Part shown: positions 1-64,000 of the stretch, piece by piece
Layout of the letters: every line of letters begins with the position of its first letter
How positions within the stretch are numbered: the stretch's first letter is position 1
From: Melioribacteraceae bacterium
Lineage (GTDB): Bacteria; Bacteroidota; Ignavibacteria; Ignavibacteriales; Melioribacteraceae
Length of the DNA: 64,000 nt
NCBI GenBank assembly: GCA_027030245.1
Contig: JALVFE010000021.1
Location: 62,001-126,000 of the forward strand
Direction: 5' to 3'
Notes under the pieces: generated by a model
The model's input: only the letters and a program-made list of their open reading frames with translations
Database searches by the model: none
What the model was told of the DNA's origin: nothing
Translations under genes and position numbers: made by a program

Positions 1-1241
1 ACAAAAGTAGAACGGTTAATTCTGGAAGCGCCGGATTTGTTTCGCATGTTCTCTCTCAGATATGTAGCTCCCACTTGCTTATTAATCGCTTCGATTTCTT
101 TATTGTACGGCGGTAATGCTTCAACTACGGGTATCTGTAAAGTAAGAGGTAAGTTTAAGTTAAAATCATTGGAAAACCAAGGTTTTAAGCCTAAATTACC
201 GACCGGTTCGAAATCCGGTTTTTCTCCGATTTTATCGAACACCGCTTTTACCGCCAAAGGAATATGCTGTATTGAAGCAACCCTTACACCTTTAGTGCTA
301 ACCTTTTCGGGCTCATCCGGATTAAATACGGGCACGCCGAAATAATCGTCGAACCATTTTTCTTTAGCCAAAGCGTCGTCTCCTTCGCCGGCAAGTGCTC
401 CGGCATGACCGCAAGCTCTTGTTAAATTCGATTTCCATCGTCCCGTAACGCACGCAATAATGGGTTTATCGAATTTCAATTTACCGGATTCAATCATTTC
501 CAAAGCTTGTTGTTCGTAATATCCGCCGGGTTCAACGTATAACGTAACCGCTTTTGTTCTTTCGTCGTTTTGCGCCGCATAAAGAAATTCCGGAACGGCA
601 AATTGAATTATTACGTCTTTACCCGAACTTATGATTGTGGAAGTTCCGAAACCGGCAGTCTTTAAATATTCTGCTATGGTGGTGCTAAAATTTCCCGAGT
701 TACTATGAATTGCAATTGAACCTTTGAGCAAAGTTTCTTCCGGTCTGTCGCCCCCAAGAGCGCCGCCGATTCTCACATGGTTCCATGAATCGGCTACACC
801 TAAACAGTTTGCGCCGAACACATCTATTTCATTGGCTTGAGCGATTGCCCGTATCAATCGTTGATCTTTCACGCTTAATTTTTCTGTGATGATAATTATT
901 TTTTTCAAATTTTCTGAATTGTAATGGCATAATTCAGTTACGGCGTGAAAAACGGCATCCGGCGGAAGGTAAATAACGCTTGTATCGAAATAATGATTTT
1001 TAACCACTTCGGCTAAACGGCTGTAAACGGGAATGTCTCCGGCTTTGGTTTCCAATTTGCCTTTTCTTCCGTATTGAACTCCCGCAACAATATTTCCGCC
1101 GCTGTATTCATGAGAAACGGGTGTAACATTTCTGCTTTCGTTTCCCAAAATATTCATTACAACAACTTTAGAATCTTTTGTAGCTATTTCGTCGAGGGAA
1201 TTTATTCCCACAAAATAATTAAAAGGTTTTTCGGGTTGCAT
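1..1241 (-). CDS. aclA: ATP-citrate lyase, large (alpha) subunit, 3' part outside window
   Basis: The frame is open from ATG at 1241-1239 to the window edge, giving about 413 N-terminal residues; the 3' end lies outside. With AclB it cleaves citrate with ATP and CoA to acetyl-CoA and oxaloacetate, the step that runs the TCA cycle in reverse. The first ~300 residues are a succinyl-CoA-synthetase-alpha-like domain with the active-site GHAGA motif near residue 279, the position of the phosphohistidine in this superfamily. The frame continues well past the ~290-residue length of SucD, as expected for AclA, which carries an extra citrate-synthase-like part. An AGAGGAAG ribosome site sits just upstream and aclB ends 12 bp before the start, so the two are one operon. 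A plain succinyl-CoA ligase is unlikely because of this length. Confidence 0.88.
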   Translation of the reverse strand, partial: MQPEKPFNYFVGINSLDEIATKDSKVVVMNILGNESRNVTPVSHEYSGGNIVAGVQYGRKGKLETKAGDIPVYSRLAEVVKNHYFDTSVIYLPPDAVFHAVTELCHYNSENLKKIIIITEKLSVKDQRLIRAIAQANEIDVFGANCLGVADSWNHVRIGGALGGDRPEETLLKGSIAIHSNSGNFSTTIAEYLKTAGFGTSTIISSGKDVIIQFAVPEFLYAAQNDERTKAVTLYVEPGGYYEQQALEMIESGKLKFDKPIIACVTGRWKSNLTRACGHAGALAGEGDDALAKEKWFDDYFGVPVFNPDEPEKVSTKGVRVASIQHIPLAVKAVFDKIGEKPDFEPVGNLGLKPWFSNDFNLNLPLTLQIPVVEALPPYNKEIEAINKQVGATYLRENMRNKSGASRINRSTF

Positions 1242-1253
1242 ATTCTTCCTCTG

Positions 1254-2507
1254 TTAAGCTTTAACTGTTTGATTTTTTATTTCGTCCATCCAATCGTCAA
1301 TATCTTTGGCATATTGAACCACTTCAACCATTGAACTGTCGTATCCGAAAAATTTATACGAAATACTTAAACTGTCTAAAATATCACGGGCATAACCCAT
1401 TCCTCTTATCAGGTTTGGTCCGCCGCGACCAACAACCACGTAAATATTGGGTTTGCCGTTTTGTGCAACGTATTCTTTCAAAGCATCGAACATTGCTTTG
1501 AACGTAACGAAAATATCAGTGTTGTTTGCCTTCCCTCCGATTATTAAAAGAACGTTGCTTTGTTTTAACCAATGCTTATAAACTATTTTTGCAATTTCGT
1601 ACATTTTGTCGTAAGGCGGATTTCCTCCAAAATCGCTGGAAATGGTTGCTTTTTTACCGAGTGTTTCCGTAGCCGCACTGTTAGCACCTCCGCCGAACAT
1701 GAAAGCGGTAACCGTTCCGTAGGGATTAATTACAACAACATCGCTCTGACCTCGGTAAGTTCTAAGCTGATTTATTTCCTCTTCAAACTGACTCATATCG
1801 GTTTGAAAAATTTCCATCGGTAAATTAAGTCTCTGCCACTGATGGTTATCCCGGTCGAACTGGGCTTTAAAATCGCACGCATACGTAATTAGTTTCCCTT
1901 TCTCGTTTTTTAACCGGATAGGATTAATCTCGAGCATCATAAAGCCGAAATCGTTGTAAAGGTTCCATAGTTTCGGTAAGTGCTGGGCTAATGGTGATAT
2001 AATTTCGCGCGGAGCGTTTATTTCCGTAAGTGCATCAATAATGTGATAAGTTTTAAGTCCCGTTATCGGATCGAAAGTACCTTCGTAAATTTCGCCGGGT
2101 TCCAATTCTTCAATATCAACACCTCCGTGATGAGTAAGAGTGAAATTTACTTTTCTTGTTTTTGTAGATACATGTAGATTAAAATAAATTTCGTACGAAG
2201 CCGGAATAAACTCCTCGAAAGTAACTCCGTTTGCTTGAATTACTCTGTCATGAAACAGATGCTGGGCAAAATAAAGTTTTCTCTTAGCTGCCATTGCTTC
2301 GATAGGGGAATCAACGATTTTTACCAACCCGGCTTTGCCTTTTTTCCCAACTCCACCGTAAAAGACAGGTTTTACAACGCATTTTCCTTCTTTGCTCATC
2401 AATTGTTCTACTTCTTCCAAAGTCGCGTCGGCATCCAAAATCATTGGGGTAGGAAATTTTGCAGTATCCAATATTTGTTTGCCGTATTTCATTCCGGTAA
2501 TTTGCAT
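1254..2507 (-). CDS. aclB: ATP-citrate lyase, small (beta) subunit
   Basis: This 417-residue protein is the ATP-grasp/CoA-ligase-beta type subunit that pairs with AclA, a little longer than the ~400 residues usual for AclB. The N-terminal part (about 1-240) is the ATP-grasp fold, with VKPVFYGGVGKKGKAGLV near residue 46 and the metal-site segment MMLEINPIRL near 190. The C-terminal part (about 255-410) is the flavodoxin-like CoA-ligase domain with the glycine-rich FMFGGGANSAATETLG near 270 and VVGRGGPNLIRGMGYA near 365. A GGGAGAAG ribosome site supports the ATG at 2507. It is the first gene of aclBA and faces the divergent ligase cluster across a ~290-bp gap. Citryl-CoA synthetase of the Hydrogenobacter type is the main alternative; the long AclA partner argues against it. 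Confidence 0.88.
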   Translation of the reverse strand: MQITGMKYGKQILDTAKFPTPMILDADATLEEVEQLMSKEGKCVVKPVFYGGVGKKGKAGLVKIVDSPIEAMAAKRKLYFAQHLFHDRVIQANGVTFEEFIPASYEIYFNLHVSTKTRKVNFTLTHHGGVDIEELEPGEIYEGTFDPITGLKTYHIIDALTEINAPREIISPLAQHLPKLWNLYNDFGFMMLEINPIRLKNEKGKLITYACDFKAQFDRDNHQWQRLNLPMEIFQTDMSQFEEEINQLRTYRGQSDVVVINPYGTVTAFMFGGGANSAATETLGKKATISSDFGGNPPYDKMYEIAKIVYKHWLKQSNVLLIIGGKANNTDIFVTFKAMFDALKEYVAQNGKPNIYVVVGRGGPNLIRGMGYARDILDSLSISYKFFGYDSSMVEVVQYAKDIDDWMDEIKNQTVKA

Positions 2508-2705
2508 ACACTTCTCCCGTTGTAATTGAAAAATTTATTTAGAAAATAATTTCATGCAGATTTTCAGGAAGAGGAATATTCGGGATTAAAAATATTAAAA
2601 GTTTTTTAGGATATAAAGTAAACTTAAAAATCCCTCTTCACAATGAATTTTCAAAAATTTTATAGTATTAAAATCTTGGAAGAGATTTCAACTTTGGAAA
2701 AATAA

Positions 2706-2738
2706 TTGTGAAATTAAACGGTAACTTTTTTATATTGC
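2706..2738 (+). promoter_or_regulatory. possible Bacteroidota-type promoter of the ligase cluster
   Basis: TTG at 2706-2708 and TATATTGC at 2731-2738 resemble the -33 (TTTG) and -7 (TAnnTTTG) elements known from Bacteroidota sigma-ABfr promoters, with 22 bp between them. It lies ~60 bp before the first ligase gene. The match is partial in an AT-rich gap, so it is a suggestion only. Confidence 0.3.
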
Positions 2739-2799
2739 ACTTAATTTTTTAAGAATCCAATCCGCACTGGTTCAAAATTTAATGCAAGGGTAAATCTCA

Positions 2800-3777
2800 A
2801 TGAAAAAAATCGGAATTCTGTTCGGTCAGGAAAACACTTTTCCGCAAGCTTTTGTAGAAAGAGTTAACTCGAAAAAAGTTGACGGCATAAAAGCCGAGTT
2901 TGTAAAAATCAATAAAGTAATTCAAGGCGAGCCGGTAGAATATGACGTTATTATCGATAGAATTTCGCAAGATATACCGTTTTACCGAAGTTATTTGAAA
3001 AATGCCGCATTAACAGGAACGGCGGTAATCAATAATCCCTTTTGGTGGAGCGCAGACGAAAAGTTTTTTAACAATGCGCTTGCTACCAAGATTGACGTGC
3101 ATGTTCCAAAAACCGTGTTATTACCTTCTAACCAGCATCCTCCGGATACCAACGAAATGTCGATGAGAAATCTTGAGTATCCGCTTGATTGGGACGGTAT
3201 TTTTGAATATGTAGGATTTCCGGCTTTCTTCAAACCTTTTGCAGGCGGCGGATGGAAAAACGTTTACAAAATCCATAACAGAGACGAATTTTTCCAAATT
3301 TATAATTCAACAGGAACGCTTGTGATGATGTTGCAAGAGGCAATAGAATTTACCGATTATTTCCGTTGTTATTGTTTGGACAGACGCGATGTTAGGATAA
3401 TGCAATACGACCCAAATCAACCGCATCATTTGAGATATGTTAAAAATCCAAAACCGGTAGAATCGAAATTACTAAAGCGAATGGAGGAAGATGTTCTCAA
3501 AATTAATAATGCTCTTGGTTATGATTTTAATACGGTAGAACTGGCAATACGAGACGGAATACCTTACGCAATTGATTTCGGTAATCCGGCACCGGATGCC
3601 GATCTTTATTCGGTTGGGGAAGAAAATTTCGAATGGGTTGTTGAAGCCGCCGCAAACATGGCGATAAGACGGGCTAAAAACCATAAACCGGGAACTAATA
3701 ATTTAACATGGGGTAACTTTATAACTACTTTTGCAAACAACCAAAAACTAGTATCAAATAAATTAAAAGCAAAATAA
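2800..3777 (+). CDS. ATP-grasp family ligase (RimK-like)
   Basis: A 325-residue protein with an ATP-grasp layout: an N-terminal Rossmann-like region starting MKKIGILFGQENTFP, a central nucleotide-binding strand-loop at FPAFFKPFAGGGWKNVY (about residues 144-160), and a C-terminal metal-site strand AIDFGNPAPDADLY (about 262-275). Enzymes of this fold join a carboxylate, activated as acyl phosphate, to an amine or thiol. The substrate cannot be told from the sequence. The start has AAGGG upstream. It is first of three tightly spaced plus-strand genes (4 bp to the next), the second being a GCS2-type ligase and the third another ATP-grasp-like protein, so it probably performs one condensation of a multi-step amide or peptide synthesis. 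No signal peptide; cytoplasmic. Confidence 0.75.
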   Translation: MKKIGILFGQENTFPQAFVERVNSKKVDGIKAEFVKINKVIQGEPVEYDVIIDRISQDIPFYRSYLKNAALTGTAVINNPFWWSADEKFFNNALATKIDVHVPKTVLLPSNQHPPDTNEMSMRNLEYPLDWDGIFEYVGFPAFFKPFAGGGWKNVYKIHNRDEFFQIYNSTGTLVMMLQEAIEFTDYFRCYCLDRRDVRIMQYDPNQPHHLRYVKNPKPVESKLLKRMEEDVLKINNALGYDFNTVELAIRDGIPYAIDFGNPAPDADLYSVGEENFEWVVEAAANMAIRRAKNHKPGTNNLTWGNFITTFANNQKLVSNKLKAK

Positions 3778-3781
3778 AGTC

Positions 3782-4891
3782 ATGACAGACCAACTTTTTT
3801 CACTGGGAATAGAGGAAGAATTCCAGATTGTTGATCCGAAAACACGCGAGTTGAAATCGCATGTTCAGCAACTTTTGGAAGACGGTAAAATGGTTCTGAA
3901 AGAACAAATAAAAGCCGAAATGCACCAATCCGTTGTTGAAGCTGGATCGACAATTTGTGCAAATATTCAAGAGGCAAGGGAAGAGGTAGTCAAGTTAAGA
4001 ACCAACATTGCAAAAGTAGCCGACCTACACGGTTTGAAAATCGCTTCTGCCGGCACACATCCTTTTTCACGTTGGGAAGATCAAGCGATAACAAACCACC
4101 CGAGGTATCAGGAAGTTGTACACGATATGCAGCAGGTGGCGCGCGCAAATCTGATATTCGGTTTGCACGTCCACGTCGGCATTGCAGATAAAGAGATGGC
4201 AATTCATATAATGAATGCGGCAAGATATTTTCTTCCGCATATTTACGCATTGTCCACCAATTCACCGTTCTGGAAAGGCAGAAATACCGGATTCAAATCT
4301 TACAGGGCAAAAATATTCGATCGTTTCCCGCGAACGGGAATACCCGATTATTTTAACAGTCACGACGAATTTAAAAGATACGTAGAGCTTCTCGTAAAAA
4401 CCAATTGTATAGAAGATGCAAGTAAAATTTGGTGGGATATACGTCCTCATCCGAAATATCCTACGTTGGAGTTTAGAGTTTGCGACGTTCAACTGAGAGT
4501 GGATGAAACAATTGCCCTTGCGGCTTTAATGCAAGCAATAGTTGCAAAATTATATAAACTGATTAAACAAAACTTGGGATTCAGACTTTACCGGAGACTT
4601 TACATTAACGAAAACAAATGGCGCGCCAGTAGATACGGTATCGATGCGAAACTGATTGATTTCGGAAAGCAAGCCGAAGTTGATACGCACGTTTTAATCG
4701 ACGAATTACTTGAATTTGTAGATGATGTTGTTGATGATTTGGGAAGCAGGGAAGAACTGAATTACATCCATAAAATTCTTAAATACGGTACCGGTGCCGA
4801 TAGGCAACTACGTGTATGGGAACAAACAAAAGATTTGCGCAAAGTGGTTGATTATATTATCGACGAAACATATAAGGGAATAAATATCTAA
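3782..4891 (+). CDS. GCS2-type carboxylate-amine ligase (YbdK family)
   Basis: This 369-residue protein opens with the family signature SLGIEEEFQIVDPKTREL and carries HVHVGI (about residue 129) and the ISTNSPFW-like segment ALSTNSPFWKGRNTGFKSYR (about 156-175), all typical of the GCS2/YbdK branch of the glutamine-synthetase-fold ligases. Family members form gamma-glutamyl or related amides using ATP; E. coli YbdK has weak glutamate-cysteine ligase activity. It starts 4 bp after the preceding ATP-grasp gene and is followed after 18 bp by a second ATP-grasp-like gene, so translation is probably coupled. Neighbours do not include a recognisable glutathione synthetase, so the product need not be glutathione; what amine or acid is joined is unknown. 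Confidence 0.85.
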   Translation: MTDQLFSLGIEEEFQIVDPKTRELKSHVQQLLEDGKMVLKEQIKAEMHQSVVEAGSTICANIQEAREEVVKLRTNIAKVADLHGLKIASAGTHPFSRWEDQAITNHPRYQEVVHDMQQVARANLIFGLHVHVGIADKEMAIHIMNAARYFLPHIYALSTNSPFWKGRNTGFKSYRAKIFDRFPRTGIPDYFNSHDEFKRYVELLVKTNCIEDASKIWWDIRPHPKYPTLEFRVCDVQLRVDETIALAALMQAIVAKLYKLIKQNLGFRLYRRLYINENKWRASRYGIDAKLIDFGKQAEVDTHVLIDELLEFVDDVVDDLGSREELNYIHKILKYGTGADRQLRVWEQTKDLRKVVDYIIDETYKGINI

Positions 4892-4909
4892 ATAAAGGTA
4901 AATATAACC

Positions 4910-6085
4910 ATGGTTCGGGAATTACGGGAGAAGTTTAACGCCGATTTCACTGACGAAAAATATAATGCTTTAATAAACGATATTGAAAACAAGATTAACC
5001 GGAAGTTGGATTTCAGAATTTGTGAAACGCCATTATTTCTTGACAAAAAGAACATTACTGTTTTAGTTGACGCTGCTTACGAAATTGCCGGTATAATCGA
5101 AAAAATTGATTTTGGAAACTCACACCGTACATTCGTGCCGGAAAAATATTTTGTGCCCAACGAAGATTCGCATCCGTTATTTCTTCAAATTGATTTTGCC
5201 ATAACACGGGACGAAGAGGGAAATATTCTTCCGCAACTAATTGAGCTGCAAGGTTTTCCGTCGCTCTATAACTTTCAAGCATTTTTGGATTCCGAGCTCC
5301 GGAAGTTTTATGATTTGCCCTCGGAACTTACTCCTTATTTTAACGGACTCGATTACGATTCGTACATCGAAAAACTTAAAAGGGCAATGATTGGTGATTC
5401 GAATCCCGAAAATGTTATTCTACTTGAAATAGACCCGTACAACCAAAAGACATGGATAGATTTTCATATTGCCGAGATGCAACTTGGGATTAAACCCGTA
5501 TGTATTAGCGACGTAATTCAAGAAGGGAAAAATTTGTATTATGAAATAGACGGAAGGAAAATAAAAATCGATAAAATTTATAATCGAGTTATTTTTGATG
5601 AATTGGAACGCAGCGAAATTAAACCGAGTTTCAATTTTTTCGAAGAATTTAACGTAACTTGGCTCAGTCATCCCAATTGGTTTTTCAAAATAAGTAAAAA
5701 TATTTTGCCATTGATTAAAAGTAAATATGCTCCGCCTTCTTATTATTTGGATGAACTTTCAGTTTATCCCGGAGACTTGGAAAATTATGTTTTGAAACCT
5801 TTGTTTTCGTTTGCCGGTTCGGGTGTTAAAATAGAAATTTCCCAAAACGATTTGGATAAAATAAAAGACAAAGAAAATTATATTTTGCAACGAAAAGTAA
5901 AATACGAACCGGTTATTAAAACTCCCGACGGTTATGCAAAGGCGGAAGTAAGAATGATGTTTTTATGGGAAGATAAACCCGAACTTGTAAATAATTTATT
6001 AAGAGTTAGCAAAGGGAAAATGATAGGCGTCGATTACAACAAAAATAAAACTTGGGTAGGCGCAAATATAATGTATCACGAATAA
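4910..6085 (+). CDS. putative ATP-grasp-like ligase
   Basis: A 391-residue cytoplasmic protein. Near residues 296-310 it has YVLKPLFSFAGSGVKI, which fits the lysine and glycine-rich loop of ATP-grasp enzymes, and a late AEVRMMFLWEDKPELVNNLLR (from about 345) that could supply metal-binding residues. The N-terminal half contains a characteristic LIELQGFPSLYNFQAF segment (about 105-121) that I do not connect to a named family. The gene closes the three-ligase cluster; AAAGG lies nine bases before its ATG. The ATP-grasp assignment rests on few motifs and on the company it keeps, so the specific reaction is open. A stem-loop lies right after the gene. Confidence 0.55.
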   Translation: MVRELREKFNADFTDEKYNALINDIENKINRKLDFRICETPLFLDKKNITVLVDAAYEIAGIIEKIDFGNSHRTFVPEKYFVPNEDSHPLFLQIDFAITRDEEGNILPQLIELQGFPSLYNFQAFLDSELRKFYDLPSELTPYFNGLDYDSYIEKLKRAMIGDSNPENVILLEIDPYNQKTWIDFHIAEMQLGIKPVCISDVIQEGKNLYYEIDGRKIKIDKIYNRVIFDELERSEIKPSFNFFEEFNVTWLSHPNWFFKISKNILPLIKSKYAPPSYYLDELSVYPGDLENYVLKPLFSFAGSGVKIEISQNDLDKIKDKENYILQRKVKYEPVIKTPDGYAKAEVRMMFLWEDKPELVNNLLRVSKGKMIGVDYNKNKTWVGANIMYHE

Positions 6086-6094
6086 ACGGTTGAT

Positions 6095-6125
6095 AAAAAA
6101 CCTGCCGGAGAAAAATCCCCGGCAG
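6095..6125 (-). terminator. rho-independent terminator of the phosphofructokinase gene
   Basis: CTGCCGG (6102-6108) pairs with CCGGCAG (6119-6125) around a 10-base loop. On the minus strand the stem is followed by a run of six T, so it ends the minus-strand phosphofructokinase transcript. It sits between two convergent genes and may also slow plus-strand transcription, although the plus side lacks a T tract. Confidence 0.7.
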
Positions 6126-6145
6126 AAAAGTAAAGTAAAAATTTA

Positions 6146-7348
6146 TTAATCGCTTGCCATAATAAACAAAGGTTTCGATTCGAAACTCTTGTAAAACGGT
6201 CGCAGTCTTTCCGTGTTGTAATATTTTTCAACGTCAACTTTTTTCTTAAAGCTCGTAACAATTTCTATTTGTTGATTATCGTATCTACCGTTTTTCAAAG
6301 TAACCAGACGGCCGTGAGTGTTATCGAGAATCAAATCCAGAGCCAAATTACCGAAAGCCATCGGAACAATAGAATCGATTGCGTCCGGATTTCCGCAGCG
6401 CACGAGATACCCTAAACGTTGATTAATAACATTAATCCTTCTTCCGTTATTGTATTTAGGCGAAAGCTCTTTCAACTTTCTTGAAACCAAATCTCCGATA
6501 CCGCCGAGTTTTTTATGACCGAACATATCTTTCTCTTCACTTTCAAAAATCATTTCCGCACCATCAAACATAGCGCCTTCGGAGACGAGAACAACCGAAT
6601 ATTTACTTGGATTTGTGTAGCGGTCTGCAACAAGCAATTCAGTTAACCGTTCCATATCGAATTTATATTCGGGAATAACGCATCGGTTGGCAGCGCCCGC
6701 CATCGTGGGAAGAAGGGCAGTGAATCCGGCATAACGTCCGAATACTTCGATTACCAAAAATCTTTCGTGTGATCCGGCTGTAGTTCTTAAATTATGTGTT
6801 AATTCAATTGTTCTGGTAACGCAAGTGCTAAACCCGATGCAATAATCCGTCCCCGGAACGTCATTATCCATAGTTTTAGGTATGGCTACAACGTTTACTC
6901 CTTCTTTGTGAAGACGGACGCCGTAGCTCAATGTATCGTCGCCACCGATTGGAATTAAATGGTCTATGCCTAAAAATTCCAAATTTTTTAATACTTCAGG
7001 GGTTAAATCATTCACATCGTCTGTATAAGTATCTTTGAGATGTTCGGGAACAACCTCTTTGGGAACATGGCTCGGACGGGTGCGGGATGAATGCAAGAAC
7101 GTTCCACCGGTTCTACCTGCTTTATTAACTATTTCTTCGGAAAGATAAGTAAAATTACTACTGTTATCGTATTTTTTATCACGGACTATATCAATCATTC
7201 CGCCCCAGCCACGTCTTATACCGACAACTTTAAAACCTTCTCTCAAAGCACGAATTGTAATGGCACGGATTGCCGGATTTAATCCGGGCACATCGCCGCC
7301 CCCGGTTAAAATTCCAATTACACCTTTAATCTTATTAATGTTTGCCAT
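6146..7348 (-). CDS. pfp: 6-phosphofructokinase, pyrophosphate-type signatures
   Basis: A 400-residue PfkA-superfamily enzyme that phosphorylates fructose 6-phosphate to fructose 1,6-bisphosphate in glycolysis. GGGD at 16-19 and the active-site PKTMDNDVPGTD from 157 are visible. Two positions that separate phosphoryl donors read as the PPi type: GGDD at 135-138 (ATP enzymes have GGDG) and Lys158 in PKTMDND (ATP enzymes have PGTIDND). From family knowledge this predicts a reversible PPi-dependent enzyme, though donor choice is inferred. AGAGGTGA precedes the ATG. The gene is monocistronic by appearance, with its own terminator, and lies downstream of two sodium symporter genes on the same strand. 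Confidence 0.85.
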   Translation of the reverse strand: MANINKIKGVIGILTGGGDVPGLNPAIRAITIRALREGFKVVGIRRGWGGMIDIVRDKKYDNSSNFTYLSEEIVNKAGRTGGTFLHSSRTRPSHVPKEVVPEHLKDTYTDDVNDLTPEVLKNLEFLGIDHLIPIGGDDTLSYGVRLHKEGVNVVAIPKTMDNDVPGTDYCIGFSTCVTRTIELTHNLRTTAGSHERFLVIEVFGRYAGFTALLPTMAGAANRCVIPEYKFDMERLTELLVADRYTNPSKYSVVLVSEGAMFDGAEMIFESEEKDMFGHKKLGGIGDLVSRKLKELSPKYNNGRRINVINQRLGYLVRCGNPDAIDSIVPMAFGNLALDLILDNTHGRLVTLKNGRYDNQQIEIVTSFKKKVDVEKYYNTERLRPFYKSFESKPLFIMASD

Positions 7349-7413
7349 CTTGTCACCTCTCGTATATTCTGGATTGTTTACAATAAATGAATTTCATCTA
7401 CAAAAATAACGAA

Positions 7414-9009
7414 TTATTTCTTTCTATAAACCGGATGATCGATTGCAAAATATTCTTTAGTCATTTTTTTCAGTTTTGACGACAACAAAATAATTGCGAT
7501 TAAATTCGGGAAAGTCATAAATCCTAATGCGGCATCTCCGAAATCCCAAACTTGTTCCAATTCGGCAATTGCACCGATAAAGACAAACAAAACGAAAACC
7601 CATTTATATGGAAGTATTGCTTTAGGACCAAATAAATAATCTGTGGCTCTATCACCGTAAAACGACCAGCTGATAGCGGTTGAAATGGCAAATAACAGAA
7701 CTGAAATTGTAACTATTTTATCTCCGTAAGCAAAAAGCCAGCTCAATCCTTGTTTAAAAGCATACGATGTTAACAAACTGCTGTTCATCAACTCACCGGT
7801 AAATTTCGGATCAACATGTTTAACAAAGAACTCGGTATGTTGCCAAGCACCAGTGGAAATGATAACCAAACCGGTTAAAGAACAAATAATGATTGTATCG
7901 ATAAACGGGCCAAGCATTGCAACCGAGCCTTCGCGAACCGCATATTTTGTTTTAGCAGTGGAATGGGCAATTGCAGCGCTGCCTTGTCCGGCTTCGTTTG
8001 AATAAAGTCCGCGTTTTACTCCCCAAAGCATAGTGTTAAGCATAATAAGGAAAGTTCCGCCGCCAACTCCCGCAACTTGGGAAGGCGGATTGAAAGCCAT
8101 TTGAAAAATCAAAGAGAAGCTTTCGCCTAGTTTATCGAAATTTCCCAATAATATTAACGCGGTTGAAAACACATAAATGATTGCCATAAACGGTGCCAAG
8201 AATCCGGTAACCTTGCCGATTCTTTTAATTCCACCGATAATTACCAGCCCTACAATAAATGACAATACCAAGCCGTTAATTACCTGCTCGACGGAAACAC
8301 TAAAACCACTGAATATTTGATGTTTTATTGTTAAAAAATGATCTGTGCCAACGATTTGAGCAACTTCGGAATAAATTTGATCCGATACGGTAAAAGATTG
8401 AATTGCATTTCCGGTGGCAAAAGAACAAATAACGGCGAATATGGCAAAAGATACAGCAAGCCATCGCCATTTCATTCCAAGTCCTTTTTCGATTGTGTAC
8501 ATCGGACCGCCGGCTGTATGACCGTCCGGGTCAAAATCTCTGTATTTCAAAGCAAGCGTACTTTCCGCATATTTAAGAGTTGTACCGAAGAAAGCCGTTA
8601 TCCACATCCAAAATAAAGCGCCGGGACCGCCATAATACAAAGCCGTTGCTACACCGGCAATATTTCCGATTCCCACGGTTGCGGAAAGCGCAGTTGACAA
8701 AGCACGGAAATGATTAAGATCACCGGCATCTTCCGGATTATCATAGACTCCGGCTGTAACTTTTATTCCATGCCATAAATATTTTATTTGCGGAAAACCG
8801 AGTTTAAAAGTTACATAAACGCCTGTTCCCACAAGCGCAATTACCATTAAAGGAATTGAACCGAGCGGCGTGTCCTTGCTCGGAAAGTTTTTGAAGAAAT
8901 CGAAATTTCCCGGAAAACTCCAGATTGCAGTAAAAAATGAAACGCCCCAAAAGTAAAGTATTATTCCAATTATTACTAAAATTACTAATGCAAAAGTTTT
9001 TCTAGACAT
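7414..9009 (-). CDS. sodium:alanine symporter (AGCS family)
   Basis: A ~531-residue inner-membrane protein with about 10-11 hydrophobic segments. AGCS hallmarks are visible: ALSATVGIGNIAGVATAL near residue 108, YGGPGALFWMWITAFFG just after it, and KYAESTLALKYR. The family imports alanine or glycine with sodium. The ATG at 9009 is preferred over an in-frame TTG two codons earlier because neither has a strong ribosome site and the family usually starts on ATG. The next gene upstream is a second sodium-coupled amino-acid transporter 28 bp away, suggesting co-transcription for amino-acid uptake. Confidence 0.9.
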   Translation of the reverse strand: MSRKTFALVILVIIGIILYFWGVSFFTAIWSFPGNFDFFKNFPSKDTPLGSIPLMVIALVGTGVYVTFKLGFPQIKYLWHGIKVTAGVYDNPEDAGDLNHFRALSTALSATVGIGNIAGVATALYYGGPGALFWMWITAFFGTTLKYAESTLALKYRDFDPDGHTAGGPMYTIEKGLGMKWRWLAVSFAIFAVICSFATGNAIQSFTVSDQIYSEVAQIVGTDHFLTIKHQIFSGFSVSVEQVINGLVLSFIVGLVIIGGIKRIGKVTGFLAPFMAIIYVFSTALILLGNFDKLGESFSLIFQMAFNPPSQVAGVGGGTFLIMLNTMLWGVKRGLYSNEAGQGSAAIAHSTAKTKYAVREGSVAMLGPFIDTIIICSLTGLVIISTGAWQHTEFFVKHVDPKFTGELMNSSLLTSYAFKQGLSWLFAYGDKIVTISVLLFAISTAISWSFYGDRATDYLFGPKAILPYKWVFVLFVFIGAIAELEQVWDFGDAALGFMTFPNLIAIILLSSKLKKMTKEYFAIDHPVYRKK

Positions 9010-9037
9010 TTCCAAAATACAGTTAGTTTGTGAAGAA

Positions 9038-10405
9038 TTAAATTATACCAAGTGCGTTAAGTAATACCAAGAAAATTAATATGGGCGCAAAATATCTGAT
9101 GAAGACTACCCAGATATCAAGCATCCAAGGAAATTTATTAAATAAATTTTCAGCCCCTTGTTTAAGATTCGGGATGGCATTATCCAAGCCCCATACCCAG
9201 CCGACGAAAACCGAAATTAACAATCCTCCGAGCGGCAATAGAATATTGGAAGAAAGGTAATCCATCAAATCGAAGAAGGTCAATCCGAAAATTTTGAAAT
9301 CTGCCAATATATTAAAAGATAAGGCACTGGGAATTCCCAGTAAAAATGTAAAGAAACCGAATATGACTACAGCCCTATGGCGTTGCCAATTTTTGTCATC
9401 GACGAAATATGCCACAACCACCTCAAGCAAAGAAATTGCAGAAGTTAAGGCGGCAATTGATAAGAGAATGAAAAAGAGAACTCCGAAAAATAATCCGCCG
9501 GGCATTTTTGTAAACACTATAGGTAAAGTGTGAAAAATTAATCCCGGTCCTACATTTGGACTTTCGCCCGTTGCGAAAACCGCCGTAAAAATTACGACTC
9601 CGGAAATTAGAGCTACAAGCGTATCCAAAATAATTATTTCAACAGCAGATATGGGAATATTGTCTTTCTTGGACATATAACTCCCGTAAGTAAGCATAGC
9701 TCCCATTCCCAAACTAAGTGTAAAGAATGCTTGCCCCAACGCAACAAGTATTGTTTTGCCGGTTATGGCCGACCAATCAGGATTGAATATGAAATCCAAT
9801 CCTTTTTCAGCGCCTTCCAGAGTTAATCCGCGAATCATTAAAACTATTAAAATCAAGAATAATAACGGCATCATAATTTTACTGCCGCGTTCAATTCCTT
9901 TTTGAACACCGTAATAAACAATAACCATTGTTAGAATCATAAAAGCGGCGAAGTAACTTATATTCCACAAAGTGTTTTGGGTTAAATCTGTGAAATGGGC
10001 GCCGGATGAACCTATTTGATTAAACTCATAAAATTTTCCCGTAGCAGCTTCAACAATATAACCAAGAGACCACCCGGAAACTACAGCATAAAAAGAAAGA
10101 ATGATAAAACCTGCCAATATTCCCATTCCGCCAACCGCAACCCAGAAAGGTTTACCGCTTAACTGCTTGAAAGCACCTACGGGATTTCGCTGCGTTGTTC
10201 TTCCGATTAATATTTCTGCTAGCAACACGGGCAAGGCGATAACGAGAATACACATCAAATAAATTAGAATAAACGCCGCTCCACCGTTTTCACCGGCTAC
10301 ATAAGGAAATTTCCAAATATTACCGAGACCGACTGCAGAGCCGGCGGCGGCAAGTATAAAACCGAGTTTCGAACCCCATTGTTCGCGAGTAGCTTTTTTT
10401 GCCAT
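9038..10405 (-). CDS. sodium:neurotransmitter symporter (NSS/SNF family)
   Basis: A 455-residue membrane protein of the LeuT fold. The N-terminal motif WGSKLGFILAAAGSAVGLGNIWKFPY (from residue 10) contains the sodium and substrate-binding unwound helix 1 of this family, and the rest forms 11-12 hydrophobic segments, within the usual length of bacterial members (~440-510). It imports an amino acid or amine with sodium; the substrate cannot be read from sequence. It lies just upstream of an AGCS symporter on the same strand. CGGGGAGAA lies before the ATG. Confidence 0.9.
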   Translation of the reverse strand: MAKKATREQWGSKLGFILAAAGSAVGLGNIWKFPYVAGENGGAAFILIYLMCILVIALPVLLAEILIGRTTQRNPVGAFKQLSGKPFWVAVGGMGILAGFIILSFYAVVSGWSLGYIVEAATGKFYEFNQIGSSGAHFTDLTQNTLWNISYFAAFMILTMVIVYYGVQKGIERGSKIMMPLLFLILIVLMIRGLTLEGAEKGLDFIFNPDWSAITGKTILVALGQAFFTLSLGMGAMLTYGSYMSKKDNIPISAVEIIILDTLVALISGVVIFTAVFATGESPNVGPGLIFHTLPIVFTKMPGGLFFGVLFFILLSIAALTSAISLLEVVVAYFVDDKNWQRHRAVVIFGFFTFLLGIPSALSFNILADFKIFGLTFFDLMDYLSSNILLPLGGLLISVFVGWVWGLDNAIPNLKQGAENLFNKFPWMLDIWVVFIRYFAPILIFLVLLNALGII

Positions 10406-10499
10406 ATATTCTCCCCGCTAATTATGCGATTAAATGAGTAAGATATAATAACAATGAAATATTAATTTCGTAATATCGATAAAAAAAATATCAATTTCA

Positions 10500-11447
10500 T
10501 TAATTATTTTGATTTTCGATCTGCATTAAATAATTGATGATTGCGCCGTACCTAATCCCTTTGCCCGAAACAATAAACCGGTTTACATCCATTAATTTAG
10601 CAAACGAGAGTAAAATTAATGTTCCGGTAAGCAGAACATCTTCTCTGCCTTCCACAACTGAACCATATTTTTTTCTGATTTCGTCGGGTAGTAATTTTTT
10701 CAGTTCGTCGGAAATTTTAAGAAGTTCATCGATTGTTAAGATTGATTTTTCAACTTTTTGCTCATCATAAAATTTCAAACTTTGTTTAATGCATGATAAT
10801 GTAGTCGGTGCTCCGGCTACAGCAATCGAATACGGCGATGACAGAATCTTTTCTTTAAGTTCGGCAAATTTATCGGTAATATAACTCATAATTTCTCTGA
10901 TGGAAGAATCTTTTACCGGATAATCATCAATGAATCTTTCGGTAATACTGACGACACCAAAGTTAAAGCTTTGAACATAACTTATGTTTTCGTTGCTCCC
11001 AAAAATAACTTCCGTGCTCCCGCCTCCGATGTCAATCACTAATTTTTCAGCCGGACTTGTAAGATCGTAAGTCGCGCCTAAAAACGAATATCTTGCTTCC
11101 TCTTTACCGGGAATAATATCAATCTCAAATCCAAACTTATTTTTAACTTCAGCAATAATATCTTTTGCATTTTGGGCTATTCTGAAAGCATTTGTAGCTG
11201 TTAAAATTGTATAATTGCAATTATACTCTTCAATTAATTTTGAATATTTACCGAGAACACTAAAAAGTTTTTCTCTGCTTTCCGAATTAATATATCCGGT
11301 TTCTTTTATACCCGCACTAATTCTGGGTGCTTCATAAAAGTTGGCAATTGTTCTTATCTCATTTGTCAGAGTATTTACATCGGCTATTAAAAGCAATACT
11401 GTATTAGAACCAATATCTATAGATGCAAATCTTTTCATCCGGTTCAT
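10500..11447 (-). CDS. Ppx/GppA family phosphatase
   Basis: A 315-residue member of the exopolyphosphatase/guanosine pentaphosphatase family, in the ASKHA fold: phosphate-1 motif FASIDIGSNTVLLLI (from residue 7), LVIDIGGGSTEVIFG (about 139-153) and SGKGIRYGAI near the C terminus. It is close to the ~300-residue short form that has only the two catalytic domains, without the C-terminal HD-like extension of E. coli Ppx. Members hydrolyse polyphosphate ends or pppGpp; which one applies here is not decidable. The gene stands alone on the minus strand, divergent from the small gene that precedes aroQ. ATG at 11447 has GGAA 9 bases upstream; ATG at 11438 is an alternative. Confidence 0.85.
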   Translation of the reverse strand: MNRMKRFASIDIGSNTVLLLIADVNTLTNEIRTIANFYEAPRISAGIKETGYINSESREKLFSVLGKYSKLIEEYNCNYTILTATNAFRIAQNAKDIIAEVKNKFGFEIDIIPGKEEARYSFLGATYDLTSPAEKLVIDIGGGSTEVIFGSNENISYVQSFNFGVVSITERFIDDYPVKDSSIREIMSYITDKFAELKEKILSSPYSIAVAGAPTTLSCIKQSLKFYDEQKVEKSILTIDELLKISDELKKLLPDEIRKKYGSVVEGREDVLLTGTLILLSFAKLMDVNRFIVSGKGIRYGAIINYLMQIENQNN

Positions 11448-11519
11448 TCTGAATAATTCCGCATTTATTTATATATTTGAATTGCAAGTATAAGTTATAT
11501 AAAAACGGATACAAATTTA

Positions 11520-11789
11520 ATGAAAATCAAAGAAAAAGAATTCGAAACGATTTTATCGGATTTAAAATCCCTCGCAACCCAAATGGGAGCAAAGGTCAGA
11601 TTCGAAAGAGGAGATTTTAAGGGCGGTTATTGTCTTGTTAAGGAAAATAAAGTAATTGTTATTAACAAATTAGCCACTTTACAAAGAAAAGTAATAATCC
11701 TTTCACAAGCATTAAAAGAACTTGGTGTTGAAGATGTTTATTTAACACCAAAATTAAGAGAAGTAATTGAAGAAATGGCGGAAATGTAA
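11520..11789 (+). CDS. conserved-looking small protein upstream of aroQ
   Basis: An 89-residue, charged, soluble protein with no signal peptide or membrane segment and predicted mixed alpha/beta content. I do not recognise a named family. The ending VEDVYLTPKLREVIEEM and the internal FERGDFKGGYCLVKENKVIVINK give it a regular hairpin-rich look. It ends 2 bp before the aroQ start codon, so translation is very likely coupled, and codon use matches the neighbours, which supports a real gene. A function linked to aromatic biosynthesis is possible only by position. Confidence 0.7.
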   Translation: MKIKEKEFETILSDLKSLATQMGAKVRFERGDFKGGYCLVKENKVIVINKLATLQRKVIILSQALKELGVEDVYLTPKLREVIEEMAEM

Positions 11790-11791
11790 TT

Positions 11792-12220
11792 ATGAAAATT
11801 TTAATAATTAACGGTCCTAATTTAAATTTGTTGGGTGAAAGAGATGAATCCCAATACGGAAAGTTAACGTTGTCCGATATTCATGATAAATTAACGGCTG
11901 AATTTCCGGAAATAGATTTTGAGTTTTTCCAAAGTAACCTGGAAGGGGAGATAATAGAAAAAATTCAGTCGGCAAGAAATTCTGATATTGTTGGGTTGAT
12001 TATAAACCCCGGAGGATATTCCCACACATCGGTAGCAATTAGAGATGCGCTTGAACTTATCAAAGTTCCTAAAATAGAAGTACATCTTTCCAATTTGGCT
12101 GCAAGGGAAGATTTTAGAAAAACCTCTATAACTGCAGAGGTTTGTACCGGTTACATTTCCGGATTTAAAGAATTAGGTTATCTTGCAGCGGTTTACTTAA
12201 TATTAAAATTAACCAAATAA
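11792..12220 (+). CDS. aroQ: 3-dehydroquinate dehydratase, type II
   Basis: A 142-residue protein, the usual length of the dodecameric type II enzyme that converts 3-dehydroquinate to 3-dehydroshikimate in the shikimate pathway. The N-terminal signature IINGPNLNLLGERDESQYG (residues 5-23) includes the catalytic tyrosine (Tyr22) and the flexible-lid arginine. INPGGYSHTSVAIRDAL near 70 and IEVHLSNLAAREDFRKTS near 95-112 carry the substrate-contacting Asn, His and Arg residues. It follows a small uncharacterised gene at 2 bp and is followed by a likely terminator. Confidence 0.95.
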   Translation: MKILIINGPNLNLLGERDESQYGKLTLSDIHDKLTAEFPEIDFEFFQSNLEGEIIEKIQSARNSDIVGLIINPGGYSHTSVAIRDALELIKVPKIEVHLSNLAAREDFRKTSITAEVCTGYISGFKELGYLAAVYLILKLTK

Positions 12221-12245
12221 ACCTGCTCTTTTGATACTCATCACA

Positions 12246-12272
12246 TACCGAAAACAATTTTCCCGGTATTTT
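12246..12272 (+). terminator. possible terminator after aroQ
   Basis: TACCG (12246-12250) pairs with CGGTA (12264-12268) and the inner AAAA with TTTT, with a two-base bulge, followed by TTTT. It lies 26 bp after the aroQ stop. The stem is weak, so moderate support only. Confidence 0.45.
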
Positions 12273-12377
12273 AACAAACAAAATCTTTCCGCGAAGAAAT
12301 TATATTAAATAATTTATAGAACTTGATATTTTATAATGAATTAATTAATTTCGTTAAAGTAAATAATAAGAGCAAAC

Positions 12378-12758
12378 ATGAAAGATTTCGGATTAAAAAA
12401 ATTATATTATTCAATAAGCGAAGTAAGCAAACTTACAGGGTTGGAACAATATATTCTTCGATATTGGGAAACCGAATTTGATCAATTAAAGCCTTCAAAG
12501 AACAGAGCGGGAAACAGAATTTATACTAATGCCGACATTAAATTAATCTTGTTAATAAAAAAACTTTTAAGGGAAGAAAAATATACAATTGAAGGCGCTA
12601 AAAAAATTCTAGCCGATCCTGAAAACGGCGCTGCAAAATCCTCTAAAAAATCTGCGATAAAGAAAAAACCCACAGCATCAAAAAATGAAATCCGTTCATT
12701 AAAAAGAGACCTTGAGGAAATACGAGAATTTTTAGTAAATTTACGTTCTAAATTATAA
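12378..12758 (+). CDS. MerR-type helix-turn-helix regulator
   Basis: A 126-residue protein with an N-terminal MerR-like winged helix: YYSISEVSKLTGLEQYILRYW (from residue 10) is the recognition helix-turn-helix and NRIYTNADIKLILLIKKLLREE the wing and following helix. After about residue 80 comes a lysine/alanine-rich linker (KKSAIKKKPTASK) and a short C-terminal helix, with no recognisable effector domain or metal-binding cysteines. This short form is often annotated as a MerR-family regulator in Bacteroidota and its ligand is unknown. It sits just upstream of tRNA-Pro and purF, which may be unrelated. The ATG follows AATAAGAGC. Confidence 0.8.
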   Translation: MKDFGLKKLYYSISEVSKLTGLEQYILRYWETEFDQLKPSKNRAGNRIYTNADIKLILLIKKLLREEKYTIEGAKKILADPENGAAKSSKKSAIKKKPTASKNEIRSLKRDLEEIREFLVNLRSKL

Positions 12759-12763
12759 TTGTT

Positions 12764-12838
12764 CGGAACGTGGCGCAGTCCGGTTAGCGTACTTGACTGG
12801 GGGTCAAGTGGTCGCGGGTTCAAATCCCGCCGTTCCGA
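12764..12838 (+). tRNA. tRNA-Pro (anticodon GGG)
   Basis: Acceptor CGGAACG (12764-12770) pairs with CGTTCCG (12831-12837). The D arm is GCGC/GCGT-like, the anticodon stem CTTGA/TCAAG holds the loop CTGGGGG with anticodon GGG, and the T arm GCGGG-TTCAAAT-CCCGC is perfect. The discriminator is A and the 3' CCA is not encoded (sequence continues CAAA), so it must be added after transcription. It reads Pro CCC/CCT codons. Confidence 0.95.
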
Positions 12839-12921
12839 CAAATTTCTTTCCTTTCAATATTAATCCTTTTAGTCCGTTTGTTATTGAGAGGGTTTCTAGA
12901 ATATAATCTTGGTAATTTAAT

Positions 12922-14394
12922 TTGAATCGCGATAAACCCAAATGCCATTGCGGTGTTTTCGGCATTCAAGGCATTGAAAAACCGGCAATCTATACTTATT
13001 ACGGTCTGCATGCATTACAGCACAGGGGACAAGAGGCTACCGGAATCGTTAGCTCATCAATAAAAAATACCAAATACTTGTTTAACATTCACAAAGGAAT
13101 CGGTTTGGTTTCCGATGTTTTTAACAAACCTGAAATTTTAAGTAAAGACTTGGAAGGTTTTGCGGCAATCGGACATAACAGGTATTCTACAACGGGTGCA
13201 TCGGATTCCAGAAAAAATATACAACCGTTCGTGGTTAATTATAGAATGGGAAATTTGGCTGTTGCTCACAACGGTAATTTAACCAATGCAAAAATTCTCC
13301 GCGAGGAACTTGTTAAAGAAGGTGCCATTTTTCAAACAACAAGCGATACCGAAGTAATTTTACATTTAATAGCGCGGAGTAAAAAAGAAAAGCAAGAGGA
13401 TCAGATTTTAGATGCGCTCCGCAAGATTGAAGGAGCATATTGTTTGGTAATTTTAACCAACGATAAATTGTTTGCCGCTCGTGATCCGCACGGTTTCAGA
13501 CCCCTTTCACTTGGAAAATTAAACGGTTCTTTTCTGGTTGCTTCGGAAACTTGTGCGTTTGATGTGAACGGTGCGGAATTTATCCGTGATATTAAACCCG
13601 GTGAGATGATTGAAATCGGAAAAGACGCAAAAGAAATCGATGATATTATTTCTTATTCGATATCCGATGACATAAATTTGAAACACTGCATCTTCGAGTT
13701 TATATATTTTTCGAGACCCGACAGTAAAATTTTCGGGACAAATGTAGACAAAATAAGAAGAAAATTGGGCAAAGTGCTTGCTACGTATCATCCCGTGTAT
13801 GATCCCGAAGGTGAAAAAGTAATTGTGATAAGCGTTCCCGATAGCTCCAATACGGCAGCTATCGGATATCAAAATCAATTGGAAAAGATGGGGATTAACT
13901 CCAAATTGGAAATCGGTTTAATTCGCAGCCACTATATCGGCAGGACTTTTATTTTACCGGAGCAAACCAAAAGGGAAGTTGGAGTAAGAATTAAGTTTAA
14001 CACGGTCAAAGGTGTTTTGGAAGGTCGTACCGTAATATTAATAGATGATTCTATTGTCCGTGGCACAACTTCAAAGCAACTAGTTAAACTCATTAGAGAA
14101 GCGAACCCAAAAGCTGTTCATCTGAGAATTTCTTCCCCGCCTATTGTAAGTCCGTGTTTTTACGGGATGGATTTTCCTTCAAAAGAAGAATTGATAGCGA
14201 ACAAATTTAACGGTAACATTGAGGAGATTAGGAAGTATTTAGGTGTTGATTCGCTCGAATATCTAACAATCCCGGAGATGATGGAAGCTATGGTGGATCA
14301 CGAACGGGAGCACTTCTGCACTGCATGTTTTTCCGGAAAATATCCTACAAAAGTCGATTTTAATACGGTAAAGGAAGAATATGAACCGTATTAA
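12922..14394 (+). CDS. purF: amidophosphoribosyltransferase
   Basis: A 490-residue enzyme for the first committed step of purine synthesis, moving glutamine amide nitrogen onto PRPP. The N-terminal nucleophile glutaminase domain begins at Cys10 (HCGVFGI), preceded by a short propeptide that would be removed. LHALQHRGQEATGI (about 30-43) follows. The PRPP-binding loop VILIDDSIVRGTTSKQLV is near residue 373. An in-frame stop lies three codons before the TTG at 12922, so this non-ATG codon is the only plausible start near the family N terminus. Four cysteines (Cys240s region and HFCTACFSG near the C terminus) resemble the iron-sulfur ligands of the Bacillus-type enzyme. The stop overlaps the next gene by 14 bp. 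Confidence 0.93.
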   Translation: MNRDKPKCHCGVFGIQGIEKPAIYTYYGLHALQHRGQEATGIVSSSIKNTKYLFNIHKGIGLVSDVFNKPEILSKDLEGFAAIGHNRYSTTGASDSRKNIQPFVVNYRMGNLAVAHNGNLTNAKILREELVKEGAIFQTTSDTEVILHLIARSKKEKQEDQILDALRKIEGAYCLVILTNDKLFAARDPHGFRPLSLGKLNGSFLVASETCAFDVNGAEFIRDIKPGEMIEIGKDAKEIDDIISYSISDDINLKHCIFEFIYFSRPDSKIFGTNVDKIRRKLGKVLATYHPVYDPEGEKVIVISVPDSSNTAAIGYQNQLEKMGINSKLEIGLIRSHYIGRTFILPEQTKREVGVRIKFNTVKGVLEGRTVILIDDSIVRGTTSKQLVKLIREANPKAVHLRISSPPIVSPCFYGMDFPSKEELIANKFNGNIEEIRKYLGVDSLEYLTIPEMMEAMVDHEREHFCTACFSGKYPTKVDFNTVKEEYEPY

Positions 14395-17300
14395 TATCAT
14401 AATACTTGCCACCGTATTTATTCTCACACAAATTATTTATGCTCAAGAAACCGTTTTCATCAAATTTAAGGATACAAAGAGCATTAAAATTCTAAAAAAT
14501 GAGATAGAAACTGGATTAGCGCAAGAATTATCTTTAAATGAATTGGGTTATCATCAAGAATTTACGCAAGTTAAACCTAATTATCTAATAAATAATATAG
14601 GATTTTCACGGATTTTCAGATTTGATTTCCGAAATAAGAACGTAAAAGACCGGATTTTAAGGAAAATCCGCTCCAAATTTTCTGTAGAATATATTCAAGA
14701 GAACCAAAATTACAGTATTGATAATGCTCCGAATGATAGTTTGGCTGCTCAACAATGGGCTTTAGAAAAAACGGGAGCATTGCAAACATTCGAATTAATT
14801 GCTCAACTCGGTATTCAATTAAATGATATTCTGGTAGCGGTGATTGATACCGGTATAGACGACGATCATCCCGATTTAAGCTCAAAAATCTATTTAAATG
14901 AAGGTGAAATTGGCATAGATGAAGACGGAAACGACAAGAGATTTAACGGAATTGACGATGATAATAACGGATATATCGATGATTTTAAAGGATTTGATTT
15001 TGTTGATAAAAGTTTGAATATCGATATTCCCGGAGATAAAGATTACAAAGATTGGGATAACAACCCGGATGACGAAAACGGACACGGAACGAGTGTTGCC
15101 GGAATTATTTCCGCACAAGCGAATAATGGAATTGGAGTAGCCGGTTTTGCTCCAAACGTTAAAATACTTAATTTACGGGCTTTTGATGCTACGGGAAACG
15201 GCGAAGACGACGATGTTGCATCCGCAATAATTTATGCCGTTATTGCCGGCGCAAAAGTAATCAATATGAGTTTCGGCGACGATAAATTTTCTTACCTTCT
15301 TCACGATGCAATTAAGTTTGCTTATGATAACGGTGTTATCTTGGTCGGAAGTTCGGGAAATTCTTCATCGGAATTGCCGCATTATCCTTCAAGTTTCAGC
15401 GAAGTTATAAGTGTCGGAGCATCGGACGAAAACGATTTTGTTGGCAGTTTCTCTAATTACGGCTCAACTTTGGATTTGGTTGCTCCGGGAGTTGATATTT
15501 ACACAACAATTAAAGATGGTGAATATGGCAGTATTAGTGGTACTTCTGCCGCCGCTCCGTTTGTTTCGGCCGCTTCCGCAAATATTTTAGGCTTCAAAGA
15601 TTTTGGGATTCAAGAAGTCAAACAAATGCTCAAATCTTCCGCAGATGATATTAATGCTCCGGGGTGGGATTTACGTTCGGGCGCAGGAAGGCTCAATATA
15701 TTCAAAATCGTCACGTCTTTTTCTCCCGGAATAATTAAAATTAACAAGCCTTTACAAGATTATGCCACTTATGAAGATTCTTTACAAATCAATGTATCCG
15801 TAATTTCGCCAAACTTTGAATTTTTTACGTTGCAATACGGAACGGGATATAATCCTGATAAATGGATCGATATTCCCGTAGACGGGAGCAAACAAATCTT
15901 TAAAAAAGATTTGCCGTCGCTCGATATTTCATCTTTTGCGGATACGGTTTATACTTTACGGTTAATAGCAAATTTAACGAACGAAAATAACCAAGAAGAA
16001 CGGGTGAACTTTTATGTTGATAGATCTCCGCCCAAAGCTTATTTTGTAAACGGGGGAGAAGCGTTGCTTGGAAAGGATGTTACAATTATGTCATCAGTGT
16101 ATTCCGAAGAACCGGCATCGGTCAAAATGTTTTTCAGAGCCGGACCGACGGAAGATTACAATTTTGTTTATATGGATCAATTCAACATAAATACAAAAAC
16201 AGTTTATAATTCCCATTTCGGATTTATTCCGCCGGAATCTGTTAATCTGAATTCCGAATATGAAATTTATTTTGAAGTTACAAATTTAGCCGGATTATCG
16301 ACTATCGTGGATAACAATGGCAAACCGTTTAAGTTTCCTGTCGGTGAGCGCGTGTATTTGCAGAATTATTCACAACTAAATTACTCTATGCCGGCTGCAA
16401 GAATTTATGATGCTCCGGTGAAATTAGACACAACCCAAACCGGATATTTGCTTATTAATCCGAACGAAAATTCCAGATTAATGCAAATTTTCGCCGCCGA
16501 AAATGATTCTTTAATATTGATTGATTCTTTGGAAAAAAGAATTCCTAAAGCCGTAGGGGATTTTAACGGAAACGGGAAGATCGATATTTTAAGTCTATTT
16601 CTGCGTAACGGTTACATCGATGAACAAAAGTCGACCGGTTCAACCGAATTTGTCACCCGATTTGCCGATTCAACGGGGAATTTTTGGCCGGCGGAGGCAA
16701 TTGATTTGGATGACGACGGCAAAACAGAAGTCGTGGCTTTTGCCGATTCATCTTTTGCAGTTTATGAAATTCAAAACGATCTTTCGTTAATTACAGAAGC
16801 AACATTCGATTTGCCGGAGCAAAATAATGCAGGTTATCTCGGTGCTCCAAATATTGCCGTTTGTGATTTGAACAATGACGGAAAGGATGAATTATGGTTC
16901 CTTACAAGCAAGGGAGCTTTGCACGGATATAAAATAAACGGGAATAATTCCTATGAATATTATACTTCAATAAATTTGGGACTGGATGGCTCGAAAAACA
17001 TTTTAAGCAGCGGAGACTATGACGGTGACGGTACCGACGATGTTGCTGTTTTATTGAAATCCAATAAAAACAATGATATTGCACCGTTTTATATTATGTT
17101 GGTATTTAACATGAATAACGAAGAATTTAATTTAATAACTTCGGAAGCTTTTATTGATGCCGGTTCTGAAATAAGTTCCGGTTTTACGAGAAAGAAATAC
17201 TCGCTAAGATTAAAGAATCTAAATTCGGATGGAAAAGACGAATTGCTCGTTAATGTTTATCCGTTTTTCTATGTTTTTAGATGGGAGCAAGATGAAAATA

Positions 17301-18568
17301 AAATCATATTTTACAATGAAAATGTTAACACAACAAATATTTTTATTGGCGATTTGAACAGTAACGGAGCACACGAATTCGGAGTTTCGGGGTTGGATAA
17401 AGTCAGTTTTTTCGAAATTAAGTTCAATGATGCGCCGGAAATTCCGGAATTCACGGATTATTTTAGCATTGACAGCAATAAAACCTATCTAGAATGGAAA
17501 GGGAACGGTGATAACTTTATTGTTTATAAAGGTTTAAGTGATTCTACTTTAAGTGTTTTAGATACAATATCACAAAATTTCATGATTGACAGCGTAAAAC
17601 CGGGGAATTTTTATTATTATGCGGTGCAATCGGTGGCAAACGGCAAGAAATCCATGCTAAGTGATTTAATTACAATATATTCACATGCTCCGGCAAAAAT
17701 CGATAGTATTTATGCGAAAAATCCGAATTCGGTGTTTATAAGATTTTCGGAAAGGATGAAAAGCGAAATATCAGATGTGAAATCATTTTTGGTCGATGAT
17801 AAAGTTTCACCTAACACAATTGTTGCCGCTACACAATCCGGTTATATATTAAATTTTGATGAAGCTTTAAATACCGGGGAGCATATTCTCTCCGTTAAAA
17901 ATTTACGGGATTTTTATAATTCTCCCGTAAATAGTGATTCCGTAAAGTTTTACGTAACGGAAGAAAAAGGGGAGCAATTATTTTTCGTAGAGAGTTTCAA
18001 GTTGGAAGAAGATAAAACATTATCACTCAAATTCAATCTTCCCGTTGACAAAAATTCTGCGAATAATGCCCAAAATTATACTTTTTCACCCTTTAATCAA
18101 ATAGTAGAGATTAACGAAGTTGGTGACGACAGGGTTAAATTGAAAACAAAGCATCCGTTAAAGTCCTTGGGAATGGAATATTCTCTGAAAATAGAAAATA
18201 TATATTCTTCCGTTGAAACGGGAAATATTAAAATTTCAAGCGGAGCCGGGAGCATCATCGTTTTATCTTCATTCGAAAATGATTTATCGCAAATTTACAC
18301 TTATCCGAATCCCGTGAGCGTTTCGAAATCCGGAAAAATAACTTTTGCAAAATTGACAAAGTTTGCCGAAATAAATGTGTTTACAATCGATGGTAAAAAG
18401 ATTAAAACTTTGAAAGAAAACGACGGAAACGGCGGTTTGCAATGGGATTTACGGGATGAAAACGGGAGCACGGTAAATTCAGGCGTTTACATCTATTATG
18501 TAAAAGCTTATGACGAAAACGGCAATCTTAAAGAATCGAAACTGGAAAAATTCGTGGTTGTGAAATGA
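14381..18568 (+). CDS. secreted subtilisin-like (S8) protease with T9SS sorting domain
   Basis: A 1395-residue multidomain protein. Residues 1-21 are a signal peptide ending IIYAQ. The S8 catalytic domain (about 125-440) shows the triad Asp156 (VIDTGID), His235 (NGHGTSVAGI) and Ser389 (SGTSAAAPF), with the oxyanion Asn in GSSGNSS near 327. Several FG-GAP-like calcium-loop repeats follow at about 725-1010 (for example DLNNDGKDELWF and DYDGDGTDDVAV), then fibronectin-like and Ig-like beta regions. The last ~85 residues (YTYPNPVSVSKSG onward) are a type A T9SS sorting domain, so the protein is probably exported to the surface or medium. It overlaps purF by 14 bp, an odd pairing that suggests read-through rather than shared function. 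Confidence 0.9.
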   Translation: MNRINIIILATVFILTQIIYAQETVFIKFKDTKSIKILKNEIETGLAQELSLNELGYHQEFTQVKPNYLINNIGFSRIFRFDFRNKNVKDRILRKIRSKFSVEYIQENQNYSIDNAPNDSLAAQQWALEKTGALQTFELIAQLGIQLNDILVAVIDTGIDDDHPDLSSKIYLNEGEIGIDEDGNDKRFNGIDDDNNGYIDDFKGFDFVDKSLNIDIPGDKDYKDWDNNPDDENGHGTSVAGIISAQANNGIGVAGFAPNVKILNLRAFDATGNGEDDDVASAIIYAVIAGAKVINMSFGDDKFSYLLHDAIKFAYDNGVILVGSSGNSSSELPHYPSSFSEVISVGASDENDFVGSFSNYGSTLDLVAPGVDIYTTIKDGEYGSISGTSAAAPFVSAASANILGFKDFGIQEVKQMLKSSADDINAPGWDLRSGAGRLNIFKIVTSFSPGIIKINKPLQDYATYEDSLQINVSVISPNFEFFTLQYGTGYNPDKWIDIPVDGSKQIFKKDLPSLDISSFADTVYTLRLIANLTNENNQEERVNFYVDRSPPKAYFVNGGEALLGKDVTIMSSVYSEEPASVKMFFRAGPTEDYNFVYMDQFNINTKTVYNSHFGFIPPESVNLNSEYEIYFEVTNLAGLSTIVDNNGKPFKFPVGERVYLQNYSQLNYSMPAARIYDAPVKLDTTQTGYLLINPNENSRLMQIFAAENDSLILIDSLEKRIPKAVGDFNGNGKIDILSLFLRNGYIDEQKSTGSTEFVTRFADSTGNFWPAEAIDLDDDGKTEVVAFADSSFAVYEIQNDLSLITEATFDLPEQNNAGYLGAPNIAVCDLNNDGKDELWFLTSKGALHGYKINGNNSYEYYTSINLGLDGSKNILSSGDYDGDGTDDVAVLLKSNKNNDIAPFYIMLVFNMNNEEFNLITSEAFIDAGSEISSGFTRKKYSLRLKNLNSDGKDELLVNVYPFFYVFRWEQDENKIIFYNENVNTTNIFIGDLNSNGAHEFGVSGLDKVSFFEIKFNDAPEIPEFTDYFSIDSNKTYLEWKGNGDNFIVYKGLSDSTLSVLDTISQNFMIDSVKPGNFYYYAVQSVANGKKSMLSDLITIYSHAPAKIDSIYAKNPNSVFIRFSERMKSEISDVKSFLVDDKVSPNTIVAATQSGYILNFDEALNTGEHILSVKNLRDFYNSPVNSDSVKFYVTEEKGEQLFFVESFKLEEDKTLSLKFNLPVDKNSANNAQNYTFSPFNQIVEINEVGDDRVKLKTKHPLKSLGMEYSLKIENIYSSVETGNIKISSGAGSIIVLSSFENDLSQIYTYPNPVSVSKSGKITFAKLTKFAEINVFTIDGKKIKTLKENDGNGGLQWDLRDENGSTVNSGVYIYYVKAYDENGNLKESKLEKFVVVK

Positions 18569-19128
18569 TTAAATTGGGCAAGTTCAACACGTTATCTAAT
18601 TACATAAGTTTGTTCAGGTTGCTTCTTAGTATTCCGGTTTATCTTTTGCTCGATGGGATGATTGAATCGGAAAGTAACAGAACAATTTTGATTATTTTGC
18701 TTTGGATTGCCTATTTCAGTGATATTGCCGACGGATATTTTGCCAGGAAACTTAATCAAATATCTGAATGGGGGAAAGTAATAGACCCGCTTGCCGATAA
18801 AGTTCTTGTAGTAATGATAATCGTTAAATTGTATTTGATGAATGAAATCCCAAATTATTATTTCTGGATAATCGTTCTGCGGGACGTTTTGATTTTTACG
18901 GGCGGTATTTTCGTGAGCAAAAAACTCGGCAAAGTTCTTCCTTCCGATTACGTCGGAAAAGTAACGGTTGCAACCATCGCACTTTTTATAATGGTTGTGA
19001 TAATCAACATTCCACATTCCCATTGGCTTTATCAAATATTGCTTTACGGAAGTATTATTCTTAGTTTTGCATCCGTTATAAATTACGGTTTACGTGCATT
19101 GAAAACAATCAAAACGGAAACAAAATGA
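18565..19128 (+). CDS. pgsA: CDP-alcohol phosphatidyltransferase, probably phosphatidylglycerophosphate synthase
   Basis: A 187-residue membrane protein with about five to six hydrophobic segments. The family active-site motif D-x2-DG-x2-AR-x8-G-x3-D-x3-D is complete, spanning DIADGYFARKLNQ to IDPLAD (about residues 53-78). It most likely joins glycerol 3-phosphate to CDP-diacylglycerol in phosphatidylglycerol synthesis; other acceptors within the family cannot be excluded. The start overlaps the protease stop (ATGA) and the stop overlaps the ftsY start (ATGA), so it is embedded in one transcript. Confidence 0.85.
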   Translation: MIKLGKFNTLSNYISLFRLLLSIPVYLLLDGMIESESNRTILIILLWIAYFSDIADGYFARKLNQISEWGKVIDPLADKVLVVMIIVKLYLMNEIPNYYFWIIVLRDVLIFTGGIFVSKKLGKVLPSDYVGKVTVATIALFIMVVIINIPHSHWLYQILLYGSIILSFASVINYGLRALKTIKTETK

Positions 19129-20069
19129 AGTTATTCAAAAATCTGAATTTCGATAAACTTAAGAATGGTCTCAACAAAACAAGAAACAAAATTGTAACGG
19201 GAATAAAAGAAACCGTAAGCGGCAAAGCGGTAATTGACGACGATGTTTTGGATGAAATAGAAGAGATTTTAATTACAAGCGATATCGGTTATGATGTTGC
19301 GATGAATATTATTGACGAAACCCGTAAAAGATTAAAAAGCGAGAAAGACAGAAGCAGCGTAAATATAATTGAAATAATTAAAAAAGAGCTTACGGGCATT
19401 TTGGAAAAATACGATCCTGGTAACGACGAAGCTGAACAATTGGAAAAATATAAACCGTTCGTTATTTTAGTTGTTGGTGTAAACGGCGCCGGAAAAACCA
19501 CCACAATAGGGAAACTGGCATACAATTTTAAAAAGAGTAACTTGGATGTGATGATAGGTTCGGCCGATACGTTTAGAGCCGCCGCAAACGAACAATTGGA
19601 AATTTGGGCGGAAAGAGCAGGAGTTAAAATCATACAAAAAGAACCCGGCAGCGATCCTTCTTCCGTTGTGTTCGATACGCTCATGCAAGCGAAAAATCAA
19701 AATACGGACGTTGTTCTCATTGATACCGCGGGAAGGTTGCATACAAAAACCGATTTAATGGAAGAGCTGGGAAAAATTAAAAGGGTAATGGGCAAAGTAA
19801 TTGACTATGCGCCGAACGAAATTTATTTGGTTGTGGACGGAAATACCGGTCAGAATGCGCTGATTCAAGCTAAAGAATTTTCCAAATACACGGATTTAAC
19901 CGGATTGATAATAACCAAACTTGACGGCACGGCCAAAGGCGGCGTTGTCTTTCAAATAATTAACGAACACAAAATTCCGATAAAATATATCGGAGTAGGC
20001 GAAGGAATAGACGATTTACAAACCTTCGATGCAAGGGAATTCGTTAACGCTTTGTTTGAAGAAAATTAA
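19125..20069 (+). CDS. ftsY: signal recognition particle receptor FtsY
   Basis: A 314-residue SRP GTPase that docks ribosome-SRP complexes at the inner membrane. The N domain covers about 1-105, with an amphipathic N-terminal helix. The G domain has the P-loop GVNGAGKTTTIGK (118-130), SADTFRAAANEQL, DTAGRLHTKTDLMEEL and the guanine-specificity TKLDGTAKGG near the end. FtsY rather than Ffh is shown by the lack of the methionine-rich M domain and by the short length, and the acidic A domain of E. coli FtsY is absent, as in many bacteria. ATGA overlap with pgsA couples translation. Confidence 0.95.
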   Translation: MKLFKNLNFDKLKNGLNKTRNKIVTGIKETVSGKAVIDDDVLDEIEEILITSDIGYDVAMNIIDETRKRLKSEKDRSSVNIIEIIKKELTGILEKYDPGNDEAEQLEKYKPFVILVVGVNGAGKTTTIGKLAYNFKKSNLDVMIGSADTFRAAANEQLEIWAERAGVKIIQKEPGSDPSSVVFDTLMQAKNQNTDVVLIDTAGRLHTKTDLMEELGKIKRVMGKVIDYAPNEIYLVVDGNTGQNALIQAKEFSKYTDLTGLIITKLDGTAKGGVVFQIINEHKIPIKYIGVGEGIDDLQTFDAREFVNALFEEN

Positions 20070-20142
20070 CCTTATTTTTAATGCATTGAAAAATTTATGG
20101 GGATTTTTTATCTTATTTTATCGTTAACAACCAAAACCGTAT

Positions 20143-21066
20143 TTGAAAAAAACATTAATTATAGTCAATCCGAAATCGGGAAAGGGTAACGGGGAAAAGG
20201 CTTTACCGCAAATTAAATCCTTTCTTAAGCAAAATAATATCCAATCCGAAATAGCCGTTACCGAAAGGCATCTTCACGCAACTGAAATAACCAAATCTAA
20301 TTATTTAAATTACGACAAAATTATCGGGGTTGGCGGAGACGGAACGTTAAATGAAATAGTTAACGGAATTGATTTTAGCAGCGAACCGCAAATTGAATTG
20401 GGCGTTATCCCGGTCGGCAGCGGGAACGATTTTGCGAGAATGCTTAATTTGTCTAAAAGCGTTAATGAAAATCTTGAATTGATATTTAATCATGCTCCCG
20501 TAATTAAAGTGGACGTTGGCGAGATTAAATTCAAAGAAAAAGGCGGCAAAAACGAAAAAATGCACAAATTTTTGAACGGTTTGGGAGTCGGTTTCGATGC
20601 GTATGTGGCTTATATAAATCAACATACGAAAAACTTCAGCGGTTTGGTTTCTTATGTATATGCAGTAATTAAAGCTTTAATTAATTTGGAAGATATGCCC
20701 GTTAGAATCAAATTGAACAATTCCATTATTTTAGGCGAAAAATTACTCTTGGCAATTGGTAATGGAAAAACACACGGCGGTGGTTTTTATTTAAATCCCG
20801 ATGCGGAAATTAACGATGAAATTCTTGATTTAACGGTAATTGAAAAACTTAAGAAGCTTCAAGTTATCCGGAAATTACCGTTGGCGTTGTTTAACAGACT
20901 TGAAACTGCGAAAGAAGTATCGATGTATAAATTTAAGGACGTGGAAATTGAAATAGAAAAACCATATTTTGTCCATACCGACGGCGAAATTATTTCGGAA
21001 AAAATTTCTTCCTTAAGCGTGAAATGTTTGCCGAAAGTTTTAAATGTAATAAGCAAACCTAAATGA
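20143..21066 (+). CDS. diacylglycerol kinase-family lipid kinase
   Basis: A 307-residue member of the DAGK catalytic (YegS/DgkB/LCB5) family. The phosphate-binding IVNPKSGKGNGEK (residues 7-19) and the nucleotide loop IGVGGDGTLNEIVNG (about 62-76) are clear, as are GVIPVGSGNDFARML and LNGLGVGFDAYV. It phosphorylates diacylglycerol or a related lipid at the inner membrane face. The start is TTG at 20143, the first in-frame initiator placing the NPKSG motif at its usual distance. It follows ftsY after 73 bp and precedes a small membrane protein by one base. Confidence 0.88.
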   Translation: MKKTLIIVNPKSGKGNGEKALPQIKSFLKQNNIQSEIAVTERHLHATEITKSNYLNYDKIIGVGGDGTLNEIVNGIDFSSEPQIELGVIPVGSGNDFARMLNLSKSVNENLELIFNHAPVIKVDVGEIKFKEKGGKNEKMHKFLNGLGVGFDAYVAYINQHTKNFSGLVSYVYAVIKALINLEDMPVRIKLNNSIILGEKLLLAIGNGKTHGGGFYLNPDAEINDEILDLTVIEKLKKLQVIRKLPLALFNRLETAKEVSMYKFKDVEIEIEKPYFVHTDGEIISEKISSLSVKCLPKVLNVISKPK

Positions 21067-21067
21067 A

Positions 21068-21274
21068 ATGTTAATGAGAAAACCCAAATACAGACGATTT
21101 GAATACCAGCCGAGATATTACGATCCCGAGAAAGACGAACGCGAAAAGCGTAAGAAAAGATTGAAATTCCGTTATGCAAGAAGAACAAAACCACGAAAAA
21201 CCAATCAATTTATTTATATAGGCGTTTTTATATTGGCGCTGTATGTTTATCTAAAATTATCGGGTTATTTATAA
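21068..21274 (+). CDS. small basic single-pass membrane protein
   Basis: A 68-residue protein (66 if the second ATG at 21074 is used). The first ~46 residues are highly charged, with many Arg, Lys and Tyr (RYYDPEKDEREKRKKRLKF), and one C-terminal hydrophobic segment (about 48-65, FIYIGVFILALYVYLKL) would anchor it with the basic part in the cytoplasm. I do not recognise a family. It starts one base after the lipid kinase stop, so it is translationally coupled and probably real. A membrane-associated role linked to lipid metabolism is possible by position only. Confidence 0.65.
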   Translation: MLMRKPKYRRFEYQPRYYDPEKDEREKRKKRLKFRYARRTKPRKTNQFIYIGVFILALYVYLKLSGYL

Positions 21275-21612
21275 ACGGGGAATTTCTTAGTTTACATAAT
21301 ATACATTATGGGACAAATATCACTCTCCGGCAGAATGTGAATTTTTAGCGTTTTCAAGCTTTAATTATAAGGTAAACCACGAGTTACAAATCTAACTCCA
21401 GAATATTTTTTTGATAAGTATAAACCGTTTTTGAAATTTTATTTATTGCGAAACTAAAATTGTAATTTATACGAAATTATTTTTTTCCTGTTACTTCATA
21501 ATAATTTTTTTTAAGATATATCTTTGCGTTCATCCTTTGCACACTCTGCGTGAAACGGAAAAAAGGTTCACGCAAAGAACGCTAAGACTTTTTCGCAGAG
21601 CACGCTAAAGTC
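21275..21612. other. AT-rich intergenic region at the left edge of the accessory island
   Basis: No coding frame of note. It separates the plus-strand ftsY run from the minus-strand island. Its right third is copy 1 of the island repeat; the rest is AT-rich without a clear promoter or terminator. Confidence 0.6.
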
Positions 21613-21614
21613 TT
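21522..21614. repeat. island repeat, copy 1
   Basis: CTTTGCGTTCATCCTTTGC and the following CTCTGCGTGAA...GGTTCACGCAAAG form a potential stem (TGCGTGAA with TTCACGCA), followed by CTAAGACTTTTTCGCAGAGCACGCTAAAG. The same unit returns at 24501 and 26465. It abuts the stop codon of the FIMAH-like gene and can fold into a hairpin at the transcript 3' end. Confidence 0.85.
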
Positions 21615-22884
21615 ATTTTTCTTTTTTTACTTTCACCCTCGCGTCTATGTCGTTTGGCGGGAAGGTTTCTTCAGGTAATCTGTCTAAAATATATCCCGCA
21701 TAATAATAAAGAAATTTATATCCTTCTTCGCTTACATATTTGGTATAGCTTCCGGCGGAGTCCTGGTAAACTTGGTTAACGCTGTTTTGAAATGCAGCGA
21801 CTTCCGTTCTGCAACCGATCGAGTCTCCGGCGGTTAATTTGCTTTTTGCGTTTGTTAGTTTGTTAAGTAACTCGGTTTTATATGTTTCGTCTTTTAACCA
21901 TTCGTAACCGTAGCATTGATTTGTGTAGGAGGTTAGGGTGTCGAGCATGGTTGAAGAAGTAATTGTGCTATCGGGTTCTTTTGCTTTCAATAACGCTATC
22001 TCTATTTGTAGTCTCTTCTTCACTCTATCATCATTTTCTTTCTTATAGTAGCTTTTCATAAAATATAGGGTTGAAGGATTCTTAAACTTCTTGTATAATT
22101 TAATTAGTAAAGCCAATTTAAATAATCTACTTGTATCGCTTTCTATACGTTGTTTAAGTAGTTCTTCAAAGTCACTATAATTATTTTCATCTAATATTTT
22201 TAATGTTAACATTTTTATCGAAAATTCAGTTTCGTTCTTGCTTAACAATTCTTTTGATAGGTTTATAATATTGCTCCCTTCAATATCTTTTAATTCATAA
22301 AGCGCATAAAATTTATAACTTACTTTCAATTCATCTTTCGTTTCCATTGTAGCTATTCTTAATAATTCAGCCATTGCAGAATCTTTATATTCAGGCAAAT
22401 TCTTAGCTATCTCTTTCAGTGGAAGTATATAAAAAACCGTATGTTCATTACTTGTATCTTGTTTTATCGCCTCGAACAAATAATTTATTGTTGAATAATC
22501 TCCATTCCGAATTAAAAGTCCGGTTGCATACATTTTGTATGTTAACGGTAAGTCTGATGAGAATTCAAAATTGAAGTTATCCACAGAATCTATAAATTCA
22601 TGAGCGAACAAGTTAAAAGTACTATATTTCAATTTAAATAGTGTTTCTAAATAAGAATATTTCATTGAAGGAAGATTTTCTTTCCAAATATTCTCTAATA
22701 ATTTGGGAATTGCTTCTGTAATATTGTATTCCTTTATTTTTTCCAGAGCGCCTCTTCTAACCCAAAAATTAGTCGAATCCAATTCGGAAATGATTTGTTC
22801 TTTCTCACTTTCAGTTATTTCCTGTGCAAAGTTTGTATTTTCAAAAAAAAGAATTACTGTTAATATCATAAATATATATTTCAT
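21613..22884 (-). CDS. secreted HEAT-like repeat protein with FIMAH-like C-terminal domain
   Basis: A 423-residue protein with a signal peptide (1-20, ending NFAQ). Residues ~24-310 look like alpha-helical HEAT-type repeats (for example FWVRRGALEKIKEYNITEAIPKLLENI), a scaffold fold. The last ~115 residues (from MLDTLTSYTNQCYGYEWL) form a separate helical domain with the pattern LLNKL-A-L-AGD-xxCRTEV-AFQNSVNQVY, resembling FIMAH domains, and are almost identical to the C terminus of the neighbouring paralogous gene at 24591. The N-terminal part is AT-rich, while the C-terminal block has host-like codons, suggesting mosaic assembly. It starts 25 bp after the HExxH gene and probably shares its transcript. 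Function unknown. Confidence 0.75.
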   Translation of the reverse strand: MKYIFMILTVILFFENTNFAQEITESEKEQIISELDSTNFWVRRGALEKIKEYNITEAIPKLLENIWKENLPSMKYSYLETLFKLKYSTFNLFAHEFIDSVDNFNFEFSSDLPLTYKMYATGLLIRNGDYSTINYLFEAIKQDTSNEHTVFYILPLKEIAKNLPEYKDSAMAELLRIATMETKDELKVSYKFYALYELKDIEGSNIINLSKELLSKNETEFSIKMLTLKILDENNYSDFEELLKQRIESDTSRLFKLALLIKLYKKFKNPSTLYFMKSYYKKENDDRVKKRLQIEIALLKAKEPDSTITSSTMLDTLTSYTNQCYGYEWLKDETYKTELLNKLTNAKSKLTAGDSIGCRTEVAAFQNSVNQVYQDSAGSYTKYVSEEGYKFLYYYAGYILDRLPEETFPPNDIDARVKVKKEK

Positions 22885-22909
22885 TGTGTACCCCGGATAT
22901 TTTAAAAAT

Positions 22910-24106
22910 TTAAATACAATTTAAATCAGCTTCTTCTATTAAGAACTCCAATTCAATGCGATATAATTCTATAAGATTAAAAACTTCATCCTCTGAATTG
23001 GTTAATATTTCATTTAAGAGAGAAACTGAATTATTAAACTCATTCATTGCGATATTAAATTTGTCAATAGTAATTTGTGAAATATTAGAACTACTTTTAT
23101 TTAATGCTTCAGATTCACTTTTAGCATCTCCACATGTTAGATTTATATCGTCCAGTTGTTCTTTTATAGGTGCAAGCTGTTTGCTAAATATTTTTTTAAT
23201 TTGATTTACATGCATCTCTTCATGTTTCAATATTATTTCCGTAAAAATATAATGACCTTTTGGAAGTATATAAGGATACGGAACATGTCCTTCAAGATCA
23301 CTTAATGCATCACATAATTCTGAGCTTGGGAGATTTTCCAATTCCTCGAGTGAATTTATTTTTTTCAAATCAAAATATTCTATATTATTATTACATAAAC
23401 CAGAAATTACATTTAATTCGAACGGACCAACCTCAAATTGCCATTTACCTTTATCCTCATTATAGCATGCTTTTTTATCATAAGGTTGATTAAAAGTGTG
23501 TGCACCCCGAACAGGCTTTGTTACTCCCGGTGTCCATCTGATTTCATCTTCGTCTTCAATAAGATAACATGGATTTTGATTATACGTTCCAACAGGATGT
23601 ATATTTATTTTTAATTCAGGTATCTGCGTATCACCCATACATTTTGGTGCATCTTCCCCGCATACCGGAAACTCAACATATTTACAGACTGTAAACGCAG
23701 ATTGGCTATCGGCGGATTCGCTTTTTATTTCTTTACCATCCAAATACATGGTTATTGTTACGTCCGCTCCGCTAGCATGTCCCTTCTCGTTATGCCAACT
23801 TATTGTAACGCAATATGTGGCTTCTTGACTTATTGCAGCCGAAAGCTCCACCACGTTGCTCGTAGTGCTTGTTTTACCCAATGTATGGTCACTGTAGAGT
23901 TCCATTATTGCTGTATCCGGTACATCATCAGGACCATACACTCTTGCCCAGTTTGCTATTACTTTAAGTGTATGTATTTCACTGCTTGTACCGGTAGGCG
24001 TTTTTTGCCCAATATTTGCCCTCGGTTTAATTTCCACCTTCTCTTTTATTTTTACCTGGGCATACAAGTTTAAATTATTAAGTATAAAAAAAGTGAAAAC
24101 AAACAA
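22910..24106 (-). CDS. secreted protein with HExxH motif; start truncated by a frameshift upstream
   Basis: The uninterrupted frame gives 398 residues from a TTG at 24106. It reads through a hydrophobic segment ending NNLNLYAQ, which looks like a signal-peptide end, then a beta-rich region with many cysteines (about 98-240), then LKHEEMHVNQIKKIF with a zinc-protease-type HEEMH at 295-299, and a helical C terminus. The HExxH motif suggests a metallopeptidase, but no third ligand or family can be named. The TTG start lacks a positive n-region and a ribosome site. A strong start (AGGAG then ATG at 24264) lies upstream in another frame, joined if the C8 tract had nine C; see the next entry. The gene may thus be a frameshifted or phase-variable reading frame. 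Confidence 0.65.
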   Translation of the reverse strand: MFVFTFFILNNLNLYAQVKIKEKVEIKPRANIGQKTPTGTSSEIHTLKVIANWARVYGPDDVPDTAIMELYSDHTLGKTSTTSNVVELSAAISQEATYCVTISWHNEKGHASGADVTITMYLDGKEIKSESADSQSAFTVCKYVEFPVCGEDAPKCMGDTQIPELKINIHPVGTYNQNPCYLIEDEDEIRWTPGVTKPVRGAHTFNQPYDKKACYNEDKGKWQFEVGPFELNVISGLCNNNIEYFDLKKINSLEELENLPSSELCDALSDLEGHVPYPYILPKGHYIFTEIILKHEEMHVNQIKKIFSKQLAPIKEQLDDINLTCGDAKSESEALNKSSSNISQITIDKFNIAMNEFNNSVSLLNEILTNSEDEVFNLIELYRIELEFLIEEADLNCI

Positions 24107-24264
24107 AAAAGCAAATAACGAATAGAAGGATTGGGCTTTTAATCCTTTTCTTTTTAAAAGATGATTTTGCGTTGCGTTAAATTTTGTTTTGGGGCTGCAT
24201 GGGTTTTGGCTGGCGGTAATCAGCGTTTGGCATTTAATTTGCTGGGGGGGGTATTTTTTACCAT
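24107..24264 (-). other. out-of-frame 5' extension of the HExxH gene with C8 tract
   Basis: On the minus strand CACAGGAGTCAATCT precedes ATG at 24264, a strong ribosome site at good spacing. The frame runs MVKNTPP and then stops after 14 codons. The DNA after the homopolymer of eight C (24244-24251 as G on plus) encodes in the next frame a basic stretch and a hydrophobic segment leading straight into the downstream protein. One extra C, or two fewer, would create a single frame with a long basic n-region and signal peptide. Either slipped-strand variation, a true mutation or a sequencing error explains it. Confidence 0.6.
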
Positions 24265-24590
24265 AGATTGACTCCTGTGATTACTACAATTTATAAGCTT
24301 AAACTAAACTTGTTACGGTAATTTTAAATGTAATAAATTCTGTTCGTTCATGTCAAGTAAAAAATGATTAAAATTCCGTAAGTAAAACTTCTATGGTATA
24401 TTTTTATATATAATATTATAAGACTTTATTTTTAAATTTTTCTCCGGACGACTGGACATAAATTATTTTTTTTCACCAACAAAATCTTTTTACGTAATAT
24501 CTCTGCGTTTATCCTTTGCGCTCTCTGCGTGAACCTGGAAAAGGTTCACGCAAAGATCGCTAAGACATTTTCACCAAGCACGCTAAGGTT
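24265..24590. other. AT-rich intergenic region with island repeat copy 2
   Basis: Probable promoter region for the minus-strand HExxH/HEAT gene pair. AT-rich runs and no coding frame; the right end is the second island repeat. Confidence 0.5.
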
Positions 24591-24600
24591 TTATTTTTCA
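24501..24600. repeat. island repeat, copy 2
   Basis: CTCTGCGTTTATCCTTTGCG then TCTCTGCGTGAA, GGTTCACGCAAAGATCGCTAAGAC and AGCACGCTAAGG. It matches copies 1 and 3 base for base over most of its length and, like copy 1, runs into the stop codon of a gene ending in the shared C-terminal domain. Confidence 0.85.
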
Positions 24601-25916
24601 TTTTGGGCTTTTACTTTCACATCTCTGTCGTTTGGCGGGAAGGTTTCTTCAGGCAATCTGTCCAAAATATATCCCGCGTAATAGTAAAGAAATTTATATC
24701 CTTCTTCGCTTACGTATTTCTGGTAGCTTCCGGCGGAGTCTTGGTAAACTTGGTTTATGCTGTTTTGAAATGCTTCCACTTCCGTTCTGCAACCGATCGA
24801 GTCTCCGGCGGTTAAATTGTCTTTTGCGTTTGTAATTTTATTTAACAATTCGTTTTTGTATGCTTCGTCTTTTAGCCACTCGTATCCGTAGCATTGGTTT
24901 GTGTAGGATGTTAGGGTGTCGAGCATTTCCAAGTTTGGAAATGTACTATCAGGTACCGGCGGCTCAAAAACATTTAAGAAATACTTTTTCTTTTTATAAG
25001 TTGATGAAGTAGTATCGAAACTTAATTTGGACAATGAATTTATGAACTTAGGTTCCAAATAACGGTTTGTTTCTAAATGATAGTTTTTAATGCTAGAAAA
25101 ATATGGAATATATTCAGCTCTTATAGAGTCATTTATTTCATTTTGAAGTGCAAATATGGTTCTTTCAGGTTGTCCATCTCCATCAATGCGGCCTAAATGG
25201 AAAAAACAATCATATCTTTCTTTTCCTTGGCTATTTTCAAAATGATCATTTAAAATCTTCACATATAATTGATAGTCAAAATTTCCTATATACGAAGCAT
25301 AAGCATCTATATCACGCCAATTAGTTTGAGCCCTCGCCTTTTGTTCGAGTATACTTCTAACTTCGTTAGTATATCTACTATCTCTGCCATACAAGGAGAA
25401 TACGTATATTCCATTAATAAATTTCTTTTGATTTGTAGTATTTAGATAATAATCTTTTACAAAGTCATAATAATTAAAAAATCCAGCTTCAGCCAATTTT
25501 GTAATTGCCTCTTTCTTAACGTGTGAAGTAGATTGAGCCACAGTATCCATTTTAGAAATTGCTGATCTATCACCTAATAAGCCGAGAATATAAGCATCGG
25601 TATAATATTTATCCCATTGTGAATATCTTTCAAAATAAGGAAGCGTAGTATCGATTTTTGTATTTAAATTATCCAATAAAAATTGTGATTCGGTATCTCG
25701 ATGTTTATAATATAAATATTTTACAGCCTTAGAATATTGACCTAAAGGGGAATTAATACCGCCATTTAAAATAATTTTTTTTAAGCTATCAACCCTAACT
25801 TCTTTGCCAAATTCATAAGACCTTATATCTAACCCATAATCATGCCACATCCCTTGTCCAGTGATTTCAGTTATAAATGCAATTGTAATAATTAATATCG
25901 TTAAAGACTTATTCAT
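24591..25916 (-). CDS. secreted protein with FIMAH-like C-terminal domain, paralogous ending
   Basis: The ATG at 25916 gives 441 residues with a proper signal peptide (MNKSLTILIITIAFITEITGQ); longer readings add a non-signal AT-rich stretch and are rejected. Residues ~22-325 are predicted helical and may be HEAT-like (LGLLGDRSAISKMDTVAQS, HVKKEAITKLAEAGFFNYYDF), without clear similarity to the N-terminal part of the gene at 21613. The last ~110 residues from MLDTLTSYTNQCYGYEWL onward are nearly the same as in that gene at protein and DNA level. Cys residues in QCYGYEWL and SIGCRTE are conserved between the two and could form a disulfide. Function unknown. Confidence 0.75.
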   Translation of the reverse strand: MNKSLTILIITIAFITEITGQGMWHDYGLDIRSYEFGKEVRVDSLKKIILNGGINSPLGQYSKAVKYLYYKHRDTESQFLLDNLNTKIDTTLPYFERYSQWDKYYTDAYILGLLGDRSAISKMDTVAQSTSHVKKEAITKLAEAGFFNYYDFVKDYYLNTTNQKKFINGIYVFSLYGRDSRYTNEVRSILEQKARAQTNWRDIDAYASYIGNFDYQLYVKILNDHFENSQGKERYDCFFHLGRIDGDGQPERTIFALQNEINDSIRAEYIPYFSSIKNYHLETNRYLEPKFINSLSKLSFDTTSSTYKKKKYFLNVFEPPVPDSTFPNLEMLDTLTSYTNQCYGYEWLKDEAYKNELLNKITNAKDNLTAGDSIGCRTEVEAFQNSINQVYQDSAGSYQKYVSEEGYKFLYYYAGYILDRLPEETFPPNDRDVKVKAQNEK

Positions 25917-26236
25917 TTTATGATTTTTTATTAATACAAATTTTAATAAAATAATTATTCGACTCTTTAGAAATAATATGACCAAGAATAAACTTCGTAT
26001 TTTAGTTAATCAAATAACGTTAAACTGTATTTCAGTTTGTATTTGTTTATTATACTTGCTAGTTTTATAAGTGTTTCATATTTTTTATTTTGAGCCAAAT
26101 ATTATAAGATTATTCAAAAAACAGTTAATAGCAATATTAATATATTAAATTTATAAGATATACTTTGTGATTTAAGATAAATCATTCTTTACGGAACAGC
26201 CATGGCTGTTCCCTGTGTTTTTATTTTGCCCTTCGA
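25917..26236. other. AT-rich intergenic region with a perfect palindrome
   Basis: Very AT-rich, no coding frame. Near the right end a perfect 20-bp palindrome GGAACAGCCA/TGGCTGTTCC lies at 26193-26212. It is the probable promoter region of the minus-strand gene ending at 24591. Confidence 0.5.
26193..26212. repeat. perfect 20-bp palindrome
   Basis: The two 10-base arms GGAACAGCCA and TGGCTGTTCC are exact reverse complements with no spacer. GC-rich within strongly AT-rich DNA. Could be an operator, a hairpin, or the trace of a small repeat. Confidence 0.7.
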
Positions 26237-26439
26237 TTATATCTCCATTTCTTTTTTTTGAGCATACAAATTTAAATTATTAATAGTAAAATATAGTGGA
26301 AATAAATTAAAAAGCAAGTATGAGATAATTTTGCTAACTCTTATAAAATATTTTAAATAAAGATTGTGCTTTGGTTTAGCTGAATGTTGTTTTGTGCTGC
26401 AATCGGTATATCTGTGATTAGACGGGTTAGTTTTTACAT
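26237..26439 (-). pseudogene. decayed leader of a second HExxH-type gene
   Basis: The minus-strand DNA from ATG at 26439 resembles the 5' end of the HExxH gene: ATG-GTAAAAA there is ATG-TAAAAA here, giving an immediate stop, and TGCAGC-CCAAAACAA is shared further on. One frame still encodes a hydrophobic segment ending INNLNLYAQ, as in the intact gene, but stops six residues later. The body of the gene is missing. It is best read as a remnant left after loss of a duplicated gene. Confidence 0.55.
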
Positions 26440-26464
26440 CAGCAATATTTTTTTTGTATACTAT

Positions 26465-26562
26465 CTTTGCGTTTATCCTTTGCGCACTCTGCGTGAAACC
26501 GGGAAAAAGGTTCACGCAAAGAACCCTAAGGCTTGTTCGCGTGGTATGCTAAAAGTATTTTT
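26465..26562. repeat. island repeat, copy 3
   Basis: CTTTGCGTTTATCCTTTGCGC, CTCTGCGTGAAACCGGG, GGTTCACGCAAAGAACCCTAAGG: the same unit as copies 1 and 2, here without a gene end attached. It marks the right edge of the island, next to the ClC gene. Confidence 0.85.
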
Positions 26563-26616
26563 GATTATTAGCTATAAACAGAATAAAAAATAATTAACCT
26601 ACCGGTGTGGAATAAA

Positions 26617-28701
26617 CTACAAATTTTTTACTTTCTCAATCGCTTCATCCGAGCCGAATAACACAAGCGAATCCCCTTCATTAATAATGTAATTCGGATC
26701 GGGCGCTAAAATACGGGTCTCATCGGAAAATTGGGATTTTGCTTTTTTTATCATCAAAACTTCAAGTCCGTATTTATTACGGAGTTTGAGTTGAGCTAAA
26801 GTTTTACCTACGAATTCCGGTAACGCTGTTTTTTCTATAATAGAATAGCCGTCTGCAACTTTTGTCTCTTTATTACTGTCAATTATCTGGAGCTGACGGG
26901 CCATTCCTTCCGCCAGATTATATTTTAATGTTTCTTTATTATATGCTTTAATTATTGCTTGCCGTGAAATCGTGCCGAGAATATCTGTTTTATTTTTCGC
27001 CGATACAACCGGAAATTCTTCCACGTTTTCCATATCAAAGTAATTTAATACTTTGTCAAGTGTATCATCGGGATGAACAAATCTAACGTTTGGATTTGCA
27101 ATATCCTGTGCAATCAACATTCCGCGCAGAGTTTCATATTCCGAAATTATAGGTCTTAATTCCCTTTCGGTAATTTGTCCTATGATTTCACCGTTGTTAT
27201 TTGTAACGTAAAATACAGTGTGCTTATTTTCGATTAACTTGCTCACAATTTTTGACAAAGGTGAGTTACCGGGAATTAAAACGATATCCGGCGTCATTAT
27301 ATCTTTAACTTTTAGGTGAGCCAAAAGATTTATTTCCCTTCCCGCACGGAGTTTTAAGCCGAGTTGTTCCAAATGTTTCAGGTGAACCGAACCTTTCATT
27401 ATTAATTGAACAATTGTGGTGCTTATTATGATAGAAAGCATCAACGGTAAAATAATCGTATAATCCCGCGTCATTTCGAAAATGATCATAATAGACGAGA
27501 TCGGGATTGAATTAATTCCGCCGAGCAAAGCTCCCATCGAAACCAAAACAAACAGCGTTTCATCAAGTCCCAAATCAAAATAAGAATTAAAGAAAAAAGC
27601 GAAAAGGTAGCCAAGTGTTGCCCCCATAAAAAGCGAAGGAGCAAATAGCCCACCGAATCCGCCGGAATGTAAAATAAGCGGTACCAGTGCAAACTTTAGA
27701 AGGAACAAAATCAATACAATTTTCCATGTAAGGTTCTGAGCCAAAATTTTATTTATCGCATCGTATCCTATTCCGAAAATATCGGAAAAGAAATATCCCG
27801 AAAGACCGACAATTCCCCCGACCAAAGCCATAACAATCCATTGCGGATATTTTGCGAGAATTTTTCTTTTAAGAAACCGTTCGAGATTATCGGAATATTT
27901 GATATACAAAACCGATACAAAGCCAGCTAAAATACCGAGAATTAAAAAGTATATTAATTGATTGTAATCCGAAAAAGATTCGTGATGAAAAATGAACGTA
28001 GGTTGATTACCCAAAAAAATTCTGGATATAACACTTGCGGTAACCGAAGCCAAAATTAATGCGGAGAAAGTGGGTGATTGAAAATCATTAAGAAGAATAA
28101 TTTCCAAAGCAAAGAAAACCCCGCCGAGTGGCGTATTGAATACGGCGGCAATAGCAGCTCCGGCGCCTGCTGTAGTAAACATTCTTCTTCTCTCTTCCGT
28201 GAGTCCGAACAAAACGCCTATTTTGCTGGCAACACCGCCGCCTATTTGAGCTGCGGGACCTTCGGGTCCGACCGTTCCGCCTGAACCGATACATATTGCC
28301 GGCGCAAGAAAATGAAATATGGTTGTTTTGAACGGTATGTATCCGTTTTTTAATGCAACGGCTTTAATAACATCGTAAACGCCTTTTTGTTTTGCAGTTT
28401 CGGGTGAAGATTTTATCATTATTGCTTGAATAAGCATACCGAGAACGGGAATTAAAATTACTGCCTCGCTTCCTATTATCATAAAATAACTTAAACTATA
28501 CCCGAAAAACAGTTCTTTAAAAAAATCAATCGATTCGTGAAATAAGACAGCGGCAATACCAGCGGCTGCGCCGGTTAAAATTGCAAAAATGCTAAAGAAA
28601 GTATATTCGGGTAAGTTTAATTTATCGAAGTACGCTTGTAACGATACTTTAACCGAAACAAGAAATTTCGAAATTTTATTTTCGCGAATTAGATTTACCA
28701 T
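26617..28701 (-). CDS. ClC-family chloride channel/transporter with CBS pair and TrkA-C domain
   Basis: A 694-residue inner-membrane protein. The ClC core (about 35-445) has the filter motif GSGGTVGPEGP at 139-149, where Glu147 is the gating glutamate, and GGFGGLFAPSLFMGA near 345. It is followed by two CBS domains (about 465-595; VKDIMTPDIVLIPGNSPLSK begins the first), which bind adenine nucleotides in many proteins, and a C-terminal RCK-C/TrkA-C domain (about 620-694). The presence of the gating glutamate allows either H+/Cl- exchange or channel activity. It exports or imports chloride, and the cytoplasmic domains are probably its regulators. Confidence 0.92.
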   Translation of the reverse strand: MVNLIRENKISKFLVSVKVSLQAYFDKLNLPEYTFFSIFAILTGAAAGIAAVLFHESIDFFKELFFGYSLSYFMIIGSEAVILIPVLGMLIQAIMIKSSPETAKQKGVYDVIKAVALKNGYIPFKTTIFHFLAPAICIGSGGTVGPEGPAAQIGGGVASKIGVLFGLTEERRRMFTTAGAGAAIAAVFNTPLGGVFFALEIILLNDFQSPTFSALILASVTASVISRIFLGNQPTFIFHHESFSDYNQLIYFLILGILAGFVSVLYIKYSDNLERFLKRKILAKYPQWIVMALVGGIVGLSGYFFSDIFGIGYDAINKILAQNLTWKIVLILFLLKFALVPLILHSGGFGGLFAPSLFMGATLGYLFAFFFNSYFDLGLDETLFVLVSMGALLGGINSIPISSIMIIFEMTRDYTIILPLMLSIIISTTIVQLIMKGSVHLKHLEQLGLKLRAGREINLLAHLKVKDIMTPDIVLIPGNSPLSKIVSKLIENKHTVFYVTNNNGEIIGQITERELRPIISEYETLRGMLIAQDIANPNVRFVHPDDTLDKVLNYFDMENVEEFPVVSAKNKTDILGTISRQAIIKAYNKETLKYNLAEGMARQLQIIDSNKETKVADGYSIIEKTALPEFVGKTLAQLKLRNKYGLEVLMIKKAKSQFSDETRILAPDPNYIINEGDSLVLFGSDEAIEKVKNL

Positions 28702-28775
28702 TATCTTAATTTTCCGGTAAACAACAGAAACGCCATTGCAACTATGAAAATTACAATAGCGTTGGTTTAACTAAA

Positions 28776-29627
28776 CTATTCGTATTTGAAAAAGCCTTCT
28801 TTTGTTTTTCTGCCGAGTTTGTTTGCCGCTACCATTTTCTTGAGTAACGGGCACGGGCGGTATTTCGGATCGTTAAATCCTTCGTATAAAACTTCCATAA
28901 TGGCTAAACAAACGTCAAGCCCAATAAAATCCGCAAGGGTTAAAGGCCCCATCGGGTGAGCCATACCCAATTTCATTACCGTGTCGATATCTTCTGCGGA
29001 AGCAACTCCTTCGTATAAAGCAAAAATTGCTTCGTTAATCATCGGCATTAGAATTCTGTTTGATATAAATCCGGGGTAATCGTTGACTTCAACCGGTGTT
29101 TTCCCCAACTTCAAAGAAAGTTCTTTTATGGTTTCGTACGTTTCATCGCTTGTTGAATAACCCCTTATAATTTCAACCAATTTCATTACAGGCACTGGAT
29201 TCATAAAGTGCATTCCGATGAATTTATCGGCTCTTGTTACAGCCGATAATTCGGTGATGGAAATTGAAGAAGTATTGCTTGCAAATATAGAATCTGCTTT
29301 AACTATGCTTTCTAATTGCTTGAATAATTGCAATTTAGCATCTTTGTTTTCAATAATTGCTTCAATAACTAAATCCGTATCGGGTGAAACGTTTTCTGTT
29401 CCCAAAACCGGTTTAATTCTGGCTAAGGTATTTTTCTTGTCATCCTCCGATAAAATCCCCTTTTTGATTTGACGGTCAAGATTCTTAGAAATGGTGTTTA
29501 TTCCCCTTTCGATAAATTCATTTTTAACATCGACCAAATCAACATTAAATCCGTTTTGGGCAAAGACATGCGCAATTCCGTTTCCCATTGTTCCCGCACC
29601 AATAACGGTTACGTTTTGAATATTCAT
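28776..29627 (-). CDS. hbd: 3-hydroxybutyryl-CoA dehydrogenase
   Basis: A 283-residue NAD(P)-dependent enzyme of the 3-hydroxyacyl-CoA dehydrogenase family, usual length for the stand-alone form. The Rossmann motif [16 protein letters not shown] starts at residue 8; [12 protein letters not shown] (about 115) and [18 protein letters not shown] (about 137-154) hold the catalytic Ser, His and Asn; [13 protein letters not shown] lies in the C-terminal dimerisation domain. It reduces acetoacetyl-CoA or oxidises 3-hydroxyacyl-CoA. The thiolase gene ends 11 bp upstream, so the pair makes or breaks C4-CoA units. Confidence 0.9.
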
Positions 29628-29638
29628 ATTTCCCTCTC

Positions 29639-30820
29639 TTATTTTTTATAATTTTTCACAATCACAGAAACGGCTTCCCCACCGCCGATACAAAGCGATG
29701 CGAGTCCATATTTTAAGTCTCTTTTGAGTAATTCGTGGATTAAAGTTACAAATATGCGTGCTCCGCTTGCTCCTATCGGGTGTCCCAGAGCTATTGCTCC
29801 ACCGTTTACATTAACTTTAGTCGGATCGAGATTCAAAAGTTTGTTAACGGCAAGTGAAACAACCGCAAAAGCTTCGTTAATTTCGTAAAGGTCAATATCG
29901 TCAGTCGTCATACCGGCGCGTTTCAAAACTTTGGTAATTGAATCAGCCGGAGCCGTTGGGAATTGAATCGGATCTTTTGCCGCGGCGGATTGAGCAACAA
30001 TTTCTACCAAAGGTTCATATCCCAAATCGAGTGCGGTTTGTTCGTCCATTACCAACAATGCAGCAGCACCATCATTTATTTTAGATGCGTTTGCCGCGGT
30101 TATAATTCCATCTTTGTCGAATGCTGGTCTCAACTTGGGAATTTTTTCGAATTTAACATTTTCCGGTTCTTCGTCTTTATCGACCAATATTTCTTCTCTT
30201 CTCATTTTTACTGGAACTTTCACAATTTCGTCATCGAACTTCCCTTCTTTCTGAGCTTTAAGCGCGCGGTTATAAGATTCAACGGCAAATGCGTCCACTT
30301 CTTCACGTGTAAAATGGAAATCTTTTGCGCATGCTTCGGCGCAATTTCCCATGTGAATGTTGTTGTAAACATCCCACAAGCCGTCGTGAACCATCGAGTC
30401 GATGAGCTCACCGTTGCCGAGCCGGTATCCGCTTCGTGCTTTTTTCAGCAGATACGGTGCTTGGGACATGTTTTCTTGTCCGCCTGCAATGATAACGTCT
30501 GCATCGCCGCATCGGATTGCTTGATCGGCAAGCATTACGGCTTTAAGACCGCTTCCGCAAACTTTATTGATTGTCATGCATTCGGTTTTTGTGGGCAACC
30601 CGGCAAATATGGCGGATTGGCGAGCCGGCGCTTGTCCTACGCCCGCGGTAAGTACGTTTCCCATTATTACTTCTTGGACTTTTTCACCTTCCAACTTTGT
30701 TTCTTCCAAAATCGATTTGATTACAATGCTTCCCAATTGAGGAGCGCTAACGGTTGAAAGTTTTCCCATGAAAGAACCGATAGGCGTGCGTTTTGCGGCA
30801 ACAATTACTGATTTTCTCAT
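29639..30820 (-). CDS. acetyl-CoA C-acetyltransferase (thiolase)
   Basis: A 393-residue thiolase. Nucleophilic Cys88 lies in [12 protein letters not shown], the active-site His in [18 protein letters not shown], and the second catalytic Cys in LCIGGGEA near the C terminus. It condenses two acetyl-CoA to acetoacetyl-CoA or runs in reverse in beta-oxidation. The downstream hbd gene is in the same operon, so acetyl-CoA from aclBA could feed it, although this link is inference. The start has CCGGAGAAATT upstream. Confidence 0.92.
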
Positions 30821-30937
30821 AATTTCTCCGGTAAGAGTGAATTAAAATAAAAATTTAATGTTGTAAAGATAGTTATTTGCGAAGTTGAATTGTAGTTAAA
30901 AGATGAGTAAAACTGATGAAACGATAAGCAATTCATA

Positions 30938-31759
30938 TCAATCAAGTTCAAATGCGAGGCAGCATTTAAGTTTTCCGCATGGTCCGCTTAATTTTGATAA
31001 ATTCATAGAAATATTTTGCTCGCTTGCAATATCTGTAGTTATCCGGCGGAAATTATGCATAAATGTTGTACAACAGAATTCCCTTCCGCAAGTTCCCACT
31101 CCACCTACGAGCTTGGCTTCATCCCTAACACCTATTTGTCTTAGTTCGATCCGGGTTTTGTAAATGCCGGCTAACTTTTTGGCTAATTCCCTGAAATCAA
31201 CCCGTCCGTCTGCGGTATAAAAGAAAAATAATTTTTTCCTATCGAATTGATAGTGGATATCTACAAGCTTCATTTCCAAATTCAACTCGTTTACCAATCG
31301 TTCGAAAGTCGGCTTGGCATTTGAAATGTCTTTCAGATTCTTATTTAGTTTTGCAATATCTTCTTCGGTTGCAACCCGTAAAATTTCCGGGAGCTCTTCC
31401 CCGTTCAAACCGAAAATTTGCCTTCTTATTTGTACAATTTTCCCAACGTAAGTGGCTTTAGCCAAATCAATAAAATCGCCGTTTTTGATTATAATTTTGT
31501 CTGTTTCTTTAATTGAAAGATTTTTAGAATTCAAACAATAATTATGTCCCAACAAACTCGGACAATCGACTTCCACTATATTTCTTTCGTCCAAAGGAGT
31601 ATTAATATCATTATCGATATTACAATGAACGCAATTGTCTTCGTGGGATAAGTTTTCCACAATAAATTCTTGATAATGTTTTTTAGTAGATTGCGGAATT
31701 TCGAAGTGCGAATCTTCCGAAGGGTTCCTGTTATCTTCGAGTCCGGGATCTATATTCAT
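30938..31759 (-). CDS. ricT: PSP1-domain protein, RicT (YaaT) family, short C terminus
   Basis: A 273-residue protein with the PSP1 domain over about 90-273. The cysteine pattern CGREFCC and GPCGKLKCC is typical of RicT, which in Bacillus binds iron-sulfur clusters with RicA and RicF and affects RNA processing. The N-terminal ~65 residues contain extra cysteines (NCVHCNI). The protein stops (TGA) right after CCLAFELD, where family members continue with about 30-70 more residues; the codons after the stop read Tyr-Glu-Leu-Leu, as in relatives, for a few residues. It follows holB by 6 bp, the same pairing as in Bacillus. Confidence 0.8.
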   Translation of the reverse strand: MNIDPGLEDNRNPSEDSHFEIPQSTKKHYQEFIVENLSHEDNCVHCNIDNDINTPLDERNIVEVDCPSLLGHNYCLNSKNLSIKETDKIIIKNGDFIDLAKATYVGKIVQIRRQIFGLNGEELPEILRVATEEDIAKLNKNLKDISNAKPTFERLVNELNLEMKLVDIHYQFDRKKLFFFYTADGRVDFRELAKKLAGIYKTRIELRQIGVRDEAKLVGGVGTCGREFCCTTFMHNFRRITTDIASEQNISMNLSKLSGPCGKLKCCLAFELD

Positions 31760-31765
31760 TTAAAC

Positions 31766-32866
31766 TTACCCTTTTGTCAATGAAGCCAACTTAAATATAG
31801 TATTCATTATAATTATATTCAAGCTAATATTACTTGAAATTAAAGATGACAACCAATCCAAATAATTTTGTGTTTCTTGAATGTTTACATTGCCAAATTT
31901 CGTATTGAATTTAATAAAAGTTTCTTTGTAATCGGCAAAATAATATTGATTGAAAGACGATTTGTTTTTAATTACGTCATCAAGCCATTTTAATATTAAT
32001 TGAATTACAATTAAAAATTTTTCTTTTGAATTTCCGTCAATTACTTCGGAAAAAGTTGAAAAAGCAGTATTGAACTTATTTCCCAGCGAATATCTCAGAA
32101 TGGTAATAGTCTTATCGAGTAAATAATCGAATTTGTTCTCTAACAGTTTATTTGCGAATGTAACCGAACCGTTAGCAAAACGGGAAACTTTAGCGGCTTC
32201 TTCTTCCGGATAACCGAATCTTTCAGTTAAGATTTTTTCGATATCCGAAGGTTTTAGCGGATTAAATTCCAGATTCCAGCACCGGGAATGAATCGTAGGC
32301 AATAACTTGCTTTCGTTATCCGTAATAAGAAAGAAAACCACACCCGGCGGCGGTTCTTCAAGACTTTTAAGAAGTGCGTTTTGAGCTTCGGTACTCATTA
32401 AATGCGCATCGGAAATAATGATGCCTCTGTATGCAACATCGTCAAAATTCAAAGAGATTTTTTTCTTTATATCTCTAATACTACTAATTTTAATGTTAAA
32501 ACTGTCTTCTATTTGAATTTGATAATACGGATTCTCTATTTTTTTTCTAATCTCTTCTTGAATTTGCGTTAAAGTGTCTTCGCTTAGCTTTTCGGTCGGT
32601 CCGCTATCGTTTGTTTCACCCTTTCCGCGAGGCAAAGGAATAACAAATTGGACGTACGGTTCCATCAGCTTTTCTATTTTATTATCTATGTTTTGAGTGA
32701 CGCCGGAATTAAGGAGTTGTAAAAATTTAACGGCGGTAAGATGCTTTCCGGTTCCGCCGGGACCGTAAAACAAAAAAGCGTTAGGGATTCTTTTGGAAGA
32801 GTATATTTTTTTTAGAATATCGGTTTGACGACCTTGACCGGTGATTTCAAAATCGGATAAATTCAT
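31766..32866 (-). CDS. holB: DNA polymerase III delta' subunit
   Basis: A 366-residue AAA+ clamp-loader subunit. The P-loop is GPGGTGKH (35-42), with His in place of Thr/Ser, fitting delta' subunits, which do not hydrolyse ATP. The SRC motif appears as IHSRCW near 215 and NALLKSLEEPPPGVVFFLI near 165. The lack of the zinc-binding cysteines argues against DnaX. It lies between a DUF2795 gene (7 bp) and ricT (6 bp) in an M23 peptidase-led run. Confidence 0.85.
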   Translation of the reverse strand: MNLSDFEITGQGRQTDILKKIYSSKRIPNAFLFYGPGGTGKHLTAVKFLQLLNSGVTQNIDNKIEKLMEPYVQFVIPLPRGKGETNDSGPTEKLSEDTLTQIQEEIRKKIENPYYQIQIEDSFNIKISSIRDIKKKISLNFDDVAYRGIIISDAHLMSTEAQNALLKSLEEPPPGVVFFLITDNESKLLPTIHSRCWNLEFNPLKPSDIEKILTERFGYPEEEAAKVSRFANGSVTFANKLLENKFDYLLDKTITILRYSLGNKFNTAFSTFSEVIDGNSKEKFLIVIQLILKWLDDVIKNKSSFNQYYFADYKETFIKFNTKFGNVNIQETQNYLDWLSSLISSNISLNIIIMNTIFKLASLTKG

Positions 32867-32873
32867 TTACGAA

Positions 32874-33104
32874 TTAGCTGTATTCATCGTCGTCAAAATA
32901 AAAGAAGTCTTCGTCAGTTGGATAATCCGGCCATAAATCTTCTATTCCTTCGTAAATTATTTCATCGGTATCTTCAAGTTCTTTCAGGTTTTCGAGTAAT
33001 TCCAAAGGTGCTCCTATTCTATCAACGTATTCAATAAGTTCGTTTCTCGTTGCCGGCCAAGGTGCATCGATTAAGTATGATGCCAATTCAACTGTCCAAA
33101 TCAT
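32874..33104 (-). CDS. DUF2795 small protein
   Basis: The ATG at 33104, behind a good GGGGAGA site, gives 76 residues; a longer reading from 33137 would overlap the upstream gene. It matches DUF2795 by ELASYLIDAPWPATRNELIEYVDRIGAPLELLENLKEL, a small helical domain of unknown function. The C terminus is acidic (DEDFFYFDDDEYS). It starts two bases inside the M23 gene end and is followed by holB, so it is co-transcribed. Confidence 0.8.
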   Translation of the reverse strand: MIWTVELASYLIDAPWPATRNELIEYVDRIGAPLELLENLKELEDTDEIIYEGIEDLWPDYPTDEDFFYFDDDEYS

Positions 33105-33105
33105 C

Positions 33106-34053
33106 TTAATTCTCCCCCGATCTGTTTTTTGTTGCAAGAATATCGAAAATTTTAATATCGTCGTACATAAAATTTTTCGGGTTTAAGGCTATTCCGTTGT
33201 GCCTTACTTCGTAATGTAAATGAGGACCGGTAGTCAATCTGCCAGAATTTCCTGATAACGCAATAACATCTCCCCTTTTTACTCTTTGACCCTTTTTAAC
33301 AAGTATTTTGGAAAGATGCGCATATCTTGTCGTATATCCGAAACCGTGATCAATTTCAACAATTCTTCCGTACCCGCTTTGATAACCGGTACGTATAACT
33401 TTTCCGTTTCCCGGAGCATAAACTTTCGTACCGACATCGGCAATTATATCCAATCCGTTATGCATTTTTCTTACTTTCAGTATCGGATGTAATCTTATTC
33501 CGAATCTATCGCCAATTCTTCCTTCCATCGGTTTAATTGCGGGAATTGCCGCATAAAGTTTTTCATTTCTTTTAAGTTGCTCGGAAATCGATTTAAAATT
33601 GTTTAACTCGAAATTAACTTTAGCAGATACAATGTTCGTGTAATTGGATAAACCGATAATAACTTTATCGAGTTCGCTGTCGCCCGTAGAAATTATTTCA
33701 TTCAATTGGCTGCCTCCAATACCTACTTCCCGTTCTTCAGGGGAAATCGGTTCAAGGTTTACCGCCAATCTTAAATCGTTGTCTTCTTTGGCTATCCGGT
33801 CAATTTTATCATTTAACTCGGCATATTGTTCCAATAAATTTTTCAGTTTATTTTCCAGTTCGGCATTTTTAACGCGAAGAGAGGTAATATCGCTTTCCGG
33901 ATTTAAAAAACTGTTGATAACATAAGCGCTTCCGAAAAGAATGAAGCCTATGATTACAGATAAACCGGTTACGAGAAAAACAAATTTTTTGTAAAAGTTG
34001 TTTATCTCAACAAACTGTAATTTCGATTTCGAAAAGTAGTATATTTTTTTCAT
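33106..34053 (-). CDS. membrane-anchored M23 (LytM) peptidoglycan endopeptidase
   Basis: A 315-residue protein with one N-terminal membrane segment (about 25-46), a coiled coil (about 58-92) and a C-terminal M23 domain (about 185-305). The zinc ligands are visible: His198 and Asp202 in MHNGLDI and His280 in TGPHLHYE, with the conserved His in YAHL near 245. An active member would cut peptide cross-links in the periplasm during growth or division; the coiled coil recalls EnvC/MepM-like regulators. First of four co-directional genes ending in ricT. Confidence 0.9.
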   Translation of the reverse strand: MKKIYYFSKSKLQFVEINNFYKKFVFLVTGLSVIIGFILFGSAYVINSFLNPESDITSLRVKNAELENKLKNLLEQYAELNDKIDRIAKEDNDLRLAVNLEPISPEEREVGIGGSQLNEIISTGDSELDKVIIGLSNYTNIVSAKVNFELNNFKSISEQLKRNEKLYAAIPAIKPMEGRIGDRFGIRLHPILKVRKMHNGLDIIADVGTKVYAPGNGKVIRTGYQSGYGRIVEIDHGFGYTTRYAHLSKILVKKGQRVKRGDVIALSGNSGRLTTGPHLHYEVRHNGIALNPKNFMYDDIKIFDILATKNRSGEN

Positions 34054-34112
34054 AAGTCGCTGCGAAATTAATAAATCAGTGTATTTAAGTCAAGTTATTT
34101 ATTTAAATGGTT

Positions 34113-35123
34113 TTATTCGAAATCGTGTTCGAAATAATCAACGACTCTGTTTGGGGGTGAGGAACCTTTTTGTAATTTTGATTGCAATCTTTTCTGAAAT
34201 TCTACGGCAGCATCGTATCCGTAATGTTTAAGCAGATAATTCAATGCTATTACTTCGGAAATTACCGTAATATTTTTTCCAGGTAAAATCGGAAGTTTGA
34301 TGTAAGGAATTTCCACATCTAAAATATTAATAGTTTCGTTTTCCAAACCCGTTCTGGTGTAATTCGATTTTTTATCCCAAATTTCAAGTTCTACCACAAC
34401 TTCCAAACGTTTTTGATAACGGATGGCTCTAACGCCGAACATCTCTTTAACATTAATAAGACCTATACCGCGTATTTCCATAAAATGTTTGACAAGTTGT
34501 GTTCCGGAGCCGATTAAAATTCCTTCTCCTTTTTTGGTAAAAAGAACAACATCGTCGGCAACCAGCCTGTGACCTCTTTCAAGCAAATCGAGCGCTACTT
34601 CACTTTTGCCAATGCCCGATTTCCCGACGAATAAAATTCCAACACCGTAAACGTCAATAAAAGAGCCGTGTACGGAAAACCGTGGTGCAAATTGGTCGTC
34701 TAAAAAGTCGCTTACCAAATAAGCAAGTTTGGTTGTTGAGTATTTTGTTCCGAAAACGGCTACGTGTTTTTTTTGTGCAACCTCTAAAAATTCTTTGGAA
34801 GGCTTATTGTTATTGGTAATTATAAAACAAGGAATATCAAAGTCGAAAATTGTTTTTAACGTATCCTCCCTTTGTTTTTTTGTTAAACTTTTGAGATAAC
34901 GCATTTCGGTGTTGCCGCAGACCTGAACCCTTTTGTAAGAGAATAAATCGACAAACCCGGCAAGAGCCAAGCCGGGTCTGTGTAAATTTTGTTCGGTTAT
35001 TTTTTTATCGAAATCCGGATTTTTAGACAACAAACGAAGGTTAAACCGTTCTTTCAATTGTTCGTACAAAAATCCGACTGTGATGGATTTCTTTTTAACA
35101 ATGCTTTTCTTATCGATTTTCAT
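34113..35123 (-). CDS. hprK: HPr(Ser) kinase/phosphorylase
   Basis: A 336-residue HprK. The C-terminal catalytic domain has the P-loop FVGKSGIGKSEVALDLLERGH (from 165), the neighbouring VHGSFIDVYG and the signature RGIGLINVKEMFG near 237, and the N-terminal domain (about 15-140) is the usual DRTGG-like part. In Firmicutes it phosphorylates HPr on Ser46; in many bacteria without a full PTS its target is unclear. No PTS gene lies in the window. The start overlaps the hpf stop by ATGA. Confidence 0.92.
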   Translation of the reverse strand: MKIDKKSIVKKKSITVGFLYEQLKERFNLRLLSKNPDFDKKITEQNLHRPGLALAGFVDLFSYKRVQVCGNTEMRYLKSLTKKQREDTLKTIFDFDIPCFIITNNNKPSKEFLEVAQKKHVAVFGTKYSTTKLAYLVSDFLDDQFAPRFSVHGSFIDVYGVGILFVGKSGIGKSEVALDLLERGHRLVADDVVLFTKKGEGILIGSGTQLVKHFMEIRGIGLINVKEMFGVRAIRYQKRLEVVVELEIWDKKSNYTRTGLENETINILDVEIPYIKLPILPGKNITVISEVIALNYLLKHYGYDAAVEFQKRLQSKLQKGSSPPNRVVDYFEHDFE

Positions 35124-35425
35124 TGTTTAACTTTTGCCATTTTCTTAGTTTTATGTTTTATGAGTTGCCTTTCCAGTTTGTTAACTACCGCTGTTAACGA
35201 TTTTCTGAAATCGTCGGTGCTTTCGCTGGCAGTAAGTATTTTGCCAGGAATTTGAAGCTGAATTTCCACGGTTTTAATACTGTCTTTCGGATGTGTGTAA
35301 CTGAGAATCACATTTGCGTCTAAAATGTCATCGTAAATTTTTTCAAGTGATTTTAGTTCACTTTTTACTTGTTCCTTCAGTGATTCTTTTGCTCGAAATT
35401 TCCGAGATGTTATTTGTATGTTCAT
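35120..35425 (-). CDS. hpf: ribosome hibernation factor HPF/RaiA (short form)
   Basis: A 101-residue S30AE-family protein (MNIQITSRKFRAKESLKEQVKSEL; later VEIQLQIPGKILTASESTDDFRKSLTAVVNKLERQL). It binds the 30S decoding region in stationary phase. It lacks the C-terminal dimerisation domain of long HPF. It is followed by hprK with a 4-bp overlap; the pairing of hpf with hprK near a PTS-like cluster is common in other phyla. Ten bp after the recombinase gene. Confidence 0.9.
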   Translation of the reverse strand: MNIQITSRKFRAKESLKEQVKSELKSLEKIYDDILDANVILSYTHPKDSIKTVEIQLQIPGKILTASESTDDFRKSLTAVVNKLERQLIKHKTKKMAKVKQ

Positions 35426-35435
35426 AACAGCTCCT

Positions 35436-36326
35436 TTATGATTTTGGGTGTGCTTGTTTATATGTTTTTTTCAACCGCTCGATACTAACTTGAGTATAAA
35501 TTTGCGTAGTCGAAAGATTTTCGTGACCTAAAATTTCTTTTACCGCCATTAAATCCGCTCCTCTGTCTAACATGTGAGTGGCGGCACTGTGGCGTAATAC
35601 GTGCGGACTTTTCTTGGTTACGTCCGAAACCTTTGATAAATACTTGTGGATTACGCGACGAACATATCTCGGATAGATTCGGCGGTTGCTTTTCGTAATT
35701 ATCAGCGGATCGTCAGGATACGTAGCTCCTCTCGTTTCCAAATATTCGTCGAGTATTTTTTTTGATTCGGTGCCAATCGGTACATACCGGAGTTTTGAGC
35801 CTTTGCCCAATATACGTAAAACACTCCGGCTTTTATCGTAATCGTTAATGTTGAGACCGCAAAGTTCGGAAACGCGAAGAGCGCAACCGTAAAGCAATTC
35901 GAAAATTGTTTTTTCGTTCAAATTATTTTGGTCTTGCTCGTCTATTAATCTTAAAGCTTTCAAAAACGTTTCCAAATCGATAGTTTCGGGAAGTTTCCTT
36001 TTTGTTTTTGGATTGTGAATGTTTTTCATAGGGTTAGTTGAAATAATCTCCTTTCTGTAAAGGTAATTCATCAATCCTCTTATAGCCGAAAGTTTCCTTC
36101 CGATACTCGTACGGCTCAATTTTTTATTATTAAGCCGTACCAAAAACAACCTGATTTTCTTTTCGTTTATTTGTACAACCGAATCGATATTTAGTTCGGA
36201 ACAAAATTCAGAGAATTGTAACAAATCTTTTTTGTAAGCCGAATAAGTATTGCCGGAAACTCTTCGAAGACCGGAAAGTTCTTCCAAATAAGATTGAACT
36301 GCCGAGTTTACAGAGAGGTCATTCAT
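35436..36326 (-). CDS. tyrosine recombinase XerC/XerD
   Basis: A 296-residue site-specific recombinase that resolves chromosome dimers at dif with a partner Xer protein. The N-terminal SAM-like core-binding domain (about 5-90) precedes the catalytic domain with Arg in YGCALRVSELCGL, His-x-x-Arg in HVLRHSAATHMLDRG, the second His in ILGHENLSTTQIY, and the nucleophile Tyr in TQIYTQV. Length is typical of Xer housekeeping proteins, not of integrases, and there is no mobile-element context. ATG at 36326 is preferred to TTG one codon earlier. Confidence 0.9.
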   Translation of the reverse strand: MNDLSVNSAVQSYLEELSGLRRVSGNTYSAYKKDLLQFSEFCSELNIDSVVQINEKKIRLFLVRLNNKKLSRTSIGRKLSAIRGLMNYLYRKEIISTNPMKNIHNPKTKRKLPETIDLETFLKALRLIDEQDQNNLNEKTIFELLYGCALRVSELCGLNINDYDKSRSVLRILGKGSKLRYVPIGTESKKILDEYLETRGATYPDDPLIITKSNRRIYPRYVRRVIHKYLSKVSDVTKKSPHVLRHSAATHMLDRGADLMAVKEILGHENLSTTQIYTQVSIERLKKTYKQAHPKS

Positions 36327-36386
36327 CAATTATATTATAATATTTCAAAATCATATATTCAAGTGTAGAATTAAAAAAAATCAGAT

Positions 36387-38588
36387 TTATTTTGCGGAAT
36401 CGGTTTTTTCCGGTTCGGGTTTCTTCCAACTCACAAAATCGCAATCGGGATATCTGCTGCAACCGTAAAACATTCTTCCGGATTTAGCACGGCGGTGAAC
36501 AACATCACCTTCGCCGCATTTCGGACATTTAATGTTTAGTTTAATTTGTTCGGTGTAATCGCAGTCCGGGTAATTTTCGCATCCGATAAATTCGCCGAAC
36601 TTACCTTTTCTGAATACGAGTTTGCCTCCGCACTTTGGACATGTTTCACCGGTGTAATCCGGTTCCGAGTTATTGTTTGCCTTTAATGATCTGATGTTTT
36701 TACAATCGGGATTTGTGCAAGCCAAATATTTGCCATACCGCCCGATTTTAATTTCCATTTCCGAACCGCATTTTTCGCAGATGATTTTCTCAAGGGAATT
36801 TTCCACTCTGGTCAACGATTCCGAAAACGGATTATAAAAATCGTTCATTACTTTTAAGTAATCAATTTCACCCGAAGCTATTAAATCGAGTTCGTCTTCC
36901 ATTTGTGCGGTGAAATTAACATTTAAAATCTTGGGGAAGTTTTTTACGAGAACGTCATTCACTTTTTTCCCAAGTTCGGTCGGGAAAAGTTTTCTGTCTT
37001 TTACTTCAATATAATTCCTATCTTGAAGCGTACCTAGAATCAAAGCGTATGTGCTCGGGCGACCGATTCCTTTGCTTTCGAGCTCCTTAATCAGAGTACT
37101 TTCCGTATATCTCGGCGGCGGTTTGGTAAAATGTTGATTTTCGATAACATTTCTGAGATTGAGTTTTTCGTCTTTTTCCAATCCGAGCGGAATTAATTTT
37201 GCCTCTTCTTTTTCCTCGTCTCCGTTTTCGGAGTTTCCGTTAATATTATAAATTTTGAGGAAACCGTCGAACTTAAGAACAGTACCGCTGTTTTTGAATA
37301 CAAACTTATCGCCTTTAACCGAAACCGTTGTAATTTCTTGAATTGCCGGTTCCATTTGCGAAGCAATAAAGCGGTTCCAAATCAATGTATACAATTTTAG
37401 TTGATCCGGATTCAGAAAATCTTTTACGAATTCAGGTGTGTATTTTAAGTTTGTGGGTCTAATTGCTTCGTGTGCATCTTGAACATTCTTTTTCTTGTTT
37501 TCATAAGTTCGGGGAAATTTAGGTTTGTATTCTTTCCCGAATTTATTTTCAATAAAGCTACGGGCTTCTTCTACAACAGTCGTATTTAATCTTGTAGAAT
37601 CCGTTCTCATGTAGGTAATCAAACCGGTTGAGCCTTCGGCTCCGAGATCAACTCCTTCGTACAGACTTTGTGCGATTTGCATTGTTCTTCGCGGGCGGAA
37701 TCTTAACTCGCGGGAAGCAACGGCTTGCAAAGTACTTGTAATAAAAGGCGGAGGAGGATTTTTCTTTTGTTCCCGCTTGTTGATTTCGGAAATATAAAAT
37801 TGATTAACCTTTTTTATCCCGGCAGCAATTTCATCCGCTTTTTCTTTTGAGTCGATGGCGAAATTCTTTTTGAGAAATTCTTCCCAATCGGCATCCGTCA
37901 TTTCGGGTTTGGGCTTAATTTTTAATTGTTTCCCTTCAATTTCATAAAGCTTTGTTTGAAGAATTTTTCCGTCTCCGGTTTCAAACTCGGCTATAATCGA
38001 CCAATATTCGGTTGGGATAAATTTGTCAATTTGTTCTTCCCGCTCGCAAATAAGTCGTAAAGAAACCGATTGCACCCTACCCGCCGAAAGTGAATTTCCC
38101 GATTCTTCAATTATGGCGCGCCACAAAAGCGGACTGATTTTATAGCCGATAATTCTATCCATTGCCCTACGTGCTCTTTGGGAATCGACGAGCTTAGTAT
38201 CTATTTCCAAAGGATTTTTAATTGCTTTTTTAACCGAGTCTTTTGTTATTTCATTAAAGAGGACGCGATAAATTTTTGCTTTGGTTTTACCTTTCAGAAT
38301 ATCGCAAATATCTTGCGCAATAGCTTCCCCTTCGCGGTCGGGGTCAGTTGCTATAAAGATTTTTTCCGCTTTGGAAGCAAGTTTTCTGATTTTATTAATA
38401 ATTTCGCCTTTCCCTCTTATATTAAGAAGAGAAACTTTGAAATTATCTTCAATGTCTACTCCAAGTTTGGTTTTGGGCAAATTTTTAACATGGCCGATAG
38501 TAGCGGCAACAAGGTAATTACGACCCAAATATTTATTTATAGTTTTAGCCTTCGATGGAGATTCCACCAATACAAGATTTTTAGCCAT
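36387..38588 (-). CDS. topA: DNA topoisomerase I
   Basis: A 733-residue type IA topoisomerase that relaxes negative supercoils. The Toprim domain starts LVLVESPSKAKTINKYLG (residue 5) and has IATDPDREGEAIA near 79-91. The catalytic tyrosine is Tyr326 in GLITYMRTDSTRL. Three C-terminal zinc ribbons (about 595-725) each carry CxxC...C(x)nC patterns, for instance CEKCGSEMEIK and CPKCGGKLVFRKGKFGEF. Smg-family gene 10 bp upstream, as smg and a topA-like gene neighbour each other in other bacteria. Followed by an Xer gene. Confidence 0.95.
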   Translation of the reverse strand: MAKNLVLVESPSKAKTINKYLGRNYLVAATIGHVKNLPKTKLGVDIEDNFKVSLLNIRGKGEIINKIRKLASKAEKIFIATDPDREGEAIAQDICDILKGKTKAKIYRVLFNEITKDSVKKAIKNPLEIDTKLVDSQRARRAMDRIIGYKISPLLWRAIIEESGNSLSAGRVQSVSLRLICEREEQIDKFIPTEYWSIIAEFETGDGKILQTKLYEIEGKQLKIKPKPEMTDADWEEFLKKNFAIDSKEKADEIAAGIKKVNQFYISEINKREQKKNPPPPFITSTLQAVASRELRFRPRRTMQIAQSLYEGVDLGAEGSTGLITYMRTDSTRLNTTVVEEARSFIENKFGKEYKPKFPRTYENKKKNVQDAHEAIRPTNLKYTPEFVKDFLNPDQLKLYTLIWNRFIASQMEPAIQEITTVSVKGDKFVFKNSGTVLKFDGFLKIYNINGNSENGDEEKEEAKLIPLGLEKDEKLNLRNVIENQHFTKPPPRYTESTLIKELESKGIGRPSTYALILGTLQDRNYIEVKDRKLFPTELGKKVNDVLVKNFPKILNVNFTAQMEDELDLIASGEIDYLKVMNDFYNPFSESLTRVENSLEKIICEKCGSEMEIKIGRYGKYLACTNPDCKNIRSLKANNNSEPDYTGETCPKCGGKLVFRKGKFGEFIGCENYPDCDYTEQIKLNIKCPKCGEGDVVHRRAKSGRMFYGCSRYPDCDFVSWKKPEPEKTDSAK

Positions 38589-38598
38589 TGCGTTCCTT

Positions 38599-39054
38599 TT
38601 AGTTTATAGTGTCGGAGGAGTAAAGAAGTACTCTGCTGCCGGGCAAAATTTCGGCGTCGAATTCCACCAGAGAGAAAAGGATAATCCAATTTATGTCTTC
38701 TTTGGAAACCGGTTCTCCCATCGAGTAAGATAGCTGTTCCATGATTATATCCAAATCAAATGCATCAATTAATCCGACATTTAACAGATGCATCAGATAA
38801 TTATAGTTGCTGTTGCCCAAAAGTTCTTTTTCTTCTTCGGTTAATACACGGAATTTTTTCTTCCTTTTTTTCGCGCCGTTTCCTCTGCTTTTGTTTATCA
38901 ATACTTTGTCGTAAATAAGACTAAAAGCTGCGCTTAGGGTTTGCGAATCGAATTCTTTATTTAGTTTTAATTTGTCGTTTACTTCTTCCAACGAACTATT
39001 CTGATTTAATCCTTCCAGAATTTTAGTGAGTACTTCTACAATTTTAGCTGTCAT
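38599..39054 (-). CDS. smg: Smg (DUF494) family protein
   Basis: A ~151-residue helical protein. The C-terminal half RVLTEEEKELLGNSNYNYLMHLLN... and EDINWIILFSLVE matches the Smg pattern of E. coli (RIYTPEECERL; DLKWVIL). The middle (NGAKKRKKKFR) is a basic linker. Function unknown; in E. coli the gene lies by dprA. ATG at 39054 overlaps the ybeY stop by 11 bp, with TTG at 39060 as alternative. Directly precedes topA. Confidence 0.75.
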   Translation of the reverse strand: MTAKIVEVLTKILEGLNQNSSLEEVNDKLKLNKEFDSQTLSAAFSLIYDKVLINKSRGNGAKKRKKKFRVLTEEEKELLGNSNYNYLMHLLNVGLIDAFDLDIIMEQLSYSMGEPVSKEDINWIILFSLVEFDAEILPGSRVLLYSSDTIN

Positions 39055-39499
39055 GGGCAATTATATTCTCTTTAATTAAAAATTTATTTTCTTTTACGAA
39101 TTTATTCTCAAGTTGTTTCATTTTTCTTTTTTCGGCCGTTTCCGTATCGTTATATCCTTTTAAGTGTAACAGTCCGTGAATAATCAGTCGTAACATTTCC
39201 TCGTTAAACGAAACTTTGTATTTTTTTGCGTTTTTTAAACCCACGTCTGGACAAATAAAAATTTCACCATCAAACTTATAATTTTCTCCCGAATAATTAA
39301 AGGTAATTATATCGGTATAATAATTATGTCCCAAGTAAGTCTTGTTTAACCACAAAATATATTCGGATGATACAAAATTTATTTGTAAAAAAATAATTTC
39401 AAAGTCTATTTGTTTAGATAAAATGCCTATTAATTTATGAATAAACCGTTTATTAACGTTAAAGCTTGATTCGTTATTTACGCTTAACCCTTTTATCAT
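39044..39499 (-). CDS. ybeY: endoribonuclease YbeY (rRNA maturation)
   Basis: A 151-residue member of the YbeY family that matures rRNA and aids ribosome quality control. The metal motif reads IIHGLLHLKGYNDTETAEKRKM (about residues 109-130), with two of the three classic histidines; the third, after GYD in E. coli, is replaced by Asp here. ITFNY and GEIFICPDVGLKNAKKY are in the expected place. It overlaps smg by 11 bp and follows the MBL gene by 2 bp. Confidence 0.85.
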   Translation of the reverse strand: MIKGLSVNNESSFNVNKRFIHKLIGILSKQIDFEIIFLQINFVSSEYILWLNKTYLGHNYYTDIITFNYSGENYKFDGEIFICPDVGLKNAKKYKVSFNEEMLRLIIHGLLHLKGYNDTETAEKRKMKQLENKFVKENKFLIKENIIAHDS

Positions 39500-39501
39500 T
39501 T

Positions 39502-40365
39502 TTAAATTTCGTAAGTTTTCTCTTCAACCGAAAGTTCAAAATTAATATCCAACGCTTTATCCTTTACGAAATTTTTAGTGTTCTCACAAATTTCATCCAA
39601 TCTCTCGTCGGAATAATCGGGATTAAAATGAAATAGGATGATTTTTTTTACATTAGCCGCCGCACCGAAAATAACAGAGGAAAAATTATTCGAATGACCC
39701 CAACCGATTTTATTGACGTAATCCTTGAAATCGAACATGCAGTCGTGTACCAATAAATCGGCATCCTTGGCAAACTCTATTAAATCCGTATTTTTACTTT
39801 TGATACTATGAAGCGTAGGTTCTTCGGTTTCATAATAAATTTCATTATCTGTTAAATAAACGAAGTACTTGTTATTATTTGAAATTTTAAAACCCAATGT
39901 ATTTTCGGAATGGTGAGCCGCAATAGTTTCAATCGTAAATTCCCCGATATCAAATTTCATTTTCTCGTTCAGTTGAATAATTTTTATGTTTGCTTTAAGT
40001 ACGTCTTTATTTACAGGAAAGAATTGGGATGTAAATTGCATGTTTATTATATCTTCGGGATTAAAAGATTCATTACGGCTGACGTAAATATTAATTTTAA
40101 AATTCTCCGAATACAGAGGTTTGAAGAATGGTAATCCTTGGATATGATCCCAATGACTGTGGGTAATTAACAGATTCAATTCTTCCGGTTTCCCGGTAGA
40201 AATTATTTCATTCCCAGGTTGGTGAATCCCGGTTCCGGCATCGATAAAAAGTTTATTCCCTTCGTCAGAGGTTACCTCCAGCGCGGGCGTATTTCCTCCG
40301 TATTTAATTGTTGCCTTTCCCGGCTTTGCGATAGAACCTCTTGTTCCCCAAAATTTAATTTTCAT
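39502..40365 (-). CDS. metallo-beta-lactamase fold hydrolase
   Basis: A 287-residue MBL-fold protein, of the PhnP/cyclic phosphodiesterase-like branch by its start MKIKFWGTRGSIAKPG. The metal motif THSHWDHI (HxHxDH at 69-74), His in TIAAHHSENTLGF, Asp in VYLTDNE and LLVHDCMFD, and the last His in GHSNN fit a two-metal hydrolase. The substrate cannot be assigned. Gap to ybeY 2 bp and to the carbonic anhydrase 3 bp. Confidence 0.85.
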   Translation of the reverse strand: MKIKFWGTRGSIAKPGKATIKYGGNTPALEVTSDEGNKLFIDAGTGIHQPGNEIISTGKPEELNLLITHSHWDHIQGLPFFKPLYSENFKINIYVSRNESFNPEDIINMQFTSQFFPVNKDVLKANIKIIQLNEKMKFDIGEFTIETIAAHHSENTLGFKISNNNKYFVYLTDNEIYYETEEPTLHSIKSKNTDLIEFAKDADLLVHDCMFDFKDYVNKIGWGHSNNFSSVIFGAAANVKKIILFHFNPDYSDERLDEICENTKNFVKDKALDINFELSVEEKTYEI

Positions 40366-40368
40366 TTA

Positions 40369-40926
40369 TTACCTTTCATTAACTGTATTCAATGTTAAAT
40401 CAACATATTTCCGGTAACGTTTCGCCGAATTTTCAAATTCCAATAATTCAGATTCGGTTAAATCCCTTATTTCTTTAGCCGGAACTCCGGCATATAATTT
40501 CCCGGATTTCACAACGGTATTGGGTCGTATAACAGCACCGGCTGCAACAATGGAGTTTTGCTCGATTACCGCTCCGTCTAAGATAATCGCTCCTATTCCG
40601 ATTAACGAATAATCTTCGATGGTACACCCGTGAAGTTTCACGCTATGCCCTATAGTAACACCGTTTCCAATATTCAAAGGATATTTTCCGTTTGTTACGT
40701 GCAGCATCGATAAATCTTGAATATTTGTCATTTCACCAATCTTAATATAGTGAACATCTCCTCTTATTACCGAATTATACCAAATACTTGAGTCTTTTCC
40801 TATTTCAACGTCGCCGATAATTTTTACTCCGGGGGCAAGAAAAACGCTCTCGTTTATTTTAGGTGTCATTCCTTGATAAGGATAAATTTTATTTTCCGTA
40901 TCCAGAGATTTATATTTAATGTTCAT
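40369..40926 (-). CDS. gamma-carbonic anhydrase family hexapeptide-repeat protein
   Basis: A 185-residue left-handed beta-helix protein with repeated hexapeptides (VIGKDSSIWYNSVIRGDV; IGHSVKLHGCTIEDYSLIGIGAIILDGAVI). The three zinc His equivalents are in DVHYI, LHVTNG and IGHSV. Members hydrate CO2 or act as acyltransferase-like proteins; activity of YrdA/PaaY-type relatives is uncertain. Start directly abuts the ctpA stop. Confidence 0.85.
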   Translation of the reverse strand: MNIKYKSLDTENKIYPYQGMTPKINESVFLAPGVKIIGDVEIGKDSSIWYNSVIRGDVHYIKIGEMTNIQDLSMLHVTNGKYPLNIGNGVTIGHSVKLHGCTIEDYSLIGIGAIILDGAVIEQNSIVAAGAVIRPNTVVKSGKLYAGVPAKEIRDLTESELLEFENSAKRYRKYVDLTLNTVNER

Positions 40927-42540
40927 CTAAAATTTCCCTTCGAAAAATTCTTTTTCTTCATCAAATAACCGTATTGCTTTTTTAAATTGTTCATCTACTT
41001 TCAGTAAATTGTAATACCAGCCTTCGTTTTTCCAGAATTCCCTTGCAATATGAGCTTTTAATCGCGTAAGAATATACTTTTTATCTTTTTTCAATTCCTC
41101 TTCGGATATTTTTTCTTTTGCGTTTGATTTTGCAAGACTTATGAATTTCGAAAAATCATTATCGGTAAAATTAAAATTTTGTGTAAAAGAAAATAAATCG
41201 GGATATTCCCGTTTCAATTTGCTTCTGTTTTTGTCCAAATAATTTCTTACGAATTGATAATACGTTCCGGCTTTCAGTAATTCGAGCGAAGATTCGGTAA
41301 GTTCTTTGTTTTTAACAATGAAATCCGGAGTAATTCCTCCGCCGCCGAATACTTTGCGTCCGCCTTTGGTGAAAAATACGGGTCTTGTGGAATCGCTTTC
41401 TGCGGAATGTTCCAAGTTTTCGCCTTCTTTCTCACTGCGTTTCAGAACTTCTTCGTAATATTTTTTCTTGTCCTTATTTTCATAATCGCGTTGAATTGCC
41501 CTGCCGCTAGGAGTGAAGTATTTTGCGACTGTTATTCTTACAGCGGAGTTATCTTCTAAAATAAACGGACGCTGAACCAAACCTTTTCCGAAAGTTGTTT
41601 CACCGACTATTAATCCTCTGTCCCAATCTTGTATGGCTCCGGAAACTATTTCACTTGCCGAAGCGCTGCCTTTATTAACCAGAATGATTAACGGAAATTT
41701 TTCGTAAATGTATTGTTGTTGTGCGTTAAATTCTTCGTCAAAATCGGGCAATCGTCCTTTGGTGTAAACAATCAATTTTGTACCGCTGATAAAAACATCG
41801 GATACTTCGAAAGCCTGTTGGAGCAAACCGCCAGGATTATTCCGTAAGTCCAAAATAATTTTTTCCATTCCGCTCTTTCTCAATTCACTTAACTCTTCAA
41901 TTAATTCTTTCCGCGCAGTCTCCGAAAATCTTGTAAGAACAACATATCCGATATCATTATTAAACAGCATTCCAACGTCAACCGCATGTATCGGAATTTC
42001 ATCGCGAACTATCGTAAATTCCACCGGTTCATCTAATCCGGGTCGGACAACCGTAATATTTACTTTGGTTCCCTTCTCCCCGCGTAATTTTTTAATAACC
42101 TGATTGTTGGTTAATCCGATTGCATCTTTGCCTTCAATTTTAACTATTCTGTCACCCGGAAGAATACCAACGGCTTCGCTCGGGCCTCCGCTTATGGGAG
42201 AAACAACGGTAATTGTGTCGTTAACAATTTGAAACTCAACTCCTATTCCTTCGAAGTTTCCTTTGAATATTTCTTCGGCTTCCTTTTGTTCTTCCACGGA
42301 AATGTATACGGAGTGAGGGTCTAAGTCTTTCAGCATTCCCCTAATTGCGTCTTCCACGAGTTTGGTTGTATCGACTTCTTCCAAATAATATTTTGTTGTA
42401 TAGTTTAATACTTCATTGAATTTTTCAACATTCTGTTCGATTTTTCTGTCATATAAAAATGATTCCAAATTACTGCCGATATAAAAACCGATTGCCAAAA
42501 AGAACAACAGATACAGTAAACCCAATTTTGTTTTGAACAA
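40927..42540 (-). CDS. ctpA: C-terminal processing peptidase (S41), PDZ-containing
   Basis: A 537-residue membrane-anchored or secreted protease. Residues ~5-25 are a hydrophobic anchor; a PDZ domain lies at about 85-175 (GIGVEFQIVNDTITVV; ILPGDRIVKIEGKDA); the catalytic Ser is Ser294 in GSASASEIV and the Lys is Lys319 in TTFGKGLVQ, the same 25-residue spacing as in Prc. Start is TTG at 42540 preceded by GGGAG at good spacing. It trims or degrades envelope proteins by their C termini. The downstream gene is gamma-carbonic anhydrase. Confidence 0.9.
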   Translation of the reverse strand: MFKTKLGLLYLLFFLAIGFYIGSNLESFLYDRKIEQNVEKFNEVLNYTTKYYLEEVDTTKLVEDAIRGMLKDLDPHSVYISVEEQKEAEEIFKGNFEGIGVEFQIVNDTITVVSPISGGPSEAVGILPGDRIVKIEGKDAIGLTNNQVIKKLRGEKGTKVNITVVRPGLDEPVEFTIVRDEIPIHAVDVGMLFNNDIGYVVLTRFSETARKELIEELSELRKSGMEKIILDLRNNPGGLLQQAFEVSDVFISGTKLIVYTKGRLPDFDEEFNAQQQYIYEKFPLIILVNKGSASASEIVSGAIQDWDRGLIVGETTFGKGLVQRPFILEDNSAVRITVAKYFTPSGRAIQRDYENKDKKKYYEEVLKRSEKEGENLEHSAESDSTRPVFFTKGGRKVFGGGGITPDFIVKNKELTESSLELLKAGTYYQFVRNYLDKNRSKLKREYPDLFSFTQNFNFTDNDFSKFISLAKSNAKEKISEEELKKDKKYILTRLKAHIAREFWKNEGWYYNLLKVDEQFKKAIRLFDEEKEFFEGKF

Positions 42541-42553
42541 AGTATCAATCTCC

Positions 42554-44215
42554 CTATAATTTTATTTTTAGTCCAAATTGCGAATCAAAGATTTTACGCG
42601 AAATATTTCCCTTTCTCGATTCGTTTGCGAAATTTAATGAAAGAAATGCAAAAAAATTGTTATACGGCTCATAGGAAATATCGAAATAAAAATTTCTGAT
42701 ATATTCTTTGATCCCTTGCAAAAAATATACTTGTTCGGAATCGTTTACTCTGTGTCCGACCAAAATATCACCGCCGTAATTTTTAACGGTATTCGAATTA
42801 TCTCCGGTAACATTAGCGCCGTGAACGGTATAACTGAATTTGAGCGAAGCGCGAATCCGGTAATGTGGCAAGTAGTTTAATCTTAAACCGAAAGTCGAAC
42901 TGTTGGGTTGAATAGGCGTTCCTATTGAATAACCTAAACTTGTGAAATTATTATAATTCAATCTGTGAGTAAATACATACGGATCGATTCTTAAATACTC
43001 GGTTTCTATTTCAATTGGTAATATGTTAAATAACTGCGATGAATAAGCTCCAATGTGAAGCAATGTTTGATTTCCGTACCAACCGCTTCCTAGTTTTCCG
43101 AAATCGATATCGTCGATAAGTAAAGTGGCATAGAATTTCAACCCGTTAACGGAATTGTTTGTTAAATCAAAAAAGAGCATTGAATTGTCTCTGTCTTGAT
43201 TTGCATGCTCTGTACTTTTATAAAAATTGAAAGGATTAAGATATGAAAAATCCACACCGCGATTGGCGTAAATAATAATTTCTCCGGCACCGATTTTTAG
43301 ATGATTCGAGAAATTATAATAAAATCTGTGATAAGAAATGAATTTTTCAAAAATCGGATTATTGTTTTGGGAAGTATCAAAAACAACAACCGATGTTCCG
43401 AGCAATTTACCGTGAAAGAACGAAAAACCGAAATTTTTATAATTAAGATTTAATTGAATGTAATCCATTGGCGGAGAAAATGTGGAAACCAACGGATGAA
43501 AATTAAGATAACCGACGATTTTTCTGTCGCGACCTATTTTGAATTTCAAGTAATCAAATTCACCGAGCAGATAACCTTCCGTTTCATCAAAGAAGTCGTT
43601 GCCTAAATTTGAAGAAGTAGTGGTGTGGATTTTATAATTGTACTTTCTGTTTTCAGTTGATGCCGCCAAATTCCGGTTGCCCAAAAATGTTCCGTTAGTT
43701 GCTTTTATTGAAAATCCGATTTTATCATAAAACGAAACACGCGCTATTCCGCCGAAATCAAAAATCGATGTGGATTGTAAACTGTCGCCCAAGTAATTCC
43801 TGCCGAAATATTTTGCGTCTCCTAAAAAATTAGCGAATACACTGAAACTCTTTTTCTCCGTAAAATAAAAAAGATAGTTTTCCCGTTGTGAAAAAATAGT
43901 GCTCAGTCCATCGTTAAAAATACCGCCGGCATATTTTGTGGTTCCGTATAAATCGAATTCGAACTCTGTAATGAAATCATCGAGGATTTTTCGATCGAGG
44001 GGAGATAATTTTTCTTTTGCGGCAATTATTTCTTTAAGATAACCGGCAATCTCTTTTCTTGTTTTCGGGATTTCGAATTCGTCATAATCGGTAAGAAGTC
44101 CAAACGAATCCATTCTTTTAAGAAACCCGTAAATGGGATTCGAATATTCAACATAACCGACCTGCGCAAATAGCGATGCATAACTTAAAAGAAATATGAG
44201 AAGCGTTTTCTTCAA
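42554..44215 (-). CDS. outer-membrane beta-barrel protein, capsule-assembly Wzi-like
   Basis: A 553-residue secreted protein with a signal peptide (MKKTLLIFLLSYASLFAQ). It is rich in alternating beta strands with aromatic residues and ends in a possible barrel signal (IFDSQFGLKIKL). Segments such as NPLSYVTIVSNP-like repeats are absent. The N-terminal helical part (about 30-70, GYLKEIIAAKEKLSPLDRKI) resembles that of Wzi/capsule-assembly proteins, and the neighbouring glycosyltransferase fits polysaccharide export, but this family call is tentative. Start is TTG at 44215, adjoining the glycosyltransferase stop. Confidence 0.6.
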   Translation of the reverse strand: MKKTLLIFLLSYASLFAQVGYVEYSNPIYGFLKRMDSFGLLTDYDEFEIPKTRKEIAGYLKEIIAAKEKLSPLDRKILDDFITEFEFDLYGTTKYAGGIFNDGLSTIFSQRENYLFYFTEKKSFSVFANFLGDAKYFGRNYLGDSLQSTSIFDFGGIARVSFYDKIGFSIKATNGTFLGNRNLAASTENRKYNYKIHTTTSSNLGNDFFDETEGYLLGEFDYLKFKIGRDRKIVGYLNFHPLVSTFSPPMDYIQLNLNYKNFGFSFFHGKLLGTSVVVFDTSQNNNPIFEKFISYHRFYYNFSNHLKIGAGEIIIYANRGVDFSYLNPFNFYKSTEHANQDRDNSMLFFDLTNNSVNGLKFYATLLIDDIDFGKLGSGWYGNQTLLHIGAYSSQLFNILPIEIETEYLRIDPYVFTHRLNYNNFTSLGYSIGTPIQPNSSTFGLRLNYLPHYRIRASLKFSYTVHGANVTGDNSNTVKNYGGDILVGHRVNDSEQVYFLQGIKEYIRNFYFDISYEPYNNFFAFLSLNFANESRKGNISRKIFDSQFGLKIKL

Positions 44216-44950
44216 TTATCTTACTTGCTCCCAAGTTTTGGATAACGACTTTTTGGTAAATATAACGGAAATACTGTTGCTAAGCCACGTAAATAAAATT
44301 CTAAAATGTCCGTATTTCCTGTATCTTCGCGGCGATTCGAAAACAGTCAATTTATTTGCAAATAAAATTTTACCTTTCCTCCTTATCCGTTTGAACAGTT
44401 CAAAATCCTCGCCTGCAATTAATTTTTCGTCGTAACCGTTTAACTCATCGAAAACCGATTTTCGCATTACATGACATTCCCCTCTTCCCATTCCTAAACC
44501 AATGATATTCAAAAACCAAAAATAATAATTATAAAACGTAAGAAATATTTTATCCTCCAATTTCGAATCTGCGGGAAACACATGAACGGGGCAAGTCATT
44601 GCTAAATAATTCCCCGGTAGAAATTTATTTATTATTGTTTCGAAAAACTTATGAGGTTTTTCTATCATCGTATCACAATTGAGGAAGACAAGGATTTCCC
44701 CTTCCGCAACTTTAGCTCCGGCATTGCGTCCTTGAGAAATATTTTGCTCTTTATTTTCTTCTTTGTAAACGATTTTATCTGCGTATTTTTTTGCAATATC
44801 AATTGTTCTGTCGGTGCTTCCTCCGTCCGAAACAATAATTTCAAAATCATATTTTTTCCGTAATGAACTTTCCGTCAATTGTTCTAAAATTACAGGGAGT
44901 AATTTTTCTTCGTTAAGCGCCGGAATAATTATACTAATCAATTTCGACAT
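44216..44950 (-). CDS. glycosyltransferase family 2
   Basis: A 244-residue GT-A fold enzyme. SIIIPALNEEKLL (residues 6-18) and VSDGGSTDRTIDIA (about 39-52) form the nucleotide-sugar site, VFLNCDTMIEK contains the DxD-like metal motif, and AGEDFELFKRIRRKGK the acceptor region. The C-terminal hydrophobic stretch suggests membrane association. It probably acts on a surface glycan or lipid carrier; donor and acceptor are unknown. Two bp from the DUF2279 gene. Confidence 0.85.
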   Translation of the reverse strand: MSKLISIIIPALNEEKLLPVILEQLTESSLRKKYDFEIIVSDGGSTDRTIDIAKKYADKIVYKEENKEQNISQGRNAGAKVAEGEILVFLNCDTMIEKPHKFFETIINKFLPGNYLAMTCPVHVFPADSKLEDKIFLTFYNYYFWFLNIIGLGMGRGECHVMRKSVFDELNGYDEKLIAGEDFELFKRIRRKGKILFANKLTVFESPRRYRKYGHFRILFTWLSNSISVIFTKKSLSKTWEQVR

Positions 44951-44952
44951 AA

Positions 44953-45924
44953 CTAAAAAACAAACGCCAGGAAAGCTGCATCGGGAGTAATACGGATTCC
45001 CGGCATGGGAAAATGAATATAATTCAATGTATTTTTAACAAACTGCCAAAATTCACCGTGCAAAGGAAGTTCTTCCGCATCCAAATCAAATGCAATGTAT
45101 AATTCTCTTTGCCCTTTCCCGAAACCGTTCCAGTTTTTCAAACCTGTACCAACCGAAAGCATCAAAAACGACGGCCAGTAACGCGCAATGGATTCGGGCA
45201 GAAGGTTTTTAACTCTTACGGCAAGCCAGTATTTTTGACCGGAGTAATCATCCGTAACGTTATTTGCGATATGCAGTCTGTCTCTGTCTCCCGGTTTGGG
45301 CGGATTCAGTAAATCCTCCGAAGGATAATAACTTACTCTCGGTTGAAAATTTTTCAGGAAAGGATAATAATACTGCCCGAGAAAATAAAGAGCCCCGAGC
45401 AAATCCGCTCCGGCATCTCCCGGACTAAAACCCCAATTTTTACCGAACCCGTCTTCAATTTCCACATACATTTCAAAAGCAAAAGCCGCTGCAGCTGAAT
45501 AAATAACCGCTTTATCGTTTCTTATTCCCGAACCTTCAAATGCCGAAGAAAAAGCGTGACCGAGTAAATGAGTTCCGTAAAAATGTCCTATTTTATCAAT
45601 CCACAAAGCATATTCCCAATCGTTAACTATCTTAAAAGTTGAACTTTGATCTGCCCACCAAGTATTTTTTTGATATATATGAATTGCTACTCCGCTGGCA
45701 AGCGTAACAGCGCCGATTATAGCAAGATTCGTGTAATTAATTTGATTTTCCAGCGGATCTATTTTAACGGGAAAACCTGTTACTTTATTGATTACAGTTT
45801 TATAATCTGTTTCCGTTTTTTTTAGTATTGCTTCAGCCGGTTTTAGCGATGAATTTCCTTGCGGATAAACCGACGAAAAAGCTAAAAAGAAAACGAATAT
45901 ATTTTTAATTGCTTTTTTTAGCAT
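44953..45924 (-). CDS. DUF2279 (YfiM-like) envelope protein
   Basis: A 323-residue protein with a signal peptide (residues 1-21, ending SSVYPQ). It carries the DUF2279 pattern: WWADQSSTFKIVNDWEYALWIDKIGHFYGTHLL (about 109-141) and EIEDGFGKNWGFSPGDAGADLLGA (about 176-199), a membrane-embedded layout with small helices. Function of the family is unknown. It is the first gene of the long minus-strand run that leads into the glycosyltransferase and outer-membrane protein, so a role in the envelope is plausible. Confidence 0.75.
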   Translation of the reverse strand: MLKKAIKNIFVFFLAFSSVYPQGNSSLKPAEAILKKTETDYKTVINKVTGFPVKIDPLENQINYTNLAIIGAVTLASGVAIHIYQKNTWWADQSSTFKIVNDWEYALWIDKIGHFYGTHLLGHAFSSAFEGSGIRNDKAVIYSAAAAFAFEMYVEIEDGFGKNWGFSPGDAGADLLGALYFLGQYYYPFLKNFQPRVSYYPSEDLLNPPKPGDRDRLHIANNVTDDYSGQKYWLAVRVKNLLPESIARYWPSFLMLSVGTGLKNWNGFGKGQRELYIAFDLDAEELPLHGEFWQFVKNTLNYIHFPMPGIRITPDAAFLAFVF

Positions 45925-45944
45925 TCAATTAATATTAATTAAAA

Positions 45945-47474
45945 TTACTTTTCCTTTCTCATCTGCGGAAATAAAATTACGTCCCTAATTGAAGGTTGAT
46001 TGGTTAAAAGCATAACCAATCTGTCAATTCCAACACCAAGCCCGGCAGTCGGCGGCATACCGTATTCCAAAGCTCTGATGTAATCGTAATCAATCTGATG
46101 AGCTTCTTCGTCTCCGGCTTCTTTATATTTTGCTTGCTGCTGAAATCTGCTCAATTGGTCTATCGGATCGTTCAACTCGCTGAAAGCGTTGCAGATTTCC
46201 CTTCCCAACACAAAACCTTCGAAGCGTTCCACCAAACCTTCTTTGGAACGGTGTTTTTTTGCAAGCGGAGAAAGTTCAACGGGGTAATCCATTACAAATG
46301 TAGGATGAATTAATTTGTGTTCCACTGTTGCGGAAAATAATTCATCAATTAGTTTGCCTTTGCTTTCTGTTCCGGTAAGTTCAACGTTTCTGTTTTTAAG
46401 CGCCTCAATCAATTCCGAATCGGGCGCTTTTAACACATCGATTCCGGTTTCTTTCCGCAATTCGTCCACCATGGAAATTCTCTCCCATTTTTCGCCGAAA
46501 TCTATTTCGTGTCCTTCAATATTAAATTTGGTGGAACCGAATACCGATTTGGTTACTTCGGCAATCATTTTTTCGACGAAATCCATCATCCAAATGTAAT
46601 CTTTATAAGCAACGTACAACTCCATCATCGTGAATTCCGGATTGTGCGTTCTGTCCATTCCTTCATTTCTGAAGTCTTTCGAAATTTCGTAAACCCCGTC
46701 GAAACCCCCAACGATTAAACGCTTGAGATACAGCTCATCGGCAATTCTTAAAAACAATTTCATTTCAAGTGTATTGTGATATGTTTCAAAAGGCCGGGCA
46801 GCAGCACCGCCGTAAAGTGGTTGAAGAATCGGTGTTTCAACTTCCAGCAAGCCTTGATCGTCGAGAAATCTTCTCAGATTAGTAACAATCTTGGAGCGTT
46901 TTATGAAAACGTCTTTGACTTCCGGATTGACGATCAAATCCACATATCTTTGTCGGTAACGTAATTCTTTATCGGAAAATTGATCATAAACTTTCTTATT
47001 GCCTTTCTCGTCGATTACTTCTTTAGCAATGGGAATCGGACGAAGGGATTTTGCCAAAAGCGTTAGATTCTTTACGTGGACGGTTATTTCACCCGTTCGT
47101 GTTTTAAAAACAAAACCCGAAACTCCTACAATATCGCCGATATCCATTAACTTAAACGCATCGTACATTTCGTTGAGTTCGTCCTTTTTCAAATAAATTT
47201 GGATTCGCCCCTTGAAATCCTGTATTTGCGCGAACGATGCTTTCCCCATTTTACGGATAGCCATTAAACGTCCGGCAATGCTTACGTCTTTCCCTTCGAA
47301 TTTATCGTAATTCTCTTTTATGTCTGTTGAATATGAATCGACATCATACTTGTATGCATAAGGTTCTATGTTTCGTTTGATTAATTCTTCTAATTCTTCG
47401 TGTCTTCTTTTGATTAGTTCGTTGATATCTTCTTGAAGTGCCGGATTCACTTTTCCTCCTTCTTGATTTTTCAT
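45945..47474 (-). CDS. lysS: lysyl-tRNA synthetase, class II
   Basis: A 509-residue class II enzyme. The N-terminal OB fold binds the anticodon ([24 protein letters not shown], about 60-83). Class II motif 2 is in [20 protein letters not shown] (about 265-284) and motif 3 in [13 protein letters not shown] near 480. It charges tRNA-Lys. Its ATG overlaps the rluB stop by one base (TAATG), so translation is coupled. Confidence 0.96.
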
Positions 47475-48199
47475 TAAGCTTTTTTCCCTCTGTTTTTATT
47501 CATAATGTTTTTAATTTCTTTTGGATCCAGTTTTTTATATTCTCCCCTTTTCAGTCCGGTAATTTTAAATTTACCGAAACGCGACCTTTCCAAATTTTTA
47601 ACGGTGTAACCGAGTGCGGCAAACATGTTTTTTACAAAGTGGTTTCTTCCTTCCACGGTAATAACTTTAACCCGTTTGGGTGATTGTTTGTTTGTATAAT
47701 TAACGGAAACAAATTTTCCTTTTTTACCGTTTACAATTATACCGCGAAGCAGTTTTTCCCTGTCTTCTTTTGAAAGCTGTTTATCAAGAGTAACAAGATA
47801 TTCCCTTTCTATTTTGTTTCTCGGATGAGTAAGAAAATTAGCGAACTCTCCGTCGTTGGTTAATAACAAAACTCCCGTTGTATTATAATCGAGTCTGCCG
47901 ACGGGAAAAATTTTCAAATTTGTTTTAATCAATTCGGTAACGGTTGTTCTGTTCTTTTCGTCTTTTGTGGACGTAATAACACCTTTGGGTTTATTCAAAA
48001 GGTAATAAACTTTCTTTTCCCACCGGACAAGTTCACCGTCAATTTTTACTTTGTCTTTTTCGGGATCGATTTTGGTGCCGAGCTTGGTAACAATTTTTCC
48101 GTTTACCGATACGCGCCCTTCGGAAATTAATTCGTCGGCTTTTCTTCTCGATGCAACTCCGCATTCGGAAATGTATTTATTTAATCTAATCAAACTCAT
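47474..48199 (-). CDS. rluB: rRNA pseudouridine synthase, RluB/RsuA family
   Basis: ATG at 48199 gives 241 residues and follows GGAG; the longer reading would extend into scpB. An S4 RNA-binding domain (about 1-45, [21 protein letters not shown]) precedes the synthase domain, whose catalytic Asp lies in [20 protein letters not shown] member of the RsuA/RluB/RluE/RluF family; the exact site (16S or 23S) is uncertain. The scpB-rluB neighbourhood is common in Bacillus and others. Confidence 0.88.
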
Positions 48200-48830
48200 T
48201 TTCTCCGGAGTCAACATCATTTTCAAGTTCTTCTTCTATTTCATTCATCATAATCTTTCTTTTTTGCTCAATGAATTCCGAATCTTTCATTATTTCTTCC
48301 ACTTCACGCGGTTTTGGCAAGTCGGTAATTTTATTCAACCCGAAATACATTAAAAATTCATCAGTAGTAGCATAAAGCAAAGGTCTGCCAATGGTTTCAG
48401 CCCTACCCTTGATTGTTATAAGATTTTTTTCGAGAAGAGAGTTAATTATATAATCGGAATTTACTCCGCGTATTGTTTCTATTTCGGGTTTCGTAATCGG
48501 CTGTTTATAAGCAATAATAGCCAGCGTTTCCAGTGCGGCTTGACTTAACCGGCGCCGGCTTTTTTCAGATGACAGATAACCGATATACTTTGCATATTCG
48601 GGTTTGGTGGCAAACGTAAATCCGTTTGCTATTCTGATTATTCTAAAAGCCCTGTCATTGTCCTTGTAACATTGATTTAAATAGTCAACGGTTTCCTCCA
48701 CATCTTTTGTTGAAACGGAAATATCTTCCCCGTCGATTTCCTTAATCGCTTTAACGATTTCCGTCGCACCGATCGGTTCATCCGATGCAAAAATGAGAGA
48801 TTCTATAATAGATTTATAAATCTGTTCCAT
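48186..48830 (-). CDS. scpB: segregation and condensation protein B
   Basis: ATG at 48830 gives 214 residues, the usual ScpB length plus an acidic C-terminal tail ([16 protein letters not shown]). Two winged-helix domains are visible, with ALETLAIIAYKQPITKPEIETIRGVNSDY as the signature of the second. With ScpA and Smc it forms the condensin that organises the chromosome. Overlaps scpA by 17 bp upstream and rluB by 14 bp downstream. Confidence 0.92.
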   Translation of the reverse strand: MEQIYKSIIESLIFASDEPIGATEIVKAIKEIDGEDISVSTKDVEETVDYLNQCYKDNDRAFRIIRIANGFTFATKPEYAKYIGYLSSEKSRRRLSQAALETLAIIAYKQPITKPEIETIRGVNSDYIINSLLEKNLITIKGRAETIGRPLLYATTDEFLMYFGLNKITDLPKPREVEEIMKDSEFIEQKRKIMMNEIEEELENDVDSGENEFD

Positions 48831-49542
48831 CGTCCAACTTGTAAATGACAAAATCGTTTAACTTTTCGGAAACCGTAATTCCTATGCGGTTCATTTTAAC
48901 TAACTCGAGCAAAGCAATGAAAGTAACCACAATTCTTATTTTCTCAGTCATTCCTTTTACCAAATCCAGAAAGTGCACATAATTCGAGCGTTCAACAAAA
49001 TCGGTGATATAGCTGATTTGTTCTTCGATTGTTACATTGAATTTTTTAACTTCGTGTACAATTTCTTCCGGTTTTTCCATTAAAGCTTTTTGGAAAGCTT
49101 TAATAAGGTCGTAAATCGTAATGTTTTTAAGTAAAGAACCAATTTCTTCGGGGGCTTCCTTCGGATCGGCGGAAAAATTTCCTCTATAATTTATTTTACG
49201 TTGATTGTATTCCATTACGGAAAACTCTTCTGCCATTTCTTTGTAACGTTTGTATTCCAGAAGAGCTTTTACCAAATCCGCTCTCGGATCGATTTCTTCG
49301 CCTTTTTCATCAACCTCTTTTGGTAAAAGCATACGCACTTTTATCTGCATTAACGTTGCGGCCATTAACAGAAAATCGCCTGCAATTTCCAAATCGAGTT
49401 TTTCAATGTAATGCAGATATTCCATAAACTCTTTTGTTATTTGAGATATGGGAATATCGTAAATATCGAGTTCGTCCCTTTTGATAAAAAATAGAAGCAA
49501 ATCCAAAGGACCTTCGAACGTATTTAATTTTACTTTGTACAT
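48814..49542 (-). CDS. scpA: segregation and condensation protein A
   Basis: A 242-residue kleisin. The N terminus (FEGPLDLLLFFIKRDELDIYDIPISQITKEFMEYL) is the family signature that contacts the Smc neck; FLLMAATLMQIKVRMLLP follows and the C-terminal winged helix is at about 175-240. It starts 5 bp after trpS, giving the order trpS-scpA-scpB-rluB-lysS. Confidence 0.93.
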   Translation of the reverse strand: MYKVKLNTFEGPLDLLLFFIKRDELDIYDIPISQITKEFMEYLHYIEKLDLEIAGDFLLMAATLMQIKVRMLLPKEVDEKGEEIDPRADLVKALLEYKRYKEMAEEFSVMEYNQRKINYRGNFSADPKEAPEEIGSLLKNITIYDLIKAFQKALMEKPEEIVHEVKKFNVTIEEQISYITDFVERSNYVHFLDLVKGMTEKIRIVVTFIALLELVKMNRIGITVSEKLNDFVIYKLDDGTDL

Positions 49543-49547
49543 TACGT

Positions 49548-50528
49548 TTAACCGAGATTCATTACTTTATGTACTTCGTCCATTGTTGCCGCGGCAGTAT
49601 TGCGCGCTTTTTTCTCGCCATCCAATAAAATATCCAGAACATCGTCTTTTCTGTTTTCGTATTGTTTCCTTCTTTCGATTATGGGCTCGAGAAATTCATT
49701 TATTTTAGCAGTGCATTTCAATTTACAATCAACGCATCCCAATGCACCCGATCTGCAACCGCTTTCTATTTCGTTTATTTCGCCGGGATTAAATTTTTTG
49801 TGATATTCGAAAACGAGACAAACTTCCGGTCGACCTGGATCGTTTCTTCTTACTTTCTGGGGATCGGTAACCGCTTTTCTCAATTTCTTCTGCACGGTAT
49901 CCGGTTCGTCCGAAAGCAATATGGTATTGTTCAGTGATTTACTCATTTTAGCATTTCCGTCGAGCCCCGGTAATCTCGAAAATTTTGTCAGTAATGCTTT
50001 AGGTTCGGGAAATAATTCTCCGTATTGCTGATTAAATCTTTTTGCTATTTCGCGCGTAATTTCTATGTGCGGTACTTGATCTTCGCCTACCGGAACAGCA
50101 TCGCCTTTATACAGAAGAATATCGGCGGATTGAAGAACAGGATATCCCAAATGTCCGTAAATCACGTTTTGAATATTTAAGTCCCTTATTTGATCTTTTA
50201 ATGTCGGATTTCTTTCCAATCTGGCTTTGGTTATCAACATAGAAAAAATTAAAAACAATTCCGTATGTTCTTTAACTTGTGATTGGCGGAAAAACGGACT
50301 TTTTTGGGGATCCAATCCGGTTGCAAGCCAATCTATTACCATTTCTATTGTATTGTTAAAAATTTCGCTCGTATCGGGATTTGTAGTTAAAACATGATAG
50401 TCGGCAATAAGATGATAACTATCGTGTTCATTTTGTAATTTAATCCAATTTTCCAAAGCGCCCAAGTAATGCCCGATATGCAATTTCCCGGTCGGGCGCA
50501 TTCCGCTGAGAATTCTGTGTTTCGCCAT
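49548..50528 (-). CDS. trpS: tryptophanyl-tRNA synthetase
   Basis: A 326-residue class I enzyme of the bacterial type. HIGH appears in GKLHIGHYLGAL (about 14-25) and KMSKS in AKMSKSLNN near 195. GDAVPVGEDQVPHIEITREIA contacts tryptophan and ATP. It is first in the five-gene run down to lysS. The start AAGAT upstream is weak. Confidence 0.96.
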   Translation of the reverse strand: MAKHRILSGMRPTGKLHIGHYLGALENWIKLQNEHDSYHLIADYHVLTTNPDTSEIFNNTIEMVIDWLATGLDPQKSPFFRQSQVKEHTELFLIFSMLITKARLERNPTLKDQIRDLNIQNVIYGHLGYPVLQSADILLYKGDAVPVGEDQVPHIEITREIAKRFNQQYGELFPEPKALLTKFSRLPGLDGNAKMSKSLNNTILLSDEPDTVQKKLRKAVTDPQKVRRNDPGRPEVCLVFEYHKKFNPGEINEIESGCRSGALGCVDCKLKCTAKINEFLEPIIERRKQYENRKDDVLDILLDGEKKARNTAAATMDEVHKVMNLG

Positions 50529-50632
50529 AATTACCGTAAGATTATTAATGAAAATAAATTATAAAAATAAGCAAAATAATAATATTTTATCGATGAATTT
50601 ACAAATAAGGGTTGCCAAATAACAGGCAAAAA

Positions 50633-50664
50633 ACAAAACAAAAAAGGCTGCCTTCCGGCAGCCT
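50633..50664 (-). terminator. rho-independent terminator after the endonuclease gene
   Basis: AGGCTGCC (50645-50652) and GGCAGCCT (50657-50664) form a perfect 8-bp stem with a TTCC/GGAA loop. On the minus strand it is followed by a T-rich run TTTTTTGTTTTG. It lies 14 bp beyond the stop of the secreted endonuclease gene. Confidence 0.9.
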
Positions 50665-50678
50665 CTTTATAAATTACA

Positions 50679-53540
50679 TTACCTGAGCAACATCATTTTT
50701 TTGATTTGTGAGTAGTCCGGTGTGGTAAGTTTATATATGTAAAATCCTGAAGTCAAATCCGATGCATCGAAATTGATTTTATAATGACCCGGCGTTTGCC
50801 TTTCATTAACGAGAACTTTAACTAATTCGCCTAACATATTGTATATGCTAATGTTAACCGTAGTTTCTTCAGGTATTGAATAAGAAATAACTGTGCTCGG
50901 GTTAAACGGGTTCGGATAATTCTGTACCAATTCGTATACTTCCGGTTTTTCGAAAGAAACTTCTACAACAGGAGAATATTCATATTCGCCGTTAACGTCT
51001 ATTTGTTTCAAACGATAGTAATATACACCGGTTTTTGTGGAAATTTTATCAAGATAAGAATATGATTTTGGCGAACTTGTATTTCCGTTACCTGCTACAA
51101 ACGCGATTTTTTTCCAATCCGAATCCGTTAAGTCTTTTGAAGGCGAGATATTTTTATTTGAAAACGCCCTTTGAACTTCAAATCCGTAATTGTTTACTTC
51201 AGTTGCTGTTTGCCATTTTAACATTATACCGTTCGAAAGAACATTTGCGGAAAATGTTGTCAGTTCAACCGGAAGAGTGCCGTCATCCCAAAAATCATTC
51301 AAATCCCTAGGTTGAATTTGATATCCCCAAGTGTACGGCGAAGTATTATCGTACTGATTAAAAACACCTACAACATCTTTCGGCCAGTCAGGTTCTTGAG
51401 TACCATCTATTTCCGTGTCCTTATCGATACGCATTGTCAAAGTATGAGCTCCGCCGTCATCCGTGATTTCAACATTTGCATTATTCCCGGAAATTGGCCA
51501 AGCATCACCGCCTCCGGTATTTGAGACATGCTGAATTCCTATTAATGTTCCTTCATAAGATTCGGGATCTGCTAAAAGTTGTGCAATTGTAAGAATCAAC
51601 GGGTCCGGAACCGCATTTACACTTGAAGGCTTGGATGGACCGTTATCTGTGATATCGCTCGCATTGTCAGGAACTATCTCTGCTTTTCCGTTATACTGTT
51701 GTAATTGTCCGACCACAGTATAATTATTTCCTCTAATGATTGTAACTCCGGTTTCTCCGCCCTTGTAAATATCAATCCCCTGGGTTGCATCTTGAATATA
51801 AACATCCAAACTGCTTGTAGAGAAAATCCCGCTCTCCACGGTTGCCGTACCGCTAATTCTCGCGTAAGTATTTAAATTAATCAATACGCCGTTAGCGTCA
51901 ACTTCATGCAATGTAGAGATTGAAACCGTTCCGGCAAAATATTTCTCTTTTGCCGATTCGCTGGATAAACCTCCGGTGTCTTCGGCATAAACCCAATACT
52001 CAACCAAGTCTCCGTCTGCGTAAGCGCTTTCCGGAATTGTTCCTTGATAAGTGCTTCCGCTTGTGTTAGTCATTGTTACGGATTGCTCGGCTCCGCCGTT
52101 GATTGTATATTTAAGTAATGCCGAACCGATTCCGTCTGCATCCGAAATATCCGCACTAACAACGGTGTTTTCGTTTTCGAGCGGTACTTTCGGGCTTCGT
52201 GTTACATTTGTGATTGAAGGCGCGATTGAATTAAGAGAATGCGAACCCAGACCGTCAAAAGTATCCTTTGGATATCCGTCCCATTCTACACTCGGATCAA
52301 AAGGATCGCTGCCGTCTGTATCTCCGGCGCCGTATATCGATTTTCTTCTGATTGTATTGTCTTTGGTGGACGCATCGCCCGTTCCCCATTCGCTACCCGG
52401 ATCCGTTCCGATTTGTCCGATTACATCGAGAATATCATCTCCTTTTTTCAAAACGACGGCATCGTCTCCGTTAAAATTAAGACTGCCCGTTGTTTGATCG
52501 GCTGCGGCCAAGATAGCCGGATCAGCACTTGAGTTAGCAACAACAAATACATCGCCGTTCACTACCGTTCCCGTTAAGCTTATGGTTGAGTTAGCAGTCG
52601 TACTGCCGTTTGCATAAATTTCAATTTTATACTGTCCGCCGGCTAAATCTATTGTGCCGTGTGTATTATTGAAAATTTCAATCGCTTTATTGTTACTGCT
52701 TCCTTCAACATATTCGCTAATGAATAAGTCTGGAGATTTGTAGGTCAAGTCGTTGAAATCTATGTAATTTACATATTCTGGATGATCAACGAACGGATTT
52801 CTGTTATCTTGAATCGATTGGACATAATCGTTTCTGTCCATTTCCCATTGATCAGGTGGATCTTGCCAGTGCCATTGAAGCAACAAATCCAAATCTTGCG
52901 GGTCGTTTCCCAAATCGTTAACAATATGATTATTCAGCCAGTTGAAACTCCAGTCGTATCCTTCGATATCGTCGTATCTAACAGACATGTAAAGTAAAGC
53001 CCGCGCTGCGTCGCCTTTATGCGGATCTCTCGGTTCGTAAACATAGTTACCGTTAGCATCATCTCCTCTTTGAGATTCAAGAAATGTATAATCCGGATTG
53101 ACAACTTCGCCCAAAGGATAGTTACTTCTTATGGCATTTGCATTGTTTTGATGCGTCGGGAAAAGATGATGTTGATCCGCATATTCGTCCCTCTCGACGG
53201 GGCTATCTGCAGGATTTGTAGGCATCCAGCTGTGTGCCCAAGTGTGTTCACGACTTAAAACATCCCATGTAAAAGTTCCGCTGTAAACATACTCGTAATG
53301 CGAGTAAACGCAGAAAACCGATTTTGTTCCGTCGCCATTATCGATTGAAGCAAAATTAGCGATATTCGTTTCGTCGAATTGGGAATAAGGAACCCAAGTG
53401 TAAGGATTTCTAATTCTATTTTTCAAATCGGATAAAAATGTTGTTTTGCGGGGATTGATATTATCGTAATACGTCCCTTGTGCAAAAACCGTTAAAACAG
53501 AGAATAAAACAAAGTTAAGAATTAGTAAAGTTTTTTTCAT
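50679..53540 (-). CDS. secreted endonuclease I with lamin-tail-like and T9SS sorting domains
   Basis: ATG at 53540, behind GAGGT, gives 953 residues with signal peptide [21 protein letters not shown]. The endonuclease I (EndA/NucM) domain covers about 22-270 with [10 protein letters not shown] (97-106) and [23 protein letters not shown] (from 122) holding the His and Asn residues of the nuclease site. A lamin-tail domain ([20 protein letters not shown]) follows at about 280-400, then Ig-like and OB-like beta regions, and a C-terminal T9SS type A sorting domain with [21 protein letters not shown]. It probably degrades extracellular DNA for nucleotide or phosphate. A strong terminator follows. 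Confidence 0.92.
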
Positions 53541-53700
53541 ATAGTAACCTCGCCCCATTTAGTTTGATGATTAATTCAAAAATATCATTTATATAAAAAG
53601 ACATAGTTGATATAGATCACAATCATCACTAAGAAATGATTCAATAAGATACAATTAATAGATTAAATTAAATTTTTACAAGAACTTTTGGATAAGCGAT

Positions 53701-54081
53701 TTAACAAGTGGTGTGAATTAATGCTCCAACAAGTTTCCCGGGAGTAAGAAGATTATATTTTTCAATCGCTTTTTGTGTGTTAAGATAAAAATAAGGAATT
53801 TTGCTGGATTCTAAAAATTCTCGTGCTTTTTTCGATAAGCGCAAACGGTTCAACATACCTTTTGAAATAATTATTATTTCGGCGCCGTTGTTTATTAATT
53901 CTGCAATATCTTCCGGCTGAACACCATCCGTGTGATTTGTGCCTGTTTCGTTCCAGTCCCATTCCTTTGCTCCACCCGGAAAAAGTTTAACATCTTTGAA
54001 AGGCTGTTCGTATCCACGGATTTCAATTTTGCCCCACGAAAACCCGGTTATCTCCGGCGATATTTTTTTATCATCCGGCAT
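53701..54081 (-). CDS. Mth938-like domain protein
   Basis: ATG at 54081 gives 126 residues, the usual size for Mth938/DUF498 proteins; a longer reading would run into the TerC gene. The pattern ISPEITGFSWGKIEIRG...KDVKLFPGGAKEWDW and TDGVQPEDIAELINNGAEIIIISKGML is clear. Distantly related to the respiratory complex I assembly factor NDUFAF3; bacterial function unknown. It overlaps the TerC stop by 11 bp. Confidence 0.82.
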   Translation of the reverse strand: MPDDKKISPEITGFSWGKIEIRGYEQPFKDVKLFPGGAKEWDWNETGTNHTDGVQPEDIAELINNGAEIIIISKGMLNRLRLSKKAREFLESSKIPYFYLNTQKAIEKYNLLTPGKLVGALIHTTC

Positions 54082-54829
54082 TCTCGGCTTCTTTAAATTG
54101 CTTATGAAGTTTAACAGGCTTTCTTCTTCTTTCACGGACTTTCAAATTAAGAAATTCTACTCCAACAGAAAACGCCATTGCAAAATAAATATATCCTTTC
54201 GGAATATGAAAATCAAAGCCGTCACCGAGTAACGACACACCTACCAAAATAAGAAAACTTAATGCTAACATCTTAATCGTCGGATGTTCATCCACAAAAT
54301 CGCCAATGGCTTTAGCCGCAACCATCATTACAAGAACGGCTAAAATTATCGCTATTATCATTACGGTTATTTCCTCCGCCAAACCAACTGCCGTAATTAC
54401 CGAATCGAGTGAAAATACCACATCCAACAAAGCTATTTGAATTAAGACGCTTAAAAATCCCGGGGGAACTTTCTTTTTAACCGATTCCTCTTCAAGCTCA
54501 AGGCTTGCGTGAATTTCGTGCGTGCTTTTTGCGATCAGAAATAACCCGCCCAACGTTAAGATTAAATCCCTTCCGGAAAATGCCTTCCCCAGAATTTGGA
54601 ACAAAGGTTGGGTTAATCCCATAATCCATGCTATTGAAAGTAAAAGCAAAATACGCATTACCATTGCTATTGAAAGTCCTAACACGCGGGCTTTATTTCT
54701 TTTTTCCTTTTCAACCCGGCTGACAAGAATTGTAATAAATATAATGTTGTCTATCCCGAGTACAATTTCCAAAAGTGTAAGAGTTAATAAAGCTATCCAG
54801 GCTTCGGGATTTGCAATCCACTCGAACAT
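54071..54829 (-). CDS. TerC family integral membrane protein
   Basis: A 252-residue protein with seven to eight hydrophobic segments. The family signature WIALLTLTLLEIVLGIDNIIFITIL (residues 10-34) contains the conserved Glu and Asp pair, and DVVFSLDSVITAVGLAEEI (about 141-159) the second. Members include the E. coli Alx and MntR-related manganese exporters, so metal efflux is plausible. A Lys/Arg-rich C terminus (KVRERRRKPVKLHKQFKE) is cytoplasmic. Confidence 0.85.
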   Translation of the reverse strand: MFEWIANPEAWIALLTLTLLEIVLGIDNIIFITILVSRVEKEKRNKARVLGLSIAMVMRILLLLSIAWIMGLTQPLFQILGKAFSGRDLILTLGGLFLIAKSTHEIHASLELEEESVKKKVPPGFLSVLIQIALLDVVFSLDSVITAVGLAEEITVMIIAIILAVLVMMVAAKAIGDFVDEHPTIKMLALSFLILVGVSLLGDGFDFHIPKGYIYFAMAFSVGVEFLNLKVRERRRKPVKLHKQFKEAENAG

Positions 54830-54899
54830 TATTTCTCCGTTGATGTTATTTGAATTGTGTTGAACGAAAGATACAAATGCGGTAATGTTTTCTAAGCCG

Positions 54900-55862
54900 T
54901 CAGCTAACCAGTAATTTCCCGTTCTTCATAATGATTTTGTTGTCAAAATAAACAGTCGGTTTTTTAATCACTCCGTCAACGTGAATCGGTACACTGACGT
55001 TACCGCCCATTGATTTATTATTGCCTAACGCAATATGAACGGTTCCCAAAACTTTTTCGTCTTCCAAAAGGTTACCGCTAAGTTTGGCTTTATCGTTTGT
55101 TCCTATACCAAGTTCGGCAATATTTCTTCCTTTCTTTCCGAATTTCGATAACATTCTCACCAGTTTTCTTGCCTCGGTGCCACCCGTAATTTTTGTTGCA
55201 TACCCTTTTTCAACTTTAATCCGGATAGGATTTTTAACAACGCCGATTCCCGCCATGGAACCGTCAACTACAAAAATCCCGTTAGATTTTCCTTCAAGCG
55301 GCGCAACGAAAGCTTCGCCGGTCGGAAGATTTCCGCTTTCCCCTTTTTTATGAAACAAACCTTTGCTCGGTATAGCTTTTCGACCTGCTATTTCCAATTC
55401 GATATCCGTTCCATTTGGTGCGGTTACGCGAACCGTTTTTGTTTTTTCAAGTAATTTAGTCAGTTTAATCGTTAACCGTGCAATCTTTTTATAATCGGCA
55501 TTCAATCCTCTAATCATTACATCTTTAGTTATTCCCGGAAAAGTTGCTATTCTTACTCCCTTTGCCGAAGCATTTCTTCTTGCATCGGTATGCGTAAGGG
55601 ATTTTGTGGTCGGACATAAAACAACATCAAACTTTTGCATTAGTTCTGCAATAACAGCGGGCGGTTCTTCGCCGTGATAATTAAGAGCTTTCATCTCAAC
55701 GAATAAACTTTTATGACCGAGCCGGAGCGCATTTTGGTATAAAGAGTAACCGATTTCCCTTTTATTTTCATCCGTTATAACGAGAACGGATTCCTTCTTT
55801 TTTGCTCCCATACAATCTTTAATTGCAATAATGGAAGCTTTATCCAACTTTGTTAATCCCAT
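54900..55862 (-). CDS. M29-type aminopeptidase / NicX-like protein
   Basis: A 320-residue protein matching the thermophilic aminopeptidase (M29) superfamily: ELGIGTNDKAKLSGNLLEDEKVLGTVHIALGNN (about 245-277) holds the conserved Glu and metal-site His, and PVHVDG near 293 the later His. The N-terminal Rossmann-like half (about 1-130) includes GEEPPAVIAELMQKFDVVLCPTTKSLTHTDARR. It probably removes N-terminal residues from peptides in the cytoplasm, though 2,5-dihydroxypyridine dioxygenases share the fold. AGGAAAT ribosome site; 12 bp beyond the outer-membrane-type gene. Confidence 0.8.
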   Translation of the reverse strand: MGLTKLDKASIIAIKDCMGAKKKESVLVITDENKREIGYSLYQNALRLGHKSLFVEMKALNYHGEEPPAVIAELMQKFDVVLCPTTKSLTHTDARRNASAKGVRIATFPGITKDVMIRGLNADYKKIARLTIKLTKLLEKTKTVRVTAPNGTDIELEIAGRKAIPSKGLFHKKGESGNLPTGEAFVAPLEGKSNGIFVVDGSMAGIGVVKNPIRIKVEKGYATKITGGTEARKLVRMLSKFGKKGRNIAELGIGTNDKAKLSGNLLEDEKVLGTVHIALGNNKSMGGNVSVPIHVDGVIKKPTVYFDNKIIMKNGKLLVS

Positions 55863-55874
55863 TTTATTTCCTTT

Positions 55875-56606
55875 TTAGAGTGGTATGCCGAAATTCATTT
55901 GAATTGTTGCACCAAATCCGCTTTTATCAACAAAGGATTCGTAAACCGGAAAATTTTGTGATTTGCGGAACGGAATCATTTTTTTTATTTCGAATTGATG
56001 AAAGAATGCCGTGCCTTCAACCGTAACATAATCCCTTATCAAATGTATGATAAGTCCGGTTCCAACGTAATAACCGATATCGGTTTTAAAATCTTCGTAT
56101 TCTATTTTCGATTTTTCCTTTCCACCTTCTTTAATTTCCCCGGTATAGCTGCTGTTGAAAAAGGTTATTCCTCCTTCAACAATTTTAAAATCGACAAAGC
56201 TTAAAAGCGGAATTCCAAAATCGAGTCCGACACCCCAATTGTTTAAATTTACAATGTATTTTTCTTCCGTCGGAAGATTGTTTAATTCCGAAAAATTATT
56301 TTTTTCTTCTTTAAGAAATTGATAGAAAGCTTTTGCGGTAAAGAAATAATCGGTAAAATCGGCGCGGAAAATGTTCGCTCCTATTTTGAATCCTTCGGCT
56401 TTGTTGAAATTAAAATCTTTCGCGGGAAATCCGTAATCGGTTCTGAATTGAGTTGTTAAATCCTCCAAACCCCTTGCGGAATAAAGCTGATTCGTGTAAC
56501 CTGCAAAAACACCGCTCAAACCCAAACATCCGAATCCGCATGTTTGAGACCGGACGCTTGAACCAACAAAAAACAAAACCAGCAATATTATAAATTTTTT
56601 AAGCAT
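55875..56606 (-). CDS. secreted beta-rich outer-membrane-type protein
   Basis: A 243-residue protein with a signal peptide (1-20, ending SVRSQ), a small cysteine pair just after it (CGFGCLGLSG), and alternating beta strands with aromatic ends (FFHQFEIKKMIPF; FGATIQMNFGIPL at the C terminus), as in 8-strand outer-membrane barrels. No named family recognised. The gene precedes the aminopeptidase by 12 bp on the same strand. Position alone does not suggest a function. Confidence 0.6.
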   Translation of the reverse strand: MLKKFIILLVLFFVGSSVRSQTCGFGCLGLSGVFAGYTNQLYSARGLEDLTTQFRTDYGFPAKDFNFNKAEGFKIGANIFRADFTDYFFTAKAFYQFLKEEKNNFSELNNLPTEEKYIVNLNNWGVGLDFGIPLLSFVDFKIVEGGITFFNSSYTGEIKEGGKEKSKIEYEDFKTDIGYYVGTGLIIHLIRDYVTVEGTAFFHQFEIKKMIPFRKSQNFPVYESFVDKSGFGATIQMNFGIPL

Positions 56607-56669
56607 TTGGTTGAAATAAAGTGAACTTTTTACACAAAAATATGAAATTTTATTTGATTTAACTAAAAA

Positions 56670-57008
56670 CTATTCTGATTCGCCGGTTTTAACAAACAGT
56701 TGAATCATCCGGTTTTTATTCATTTGCTCTATAAACAACTTTACTCTTTCTTCGGCGGGTTCTACTTCCTCACCGAATTCTTTTCTACATAGTGCAGTTA
56801 TTTCTTCAACGGAATAGGTACCCGTGCATTGTTTCCATACGAATGATCCGATTTTATCAAGGTCAATCCGGAATGGTTTATCCAACATTTTTTTGAAGAA
56901 TAATTTTTCTATAAAATTAAAAGGCTTCTTAACCAGTACGGTTATATTTCCGTCTTTTTCTTCGTATTCGCATCTCTGCACCGGATAGGCTTCCATTATC
57001 GATTTCAT
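56670..57008 (-). CDS. PqqD-like peptide-binding protein, orphan
   Basis: A 112-residue protein that fits the PqqD/RRE fold: DKIGSFVWKQCTGTYSVEEITALCRKEFGEEVEPAEERVKLFIEQM (about 52-97) is the helical part with the ID..G..VW..C.G motif. In PQQ and RiPP pathways such domains bring a precursor peptide to a radical SAM enzyme. No such enzyme or precursor is visible here. ATGA overlap with the MFS gene shows they are co-transcribed. Confidence 0.7.
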   Translation of the reverse strand: MKSIMEAYPVQRCEYEEKDGNITVLVKKPFNFIEKLFFKKMLDKPFRIDLDKIGSFVWKQCTGTYSVEEITALCRKEFGEEVEPAEERVKLFIEQMNKNRMIQLFVKTGESE

Positions 57009-58279
57009 GCTTCAGCTTCCTTAATACCTAATTCAAGTCCGTGATTATTCGGACCGGTTTCACTTTTCCGTAACATATATGCGAAAAACAAACCGAAAAA
57101 TCCGAGTGTCGAGAAAATCCACATTCCGGCTGTGTAACCGCCAGTAAAATCGTTTACCCAACCGATTAAAAAATTCATGGCTGCCAATCCGATATTTTGG
57201 ATTAAAGTCATTAATCCGTAAGCGGTTCCTAATTTTTTCTCTTCAACGATAATTGCAACGGATGGCCACATTACGGCAGGAATTAACGAAAATGATAGTC
57301 CCATAATTGCCATCGGAACGTAGAGTGAAATTTGTGTGTAATTCATTAGAAGATAAACGGGAATTAACAAAAGCGAGCCGATCATCATTAAAAGCGAACG
57401 CTTGCCGATGTAATCGGTAAGCAATCCGAAAAGCGGAGTTAAAATCATTGAAAACAAAATCAACATGCTCGAAAGGAATCCGCCCAGTTCTCTTGTTGTT
57501 CCATGCGTTTCGATAAAGAATTTAACCGCGAAAGTCTGGAAAGGAAAAATAGCGGAATAAAATGTTACGCAGAGCAAAACCACATACCAAAAAGAAGTCG
57601 GGAATGTAAAAACTTCTTTAAAGTTAAATTCATCTTGTTTGGGAACAGGATTTACTGCAAGATTCCTTTCCGCATAAATGTCCATTATCCAATAAATTGC
57701 GATTGATATAACAGAAACACCGGCTGCAACGACAGCAATCAACAAAGGACCTTGCCATTCCGTATAAAAACTTTTTGCCCAAGTCGGAGAATTAAGCGCG
57801 GCAAAGGTTCCTAGGCGTGCAATTGTTAAATTTATTCCGAAAGCAAAAGATAATTGTTTGCCCTTGAACCATCTTCCCAAAACGGTTGTAACGGCAACTA
57901 TCAAAGACTCAGCTCCTAGTCCGAAAACCAATCTGCCCAAAGCCATTAAAATTAAATCGCCGCCGGAAAATGCCGTAAGCACTGCGCCTGTTAAACACAA
58001 AGCAGAAAAAATAAACGTTGAAATCCGTGTGCCGATTCTATCGATTATAATTCCGCCGATTAAAACCATGAAGATATTCGGCACACTGTAAATTCCGTTA
58101 AGCAATCCGATATCGGCATCGGAAAAGTTTAATTGTTTGGCAAGCAGATCGGCAAGCGGACTGATACTATCGTAGACATAGTAATTTCCGAACATCGCCA
58201 AACTGACAAAAAATAAAATCGACCATCTGAAAAGCGGCGACGGTTCCGGTTTGGATAAATTCTTTATTTCGCTGTCCAT
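57005..58279 (-). CDS. MFS transporter
   Basis: A 424-residue membrane protein with twelve predicted hydrophobic segments. The MFS loop signature is in GGIIIDRIGTRISTF (about 77-91), with DYIGKRSLL in the second half. Family branch and substrate are unclear; the order NNN-LLxGIYSVPNIF recalls oxalate/nitrate-type carriers but is not enough. It is co-transcribed with the PqqD-like gene and has a 13-bp inverted repeat just upstream of its start. Confidence 0.85.
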   Translation of the reverse strand: MDSEIKNLSKPEPSPLFRWSILFFVSLAMFGNYYVYDSISPLADLLAKQLNFSDADIGLLNGIYSVPNIFMVLIGGIIIDRIGTRISTFIFSALCLTGAVLTAFSGGDLILMALGRLVFGLGAESLIVAVTTVLGRWFKGKQLSFAFGINLTIARLGTFAALNSPTWAKSFYTEWQGPLLIAVVAAGVSVISIAIYWIMDIYAERNLAVNPVPKQDEFNFKEVFTFPTSFWYVVLLCVTFYSAIFPFQTFAVKFFIETHGTTRELGGFLSSMLILFSMILTPLFGLLTDYIGKRSLLMMIGSLLLIPVYLLMNYTQISLYVPMAIMGLSFSLIPAVMWPSVAIIVEEKKLGTAYGLMTLIQNIGLAAMNFLIGWVNDFTGGYTAGMWIFSTLGFFGLFFAYMLRKSETGPNNHGLELGIKEAEA

Positions 58280-58287
58280 AATAGAAA

Positions 58288-58334
58288 TGCCGTTCGGAAC
58301 CCCATAAAGTTAAATTCAATTGTTCCGGACGGCA
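58288..58334 (-). promoter_or_regulatory. long inverted repeat between the OPT and MFS genes
   Basis: TGCCGTTCGGAAC (58288-58300) pairs with GTTCCGGACGGCA (58322-58334) at 12 of 13 positions, the other being G-U, around a 21-base loop. It lies after the OPT stop and its 3' arm ends 8 bases before the MFS ATG with TTTCTATT in between. It may terminate the OPT transcript or control MFS translation. Confidence 0.65.
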
Positions 58335-58344
58335 AACAAAATTC

Positions 58345-60357
58345 CTAATTAATTTTTTTTGTCGGTATTGTATTTTCTTTAAATTTAATCAATTCTTGAT
58401 AAGGATATTTTATAAGAACATAAGCCAAGATAATAAATATTAAAACGCCCAGTGTCCAATATCCGTCGAAATCCGGAGCGAGTCCGAATACTTCTTTCAG
58501 ATTAATTCCCGCCCCAACAAAACCGGCGAGAATAATTCCAACCAAAGCTTCCCCGGCAACAAGACCGGAAGCAAGGAGAAGTCCGGTATTATTTACAATC
58601 TCTTTGTCTTCTTCGCTATCTATTTTTTTCTCACTTATTTTATCTACCGCGTATTTAATTAATCCGCCGATAAAAATGGCAAAGGTGGTGTTAAACGGCA
58701 GATACATTCCGACAGCTATTAACATAGGCGAAGGAGCTTTAAGAAGAATTAACGCAATTGCGAAAAACATTCCCGCAATCACCAAGGGCCAAGCCATTTC
58801 CCCGCCGATAATTCCTTTGCTTATCATTGCCATTAAACCGGCTTGTGGAGCAGGAAGAGCATCGCTGCCTATTCCGTTTGCTTGATGTAAAAGCATAATC
58901 GGGAAAACCAGAATTAACGAAGCGAATATTACGCCAATCATTTCGCCTACTTCCATTTTCCAAGGTGTCCCGCCTAAAAGCTGACCGATCTTCAAGTCTT
59001 GCATCATATCACCCGAAACACCGGCAACAACGCAAACGACAGATGCAACGGCAAGTGCCGCGGTAACTCCGGCATCGCCTACCATTCCGGCGGCAACCAT
59101 TAATAATGCCGCTATTAACAAAGTAGATAACGTTAAGCCTGAAATCGGATTGGACGAACTACCGATTATACCGACCAAATATCCGGCAACAGCCGCAAAA
59201 ACGAAAGCCGCAATTGCCATAACGATAGCTGCCAGAATTGCAGTAGCCAATGTATGGGTAAACATATTGTAAACAACAATCATTGCAAGAAAAATAATTC
59301 CGACCGCAATTAAAATCGGTCCGAACGGTAAATCTTTTTCTATTCTTATTTCTTCTTCCGCATTTTCAGATTTTGCCGCCTTCAAATCTTTAAAACCTTT
59401 TCCGATACCCTGTATTAAGCTTTTTCTCATTGAAAAGAGAGTGTAGAAAGCTCCGACGAGCATTCCGCCTACTGCAATCGGTTTTACGGTAGAATCGTAT
59501 GCGGCTTTGGAAAGCAATGCCCAATCTGTTCCGTTTGCAATAAAATCATTTAAGTTCCCATACATAAGAAAAAGAACAATAGGCATAAGGAATAACCAAC
59601 CGAAAACACCACCGGAAAAAGTAATAGCGGCTAATCTGAATCCGATAATGTAACCAACACCGAGAAAAGCCGGTGAAGCCGCGGGCGAAGAAACTAGCAT
59701 ACCGCCTTTCTGTTTAATGGAAGTTATAATTTCCGATTTACTGTTTAACAAATTTATTTTCGAAAGTCCGAATTGCCAATAACCTTTTACGGAATCTTTA
59801 ATTAAAGTTATACCATTAGGATTTTTGAACACTTCTATTAATGCGCCCAAACCCAAAGTGGCAATTACGAATTTCGCCCCGCTCTTGCCACCCTGACCAG
59901 CTTTAACAATTTCGGTACAAGCCTGACTTTCCGGGAAAGGTAGTGATGTATCTTGAACGAGAGTTTTCCTTAAAATTGTAATTAACAAAACACCAAGAAT
60001 ACCTCCGACCAACATTAAAACTGTACTTTCCCAATAATTAAACTCGTCCCACACTCCACTTATAACAAATGCGGGAATCGTAAAAATGGCGCCGGCAGCC
60101 AAAGCTTCGCCCACAGACGCGGTAGTTCGGGCAATGTTCTCTTCTAGAATATTGCCTTTGAAAATTCTTAAAACCGCCATGGCAATAACGGCTGCGGGAA
60201 ATGTAGCGGCTACGGTCATTCCGGCTTTTAGTCCCAAGTAAACATTTGCGGAACCGAGAATCATTGCTAATAAAACACCAAGCGTAACGGATTTGAAAGT
60301 CAATTCTTTCATTTCTTTTTCGGGTGGTACGAACGGTTTGAATTTATGGTCAGCCAA
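58345..60357 (-). CDS. OPT family oligopeptide transporter
   Basis: A 670-residue inner-membrane protein with about 14-16 hydrophobic segments, the size of bacterial OPT members. It has the family start ELTFKSVTLGVLLAMILGSANVYLGLKAGMTVAATFPAAV (from residue 17) and the conserved LPFPESQACTEIVKAGQ near 170. It takes up small peptides or metal chelates using the proton gradient. The start is TTG at 60357, with an excellent GGAGGTAGAT in front. The MFS gene follows after an inverted repeat. Confidence 0.88.
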   Translation of the reverse strand: MADHKFKPFVPPEKEMKELTFKSVTLGVLLAMILGSANVYLGLKAGMTVAATFPAAVIAMAVLRIFKGNILEENIARTTASVGEALAAGAIFTIPAFVISGVWDEFNYWESTVLMLVGGILGVLLITILRKTLVQDTSLPFPESQACTEIVKAGQGGKSGAKFVIATLGLGALIEVFKNPNGITLIKDSVKGYWQFGLSKINLLNSKSEIITSIKQKGGMLVSSPAASPAFLGVGYIIGFRLAAITFSGGVFGWLFLMPIVLFLMYGNLNDFIANGTDWALLSKAAYDSTVKPIAVGGMLVGAFYTLFSMRKSLIQGIGKGFKDLKAAKSENAEEEIRIEKDLPFGPILIAVGIIFLAMIVVYNMFTHTLATAILAAIVMAIAAFVFAAVAGYLVGIIGSSSNPISGLTLSTLLIAALLMVAAGMVGDAGVTAALAVASVVCVVAGVSGDMMQDLKIGQLLGGTPWKMEVGEMIGVIFASLILVFPIMLLHQANGIGSDALPAPQAGLMAMISKGIIGGEMAWPLVIAGMFFAIALILLKAPSPMLIAVGMYLPFNTTFAIFIGGLIKYAVDKISEKKIDSEEDKEIVNNTGLLLASGLVAGEALVGIILAGFVGAGINLKEVFGLAPDFDGYWTLGVLIFIILAYVLIKYPYQELIKFKENTIPTKKIN

Positions 60358-61075
60358 ATCTACCTCCGGAATTATTGGTAAATTGAAAAATTTAACTTAA
60401 AAATGCTAATGCAAATAGTCAAGAATGCTTTATTTTTTAATTATGAGAGTTTATTGCAATTTGGGATTGGTCAGTTGTCAATTGTCATCGGTCAATGGTC
60501 ATTTGTCATTTGTCATTTGGAATTTGAAATTTCTTTTTCTGTCATCCCGAACTTGTTTCGGGATCTAAATGAACTCTCTATTTCATCCCGCAAACGCCGT
60601 AGGCGTGAAACATTTATAGAACAATCATTCTAACACAAAACCCAAACTCCGTAGGAGTGGCACAAAATCATAACACAAATTTAAGATGTCACCCCTACGG
60701 GGTTTTTATGTTAAGGGGTTCATGATTATTATAAATATTTCACCCCTACGGGGTTCGATCGTTCTTTGATGTTTGAAAAATTGGCACGAATTAAAAATAA
60801 TTTAATTTTACAACCGTTTGTATGGTGGTAGCAGTGAAATTTAAACAAAGTCCCCTCTTGCAAGAGGATGTTTTTATGTGTCATTCCCGCGAAAGCGGGA
60901 ATCCAGAAAATGAAACTGAAAATTGCCACGAATTCACGAATAAAAAATAATTTTTGGGACGAAGATTTTCGTCCCCTACGTCTCGCGTTTTACTTCTTAC
61001 GTTTAACGTCTGGAATTTGTCATTTCTTTACTAGCATTATTCTACCGCAGTGTGGACGGTGGCAACAGTGAAAGC
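60358..61075. other. repeat-filled intergenic region left of the T9SS cargo duplication
   Basis: No gene. It holds a degenerate GTCAATTG/GTCATTTG array (60472-60527), copy A of the composite repeat (60541-60668), two CCCCTACGGGG hairpins (60692-60702, 60743-60753), CCTCTTGCAAGAGG (60854-60867) followed by T5, an ATTCCCGC/GCGGGAAT stem with GAAA loop (60883-60902), a GGGACGAA hairpin (60956-60975) and a degenerate ACGTCT array up to about 61012. Confidence 0.75.
60541..60668. repeat. composite intergenic repeat, copy A
   Basis: Starts with the stem CCCGAA-CTTG-TTTCGGG, then a spacer, then AAACGCCGTAGGCGTGAAAC and TTTATAGAACAATCATTCTA, ending with CTCCGTAGGAGTGGCAC. Copies B (62340-62453) and C (63901 to window end) keep the same order. 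Confidence 0.8.
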
Positions 61076-61924
61076 CTATTTCAAGAACATCATTTTCTTT
61101 CTTTGAACAGCTTTATCTGTCCTTAATTCGTAGATGTACATTCCTGAAGGAAGTTGTGAGCCGTCCTTTTTCTTTGCGTCCCACACCACTTTGTATGTCC
61201 CTGTGTTTTGAGGCAGGTTTTTGAACTGCGCTATCATCTGCCCTTGTATGTTGTATATGTCAAGTTCAATGTTTTTAACAGGTTCGTCCAATGAGTATTC
61301 TATCGTGGTGCTTGGATTGAAAGGGTTTGGATAGTTCTGCTTTAACATGAATTTGTCAGGAAGCTCATTTTTTCTTTCTGTTTCCACACTTGTAACTACA
61401 ATATTGTCTTTCTTCACAGGCAAAAGCAGTCTTTTTGAAAAATGCCCAGTTGAATCAGTATAAATAGGGCTTGGATCTAAGTAGTAATTTCCCAAAAACC
61501 AACCACTCATATCCGGACCTAAGTCAGAGTATGCATCAAAAACATTAACTCCTGCTCCTTCTATTGGAGTGTCCTCAGGCCACCTGTAAACCTTGCCTGT
61601 TACAAGAACCGTGTCCCATTCCAAACCAGTGCCATCAACCCCGAACCCTGAACCATAAATCAAACCAGGAAGAGGTATTCCCTCATACCATTCAGCAGTA
61701 TAAAGTTTTCCGAAGTCTATAACCTTGCGAACAACCGGGACTCCGTCTTTAAGCTCCCAAACAGGCTGTCTTGCCCTGTTAGGGCCTCTGTTTTCAGGAC
61801 TATAACCATATTCAGCAGTTATGCTGTCAACAGGGACATCAGGCCTGGAATATTGAGCATTCACATTATTAGTGCCTGCAAAATAAAGCAAAGGAAGAAG
61901 CATTATGAATTTTATGTTTTTCAT
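61076..61924 (-). CDS. short secreted T9SS cargo protein, duplicate 1
   Basis: A 282-residue protein: signal peptide (MKNIKFIMLLPLLYFAGTNNVNAQ), a cargo part of about 150 residues (RPDVPVDSITAEYG to TSVETERK) that contains a beta-rich region resembling a carboxypeptidase-regulatory-like repeat, and a C-terminal T9SS type A sorting domain with [19 protein letters not shown]. The function of the cargo is unknown. It is ~95% identical to the next gene at 62488. Codons differ from the surroundings (Pro CCT rather than CCG, Gln CAG, Arg AGA/AGG), suggesting another origin. Confidence 0.8.
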   Translation of the reverse strand: MKNIKFIMLLPLLYFAGTNNVNAQYSRPDVPVDSITAEYGYSPENRGPNRARQPVWELKDGVPVVRKVIDFGKLYTAEWYEGIPLPGLIYGSGFGVDGTGLEWDTVLVTGKVYRWPEDTPIEGAGVNVFDAYSDLGPDMSGWFLGNYYLDPSPIYTDSTGHFSKRLLLPVKKDNIVVTSVETERKNELPDKFMLKQNYPNPFNPSTTIEYSLDEPVKNIELDIYNIQGQMIAQFKNLPQNTGTYKVVWDAKKKDGSQLPSGMYIYELRTDKAVQRKKMMFLK

Positions 61925-62487
61925 TACAAAACAAATTTTTTATAAATAAGTAAACCAAAAATTAAAGAATTTAGAAAAAATATGTAATTATTATTTTTTT
62001 TCTGGCAGACCGGAAAAGCAGCCGCTAATTCGCAAATAAAAAAAATCGGGGACGAAGATTTTCGTCCCCCACGTCTCACGTCTTACGTCTCACGTTTTAC
62101 GTCTCGCGTCTCGCGTTTCACGTTTGGTCAATCGTCATCGGTTATTTGGAATTTGGGATTTGTTATTTGGAATTTCTTTCTTTTGTGACTTTGAGGGTTT
62201 TTACTTTGTGTGCTTTGTGGTTTAAAGATGAACCACGGATTCCCACAGATTAAACACAGATTTTCACAGAATAGAACATGTCATCCCGACCACCTACGGT
62301 GGTTTTATTTACAAAATGGTATTATCCACCTTCGGTGGTTTATTTCGGGATCTAAAGGGACTCTCGATTTATATCTGCAAACGCCGTAGGCGTGACATAT
62401 TTATAGAACAATCATTCTAACACAAAATCAAAACTCCGGAGGAGTGACACAAAAATATCATTGATTAGCAGTTAAATGTTACAAAAC
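61925..62487. other. spacer between the two T9SS cargo copies
   Basis: The right-hand part of the tandem unit. It has an AT-rich stretch (61925-62045, likely promoter of the minus gene), a perfect GGGGACGAA-GATT-TTCGTCCCC hairpin (62048-62069), a degenerate ACGTCTCACGTCTT array (62070-62121), a TCATCGG-type array (62125-62170), ACCACC-TAC-GGTGGT (62289-62303) and CCACC-TTC-GGTGG (62326-62338) hairpins, and composite repeat copy B. No coding frame. Confidence 0.75.
62340..62453. repeat. composite intergenic repeat, copy B
   Basis: TTTCGGGATCTAAA then CTCTCGATTTATAT, AACGCCGTAGGCGTGACA, TTATAGAACAATCATTCTAA, and CTCCGGAGGAGTGACAC. Ends 34 bp before the stop of the second cargo gene. Confidence 0.8.
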
Positions 62488-63330
62488 CTATTTCAAAAAC
62501 ATCATTTTTCTTCTTTGAACAGCTTTATCTGTCCTTAATTCATAGATGTACATTCCTGAAGGAAGTTGTGAGCCGTCCTTTTTCCTTGCATCCCACACTA
62601 CTTTGTATGTCCCTGCGTTTTGAGGCAGGTCTTTGAATTGTGCTATTCTCTGCCCTTGTATGTTGTATATGTCAAGTTCAATGTTTTTAACAGGTTCATC
62701 CAAAGAGTATTCTATCGTGGTGCTTGGATTGAAAGGGTTTGGATAGTTCTGCTTTAACATGAATTTGTCCGGAAGCTCATTTTTTCTTTCTGTTTCCACA
62801 CTTGTAACTACAATATTGTCTTTCTTCACAGGCAAAAGCAGTCTTTTTGAAAAATGCCCAGTTGAATCAGTATAAATAGGACCCTCATCTAAGTAGTAAT
62901 TTCCCAAAAACCAACCACTCATATCCGGACCTAAGTCGGAGTATGCATCATAAATATTAACTCCTGCTCCTTCTATCGGAGTGTCCTCAGGCCACCTGCA
63001 TACTTTTCCTGTTACAAGAACAGTGTCCCATTCCAAACCAGTGCCATCAACCCCGAACCCTGAACCATAAATCAAACCAGGAAGAGGCCATGGAGCAGTA
63101 TCAGTGTAAAGTTTTCCGAAGTCTATAACCTTGCGAACAACAGGGACTCCGTCTTTAAGCTCCCAAACAGGCTGTCTTGCCCTGTTAGGACCTCTGTTTT
63201 CAGGTGCATAACCATATTCAACAGTTATGCTATCAACAGGGACATCAGGCCTGGAATATTGAGCATTCACATTATTCGTGCCTGCAAAATAAAGCAAAGG
63301 AAGAAGTATTATGAATTTTATGTTTTTCAT
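62488..63330 (-). CDS. short secreted T9SS cargo protein, duplicate 2
   Basis: A 280-residue paralogue of the gene at 61076, with the same signal peptide, cargo part and T9SS sorting domain. Differences gather at two places: KLYTDTAPWPLPG here against KLYTAEWYEGIPLPG in duplicate 1 (near residue 73) and YYLDEGPIY against YYLDPSPIY (near 147); elsewhere changes are single residues. The upstream AT-rich DNA and downstream composite repeat are duplicated as well, unit length about 1.41 kb. Codon use is atypical as in duplicate 1. Confidence 0.8.
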   Translation of the reverse strand: MKNIKFIILLPLLYFAGTNNVNAQYSRPDVPVDSITVEYGYAPENRGPNRARQPVWELKDGVPVVRKVIDFGKLYTDTAPWPLPGLIYGSGFGVDGTGLEWDTVLVTGKVCRWPEDTPIEGAGVNIYDAYSDLGPDMSGWFLGNYYLDEGPIYTDSTGHFSKRLLLPVKKDNIVVTSVETERKNELPDKFMLKQNYPNPFNPSTTIEYSLDEPVKNIELDIYNIQGQRIAQFKDLPQNAGTYKVVWDARKKDGSQLPSGMYIYELRTDKAVQRRKMMFLK

Positions 63331-64000
63331 CCCAAAACAAATTTTTTAATAAATAAGTAAACCAAAAATTAAAGAATTTAGAAAAAATATGTAATTATTA
63401 TTTTTTTCTGGCAGACCGGAAAAGCAGCCGCGAATTCGCAAATAAAAAAAATCGGGGACGAAGATTTTCGTCCCCTACGTTTCACGTCTCGCGTTTCACG
63501 TCTTACGTCTCACGTCTCACGTCTTACGTCTTACGTTTCACGTTTGGTCATTTGTCAATCGTCATCGGTCATTGGTCAATTGTCATTGGTCAATGGTCAC
63601 TAGTCATTTGTTATTTATGGATTGTTATTTGGAATTTTTTTCTCTCATCCCGTCCGCCTTCGGCGGATCGTTTCGGGATCTAGAAAGAACCCGTTGCCAC
63701 AATCAGATGCTGAAATAAATTCAGCATGACAGCTAGAAAGTTTCATCATCCTGTCTACTACAGTGGATTGCATTTTACCATGTCATTCCGAACTTGTTTC
63801 GGAATCTAAAAAGAACCCGTTGCCACAATTAGATGCTGAAACAATTCGCCTGCGGCGAACAGCATGACATGCTATAAATAGCATAACAGACCCAAGAATC
63901 TGTCATCCCGAATTTATTTCGGAATCTAAAAAGGACTCTCGATTTATATCCCCAAACGCCGTAGGCGTGAAACATTTATAGAACAATCATTCTAACACAA
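63331..64000. other. repeat-filled right end of the window
   Basis: No gene. It repeats the 61925-62170 order: AT-rich stretch, GGGGACGAA hairpin (63454-63475), ACGTCTCACGTCTT-like array (63476-63543), GTCAATTG/TCATTGG array (63545-63615). Then come CCGAAC-TTG-TTTCGG stems near 63787 and 63671, two copies of an AGAACCCGTTGCCACAAT unit (63687 and 63812), ATTCAGCATGACA, and composite repeat copy C from 63901 to the edge. Confidence 0.75.
63901..64000. repeat. composite intergenic repeat, copy C (cut by window edge)
   Basis: CCCGAATTTATTTCGGAATCTAAA, GGACTCTCGATTTATAT, AAACGCCGTAGGCGTGAAAC, TTTATAGAACAATCATTCTA: same order as copies A and B and continuing past the window. Confidence 0.8.

Follow-up and report, generated by a model that had tools for sequence, protein, structure and literature searches.

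Near the start of the window, by which we mean the whole 64,000-nucleotide stretch of DNA analysed here, from a Melioribacteraceae bacterium, three co-directional genes for predicted amide-bond-forming ligases follow one another as intact reading frames (Table 1). The intergenic gaps are 4 bp between p1 and p2 and 18 bp between p2 and p3, and both the positions and the gaps agree exactly with an initial annotation made from the sequence; it is from this spacing that we regard the trio as a candidate single transcript. The terminator-like hairpin that follows p3 contains 11 pairs, 7 of them G-C, and the RNA of positions 6083-6145 (plus strand) has a fold energy of -15.1 kcal/mol (z -3.65); since the T tract is on the minus strand, however, the hairpin suits the convergent phosphofructokinase gene rather than p3, and it is no evidence for the end of a trio transcript.

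Table 1. Coordinates of the trio and adjacent features in the window
Feature	Position	Strand	Size	Predicted identity
p1	2800..3777	+	325 aa, intact ORF	RimK/Ddl/LysX-type ATP-grasp ligase
p2	3782..4891	+	369 aa, intact ORF	GCS2-type (YbdK, PRK13515) carboxylate-amine ligase
p3	4910..6085	+	391 aa, intact ORF	permuted ATP-grasp, fold class of eukaryotic glutathione synthetase / YgiC; separate sequence family
hairpin	6101..6126	-	11 pairs	terminator-like, flanked by p3 and the convergent phosphofructokinase gene
symporter gene	7414..9015			sodium:alanine-type symporter (PF01235), two genes downstream of the trio

Enzyme classes of the three ligases

The clearest family assignment is that of p2, which scores 235 bits against the GCS2 family (PF04107, cut-off 21) and 562 bits against PRK13515 (NF010039, cut-off 371), and which matches E. 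coli YbdK (1r8g) in a profile search with an E value of 3e-59. The signature of GCS2 ligases, G-h-E-x-E (PMC2588565), is found in p2 as G9-I-E11-E-E13 and is kept in 92 of the 95 aligned sequences, the remaining 3 being gapped at the site. By score and signature p2 is a full member of the GCS2 carboxylate-amine ligases, and it is the sole GCS2 match in its own genome.

For p1 the one family match by sequence is to RimK (TIGR00768), and it is weak (E 1.3e-5, 24.7 bits, short of the cut-off of 143.4). Its AF2 model is of middling quality (pLDDT 78.5) and returns 518 Foldseek matches at E <= 0.001; among the 50 matches listed are Ddl, ArgX, LysX, RimK, synapsin and graspetide ligases, with Ddl, ArgX, LysX and RimK at E values of about 1e-13 to 1e-11. 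Residues K145, G149-G151, D259 and N262 are invariant in the 87 aligned sequences (for all such statements, proteins outside 0.85-1.2 of the median length were dropped, which kept 87 of 96 for p1, 95 of 98 for p2, 112 of 112 for p3, 52 of 53 for HYD, 42 of 42 for GAT and 19 of 24 for M29). The modelled fold, together with the nucleotide lysine and Gly-rich loop, places p1 in the ATP-grasp superfamily, as a predicted enzyme of the RimK/Ddl type.

The third protein is assigned to its class from the fold, because all sequence searches with it are weak: it falls below the cut-off of GSP_synth (PF03738; E 0.025, 14.2 bits, cut-off 29.3), hhalign of its profile against YgiC gives a probability of 14.5, and phmmer, profile search and hhalign against YgiC and Gss all leave its placement weak. 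The AF2 model is confident (pLDDT 90.9, pTM 0.90) and aligns with YgiC by VIA-align at Z 25.1 over 342 residues (rmsd 3.7, 14% identity over the structural alignment), followed by YjfC (24.6), Gss (23.4), human glutathione synthetase (22.9) and Cp1B (22.5); families missing from the fold tables of p1 or p3 are not taken as excluded. Over its whole chain, then, p3 is predicted to have the ATP-grasp fold of the glutathione synthetase/Gss class, which bears out the annotation of the third gene as ATP-grasp-like, and the trio comprises ligases of two folds as proposed, p1 and p3 being ATP-grasp by fold and p2 GCS2 by family score.

The residues of p3 set it apart from its structural neighbors. Invariant in the 112 sequences are D95, E112, Q114, K296, E346, R348 and R365, and at the spacing that matches the R-x-D...E-x-N motif p3 has D95 and E112-x-Q114; judged by motif spacing rather than superposition, an arginine two residues before D95 is found in 0 of 112 sequences, where YgiC has R100-x-D and Gss R316-x-D. 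A loose R-x-D..E-x-N pattern does occur in 15 of the 112, and the 10 listed sit elsewhere, at residues 182-236. Thus p3 seems to be without the arginine of YgiC/Gss-type ATP-grasps and, by family score and motif, does not qualify as a Gss/YgiC/YjfC peptide-polyamine ligase. The nearest folds of p3 make or extend gamma-Glu-Cys or glutathione-like peptides or add spermidine, and YgiC is annotated as a peptide-spermidine ligase; given the apparent lack of the arginine, the substrate analogy with Gss and YgiC is weak. Spread of p3 on plasmids was considered and dropped, as tblastn found no match in the plasmid collection.

Conservation of the gene set and its partners

The three genes occur together far beyond their own genome. 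Among 97 genomes (this one and 96 relatives), p1 is present in 46, p2 in 45 and p3 in 44, and the same 44 hold all three; in a set of 345 genomes of the phylum, own genome included, the counts are 118, 115 and 103, with all three in 94 (roughly 27%). Fisher tests among the trio genes give 1e-52 to 4e-61, relatedness being ignored. Two genomes were counted as lacking the trio although they carry part of it: G088, with a divergent p1 alone, and G002, with a whole p1, a p2 cut by the contig end and no p3 match. G002 is of the same genus as the window, and GAT (see below) is present in it. The order p1-p2-p3 is seen in all 20 of the relatives' loci that were read, which cover 20 of the 43 p3-bearing relatives, and in all 61 of the named loci (the best 80 of 580 confirmed) that hold the three genes; the figure of at least 61 in 80 is a lower bound because several contigs are short. 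Co-occurrence holds even when the genes are unlinked, as in G135, where p1, p2 and p3 lie on one contig at 0.48, 0.74 and 1.23 Mb. The trio is therefore a unit, more than chance would give, as the initial annotation had suggested.

The co-occurrence is imperfect. Of the 103 genomes with p3, 4 are without p1 and 5 without p2; p1 occurs without p3 in 19 phylum genomes, and p2 without p3 in 17. We read 9 p1 regions from those 19 genomes (in two, L178 and L181, p1 is uncalled as an ORF though the genome search puts it there): in 7 of the 9 there is another protein with a match to permuted ATP-grasp families, and GAT is present in 7 of the 9. Since p2 is undetected in 3 of the 7 variant genomes, it may not be an obligate first step.

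The trio is also associated with GAT, a class-I amidotransferase-like enzyme (PF00117, E 3e-8) whose C107, H210 and E212 triad is kept in 42 of 42 sequences. GAT is present in 40 of the 44 trio genomes and in 4 of the 53 without the full trio, and three of the other four trio genomes have instead a close ortholog of an M29 peptidase, so that one or the other accompanies the trio in 43 of 44 and is present in 4 of the 53 other genomes (Fisher 1e-21, relatedness ignored); the single exception, G008, is 81% complete. The two never occur together, in any of the 97 genomes or at any locus. In four genera with both trio-positive and trio-negative members (g31, g32, g35 and g53), GAT tracks the trio in 11 of 11 genomes. 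Among the best 80 of 580 loci, GAT is found at 30, M29 at 20 and both at none; directly 5' of p3 lie GAT at 29 and M29 at 16, the others being 1-2 ORFs away. The claim that the trio has no recognisable partner thus stands for its immediate neighbors in the window but not for the genome, which carries GAT and PF00756-type esterases unlinked to it.

In other genomes these esterases are linked to the trio. Homologs occur in 44 of 44 trio genomes, but an obligate partnership was not concluded because 22 of the 53 non-trio genomes carry one as well (HYD2 denotes the esterase class at 30-40% identity). A SufE gene (PF02657) lies near the second esterase in 5 of 10 loci, adjacent in 3, and could not be tied to the pathway. 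Of the 12 loci at which unlinked GAT was examined, 11 belong to the window's own family. A gene for an M24 peptidase (PF00557) is nearby in 6 of the 12, all in that family, and is absent from the ORF sets around the trio; other repeated neighbors were read as local synteny.

A proposed pathway and its alternatives

Because the ligase set and a matching amide-cutting enzyme recur across many relatives, the locus looks like part of an undescribed small-molecule pathway, as first suggested from the sequence. We propose, with a probability of about one half, that the trio supplies the core ligases of a dedicated pathway, one that builds, and later cleaves, a small amide compound made independently of the ribosome, probably a gamma-glutamyl multi-amide. 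In such a pathway p2 would activate a gamma-carboxylate of the glutamate type and link it to an amine or amino acid; p1, of the bacterial glutathione synthetase/RimK type, would form a second acid-amine bond; and p3, of the glutathione synthetase/glutathionylspermidine synthetase/YgiC type, would extend the product or cap it with an amine or amino acid. An amidase dedicated to the pathway, GAT in most genomes or the M29 metallopeptidase in its place, would then cut one amide bond, possibly for recycling or deprotection, and the PF00756-type esterases may act on an ester or a further amide. Of this picture, the computation shows the enzyme classes, the conservation of the trio, its partner genes and the alternation of GAT with M29; the gamma-glutamyl start, the sequence of reactions, the kind of cap, the direction in which the hydrolase works and the role in the cell are inferred.

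We take the product, by inference, to be a small molecule and not a protein tag. RimK adds amino acids to S6, and p1 resembles RimK in its fold and, weakly, in its sequence, so that the ligases could instead add amino acids to a protein or peptide and GAT or M29 trim the tag; pairs of amidoligases and peptidases were reportedly discussed as tagging systems by Iyer in 2009. Solved YgiC/GS-type folds, however, work on small peptides, and among 537 small intergenic ORFs (20-110 aa) around 83 loci, some of which are the same place counted twice, no group extends over more than 4 loci, the largest groups (4 of 83) lying on the opposite strand. The 8 largest groups of an initial scan were found upstream of p1 only and nearly all antisense; we took them as shadows of the esterase gene, and nothing spans more than 4 of the 83 loci once ORFs overlapping long genes are removed. 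This small-ORF scan also showed no small tag ORF of the Pup/Anbu type, and the recurring neighbor clusters were viewed by eye and partly by Pfam. We consider tagging improbable, and the locus likewise appears to be without the conserved small precursor gene that accompanies the ATP-grasp of a graspetide (RiPP) system.

The pairing with GAT can also be read as catabolic. In the PuuA/PuuD route a gamma-glutamyl handle is added to, and then removed from, putrescine, and p2 could put such a handle on an amine, p1 and p3 use related amines, and GAT or M29 remove the glutamyl group last. GAT is of the class-I GATase type with its triad kept, it pairs closely with the ligases and it can be replaced by an M29 peptidase; a PF01235 symporter gene comes right after p3 at 3 of the best 80 of 580 loci (L054, L057 and L064) and, besides its place in the window, lies two genes downstream in L032. 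Three ligases nevertheless exceed the needs of such routes, and the recurring neighbors of the trio that were inspected include no recognisable oxidase or aminotransferase, so that we leave detoxification or catabolism by gamma-glutamylation as a minor possibility. GAT could alternatively be a true ammonia-transferring amidotransferase, forming the terminal carboxamide of a dipeptide amide that serves as compatible solute or store, of which N-acetylglutaminylglutamine amide (NAGGN) is a known example; the GATase class I match and hosts such as Arenibacter and Hymenobacter would agree with this. We know of no M29 peptidase that supplies ammonia, and a hydrolase role therefore fits GAT and M29 better; together with the lack, in the proteins scanned, of any NCBIfam match naming known NAGGN enzymes, this leaves the solute with a slim chance.

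The folds of the trio, GCS2 with bacterial-type and eukaryotic-type glutathione synthetase-like ATP-grasps, are those of glutathione synthesis, which raises the question of an ordinary glutathione-type thiol pathway run by unusual enzymes. In the trio's own genome nothing matches the GshB family, in a search that covers PF02955 as distinct from GshF or other types, and BshC of bacillithiol synthesis is nearly universal, being present in 41 of the 44 genomes with the trio and 51 of the 53 others (92 of 97 in total). For these reasons a glutathione pathway is unlikely for the trio, and an ordinary thiol route with unusual enzymes very improbable; as far as these searches reach, the trio lies off the known glutathione-type pathway. 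Thirteen weak PF02955 matches, 11 of which come from trio genomes, do exceed the family cut-off and are read as putative RimK-like cross-matches.

A dedicated amide pathway of the kind proposed would, more tentatively, yield a common but undescribed metabolite of Bacteroidota and relatives, made by a RimK-like ATP-grasp, a permuted GS-type ATP-grasp and usually a GCS2 ligase, with an amidase in two unrelated forms; it would be neither glutathione, bacillithiol or murein nor a RiPP, and would probably belong to general physiology rather than be a strain-specific secondary product. Among the papers listed in literature searches, judged from titles and abstract openings, we recognised no description of the gene set. 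Should the trio make a single compound, it is a common one and, within the reach of this search, unnamed. The swaps of GAT for M29 and of p3 for another permuted ATP-grasp mark out steps of the pathway without knowledge of the product, which makes a test by targeted metabolomics straightforward, and Arenibacter and Hymenobacter are cultured genera that have the cluster with GAT.

Comparison with known systems

While p2 is a YbdK/PRK13515-type ligase by score and signature, it is tied here to p1, p3 and GAT; to our knowledge the function of that family is not settled, and the trio gives the PRK13515 ligases a gene context. YgiC and YjfC, the peptide-spermidine ligases, are the closest solved folds to p3, from which p3 differs in its low structural-alignment identity, its weak hhalign probability and the residue before D95. 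A pairing of a ligase with a GATase-like hydrolase has been published and read there as peptide metabolite synthesis, but by that account the ligase is of another family, and "ATP-grasp" has no occurrence in its main text. Cp1B of the fungal E-64 pathway shares the p3-like fold and has residues R139, D141, E163 and N165; in that pathway amides are assembled stepwise without an NRPS, as proposed for the trio, although with epoxysuccinate as substrate and an ANL-family amide synthetase as partner, unlike the trio (PMC12568646).

The fullest parallel is GshA-GshB-Gss of Escherichia coli, in which a gamma-carboxylate ligase of the glutamine synthetase fold, a bacterial-type ATP-grasp, a GS/Gss-type ATP-grasp and a dedicated amidase likewise come together. 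The trio differs in several respects: p2 is GCS2 rather than GshA type 1, the family of p1 is other than GshB, p3 scores too low for GSP_synth and apparently has no R-x-D arginine, and the candidate amidase is a GATase-like or M29 protein in place of the Gss amidase domain. The logic of the proposed pathway resembles that of glutathionylspermidine metabolism, with GshA, GshB and the Gss synthetase and amidase, carried out by other enzymes and presumably for another product.

Conservation of a three-ligase locus

The initial annotation had placed three co-directional ligase genes in the window with gaps of 4 and 18 bp, and open reading frames were found at exactly those coordinates: p1 (RimK/Ddl-type ATP-grasp), p2 (GCS2/YbdK ligase) and p3 (permuted ATP-grasp of the GS/YgiC type). 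The source genome, G000, is 3.8 Mb, and the window corresponds to positions 62001-126000 of its contig C21. Since the T tract of the hairpin beyond p3 suits the convergent gene, it is gene spacing by itself that suggests a single p1-p2-p3 transcript. The flanking genes rarely stay by the trio: among 20 other loci read, the ATP-citrate-lyase-like gene does so at none and phosphofructokinase at one. The ATP-citrate-lyase-like protein of the window could bear on the reductive TCA cycle.

Coordinates of features in the window and of related genes elsewhere in G000
Feature	Position	Strand	Remarks
ATP-citrate-lyase-like gene	1254-2507	-	PF16114 Citrate_bind 70 bits, PF08442 ATP-grasp_2 63 bits; divergent from p1
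p1	2800-3777	+	ORF
p2	3782-4891	+	ORF; 4 bp after p1
p3	4910-6085	+	ORF; 18 bp after p2
Hairpin	6101-6126	T tract on -	
Phosphofructokinase	6146-7348	-	PF00365 229 bits
Sodium:alanine symporter family gene	7414-9015	-	PF01235 415 bits; two genes downstream of p3
M29 paralog	54906-55838 (G000:C21:116906-117838)	-	27% identity, E 4e-23
GATase-like gene (GAT)	C13:46375-47196		unlinked to trio; PF00117 31 bits, over cut-off
M24 metallopeptidase	L154:4676-5866 (contig C13)	-	PF00557
SufE gene	L166:6674-7114 (contig C23)	-	PF02657

That the trio forms a unit is borne out in relatives. Among 97 genomes (G000 and 96 relatives), p1 is present in 46, p2 in 45 and p3 in 44, with 44 genomes common to all three; beyond these are G002, in which p2 is cut by a contig end, and G088, which has a divergent p1 alone. 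All 20 loci read, taken from 43 relatives with p3, have the order p1-p2-p3, and so have all 61 loci holding the three genes among the named loci, which are the best 80 of at least 580 confirmed p3 relatives in a scan of named genomes. Judged by record title, most of these best 80 come from Ignavibacteria or other Bacteroidota, and they also include Verrucomicrobia, Calditrichaeota and Thermoanaerobaculia (MAGs, for which contamination is possible); at some p3 loci (e.g. L063, L074, L109, L115 and L131) both p1 and p2 are absent from the fetched stretch. Across 345 genomes drawn over the phylum, p1 occurs in 118, p2 in 115, p3 in 103 and the full trio in 94; p3 is found without p1 in 4 and without p2 in 5, p1 without p3 in 19, and p2 without p3 in 17. 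G135, a single contig, has its trio genes separated by hundreds of kilobases, and one or more of the three is distant from the rest in G149, G219, G230 and G362; because the genes co-occur though unlinked, linkage is not the cause of their co-occurrence.

Enzyme classes of the three ligases

The sequence of p1 is distant from every named family, and the protein is predicted to fold as a Ddl/LysX/RimK-type ATP-grasp enzyme. By family profile scores p2 is a full GCS2/PRK13515 ligase, and no other GCS2 match occurs in G000; the nearest solved structure to p2 by profile is E. coli YbdK, and the G-h-E-x-E signature is conserved in 92 of the 95 relatives aligned, the other three being gapped. Sequence searches with p3 gave almost no signal. 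Its AF2 model (pLDDT 90.9) matches the whole glutathione synthetase/Gss/YgiC class, in keeping with the earlier call of an ATP-grasp-like protein: structural Z is 25.1 for YgiC, 24.6 for YjfC, 23.4 for Gss, 23.0 for homoglutathione synthetase, 22.9 for human GS and 22.5 for Cp1B, values so near one another that the model does not single out a substrate class. The activity of YgiC/YjfC is treated in a passage and a reference title of PMC12568646, and also appears in the RefSeq product name of ygiC.

The acid-activation motif R-x-D...E-x-N is present in Gss and YgiC, and a passage on Cp1B reports loss or weakening of activity on substitution of R139, D141, E163 or N165 (PMC12568646). At matching motif spacing, which here takes the place of superposition, p3 shares the Asp (D95) and Glu (E112) with Gss and YgiC but has Gln (Q114) for Asn in 112/112 sequences, and an Arg two residues before D95 in 0/112. 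If this match is right, p3 is a separate family within the fold, with an altered active site.

A glutathione pathway was considered and rejected as far as two families show, in line with the initial annotation, which had recognized no glutathione partner. No protein of G000 matches the GshB family PF02955, and the bacillithiol enzyme BshC is near-general (41/44 trio genomes and 51/53 others). PF02955 has 15 matches in the 97 genomes, two of them strong and both in non-trio genomes (G012, G043); the 13 weak ones (best E 4e-9; 11 in trio genomes) pass the family cut-off as the tool reports it. Since the same search also finds matches in controls, Bacillus subtilis and Methanocaldococcus jannaschii among them, we read the weak matches as probable RimK-like cross-matches.

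Putative hydrolase partners and other neighbours

Among the named loci (best 80 of at least 580), a class-I GATase-like gene (GAT) stands 5' of p3 in 30, immediately so in 29, and an M29-like peptidase gene in 20, immediately so in 16; none of the 80 has both. In the 97-genome set, where the count takes in genomes with neither gene beside p3, 40/44 trio genomes have GAT, and three of the four without it have a close M29 ortholog (E below 1e-170; remaining hits, weaker than 1e-30, were read as paralogs). The fourth, G008 (81% complete), has neither. Four of the 53 genomes that lack a complete trio have GAT: G002 (contig break), G014 (40% identity), G039 and G065. In the four genera mixed for the trio (g31, g32, g35 and g53) GAT tracks it in 11/11 genomes; the window's genus, g1, is a fifth only if the broken G002, which has GAT, is scored negative. 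C107, H210 and E212 of GAT are invariant in 42/42. M29 paralogs, one of them in the window, occur in most of the 97 genomes, trio or no trio. Of 12 loci read around unlinked GAT, 6 have an M24 metallopeptidase gene (PF00557) nearby, its orientation varying from locus to locus.

In the phylum set, 19 genomes have p1 and lack p3; the surroundings of p1 were read in 9 of these (14 stretches altogether). Seven of the nine regions encode another protein, roughly 450-480 aa long, that carries both R-x-D...E-x-N and K-P-N-D and probably takes the place of p3; GAT is in seven of the nine. These variant proteins all match CP_ATPgrasp_2 (PF14403; 7/7, E 2e-4 or better, three over the cut-off), and their profile matches 3n6x, a solved putative glutathionylspermidine synthase (E 1.8e-8), which is also the first Foldseek hit of p3. 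An hhalign comparison of the p3 and variant profiles was not significant (probability 1), so the two are not close sequence kin. Elsewhere in the seven variant genomes p2 is found in four (G197, G297, G326, G360) and was not detected in three (G108, G260, G293). With the variant ATP-grasp and GAT beside p1, and p2 not detected in 3/7, the most constant core is thus a RimK-like ATP-grasp, a permuted GS-type ATP-grasp and GAT; p2 is usual, not universal.

An esterase homolog (PF00756-type) lies 5' of p1 in 37 of the best 80 of at least 580 loci. It is present in 44/44 trio genomes but in 22/53 others too; the class at 30-40% identity is found in 33/44 and 4/53, respectively. In G088, where p2, p3 and GAT have no match, the divergent p1 (63%) adjoins an esterase homolog (G088:C13:36921-38621), which we read as a remnant or reduced form of the pathway. 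A second esterase of ~273 aa is repeatedly found close to p1 or to the first esterase, in many cases divergently oriented (L142, L144, L146, L149, L150, L151; named loci e.g. L085, L098, L106); a scan of the L142 copy alone gave 80 bits to PF00756. A SufE gene (PF02657) is beside the second esterase in L166, L167 and L168 and in the surrounding stretch in L172 and L175 (5/10 loci). Directly 3' of p3, a PF01235 symporter occurs in L036/L057, L054 and L064 (the last two by cluster). By eye, one group (L071, L082, L085, L088, L091, L093) has a heavy-metal-associated/AraC-like gene downstream of p3, with a copper-type P-type ATPase next in L071, L085, L088 and L093.

A proposed pathway of synthesis and controlled cleavage

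All three ligase classes have folds in which, as is established, ATP and Mg serve to convert a carboxylate to an acyl phosphate that is then transferred to an amine. Amide hydrolysis is common to GATase-like and M29 enzymes, and ammonia channelling is possible for the GATase-like ones only. The strongest clue to a hydrolase step is that one slot is filled in some loci by a GATase-like protein with Cys-His-Glu and in others by an unrelated enzyme, an M29 metallopeptidase. This alternation and the likeness to Gss lead us to propose that the trio ligases, with a dedicated hydrolase, would make a small multi-amide, probably gamma-glutamyl, compound that is then cleaved under control; we put the probability of such synthesis and controlled cleavage at about 0.5. 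The rival explanations are that the genes serve a catabolic glutamylation route, that they tag proteins, or that they produce an amide-capped solute.

A passage of PMC4431377 states that linked peptide ligases often catalyze successive ligations. A proposal similar to ours is made, in a passage of PMC2588565, for another carboxylate-amine ligase family adjoining a GATase-like thiol peptidase; on that passage, the family is a precedent for the logic of the trio and not for membership. In Gss, annotated 'fused glutathionylspermidine amidase/glutathionylspermidine synthetase', synthetase and amidase are fused, and the pairing of ligase and putative hydrolase at the present loci mirrors that arrangement.
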